Source: Acidobacteriota bacterium
Lineage (GTDB): Bacteria; Acidobacteriota; Holophagae; Holophagales; Holophagaceae
DNA: 11,165 nucleotides
Direction: 5' to 3'
NCBI GenBank assembly: GCA_021778785.1
Contig: JAJYBX010000025.1
Coordinates: 1 to 11,165 of the forward strand
Shown: piece after piece, positions 1-11,165 of the stretch
Numbering within the stretch: the stretch's first letter is position 1
Layout of the letters: every line of letters begins with the position of its first letter
Translations under genes and position numbers: made by a program
The notes under the pieces: generated by a model
What the model was told of the DNA's origin: nothing
What the model saw: only the letters and a program-made list of their open reading frames with translations
The model's database searches: none

Positions 1-1206
1 CCCGACCGCCCCGAGGTCACGGAGGTGGGCACGCCCGACGGCTACCGCTGGTACCTCGACGCGGGCCCCGTGGCCGGCCTGGAAGGCAAGGTGAAGCAGG
101 CCCCCGAGGGCATCTGGGAGGAATACATCCGGCACACCACGTACGACGCCTACTGGCAGGCCCGGAACCTGCGCCCCCACCTGCGGGGCGTGAAGCCCGC
201 CGTGCTCACCGTGGGCGGCTGGTTCGACGCGGAGGATCTCTTCGGCGCCCTGGCCTGCGCCCACACCCTGACCGAGAAGAGCCCCGCGACGGACAGCCAC
301 CTGGTGATGGGGCCCTGGACCCACGGGCAGTGGGCCAGCGGGAACGGCAGCCGCATCGGCACCGCCGAGTTCGGATCGAAGACCGCCGCCTGGTTCGAGC
401 AGGATGTGGAGCTGCCCTTCTTCAACCACTACCTGAAGGACGTCCCCGGCCCCGCCCTGCCCAAGGCCACGGTCTTCGAGACCGGGAGCAACCGGTGGCG
501 CACCTTCGACGCCTGGCCCCCGAAGCAGGCGAAGCCCCGGAGCTTCTACCTGGAGTCCCAGGGCCGCATCAGCTTCGCCCGGCCCGGGGCCACGGATGGT
601 TTTGACGCCTTCGTGAGCGATCCCGCCAAGCCCGTGCCCTACACCCAGGACATCAGCTTCGACTACTCCGCCCCCTACATGGTCGAGGACCAGCGCTTCG
701 CGGCCCGCCGGCCGGATGTGCTGGTCTACGAGACGGCGCCCCTGACGGAGGATCTGACCCTGGCGGGCCCCGTCCGGCCCGTGCTGCACGTCAGCACCAC
801 CGGCACGGACAGCGACTGGATCGTGAAGGTCATCGACGTCTTCCCCGACGATGCCCCGGATCCCGCCCACTGCCCCCCAGGCTGGCACGCGGCCGGCCAG
901 CAGATGCTCATCCGCGGAGACGCGATCCGGGGCAAGTTCCGGAACAGCTTCACCACGCCCGAACCCTTCGTACCCGGCCAGCCCACGGAGGTGGCCTTCA
1001 CCCTTCCGGACGTCTTCCACACCTTCAGGAAGGGCCATCGCCTCATGGTCCAGGTCCAGTGTTCCTGGTTCCCTCTGGTGGACCGCAACCCCCAGACCTT
1101 CTGCGACATCCCCCACGCCAAGCCCGGCGACTTCCACAAGGCCGAGCAGCGCGTCTATCACAGCGCCGGCCTGCCTTCCCGCATCGACGTGCTGGAGCTG
1201 AACTAG
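1..1206 (+). CDS. CocE/NonD family hydrolase (X-Pro dipeptidyl-peptidase-like), 3' part
   Basis: This gene is cut by the window start: the frame is open from base 1, so 401 C-terminal residues are visible. Family members are about 600-650 residues, so roughly a third, including the nucleophile serine, lies upstream. Numbering codons from base 1, GGWFD (Asp76) and GPWTHG (His108) are the two remaining members of the Ser-Asp-His triad of CocE-type alpha/beta hydrolases. From about residue 230 onward the sequence matches the C-terminal jelly-roll domain: VYETAPL, DSDWIVKVIDVFPD, HTFRKGHRLMVQVQCSWFP, DRNPQTF. The family hydrolyses acyl esters or removes N-terminal X-Pro dipeptides. Many relatives are exported peptidases, but a signal peptide cannot be judged here. 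The gene ends in TAG at 1204-1206, only 3 bp from the stop of the convergent SDR gene. Family assignment is firm; substrate is unknown. Confidence 0.92.
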   Translation, partial: PDRPEVTEVGTPDGYRWYLDAGPVAGLEGKVKQAPEGIWEEYIRHTTYDAYWQARNLRPHLRGVKPAVLTVGGWFDAEDLFGALACAHTLTEKSPATDSHLVMGPWTHGQWASGNGSRIGTAEFGSKTAAWFEQDVELPFFNHYLKDVPGPALPKATVFETGSNRWRTFDAWPPKQAKPRSFYLESQGRISFARPGATDGFDAFVSDPAKPVPYTQDISFDYSAPYMVEDQRFAARRPDVLVYETAPLTEDLTLAGPVRPVLHVSTTGTDSDWIVKVIDVFPDDAPDPAHCPPGWHAAGQQMLIRGDAIRGKFRNSFTTPEPFVPGQPTEVAFTLPDVFHTFRKGHRLMVQVQCSWFPLVDRNPQTFCDIPHAKPGDFHKAEQRVYHSAGLPSRIDVLELN

Positions 1207-1209
1207 GCC

Positions 1210-1938
1210 TCAGATCCAGCGCCTTCCGCCATCCAGGGTGAGGATCTCGCCGGTGAGGAAGGGGCTGGCGGCGGCATAGCGCACGGCGCGGCAGAGGTCC
1301 GCAGGCTCGCCCAGGCGCTTGAGGAGGGTGCGCTCCGCCAGGAAGGCCTCGTCGCTGCCCTCGGCCGGGAGGATGGCCCCCAGGGCGTGGCCCACGACCC
1401 GCACCCGGGGGGCCAGGACCTGGGCCAGTCCCGGGATCACCGAGGCCAAGCCGCCCTTGGCCGCGCTGTAGGGCAGCCGCTTCAGCCAGGGCTGGTGGAT
1501 GGAGGTGTCCAGCAGGAACTGGAGGCAGGCCCCTTCCGCAAGGCGGGGCGCCAGGGCCTGGGCGCAGAGGAGCGGGAAGCCCAGATTGACCCGCCAGGTG
1601 GCCTCAAGGGCCTGGGAAGTCCAGGATCCGAGGGGCGCTTCGGGGAAGGTACCGGCCACGATCACCGCGCCGGAAATCACCACCCCGGCCGTGTCCAGGG
1701 CCTCCAGATCTGCCATCATGCGGGACACCAGCTCCGGACGCTCCGCATCCCAGTGAAGGGTCCGGATCTGTGTTTTCCTGGACAACCCGGCCAGCCAGTC
1801 CTCGCCCTCCCAGGGGCGGGAACTCGTCAATACCAGGTCGTGGTCCCCGGCGAGATCCTCCGCCAGGGCCCGCCCGAGCCTCCGGCGGCCTCCCACCAGC
1901 ACCCAGCAGGGCCTTTCATTTTCCGCCATCCGCTCCAT
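1210..1938 (-). CDS. Pteridine-reductase-type short-chain dehydrogenase (PTR1/FolM-like)
   Basis: A 242-residue SDR with Rossmann fold. The nucleotide motif is VGGRRRLG (residues 15-22), matching the TGxxxRxG pattern that marks pteridine reductases and NADPH preference, with Thr replaced by Val. The catalytic part reads LDTSIHQPW...YSAAK: Tyr157 and Lys161 form YxxxK. Asp144 lies 13 residues before the Tyr, the spacing recalled for Asp181/Tyr194 of Leishmania PTR1, and the QP after it is shared too. Ordinary SDRs have Ser at this site. The C-terminus (LTGEILTLDGGR) is SDR-typical. The likely role is NADPH-dependent reduction of dihydropterin or dihydrofolate, as in FolM; this is inferred, and no folate genes are in view. 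I chose ATG at 1938 because GGAAG sits 9 bases upstream. ATG at 1929 is the alternative. A longer frame to 1986 would run into the divergent gene. Confidence 0.85.
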   Translation of the reverse strand: MERMAENERPCWVLVGGRRRLGRALAEDLAGDHDLVLTSSRPWEGEDWLAGLSRKTQIRTLHWDAERPELVSRMMADLEALDTAGVVISGAVIVAGTFPEAPLGSWTSQALEATWRVNLGFPLLCAQALAPRLAEGACLQFLLDTSIHQPWLKRLPYSAAKGGLASVIPGLAQVLAPRVRVVGHALGAILPAEGSDEAFLAERTLLKRLGEPADLCRAVRYAAASPFLTGEILTLDGGRRWI

Positions 1939-1963
1939 GCGGGCATTCTTCCACAAAGGTCCC

Positions 1964-4543
1964 ATGAGCCCCACCCTCAAACGCATCCGCTGGCGCCTGC
2001 TCTGGATCAGCCTCGTGGCGCTGGCGTTCTCGCTGGGTTCCTTCTACCTGAACCAGTGGATGTACGCCCGTTCCGACGACCAGTGCTCCTGGATCGTGGA
2101 GAACGTCAAGGGCGAGAAGCGCATTGCCATCCGCGAGATCATGCCGGATGGCGTGGCCGAGGAGGCGGGCCTGCTGGAGGGCGACGAACTGGTGGCCATC
2201 CAGGGGCACCGGTGGGCGCCGACACATGCGGGAACCCTGGAGGCCCAGCGCTTCATCAATTCCCGACGCGAGGGCACGATCCTCATCTACACCGTGAAGC
2301 GCCAGGGCCGCCTGCTCCAGCTGCCCCTCCGGCTGGTGAAGCCCCTCGACCTCCTCCAGCTGGCCCTGCTGCTCAACGGGCTCATCGCCTGGGCCATCGC
2401 CCTGCTCGTGGTGGTCTCAGCCGCCGAGCGCAAGAGCGCCCGCCACTTCTTCTACCTGGCCAGCACGGCGCTGATGCTCTCCGGCATCCGGATCATGGGC
2501 AATGTCCCCGAATCCGTCATGGCCGCCACCATCGTGGCGGGCGGGCTGGTGGCGGCCCTCCTCCCACCCCTCTGGGTGCACTTCTTCCTCCGCTTCCCCC
2601 ATCCCTTCGAGGCACGGAAGAACCGGCGCCTGCTCCGGGCGCTCTACGCCACTTTCGCGGCCATGGCGCTGGTGCTCACCACCTTGACCCTGATCCGCGC
2701 GTTCGGGGAGGGCGCGGCCAAAGCGCTGGGCTTCGACCGCAAGCCGGATCCCTCGGCGCTGCTCGGATTCCTCGCCTTCCTCCTGAACTGGCTGCCCCAG
2801 GTCCTCTACATCGGCGCCGGCATCCTGGGCCTCGGATTCTTCGTGGCGGGCACCCTCCAGGTGGGGGCCCGATTCCGCCGGACCCTCATCCCCAGCCTCC
2901 TGGTCACCGCCGCCATCTGCGCCGATCTGGTGGCCATGATCCTCCTCCAGGCCAAGTTCGGATCCAGCCAGATCTTCAGCCGCCAGAGCTGGATCTTCGC
3001 GGTGCCGCTGCCGCTCCTGCCATTGAGCTTCGCCTACGCCATCTTCCGCCGCGGCCTCTTCGACGTCCGCAAGGCCCTGCTCCGCTGGGTGTCCTACTTC
3101 GCCGTGGTCGGCCTCACCCTGGCCCTCTACCTGGGAGGCCTGGCCTGGGTGTTCTCCCTGAGCCTCAGCGCCATCCCCTCCGGCTGGGCCGGGGCCCTGG
3201 TGGGCCTGCTGGCCCTGCCCCTGGGCTGGAGCCTCCGCTGGTTGCTGCGGGGGATCCGCAGGCAGTTCCGCCGGGACCTCTCCACGGCCCGGGAGACCGC
3301 CCTGGGCGCCATCCGCGAGCCGCGGAAGCGGTTCAGCGAGGAGGCCCTCCTCAAGTCGGTCGCCTCCTCGCTCCGCGAGGCCTTCCGCCCGCAGCTGCTC
3401 GAGGTCCTTCCCGTGGAGGACCGCCGCATCCTCCTGCCCGCGGCGGAGACCCTCGACCGCGAAGACCGCAAGGTGGTCCACCCGCCCCAGTTCCTGAGCC
3501 TGCCGGCGGGCCTCCTGCGCCTCGCCCGGGAGAACCGGGAGCTGGTGCTCGGCCTCGGGAGCGAAGAGGCCGACTGGATCCGCGAGCAGGGGGGGGGGCT
3601 GCGGGAGCATGTCGATGCCCTGGAGGCCCAGCTCCTGGTGCTGCTCATGGCCAGCGATGAACCCCACGCGGCCGTGCTGCTGGGCGGGAAGTACGCCGAG
3701 CTGAACTACGGCCGCGAGGACCGGGAGCTGCTTCGGGAGGTGGCCCTGGCCGCCGGCATGGTGCTGGAGACGGCCATCCTCCACCGGCGGACCCTGGCCC
3801 AGGAGCGGCTGAGCCAGGAACTGGAGACGGCCCGGCGGATCCAGGAGGGCCTCATCACCTCGGAGCCGCCCTCCATCCCCGGCTTCCACGTGGCCCTGCG
3901 CCTGGAGCCGGCCCTGGAGACCGGCGGCGACCTGCTCTTCGTCAAGCGCCGGCCCAGCGGCACTTGGCTGGCGGCCGTGGGCGACGTGTGCGGCAAGGGC
4001 TTGGCCGCGGCCCTCTACATGGCCCAGGCCACCGCCCTGCTGGAGCACGCCACCCAGCGCGAGGACCAGCCCCTGGAGGTCATCCTGCAGTCCATGGACC
4101 ACACGCTGCGCCAGCTCCTGGGCCAGCGGGGCTTCCTCACCCTCGCCCTGCTGGAGTGGGACCTGGAAGGCCGCTACCGGCTGGCCCGCGCCGGCCACCC
4201 GGGGGCCCTGCTGCTGGAGGGGATCACGGAGGACTGCTCGCGCGAGCTGGCCCCTCATGGGCGCGGACTGGGCCTCCGCCCCGCGGGCCCCGGGGACTGG
4301 GAAGTGCTGGAAGGCGTCCTCCCCCCGAAGGGCTGGCTGGTGCTCTACAGCGACGGCCTGTCGGAAGCCATGAGCAAGCAGGGCGAACTCTACGGCGTGC
4401 CGCGGCTATGCGCCCAGCTCCGCCGCCTCTGGGGGATCGGCAGCCCCCGTGCCGCCTGCGAGGCGGTCTTCCGGGACGTGGCCGCCTTCGACGCCCAGAA
4501 CCTGGATGACCGCACCCTGTTTATCCTGGGGAGGGAGGTCTGA
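1964..4543 (+). CDS. Membrane PDZ / multi-TM / SpoIIE-type PP2C phosphatase
   Basis: An 859-residue multidomain regulator. TM1 is about residues 13-30. A PDZ-like domain follows at about 43-115 (IMPDGVAEEAGLLEGDELVAI), probably periplasmic. Several TM helices lie between 128 and 425, with FRRGLFDVRKALLRWVSYF (361-379) resembling the TM-adjacent motif of many multi-TM sensor proteins. A degenerate GAF-like region spans about 450-605, then a helix (QELETARRIQ), then a C-terminal SpoIIE/RsbU phosphatase domain (about 640-859). Metal-site motifs are GGD (Asp656), GDVCGKG (Asp674), YSDG (Asp797) and LDDRT (Asp848/849). The usual GGDxxD has Phe659 in place of the second Asp. Such phosphatases typically dephosphorylate an anti-sigma antagonist; no such partner is in the window. 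The start at 1964 follows AAGG with a short spacer. ATG at 1937 in the same frame lacks a Shine-Dalgarno. A run of ten G lies at 3589-3598. The stop overlaps the next start. Confidence 0.9.
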   Translation: MSPTLKRIRWRLLWISLVALAFSLGSFYLNQWMYARSDDQCSWIVENVKGEKRIAIREIMPDGVAEEAGLLEGDELVAIQGHRWAPTHAGTLEAQRFINSRREGTILIYTVKRQGRLLQLPLRLVKPLDLLQLALLLNGLIAWAIALLVVVSAAERKSARHFFYLASTALMLSGIRIMGNVPESVMAATIVAGGLVAALLPPLWVHFFLRFPHPFEARKNRRLLRALYATFAAMALVLTTLTLIRAFGEGAAKALGFDRKPDPSALLGFLAFLLNWLPQVLYIGAGILGLGFFVAGTLQVGARFRRTLIPSLLVTAAICADLVAMILLQAKFGSSQIFSRQSWIFAVPLPLLPLSFAYAIFRRGLFDVRKALLRWVSYFAVVGLTLALYLGGLAWVFSLSLSAIPSGWAGALVGLLALPLGWSLRWLLRGIRRQFRRDLSTARETALGAIREPRKRFSEEALLKSVASSLREAFRPQLLEVLPVEDRRILLPAAETLDREDRKVVHPPQFLSLPAGLLRLARENRELVLGLGSEEADWIREQGGGLREHVDALEAQLLVLLMASDEPHAAVLLGGKYAELNYGREDRELLREVALAAGMVLETAILHRRTLAQERLSQELETARRIQEGLITSEPPSIPGFHVALRLEPALETGGDLLFVKRRPSGTWLAAVGDVCGKGLAAALYMAQATALLEHATQREDQPLEVILQSMDHTLRQLLGQRGFLTLALLEWDLEGRYRLARAGHPGALLLEGITEDCSRELAPHGRGLGLRPAGPGDWEVLEGVLPPKGWLVLYSDGLSEAMSKQGELYGVPRLCAQLRRLWGIGSPRAACEAVFRDVAAFDAQNLDDRTLFILGREV

Positions 4544-5037
4544 TGCCGCGCCGCTCCGCCTTGAGATGGATCGTGCCCCTGCTCCTGTCGGTCCAGGTCG
4601 GCCTCCTGTGGATCCAGGGAGCCCAGCTCCACCAGCAGAACCGGCAGCTGGGCGACCTCCGGGCCGACATCCAGGATCTGGCCGACAGCCTGGATTCGGG
4701 CCAGGACGACACCACGCTCCAGGACGATACCGGCGCCGTGCCCCTGCGCCACCGCGGCCACCCGCGCCCCCGCCTCCAGCGCGTGGCCGTGCTCGGCCTC
4801 CAGGACGAGAAGGACGCCGCGGCCGAGGAGCTGCGCGCCTCCCGGGACTCCGAGCGGAAGGCCGTGAAGGATGCCCGCGAGGCCCAGGCCAAGATTTCCA
4901 TCGAGGAGAATGCCCGGAAGGCCGAGGAGACCCGGAAGGTCCAGGGCGCCACGGAACGCTGGCAGCGCTGGTCCCTGGCCGCCTTCGGCCTCCTCTGCCT
5001 CGCCTGGCTGGCGCGGGGCTGGTTCCGGCGGCGCTGA
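4543..5037 (+). CDS. Two-TM coiled-coil membrane protein, unknown function
   Basis: I do not recognise a named family. The 164-residue product has a basic N-terminus (MPRRSALR), TM1 at about 10-25, heptad-like helix at 26-60 rich in Gln/Leu/Asp, a basic Pro-rich break (about 66-78), a long charged helix at 87-138 rich in Glu/Lys/Arg/Ala, TM2 at about 143-158, and a terminal RRR. The positive-inside rule predicts both ends in the cytoplasm and the coiled coil outside. ATG overlaps the phosphatase TGA (TGATG at 4541-4545) and has GGAGG shortly upstream (GGGAGGGAGG stretch). Its own TGA overlaps the next ATG in the same way (5035-5039). This double coupling supports a real gene whose product is made with both neighbours. 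It could be a structural or sensing partner of the phosphatase, which also has an extracytoplasmic PDZ; this is inference. Confidence 0.75.
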   Translation: MPRRSALRWIVPLLLSVQVGLLWIQGAQLHQQNRQLGDLRADIQDLADSLDSGQDDTTLQDDTGAVPLRHRGHPRPRLQRVAVLGLQDEKDAAAEELRASRDSERKAVKDAREAQAKISIEENARKAEETRKVQGATERWQRWSLAAFGLLCLAWLARGWFRRR

Positions 5038-5831
5038 TGTCCCTGCTGGAGTATCTCCGCGCGGATCCGGACTGCCGGAACCTCGCGGAGGGCGCGGTCC
5101 ACGCCGTCTCCCCGGCGCTGGAGGACCCGGATCCAGCGACGGTGCTCGAGCAGCTGGATGAATGGGCCTTCCTCCTGGCGGGGCGCATGCCGCTGCCCTG
5201 GAACCTCCATCAGGCCATCGACGCCCTCCACCACCTGCTGTTCCAGGAGCTGGGCTTCCAGGGGGACCGCGATACCTACGATGCCCCGGAGAACGCCCTG
5301 CTGCCCCAGGTGGTGGCGCGCCGCAAGGGCCTCCCCATCGCCCTCTCCATCCTGTGGATCGACCTGGCCCGCCGCCTGGGCTTCGACGCCGTGGGCGTGG
5401 GCCTGCCGGGCCACTTCATCACGGGGATCCGCACGGACCTCGGCCTGTTGTGCTTCGATCCCTTCAACGGCGGCCGTCCCGTGGGCGCGGAGCGGGGCTC
5501 CGAGATTGTCGCCGCGGCCACGGGCGGCAAGGTCGCCTTCCATCCCGCCATGCTGCGTCCCGTGGCGGACCGCCAGATCCTGGCGCGGCTGGTGCGGAAC
5601 CTCCATCTCCGCTACCTGCACGCGGAGTCCTGGGAGGAGGCGCTGTGGACCGGCACCCACCTCATCCTCCTGGAGCCCTCGAACCCCCGTCCCCGGAAGG
5701 AGCGGGCCTTCGTCCACCTGCAGCGGGGCGAGCCCGGCCCGGCCCTGGCGGATCTCCAGGAAGCCCTCCGGCTCAGCCCCGAACCCGATCCCGAGATCCA
5801 GGCCTGGATGCAGCAGCTGCGCCAGGGATAG
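5037..5831 (+). CDS. SirB1/YchA family protein (transglutaminase-like fold, C-terminal TPR)
   Basis: A 264-residue soluble protein, close in length to E. coli YchA/SirB1. The transglutaminase-like core 2 domain spans about 35-185: YDAPENALLPQVVARRKGLP (81-100), then IALSILW, GLPGHFITG with His126, and CFDPFNGG with Asp141. His and Asp of a papain/transglutaminase triad are present, but the place where a catalytic Cys would be expected (around Ser104) has none. A helical, TPR-like tail follows: about 195-215 and 222-247, RGEPGPALADLQEALRLSP. The biochemical role of SirB1 proteins is not established. ATG overlaps the upstream TGA (TGATG), so translation is probably coupled to the coiled-coil gene. 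The gene ends 11 bp from the stop of the convergent DUF302 gene. Confidence 0.88.
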   Translation: MSLLEYLRADPDCRNLAEGAVHAVSPALEDPDPATVLEQLDEWAFLLAGRMPLPWNLHQAIDALHHLLFQELGFQGDRDTYDAPENALLPQVVARRKGLPIALSILWIDLARRLGFDAVGVGLPGHFITGIRTDLGLLCFDPFNGGRPVGAERGSEIVAAATGGKVAFHPAMLRPVADRQILARLVRNLHLRYLHAESWEEALWTGTHLILLEPSNPRPRKERAFVHLQRGEPGPALADLQEALRLSPEPDPEIQAWMQQLRQG

Positions 5832-5842
5832 GTGTTCCCACC

Positions 5843-6226
5843 TCAGCGGGCCGCGTCCACCATGCCGACGAGCGCCGCTTCCACCTCGGCGGCCACGGGC
5901 CGCAGGGCCTCGTCCTGCGTGAGCCCCGCCAGCATCTCCGCCGGCAGGATCAGGCCGATCCGGGTGCGTCCCTGCTCGGTGTAGACCGAGATCCGACAGG
6001 GCAGCGCCATGTTCAGGCGCAGGTCCCGGGCGAGCACCTTGGCCGCCTGCAAGGGATTGCAGACCTCGAAGATCCGGCACTGCTCGGTGAAGGGCTGCCC
6101 CTTGCTCCTCAGAGTGTTCCCCAGGTCGTGGACGTACAGGACTCCGAAACCGCCGGCCTTGACCGCCGCCTCAAGGTCCGCGGCCGCCTGCTCGAAGGGT
6201 TTGCCCGATTCGACGATGTGGTACAT
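5843..6226 (-). CDS. DUF302 domain protein
   Basis: A 127-residue single-domain protein. DUF302 signatures are IFEVCNPLQAAKVLARDLRL (residues 52-71) and LPCRISVYTEQGRTRIGLI (75-93), with the final helix cluster holding the MVDAAR end. Cysteines 50, 56 and 77 are present; Cys56 and Cys77 sit at the family's conserved CNP and PCR positions. DUF302 proteins have a TT1751-like fold and no proven activity; the cysteines make a redox or ligand-binding role conceivable. No signal peptide or TM is visible. The ATG at 6226 has GGAGG six bases upstream, so the start is well supported. It lies 45 bp downstream of the PYP-like gene on the same strand, and so may be cotranscribed with it. Confidence 0.85.
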   Translation of the reverse strand: MYHIVESGKPFEQAAADLEAAVKAGGFGVLYVHDLGNTLRSKGQPFTEQCRIFEVCNPLQAAKVLARDLRLNMALPCRISVYTEQGRTRIGLILPAEMLAGLTQDEALRPVAAEVEAALVGMVDAAR

Positions 6227-6271
6227 GACGGGCCTCCAGGGCCCCCATGATACCGGCCGGGCCCGGTCCCC

Positions 6272-6706
6272 TCACCCCAGCTTGCGGACCACCACCACGA
6301 CTCCGACCTCCTTGTGGAGGAAGAGGATCTGGACTTTCACGGGACCCGCAGGGAAGCGGAAGGTGAACTGGAACGTCCGCGAGGGTTCCGGACCATGGCA
6401 GAAGGCCGCGAACTGGCCCTGGAACGCCTGCACGGAGGTGCAGGGCGCCACCTCGGTGAAGAAATTCCGGCCGATCACGTCCTGGGACCGGCGGCCCGCC
6501 AGTTCCTCCTCCGCCCGGTTGTAGGCCAGCACCGTCCCATCCCCGGCAAGGACGATCACCCCGAAGGGGAGTTCGTCCAATTCGGCTTCCGAGAGGTCCG
6601 GTATGCCCCGGAGGCGGCGATAGCAGGCGAGGCAGATGCCATGGGAGTGCTCGATCCCACCGTCCCGGATCCAGGCCCCGCACCAGGCACAGAGCACATC
6701 CGCCAT
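6272..6706 (-). CDS. Photoactive-yellow-protein-like PAS protein with N-terminal zinc knuckle
   Basis: A 144-residue protein. Residues 6-28 form CxxC-x15-CxxC (CAWC...SHGICLAC, with His20 and His22), a zinc-knuckle pattern seen at the ends of some sensor proteins. Residues 39-143 form a PAS domain of the PYP type. Aligned by hand to the Halorhodospira PYP sequence from memory, the core needs no gap and has a constant offset of 20: Tyr62=Tyr42, Glu66=Glu46, Arg72=Arg52, Cys89=Cys69 (the chromophore cysteine), within VIGRNFFTEVAPCTS. Differences are Ala70 for Thr50, Phe118 for Tyr98 and Ala120 for Met100. PYP binds p-coumaric acid through the Cys as a blue-light sensor. Whether this one binds it is unknown, since no tyrosine ammonia-lyase or coumarate ligase gene is in view. 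ATG at 6706 has GGAG five bases upstream. Confidence 0.88.
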   Translation of the reverse strand: MADVLCAWCGAWIRDGGIEHSHGICLACYRRLRGIPDLSEAELDELPFGVIVLAGDGTVLAYNRAEEELAGRRSQDVIGRNFFTEVAPCTSVQAFQGQFAAFCHGPEPSRTFQFTFRFPAGPVKVQILFLHKEVGVVVVVRKLG

Positions 6707-6742
6707 CAGGACTCCGTTCGGATCATTCCCCCCAGCATAGCA

Positions 6743-6764
6743 GCGGGGGCCCGGAGGCCCCCGC
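6743..6764 (-). terminator. Hairpin behind maeB
   Basis: A perfect 9-bp stem, GCGGGGGCC / GGCCCCCGC, with a CGGA loop, lies about 20 bp past the maeB stop and about 36 bp before the PYP-like gene start. No T-run follows on either strand, so it is either a GC-rich terminator without a U-tract or an mRNA 3'-end stabiliser. It suggests that the PYP-like gene is not simply part of the maeB transcript. Confidence 0.5.
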
Positions 6765-6784
6765 CGACGTCCGATGGTTGACCG

Positions 6785-9037
6785 CTACTTCTTCTGCGCC
6801 TCCACGACCGTGAGGGCCGTGAGGTGGACGATGTCGTTCAGGTCGCTGTGCCGCTGCAGCACGTGCACCGGGGCGGCCATGCCGCAGGTGATGGGCCCGA
6901 TCACCTCCGCGCCCGCCAGCCGCTGCACCAGCTTGTAGCCGATGTTGCCGCTGGTGAGGTCGGGGAAGATCAGCACGTTCGGCCCACCCGGCATATCCAC
7001 CCAGGGATAGTCCTCGGCCAGGATGTCCGCGCCCAGGGCGGTATCGGCCTGCATCTCGCCGTCGCACTTCAGGTCCGGCCGCTGGGCCTTCACGATCTGG
7101 ACGGCCTTCTGCACCTTGCGGACCAGCGGATGTTCGACGCTCCCGAAATCGGAGAAGGAGAGCATGGCGACCTGGGGATCCATGTTGAAGGTGTCCTTGG
7201 CCAGATCGGCCGTGAGGAGGGCGATCTCGGCCAGCTCCTCGCTGCTGGGCTCGATGTTCATGGTCGTGTCGGAGAAGAACAGGACGCGGTTCTTCAGCAC
7301 CATGGTGTAGACGCCACAGACGCGCTTGACGCCCTTGCGGGTGCCGATCACTTCGAGGCAGGGCCGGATGGTCTCGGGGTAGTACATCGTCAGGCCGGCG
7401 ATGAGGCCATCGGCCTTGCCCAGGCGGCACATCATGGCCCCGAAGTAGATCCGGCGGCGGATCAGGCGCTTGGCCTCGGAGTGCGTGACGCCCCGGCGCT
7501 TGCGGATGTCGAAGAAGGCGTCCTCCGCCTCCTGGCGCCAGGACACGGCCCCGGGATCCAGGATCTCCATGCCGCTGACATCGATGCCGCGGTCCATGGC
7601 CACGGACTTGATCCGGTCCGGATCGCCCAGGAGGATGGGGATGCAGATGCCTTCGTCCACCATCTGGGCCACGGCCTGGAGGATCAGGGGATGGTCGCCC
7701 TCGGGGAAGACCACCCGCTTGGGGTTCGACTTCGCCCGGTTCACGACGCTGCGGATGACATCCTTGCTGCGGCCCTGGAGGCCCTCGAGGCGCTCCTTGT
7801 ACTGCTGCATGTCGGCGATGGGCTGCTTGGCCACGCCCGTGTCCATGGCGGCCTTGGCCACGGCGGGGGCGACCCACAGGAGCACGCGGGGATCGAAGGG
7901 CTTGGGGATGATGTATTCGGGGCCGAAACTGAACTTCTGGCCGGCGTAGGCCTTGACCACCGATTCCGGCACCTCCTCCTTCGCCAGGGCGGCCAGCGCC
8001 TTGGCGGCGGCGAGCTTCATGGGCTCGTTGATCTCCGTGGCGCGCACGTCCAGGGCGCCGCGGAAGATGAAGGGGAAGCCCAGGACGTTGTTCACCTGGT
8101 TCGGGTAGTCGCTGCGGCCCGTGGCCATGATGATGTCGGACCGGGTGGCCTTGGCCAGGGGGTAGTCGATCTCGGGATCGGGGTTGGCCAGGGCGAAGAC
8201 GATGGGGTCCTTCGCCATGCTCTTGACCATCTCGGGGGTCAGCGCGCCCTTGCTGGAGCAGCCCACGAACACGTCCGCGCCCACGATGGTGTCGGCCAGG
8301 GTGCGCCAGTCGCTCGGCTTGGCGAAGCGCTCCTTGTAGACGTTCATGCCCTCCTTGCGGCCGGTGTAGACCAGGCCCTTGGTGTCGCAGAGCCAGAGGT
8401 TCTCCAGCTTGACGCCCGCGCTCACCATCATGTTGGCGCAGGCGATGGCGGAGGCGCCGGCACCGCTGAACACCACCTTCATGTCGCCGAGCTTCTTGCC
8501 CACGACCTCCGAGGCGTTCATCAGCGCCGCGGTGCTGATGATGGCCGTCCCGTGCTGGTCGTCATGGAAGACGGGGATGTTCATCTCCTTCTTCAGGCGG
8601 GTCTCGATCTCGAAGCACTCGGGGGCCTTGATGTCCTCCAGGTTGATGCCGCCGAAGGTGGGTTCCAGGGCCTTCACCACCTGGCAGAACCGGTCGATGT
8701 CCTTCTCGTCCACCTCGATGTCGAACACGTCGATGTCCGCGAACCGCTTGAACAGGACACCCTTGCCCTCCATCACCGGCTTGCCGGCGAGGGCGCCGAT
8801 GTCACCCAGGCCCAGCACGGCGGTGCCGTTGGAGATGACGGCCACCAGGTTGCCCTTGGCCGTGTACTTGTAGGCGTCCTCGGGGTTCTTCTCGATCTCG
8901 AGGCAGGGCTCGGCCACGCCGGGGGAGTAGGCCAGGGAGAGATCCCGAGCGGTGGAACAGGGCTTGGTGGCCACCACCTCGATCTTTCCCTTCCGACCCT
9001 GGGAATGGTAGTCGAGGGCTTCCTGCTTGCGTTTCAT
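6785..9037 (-). CDS. maeB: NADP-dependent malic enzyme with phosphotransacetylase domain (MaeB type)
   Basis: A 750-residue cytoplasmic enzyme, near E. coli MaeB in length. It oxidatively decarboxylates malate to pyruvate and CO2 with NAD(P) reduction. The malic N domain (about 15-150) has [11 protein letters not shown] with Tyr37, [18 protein letters not shown], and [12 protein letters not shown] with metal-site Glu134/Asp135. [12 protein letters not shown] (155-166) supplies another metal Asp. The NAD(P) Rossmann domain follows with [10 protein letters not shown] (190-199). The second half (about 425-750) is a phosphotransacetylase-like domain: [34 protein letters not shown], and [12 protein letters not shown] at the end. 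In MaeB this domain is known to be regulatory, binding acetyl-CoA, rather than catalytic. I chose ATG at 9037 because AGGAG lies 7 bases upstream. ATG at 9043 is too close to it and 9082 has no support. No frameshift or truncation is seen. Confidence 0.96.
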
Positions 9038-9044
9038 CGCCATT

Positions 9045-9050
9045 CTCCTC
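9045..9050 (-). promoter_or_regulatory. Shine-Dalgarno deciding the maeB start
   Basis: On the minus strand the mRNA reads GAGGAG-A-ATG-GCG-ATG. The AGGAG core is 1 base from the ATG at 9043 but 7 bases from the ATG at 9037. The normal spacing therefore favours 9037 as the start codon. Confidence 0.65.
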
Positions 9051-9135
9051 GCTGTTGGGGGGCCCTTCCGGGCTGGACCCACAGCTTACACCGCGCCTCA
9101 GGGGATCCTGCCTGCCAGGTCATCAATCCCTGGAT

Positions 9136-9153
9136 TTGTTACTGCGATCACAA
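9136..9153. promoter_or_regulatory. CRP/FNR-like palindrome in the divergent maeB promoter region
   Basis: TTGTTACTGCGATCACAA is an imperfect inverted repeat. Its core TGTTA-N6-TCACA differs by one base from the CRP consensus TGTGA-N6-TCACA. It lies about 100 bp upstream of the maeB start and 66 bp upstream of the 9219 gene, in the only sizeable divergent intergenic region (9038-9218). On the plus strand TTGTTA (9136-9141) could also be a weak -35, with CATATT (9157-9162) as a weak -10. A clear sigma-70 promoter is not visible on either strand. No regulator gene is nearby. Confidence 0.35.
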
Positions 9154-9218
9154 CGGCATATTCCCAGTCCCCTGGCGGGAGGTGTAGGCTCCATGAACCC
9201 CCCGTTCCTGGAGATCCC

Positions 9219-9764
9219 ATGCGTCCGGTTCCGTTCATCCTTGCGTGCCTGCTCGTCCTGCCCCTCGCCGCCCAGAAGGCCAAGCCCGCGCCCGCGAAAG
9301 CGTCGGCCGAGGTGCGCAAGGTGGACTGGGATGGCGAGTGGTCGCTGGTCGCCGCGAAGAGCGACAACCTGGAGGCCCAGATCGACGCCCAGGTGAAGGA
9401 CATGAACTTCGCGATGCGCCTCTTCTGGAAGAAGAAGCTCCAGAACGCCTGCAAGGCCTTCGACAAGCTCGACATCCTGGCCGGGGACAGTTTCACGGTG
9501 ACCATGGGCCGGGAAGTCCCCGTGGACACCCCCGCCGACGGCACCGTCACCGACTGGAAGCGCAGCGATGGGGAGACGTTCAAGGCCACCCTCACCCAGG
9601 AGGGGCCGACCATGATCCAGACCCTCCAGGGCGACGGCTACACCCTGAAGCACGTCTACTCCATGCGCAAGGACGGCGAGACCCTGGCCCTCCAGGTGAC
9701 CTACACCCATCCGAAACTGGACAATCCCTTCAGCTACAAGCTCGTGTTCAAGCGCAACGACTGA
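9219..9764 (+). CDS. Exported small protein of unknown function
   Basis: A 181-residue protein I cannot assign to a named family. Residues 4-17 are hydrophobic (VPFILACLLVLPLA) and followed by AAQ-KAKPAPAKA, which looks like a Sec signal peptide with cleavage near residue 19 and a Lys/Ala/Pro linker. The mature part starts VDWDGEWSLVAAKSDNLEA, then has a helix (about 52-85: basic, with FWKKKLQNACKAFDKL). After that comes a run of short beta-like strands: SFTVTMG, GETFKATLTQEG, TMIQTLQGD, YTLKHVYSM, ETLALQVTYTH, FSYKLVFKRN. This suggests a small lipocalin-like or beta-barrel binding protein in the periplasm; that is inference only. ATG at 9219 has GGAG five bases upstream. The YheT-type hydrolase follows 15 bp downstream, so the two are probably cotranscribed. 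Confidence 0.8.
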   Translation: MRPVPFILACLLVLPLAAQKAKPAPAKASAEVRKVDWDGEWSLVAAKSDNLEAQIDAQVKDMNFAMRLFWKKKLQNACKAFDKLDILAGDSFTVTMGREVPVDTPADGTVTDWKRSDGETFKATLTQEGPTMIQTLQGDGYTLKHVYSMRKDGETLALQVTYTHPKLDNPFSYKLVFKRND

Positions 9765-9773
9765 GGTCAGCAT

Positions 9774-9779
9774 GGAGGG
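9774..9779 (+). promoter_or_regulatory. Ribosome binding site abutting the hydrolase start
   Basis: GGAGGG directly touches the ATG at 9780, which is too close for efficient use. The next in-frame ATG or GTG is too far inside the conserved domain, since GGHLQTIL is already at residue 19. An out-of-frame ATG at 9772, with GAGGT (9763-9767) ahead of it, opens a four-codon frame (MEGC, stop at 9784-9786) that overlaps this start. Confidence 0.4.
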
Positions 9780-10793
9780 ATGCTGACCCTCGCCCCGCCG
9801 CCGCTGTCCTGCCGCCCGCCGCGCTGGGCGCGGGGTGGCCATCTGCAGACGATCCTCGGCAACTACCTTCCGGGTGAGCCGCCGGCGCACCCCTCCGAAC
9901 CGTTCCGCATCCCCCTGCCCGGCGGCGACCAGCTGGCGGGCCGCCACTACCCCGGTGAGACCGATGCGCTGGTGCTGATCTTCCACGGCCTCGGCGGAGA
10001 CGACCAGGCCCACTACGTGCGCCGTGCCGTGAGCGTCGCGCGCGGGGCGGGCCATCACGTCTGGTCGGTGAACCACCGCGGCTGCGGCGAGGGACGGGGG
10101 CTGGCCGCCCGGCCCTACCACAGCGGCTCCGGGGACGACCTGGGCGCGGCCTTCGCCGCCGCCCGGGAGCGGCATCCTGGCCTGCGCCAGCTGGCCATCG
10201 GCTTCTCCCTCTCCGCCAATGCCCTGCTCCTGAACCTCGGCGGCGGCCTGCCGGAACCGGCGGCCCGGCCGGACCTGGCCATCGCCGTGAACGCCCCGCT
10301 GGACCTCGGCGCCTGCTCCCGAACCATCCATGCCGGCCTCAGCCGTCTCTACGAGTTGCGGTTCATCCGGCGCTGCCGGAAGGCCATCCGGGAGCGCGTG
10401 GCCGACGGCCTCATCCCCGACCAGTACGCCACCGGCCCCCTGATGAGCCTGCGCGACTTCGACAACGCCTACACCTCGAAGGCCGGTGGTTTCCGGGACG
10501 CCGACGACTACTACGCCCGCTGCTCCGCACGAGCGCACCTGGGCATGATTTCCGTGCCCACGGTCATCCTCCAGTCCAAGGACGATCCGTTCATCCCCTG
10601 GCGGCACCACGCCGAGGCCCCGAAGTCGCCCTTCGTCCACCTGCACCTGGAGGACCACGGCGGGCACATGGGCTACCTGAGCCGCGGCCTGCCCGGCCAC
10701 CGCTGGCTGCCCTACGCGCTGGAGCACTACATGGCCGAGCTGCTCCGCCTCCGCGGCGCGGGAAAGGCTCTCCACGAAGGGCACGAAGGGTAA
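9780..10793 (+). CDS. YheT-type alpha/beta hydrolase
   Basis: A 337-residue cytoplasmic hydrolase of the YheT/COG0429 family; its in vivo substrate is not known. Family motifs in order: RGGHLQTIL (18-26), FHGLGGDDQAHYVRR (68-82, oxyanion-hole region), NHRGCGEG (98-105), YHSGSGDDL (113-121), the nucleophile elbow GFSLSAN with Ser143, SKDDPFIP with Asp268/269, and HGGHMGYL with His296. The usual elbow is GFSLGGN; here the residue two after the nucleophile is Ser. The last six residues, HEGHEG, are encoded by the CACGAAGGG tandem that forms one arm of an inverted repeat, so the C-terminus may have been extended by that repeat. The gene lies 15 bp after the exported-protein gene. Its start is accepted for lack of a better one, because the Shine-Dalgarno touches it. 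Confidence 0.92.
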   Translation: MLTLAPPPLSCRPPRWARGGHLQTILGNYLPGEPPAHPSEPFRIPLPGGDQLAGRHYPGETDALVLIFHGLGGDDQAHYVRRAVSVARGAGHHVWSVNHRGCGEGRGLAARPYHSGSGDDLGAAFAAARERHPGLRQLAIGFSLSANALLLNLGGGLPEPAARPDLAIAVNAPLDLGACSRTIHAGLSRLYELRFIRRCRKAIRERVADGLIPDQYATGPLMSLRDFDNAYTSKAGGFRDADDYYARCSARAHLGMISVPTVILQSKDDPFIPWRHHAEAPKSPFVHLHLEDHGGHMGYLSRGLPGHRWLPYALEHYMAELLRLRGAGKALHEGHEG

Positions 10794-10897
10794 AGCCATC
10801 GCATGAAGGCAGGCCACCGGCTCTGGGAAGTGGATCTAGCCTCGGGCCGAACCCGCCCATCTTCGTGATCTTGATCTGGAATTCGTGTCCTTCGTGG
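10772..10897. repeat. Inverted repeat of CACGAAGG units between convergent genes
   Basis: The left arm, CCACGAAGGGCACGAA (10772-10787), pairs with the right arm, TTCGTGTCCTTCGTGG (10882-10897), at 15 of 16 positions. The left arm is itself a tandem of CACGAAGGG (10773-10781, 10782-10790), and a further TTCGTG is at 10862-10867. The interior (about 94 bp) has no gene. The arms overlap the 3' end of the hydrolase gene and reach within 4 bp of the cysteine desulfurase stop. It looks like a dispersed extragenic repeat that could also act as a two-way 3'-end structure. That it recurs elsewhere in the genome is inferred. Confidence 0.6.
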
Positions 10898-10900
10898 CAT

Positions 10901-11165
10901 TCATTTGAGGCCGGAGGCCCGGAGCTCCGCCAGGATCCCCGGGAGCAGGTCCAGCACCCGGTCGATCTGGGCGTCGGTCGTGCCCCGCCCCAGGCTGAAG
11001 CGCACCGTGCCCTGGGCGTAGGCCGACGGCACCTGCATGGCCCGCAGCACGTGGCTGGGTTCGCGCATGCCGGTGCTGCAGGCGCTCCCCGTGGAGACGC
11101 AGATGCCCTGCTCCGCCAGCCTCAGCTGCACGGCCTCGCCCTCGACCCCCGCGAAGCCCACCAGG
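10901..11165 (-). CDS. Cysteine desulfurase (NifS/IscS family), C-terminal part
   Basis: The gene is cut by the window end: the frame is open through base 11165 and 87 C-terminal residues are visible. GICVSTGSACSTG holds the active-site Cys (in GSAC) that receives the persulfide sulfur from L-cysteine. VRFSLGRGTTDAQIDRVLDLLP is the typical end of the PLP-dependent NifS/IscS fold. The PLP lysine is outside the window. The product would supply sulfur for Fe-S clusters or tRNA thiolation; which one cannot be told without the rest of the operon. It converges on the YheT-type gene, with the inverted repeat between them. Confidence 0.93.
   Translation of the reverse strand, partial: LVGFAGVEGEAVQLRLAEQGICVSTGSACSTGMREPSHVLRAMQVPSAYAQGTVRFSLGRGTTDAQIDRVLDLLPGILAELRASGLK

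Follow-up and report, generated by a model that had tools for sequence, protein, structure and literature searches.

The window analysed here, a stretch of 11,165 nucleotides (contig JAJYBX010000025.1), comes from a bacterium related to Geothrix that carries a true relative of photoactive yellow protein (PYP) with its dye-binding pocket intact. The most distinctive part of this protein is a short N-terminal head with four cysteines, which probably bind zinc. We favour, with somewhat better than even confidence, the reading that this headed PYP holds a p-coumarate-type chromophore, senses blue light and relays the resulting change through its head to a partner protein. The features of the window and one related site are collected in Table 1.

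Table 1. Positions of the headed PYP gene (pyp), its residues and its neighbours in the window, and of one interrupted site in a related genome
Feature	Position	Strand	Basis or remark
Headed PYP gene	6272..6706	minus	ATG start, 144 aa; profile, PDB and homologue matches
PYP-type PAS domain	6275..6598	minus	residues 37-144
N-terminal cysteine head, four-Cys, probably zinc	6608..6706	minus	residues 1-33; Cys invariance and model
First CxxC (CAWC)	6680..6691	minus	residues 6-9; alignment of relatives
Second CxxC (CLAC), SHGI just before	6623..6634	minus	residues 25-28; alignment of relatives
Tyr62 (PYP Tyr42)	6521..6523	minus	Tyr 117/121, Phe 4/121 among matches listed
Glu66 (PYP Glu46)	6509..6511	minus	121/121 among matches listed
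Arg72 (PYP Arg52)	6491..6493	minus	Arg 69/121 among matches listed
Cys89 (PYP Cys69), predicted chromophore thioester site	6440..6442	minus	121/121 among matches listed; 92/92 with PYP-part query
DUF302 protein, 45 bases downstream of pyp	5843..6226	minus	PF03625, E 4.9e-16; possible neighbour
Malic enzyme/phosphotransacetylase gene	6785..9082	minus	upstream syntenic flank
Transglutaminase-like/TPR gene	5034..5831	plus	other syntenic flank; PF13369, E 2.1e-41
Headed pyp ends around a run of N, usual site, L187 (G016:C17)	about 3616-3825		

The translation of the gene contains VIGRNFFTEVAPCT, YNRAE and GRR, and in an alignment with PYP chains from the PDB its Tyr62, Glu66, Arg72 and Cys89 fall on PYP Tyr42, Glu46, Arg52 and Cys69, an offset of 20. 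In a profile search TIGR02373 (photo_yellow) matched the protein with an E value of 7.4e-29; the score of 100.4 bits is below the cut-off of 143.05 bits of this narrow equivalog model, and Pfam assigned generic PAS families only. According to PMC9664959, TIGR02373 recovers 20% of PYPs, Pfam splits true PYPs between PAS and PAS_4, and the family is defined by Cys69, where Cys89 aligns; Tyr62 and Glu66 likewise occupy the places of Tyr42 and Glu46. PYPs or PYP-derived chains were the top 33 of 39 PDB sequence matches at E≤1 (best 1mzu, E 2.7e-22), and PYPs took the top 39 Foldseek rows and the top 37 VIA rows for the predicted fold. Both sequence and fold are nearer to PYP than to other PAS domains. 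Judged by its sequence and predicted fold, the window protein is a genuine PYP-family domain, and the initial annotation, which had called it PYP-like with an intact chromophore site and had named a best match to other PAS families as grounds for refutation, is borne out by the reading frame, the motifs, the offset and the matches to PYPs. The gene is under purifying selection, with a median dN/dS of 0.22 (0.13–0.34) over 55 pairs drawn from 11 of the 14 closest genes (the other three were missed by the start-site pattern). The protein has the fold, Cys69, Tyr42, Glu46 and Arg52 in common with Halorhodospira halophila PYP and the PYP domain of Rhodospirillum centenum Ppr (1mzu_A, 43% identity over 103 residues); it differs from them in its cysteine head, which replaces the first residues, in its Ala50, Phe98 and Ala100, and in a genome in which neither a tyrosine ammonia-lyase (TAL) nor a PYP-type p-coumarate-CoA ligase (pCL) was detected.

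A protein search with the headed PYP returned 330 homologues at E≤0.001. Counts out of 121 refer to proteins P0002–P0122, from a listing of the best 120 of these 330; since the query was headed and the best 120 are listed, the count of heads is skewed toward headed relatives, and the word filter of the search favours the conserved Cys69 motif. The PYP part alone as query found 92 proteins, of which all 92 have Cys69 and Glu46 and 62 the full head pattern, with a few more heads broken or cut. The chromophore cysteine, whose loss in close relatives the initial annotation had raised as an objection, is thus kept in 121/121 of the matches listed, in 92/92 with the PYP-part query and in 19/19 headed genes of the bacterial family. 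Arg72, by the same alignments, is no conserved pocket element. The substitutions Thr50 to Ala, Tyr98 to Phe and Met100 to Ala, as originally noted, are correct in the alignment with PYP chains. Position 98 is Phe in 110/121 of the matches listed and also in 1mzu, and position 100 is variable among the matches listed; Ala50 is described as the family consensus, and PYPs that carry it as absorbing at 435–465 nm (PMC12826048).

The head had been missed at the initial reading of the sequence. It spans residues 6–28 with the pattern CxxC...SHGICxxC (here CAWC ... SHGICLAC), and its four cysteines (C6, C9, C25 and C28) are, along with Glu66 and Cys89, invariant in 77/77 aligned relatives, a hand-picked diverse subset of P0002–P0122 from which visibly truncated proteins were excluded. 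Among the 121 listed matches Cys6 is present in 117 (4 gaps), Cys9 in 116 (1 Arg, 4 gaps), Cys25 in 120 (1 Arg) and Cys28 in 121, and several of the exceptions are proteins that start inside the head. Of these 121 proteins, 101 have His and 18 have Tyr at position 22, so His22 is no required ligand. The last head cysteine lies 61 residues from Cys69 in most proteins and 64 or 66 in distant relatives (no spacing was taken for P0039, P0040 and P0058, where the pattern caught a head cysteine, nor for proteins without the head pattern); head and spacing are retained across 42–90% identity. In the structure model a hairpin is followed by a helix at 26–33, with a pLDDT of 60–70 over residues 1–30, and at that confidence the secondary structure would be compatible with a treble-clef-like finger (knuckle, beta hairpin and second ligand pair at the helix start). 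The head is probably a zinc finger; rubredoxin-like iron in place of zinc is possible. A search of the head against PDB sequences gave four chance-level matches, none below E 0.5. Since model residues 24–143 superpose on PYP 7–125 in most rows and the helix starts at 26, the head would be joined to the PYP N-terminal cap. It is this cap that loosens and moves when PYP is illuminated.

Similar heads occur in other proteins. At E≤0.1 a profile built from 30 heads had matches, many of them partial, in 75 of the 93 genomes of the class, and a single-sequence search of the window's genome with the head found only itself. Fourteen loci were picked by hand from the profile matches for reading. Ten of them carry a 37-residue form, mostly CxxCKKIRDD...SHGICPxC, near the C terminus; the module has no Pfam name and ends sensor-like proteins in the way expected of an output part. 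It resembles the head of the headed PYP in its two CxxC pairs and SHGIC but is 37 residues long, not 23, and lies C-terminally in membrane or Reg_prop sensors, with no PYP. Two of these modules are in the window's own genome: for L175 (G000:C280) Pfam gives Reg_prop and Y_Y_Y repeats and, up to E 0.1, no kinase, and for L176 (G000:C99) it gives no match. L178 and L183 among the 14, as well as L106, combine a head with a following PAS domain that lacks the PYP pocket, and L179 and L182 are very short proteins. The small head-PAS proteins (L178/P0152, L183, L106 and P0153–P0155) belong to the Geothrix group and, like the headed PYP, join an N-terminal CxxC...SHGICxxC-type head to a PAS domain; unlike it, they lack the PYP pocket, and their PAS part has an additional cluster of cysteines. 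A search with the L178 protein found four relatives, including itself.

Within the bacterial family, 26 of the 77 genomes have a match at E≤1e-6: 18 with headed PYPs (19 genes), six with headless ones and two with weak matches that lack the pocket, one of which is a head-PAS protein. All 19 headed genes keep Tyr42, Glu46, Cys69 and the four head cysteines. The head pattern was also found at 5 of 80 genomic loci (Geothrix rubra, another Acidobacteriota bacterium, two Gemmatimonadota and one Planctomycetota). The G. rubra orthologue shares 92% identity with the window protein. Other Holophagaceae have headless fusions with the PYP pocket, namely an EAL-PYP (L100), a PYP-histidine kinase (L103) and a PYP with a V4R-resembling C-terminal part (L105), domain labels that come from reading the sequences by eye; these long proteins have no cysteine head and add an output part or a second sensor part. 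In 13 of the 14 closest genomes (the exception is G024) pyp lies between the malic-enzyme and transglutaminase-like genes. Among 16 regions compared at that site from genomes without pyp, the flanks are about 50–120 bases apart in seven and 320–700 bases apart in seven, the two flank genes are not both seen in one, and in G016 a run of N lies between pyp ends. Thus pyp is an accessory gene; it is missing from many genomes of the genus. The G016 site was rejected as a degraded pyp, since the run of N separates two matching ends, and this genome may well carry the gene though it was counted as negative in the 77-genome survey. The DUF302 gene adjoins pyp in some genomes only and in either order; the neighbours of pyp in the closest genomes and the window point to no partner protein, and a scan of 5700–6900 for promoters and terminators found none.

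How the chromophore would be supplied bears directly on function. The biosynthesis genes that the initial annotation had pointed to, TAL and a PYP-type pCL, were looked for in the window's genome (80% complete) and not found. The single PF00221 lyase there is over the hutH cut-off (625 versus 539 bits, an NCBIfam test that covered this lyase only) and has a Ser-His pair, which we take to be of the histidine ammonia-lyase type; it was rejected as a TAL on these grounds. PF00221 has exactly one match in 17 of the 18 headed genomes and none in G024 (72% complete); 16 of the 17 lyases score 600–617 bits, the window's 606, and that of G025 is a fragment, while second lyases in seven other genomes score 513–533 bits. 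At E≤1e-10 a profile built from four ligases encoded beside pyp in other bacteria matched nothing in the window's genome, where generic CoA ligases may remain; its scores did not exceed 48 bits in the headed genomes but were 102–128 bits in seven g7/g9 genomes. A second aromatic lyase beside a PYP-ligase-like gene was seen in G060, G061, G062, G065, G066, G069 and G070. The lyase and ligase of genera g7 and g9 were rejected as a proven PYP pathway because the pair is also present in G061 and G066, which gave no PYP match, so it may serve another pathway, which we presume could be that of an aryl-polyene pigment.

Of 75 headless loci, 38 show a ligase close to pyp and 18 a lyase; the 21 distinct headed loci, some of which lie on short contigs, show neither (24 labelled headed, less the headless L138, with two pairs forming one contig each). 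The absence of a nearby pCL was nevertheless rejected as a mark of headed PYPs, since headless Acidobacteriota, Myxococcota and Eremiobacterota loci are also without one, as they are without a lyase. In whole-genome controls V. boliviensis has two lyases and a 597-bit ligase, and Falsiroseomonas, with a headless PYP, has a single lyase and a ligase at 389 bits. Each of four headed genomes, those of two Gemmatimonadota, one Planctomycetota and the source of L003, has one lyase, and none has a ligase match above 47 bits. PMC12826048 reports TAL in 5% of pyp operons and pCL in 32%, and proposes that the chromophore may come from uptake or from other enzymes; according to PMC9664959, histidine and phenylalanine lyases are possible sources. 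By these frequencies missing genes are common and are no proof that p-coumarate is absent; they leave p-coumarate or another ligand as candidates.

Blue-light sensing with p-coumarate is, we infer, the likeliest function of the headed PYP, and chromophore binding, metal, light response, relay and partner are all to be understood as inferred parts of it. Cys89 would most likely carry p-coumarate or a close hydroxycinnamate in thioester linkage, with Tyr62 and Glu66 as hydrogen-bond partners of this ligand. Under blue light the ligand would isomerise and thereby loosen the N-terminal cap, as in known PYPs, and the head, whose last helix is predicted to overlie the cap, would hand the change to a partner protein. 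The profile, PDB and fold matches, the kept Cys69 and Glu46, the invariant head cysteines with their near-constant spacing, the dN/dS value, the helix on the cap and the head module that ends sensor proteins all argue for this reading. Against it stand the failure to find TAL and a PYP-type pCL in the window's genome and in headed relatives, the unconserved Arg52, the TIGR02373 score, the pLDDT of the head, the lack of a named partner and the absence of the gene from many genomes of the genus. The initial annotation had left a choice between a blue-light sensor in an unexpected lineage and a relative that keeps the pocket for another ligand; family and pocket stand, the novelty of the lineage mostly does not, and the ligand may be p-coumarate or another.

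The second of these, in which the pocket holds another thioester-linked or reactive ligand or is empty and the protein senses a metabolite or redox state through the head cysteines and Cys89, is possible, if clearly less probable. It would explain why five cysteines are invariant together, and why chromophore enzymes were not found in headed genomes of three phyla when V. boliviensis, searched likewise, yielded both kinds; however, the residues that p-coumarate requires (Tyr42, Glu46, Cys69) are all retained, the operon frequencies cited above are low for PYPs at large, and the Falsiroseomonas genome has no second lyase, nor headless Acidobacteriota and Myxococcota loci a nearby pCL. We think it improbable that the protein is an ordinary PYP in which the head serves as a structural cap at the N terminus, without a signalling role: the model does put the head in place of the PYP cap, and headless PYPs work without it, but conservation of head and spacing down to 42% identity and its occurrence as a separate module in other signalling proteins argue otherwise. 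Finally, a common PAS domain that merely resembles PYP would account for the Pfam result and the low TIGR02373 score; true PYPs fare similarly with both, PYPs head the PDB, Foldseek and VIA rows, and headed proteins mix with PYPs in trees, and we give this reading hardly any credence.

In those trees headed proteins and PYPs intermingle. A 139-row tree needs 6 changes of the head label, versus 43–44 in shuffles, and some of the 6 are cut gene calls. A more careful tree (51 rows, about 115 columns, four cut rows removed) places the classical headless PYPs, 23 of 28 headless rows, in one starred group (98/86), surrounded by headed rows and a headless side group; the other five headless rows, from Myxococcota, Eremiobacterota kin and one Acidobacteriota, lie apart from it amid headed ones, and a single headed clade is allowed (p-AU 0.354). 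When rooted with head-PAS or with ordinary PAS outgroups, the tree has its root outside the classical group, on very long outgroup branches, and in one of the two rootings the three outgroup rows do not group together. The sample was gathered by likeness to the headed query and has no row named Leptospira, Salinibacter or Burkholderia; the root evidence is suggestive at most. The placement of the classical group, the outgroup roots and the non-PYP head-PAS proteins in the same genus could be read to mean that headed PYPs are the older form, that PYP arose from a small zinc-head-PAS signalling protein whose head was a light-gated output, and that the classical PYPs (H. halophila, Ppr and kin) lost the head later; we regard this as rather unlikely.

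Salinibacter and Leptospira are non-phototrophs. Characterised PYPs from both are named in PMC9664959, which lists Acidobacteria with fewer than five genomes; Acidobacteriota make up 2.4% of 984 PYPs in PMC12826048, so the lineage alone is not new and the earlier claim that it was unexpected mostly falls. The abstract of PMC12826048 calls the handing-on of the PYP signal an important gap, and the part of that paper available describes fusions to phytochrome, kinase, GGDEF/EAL, V4R, REC and MCP and no cysteine head. The word zinc is absent from the main texts of PMC12826048 and PMC9664959, whose supplements may hold headed PYPs, and among literature titles and abstract starts none concerned a zinc-finger PYP, PYP with Geothrix, or SHGICP; by these negatives the headed architecture appears to be new in print. 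A conserved module on the moving part of PYP is a concrete place to seek a partner, and Geothrix has named strains (Geothrix rubra Red803) in which to study it. A pocket kept without dedicated enzymes also makes it testable whether PYPs live on scavenged p-coumarate or carry another ligand. Elsewhere in the window, positions 1937–4543 encode an 868-residue protein, syntenic in the genus, with a SpoIIE phosphatase domain and a PDZ-like stretch below the Pfam cut-off, and in G024 an open reading frame four genes from the headed pyp (L131, about 1208–2608) has a start that, read by eye, resembles DNA photolyase.
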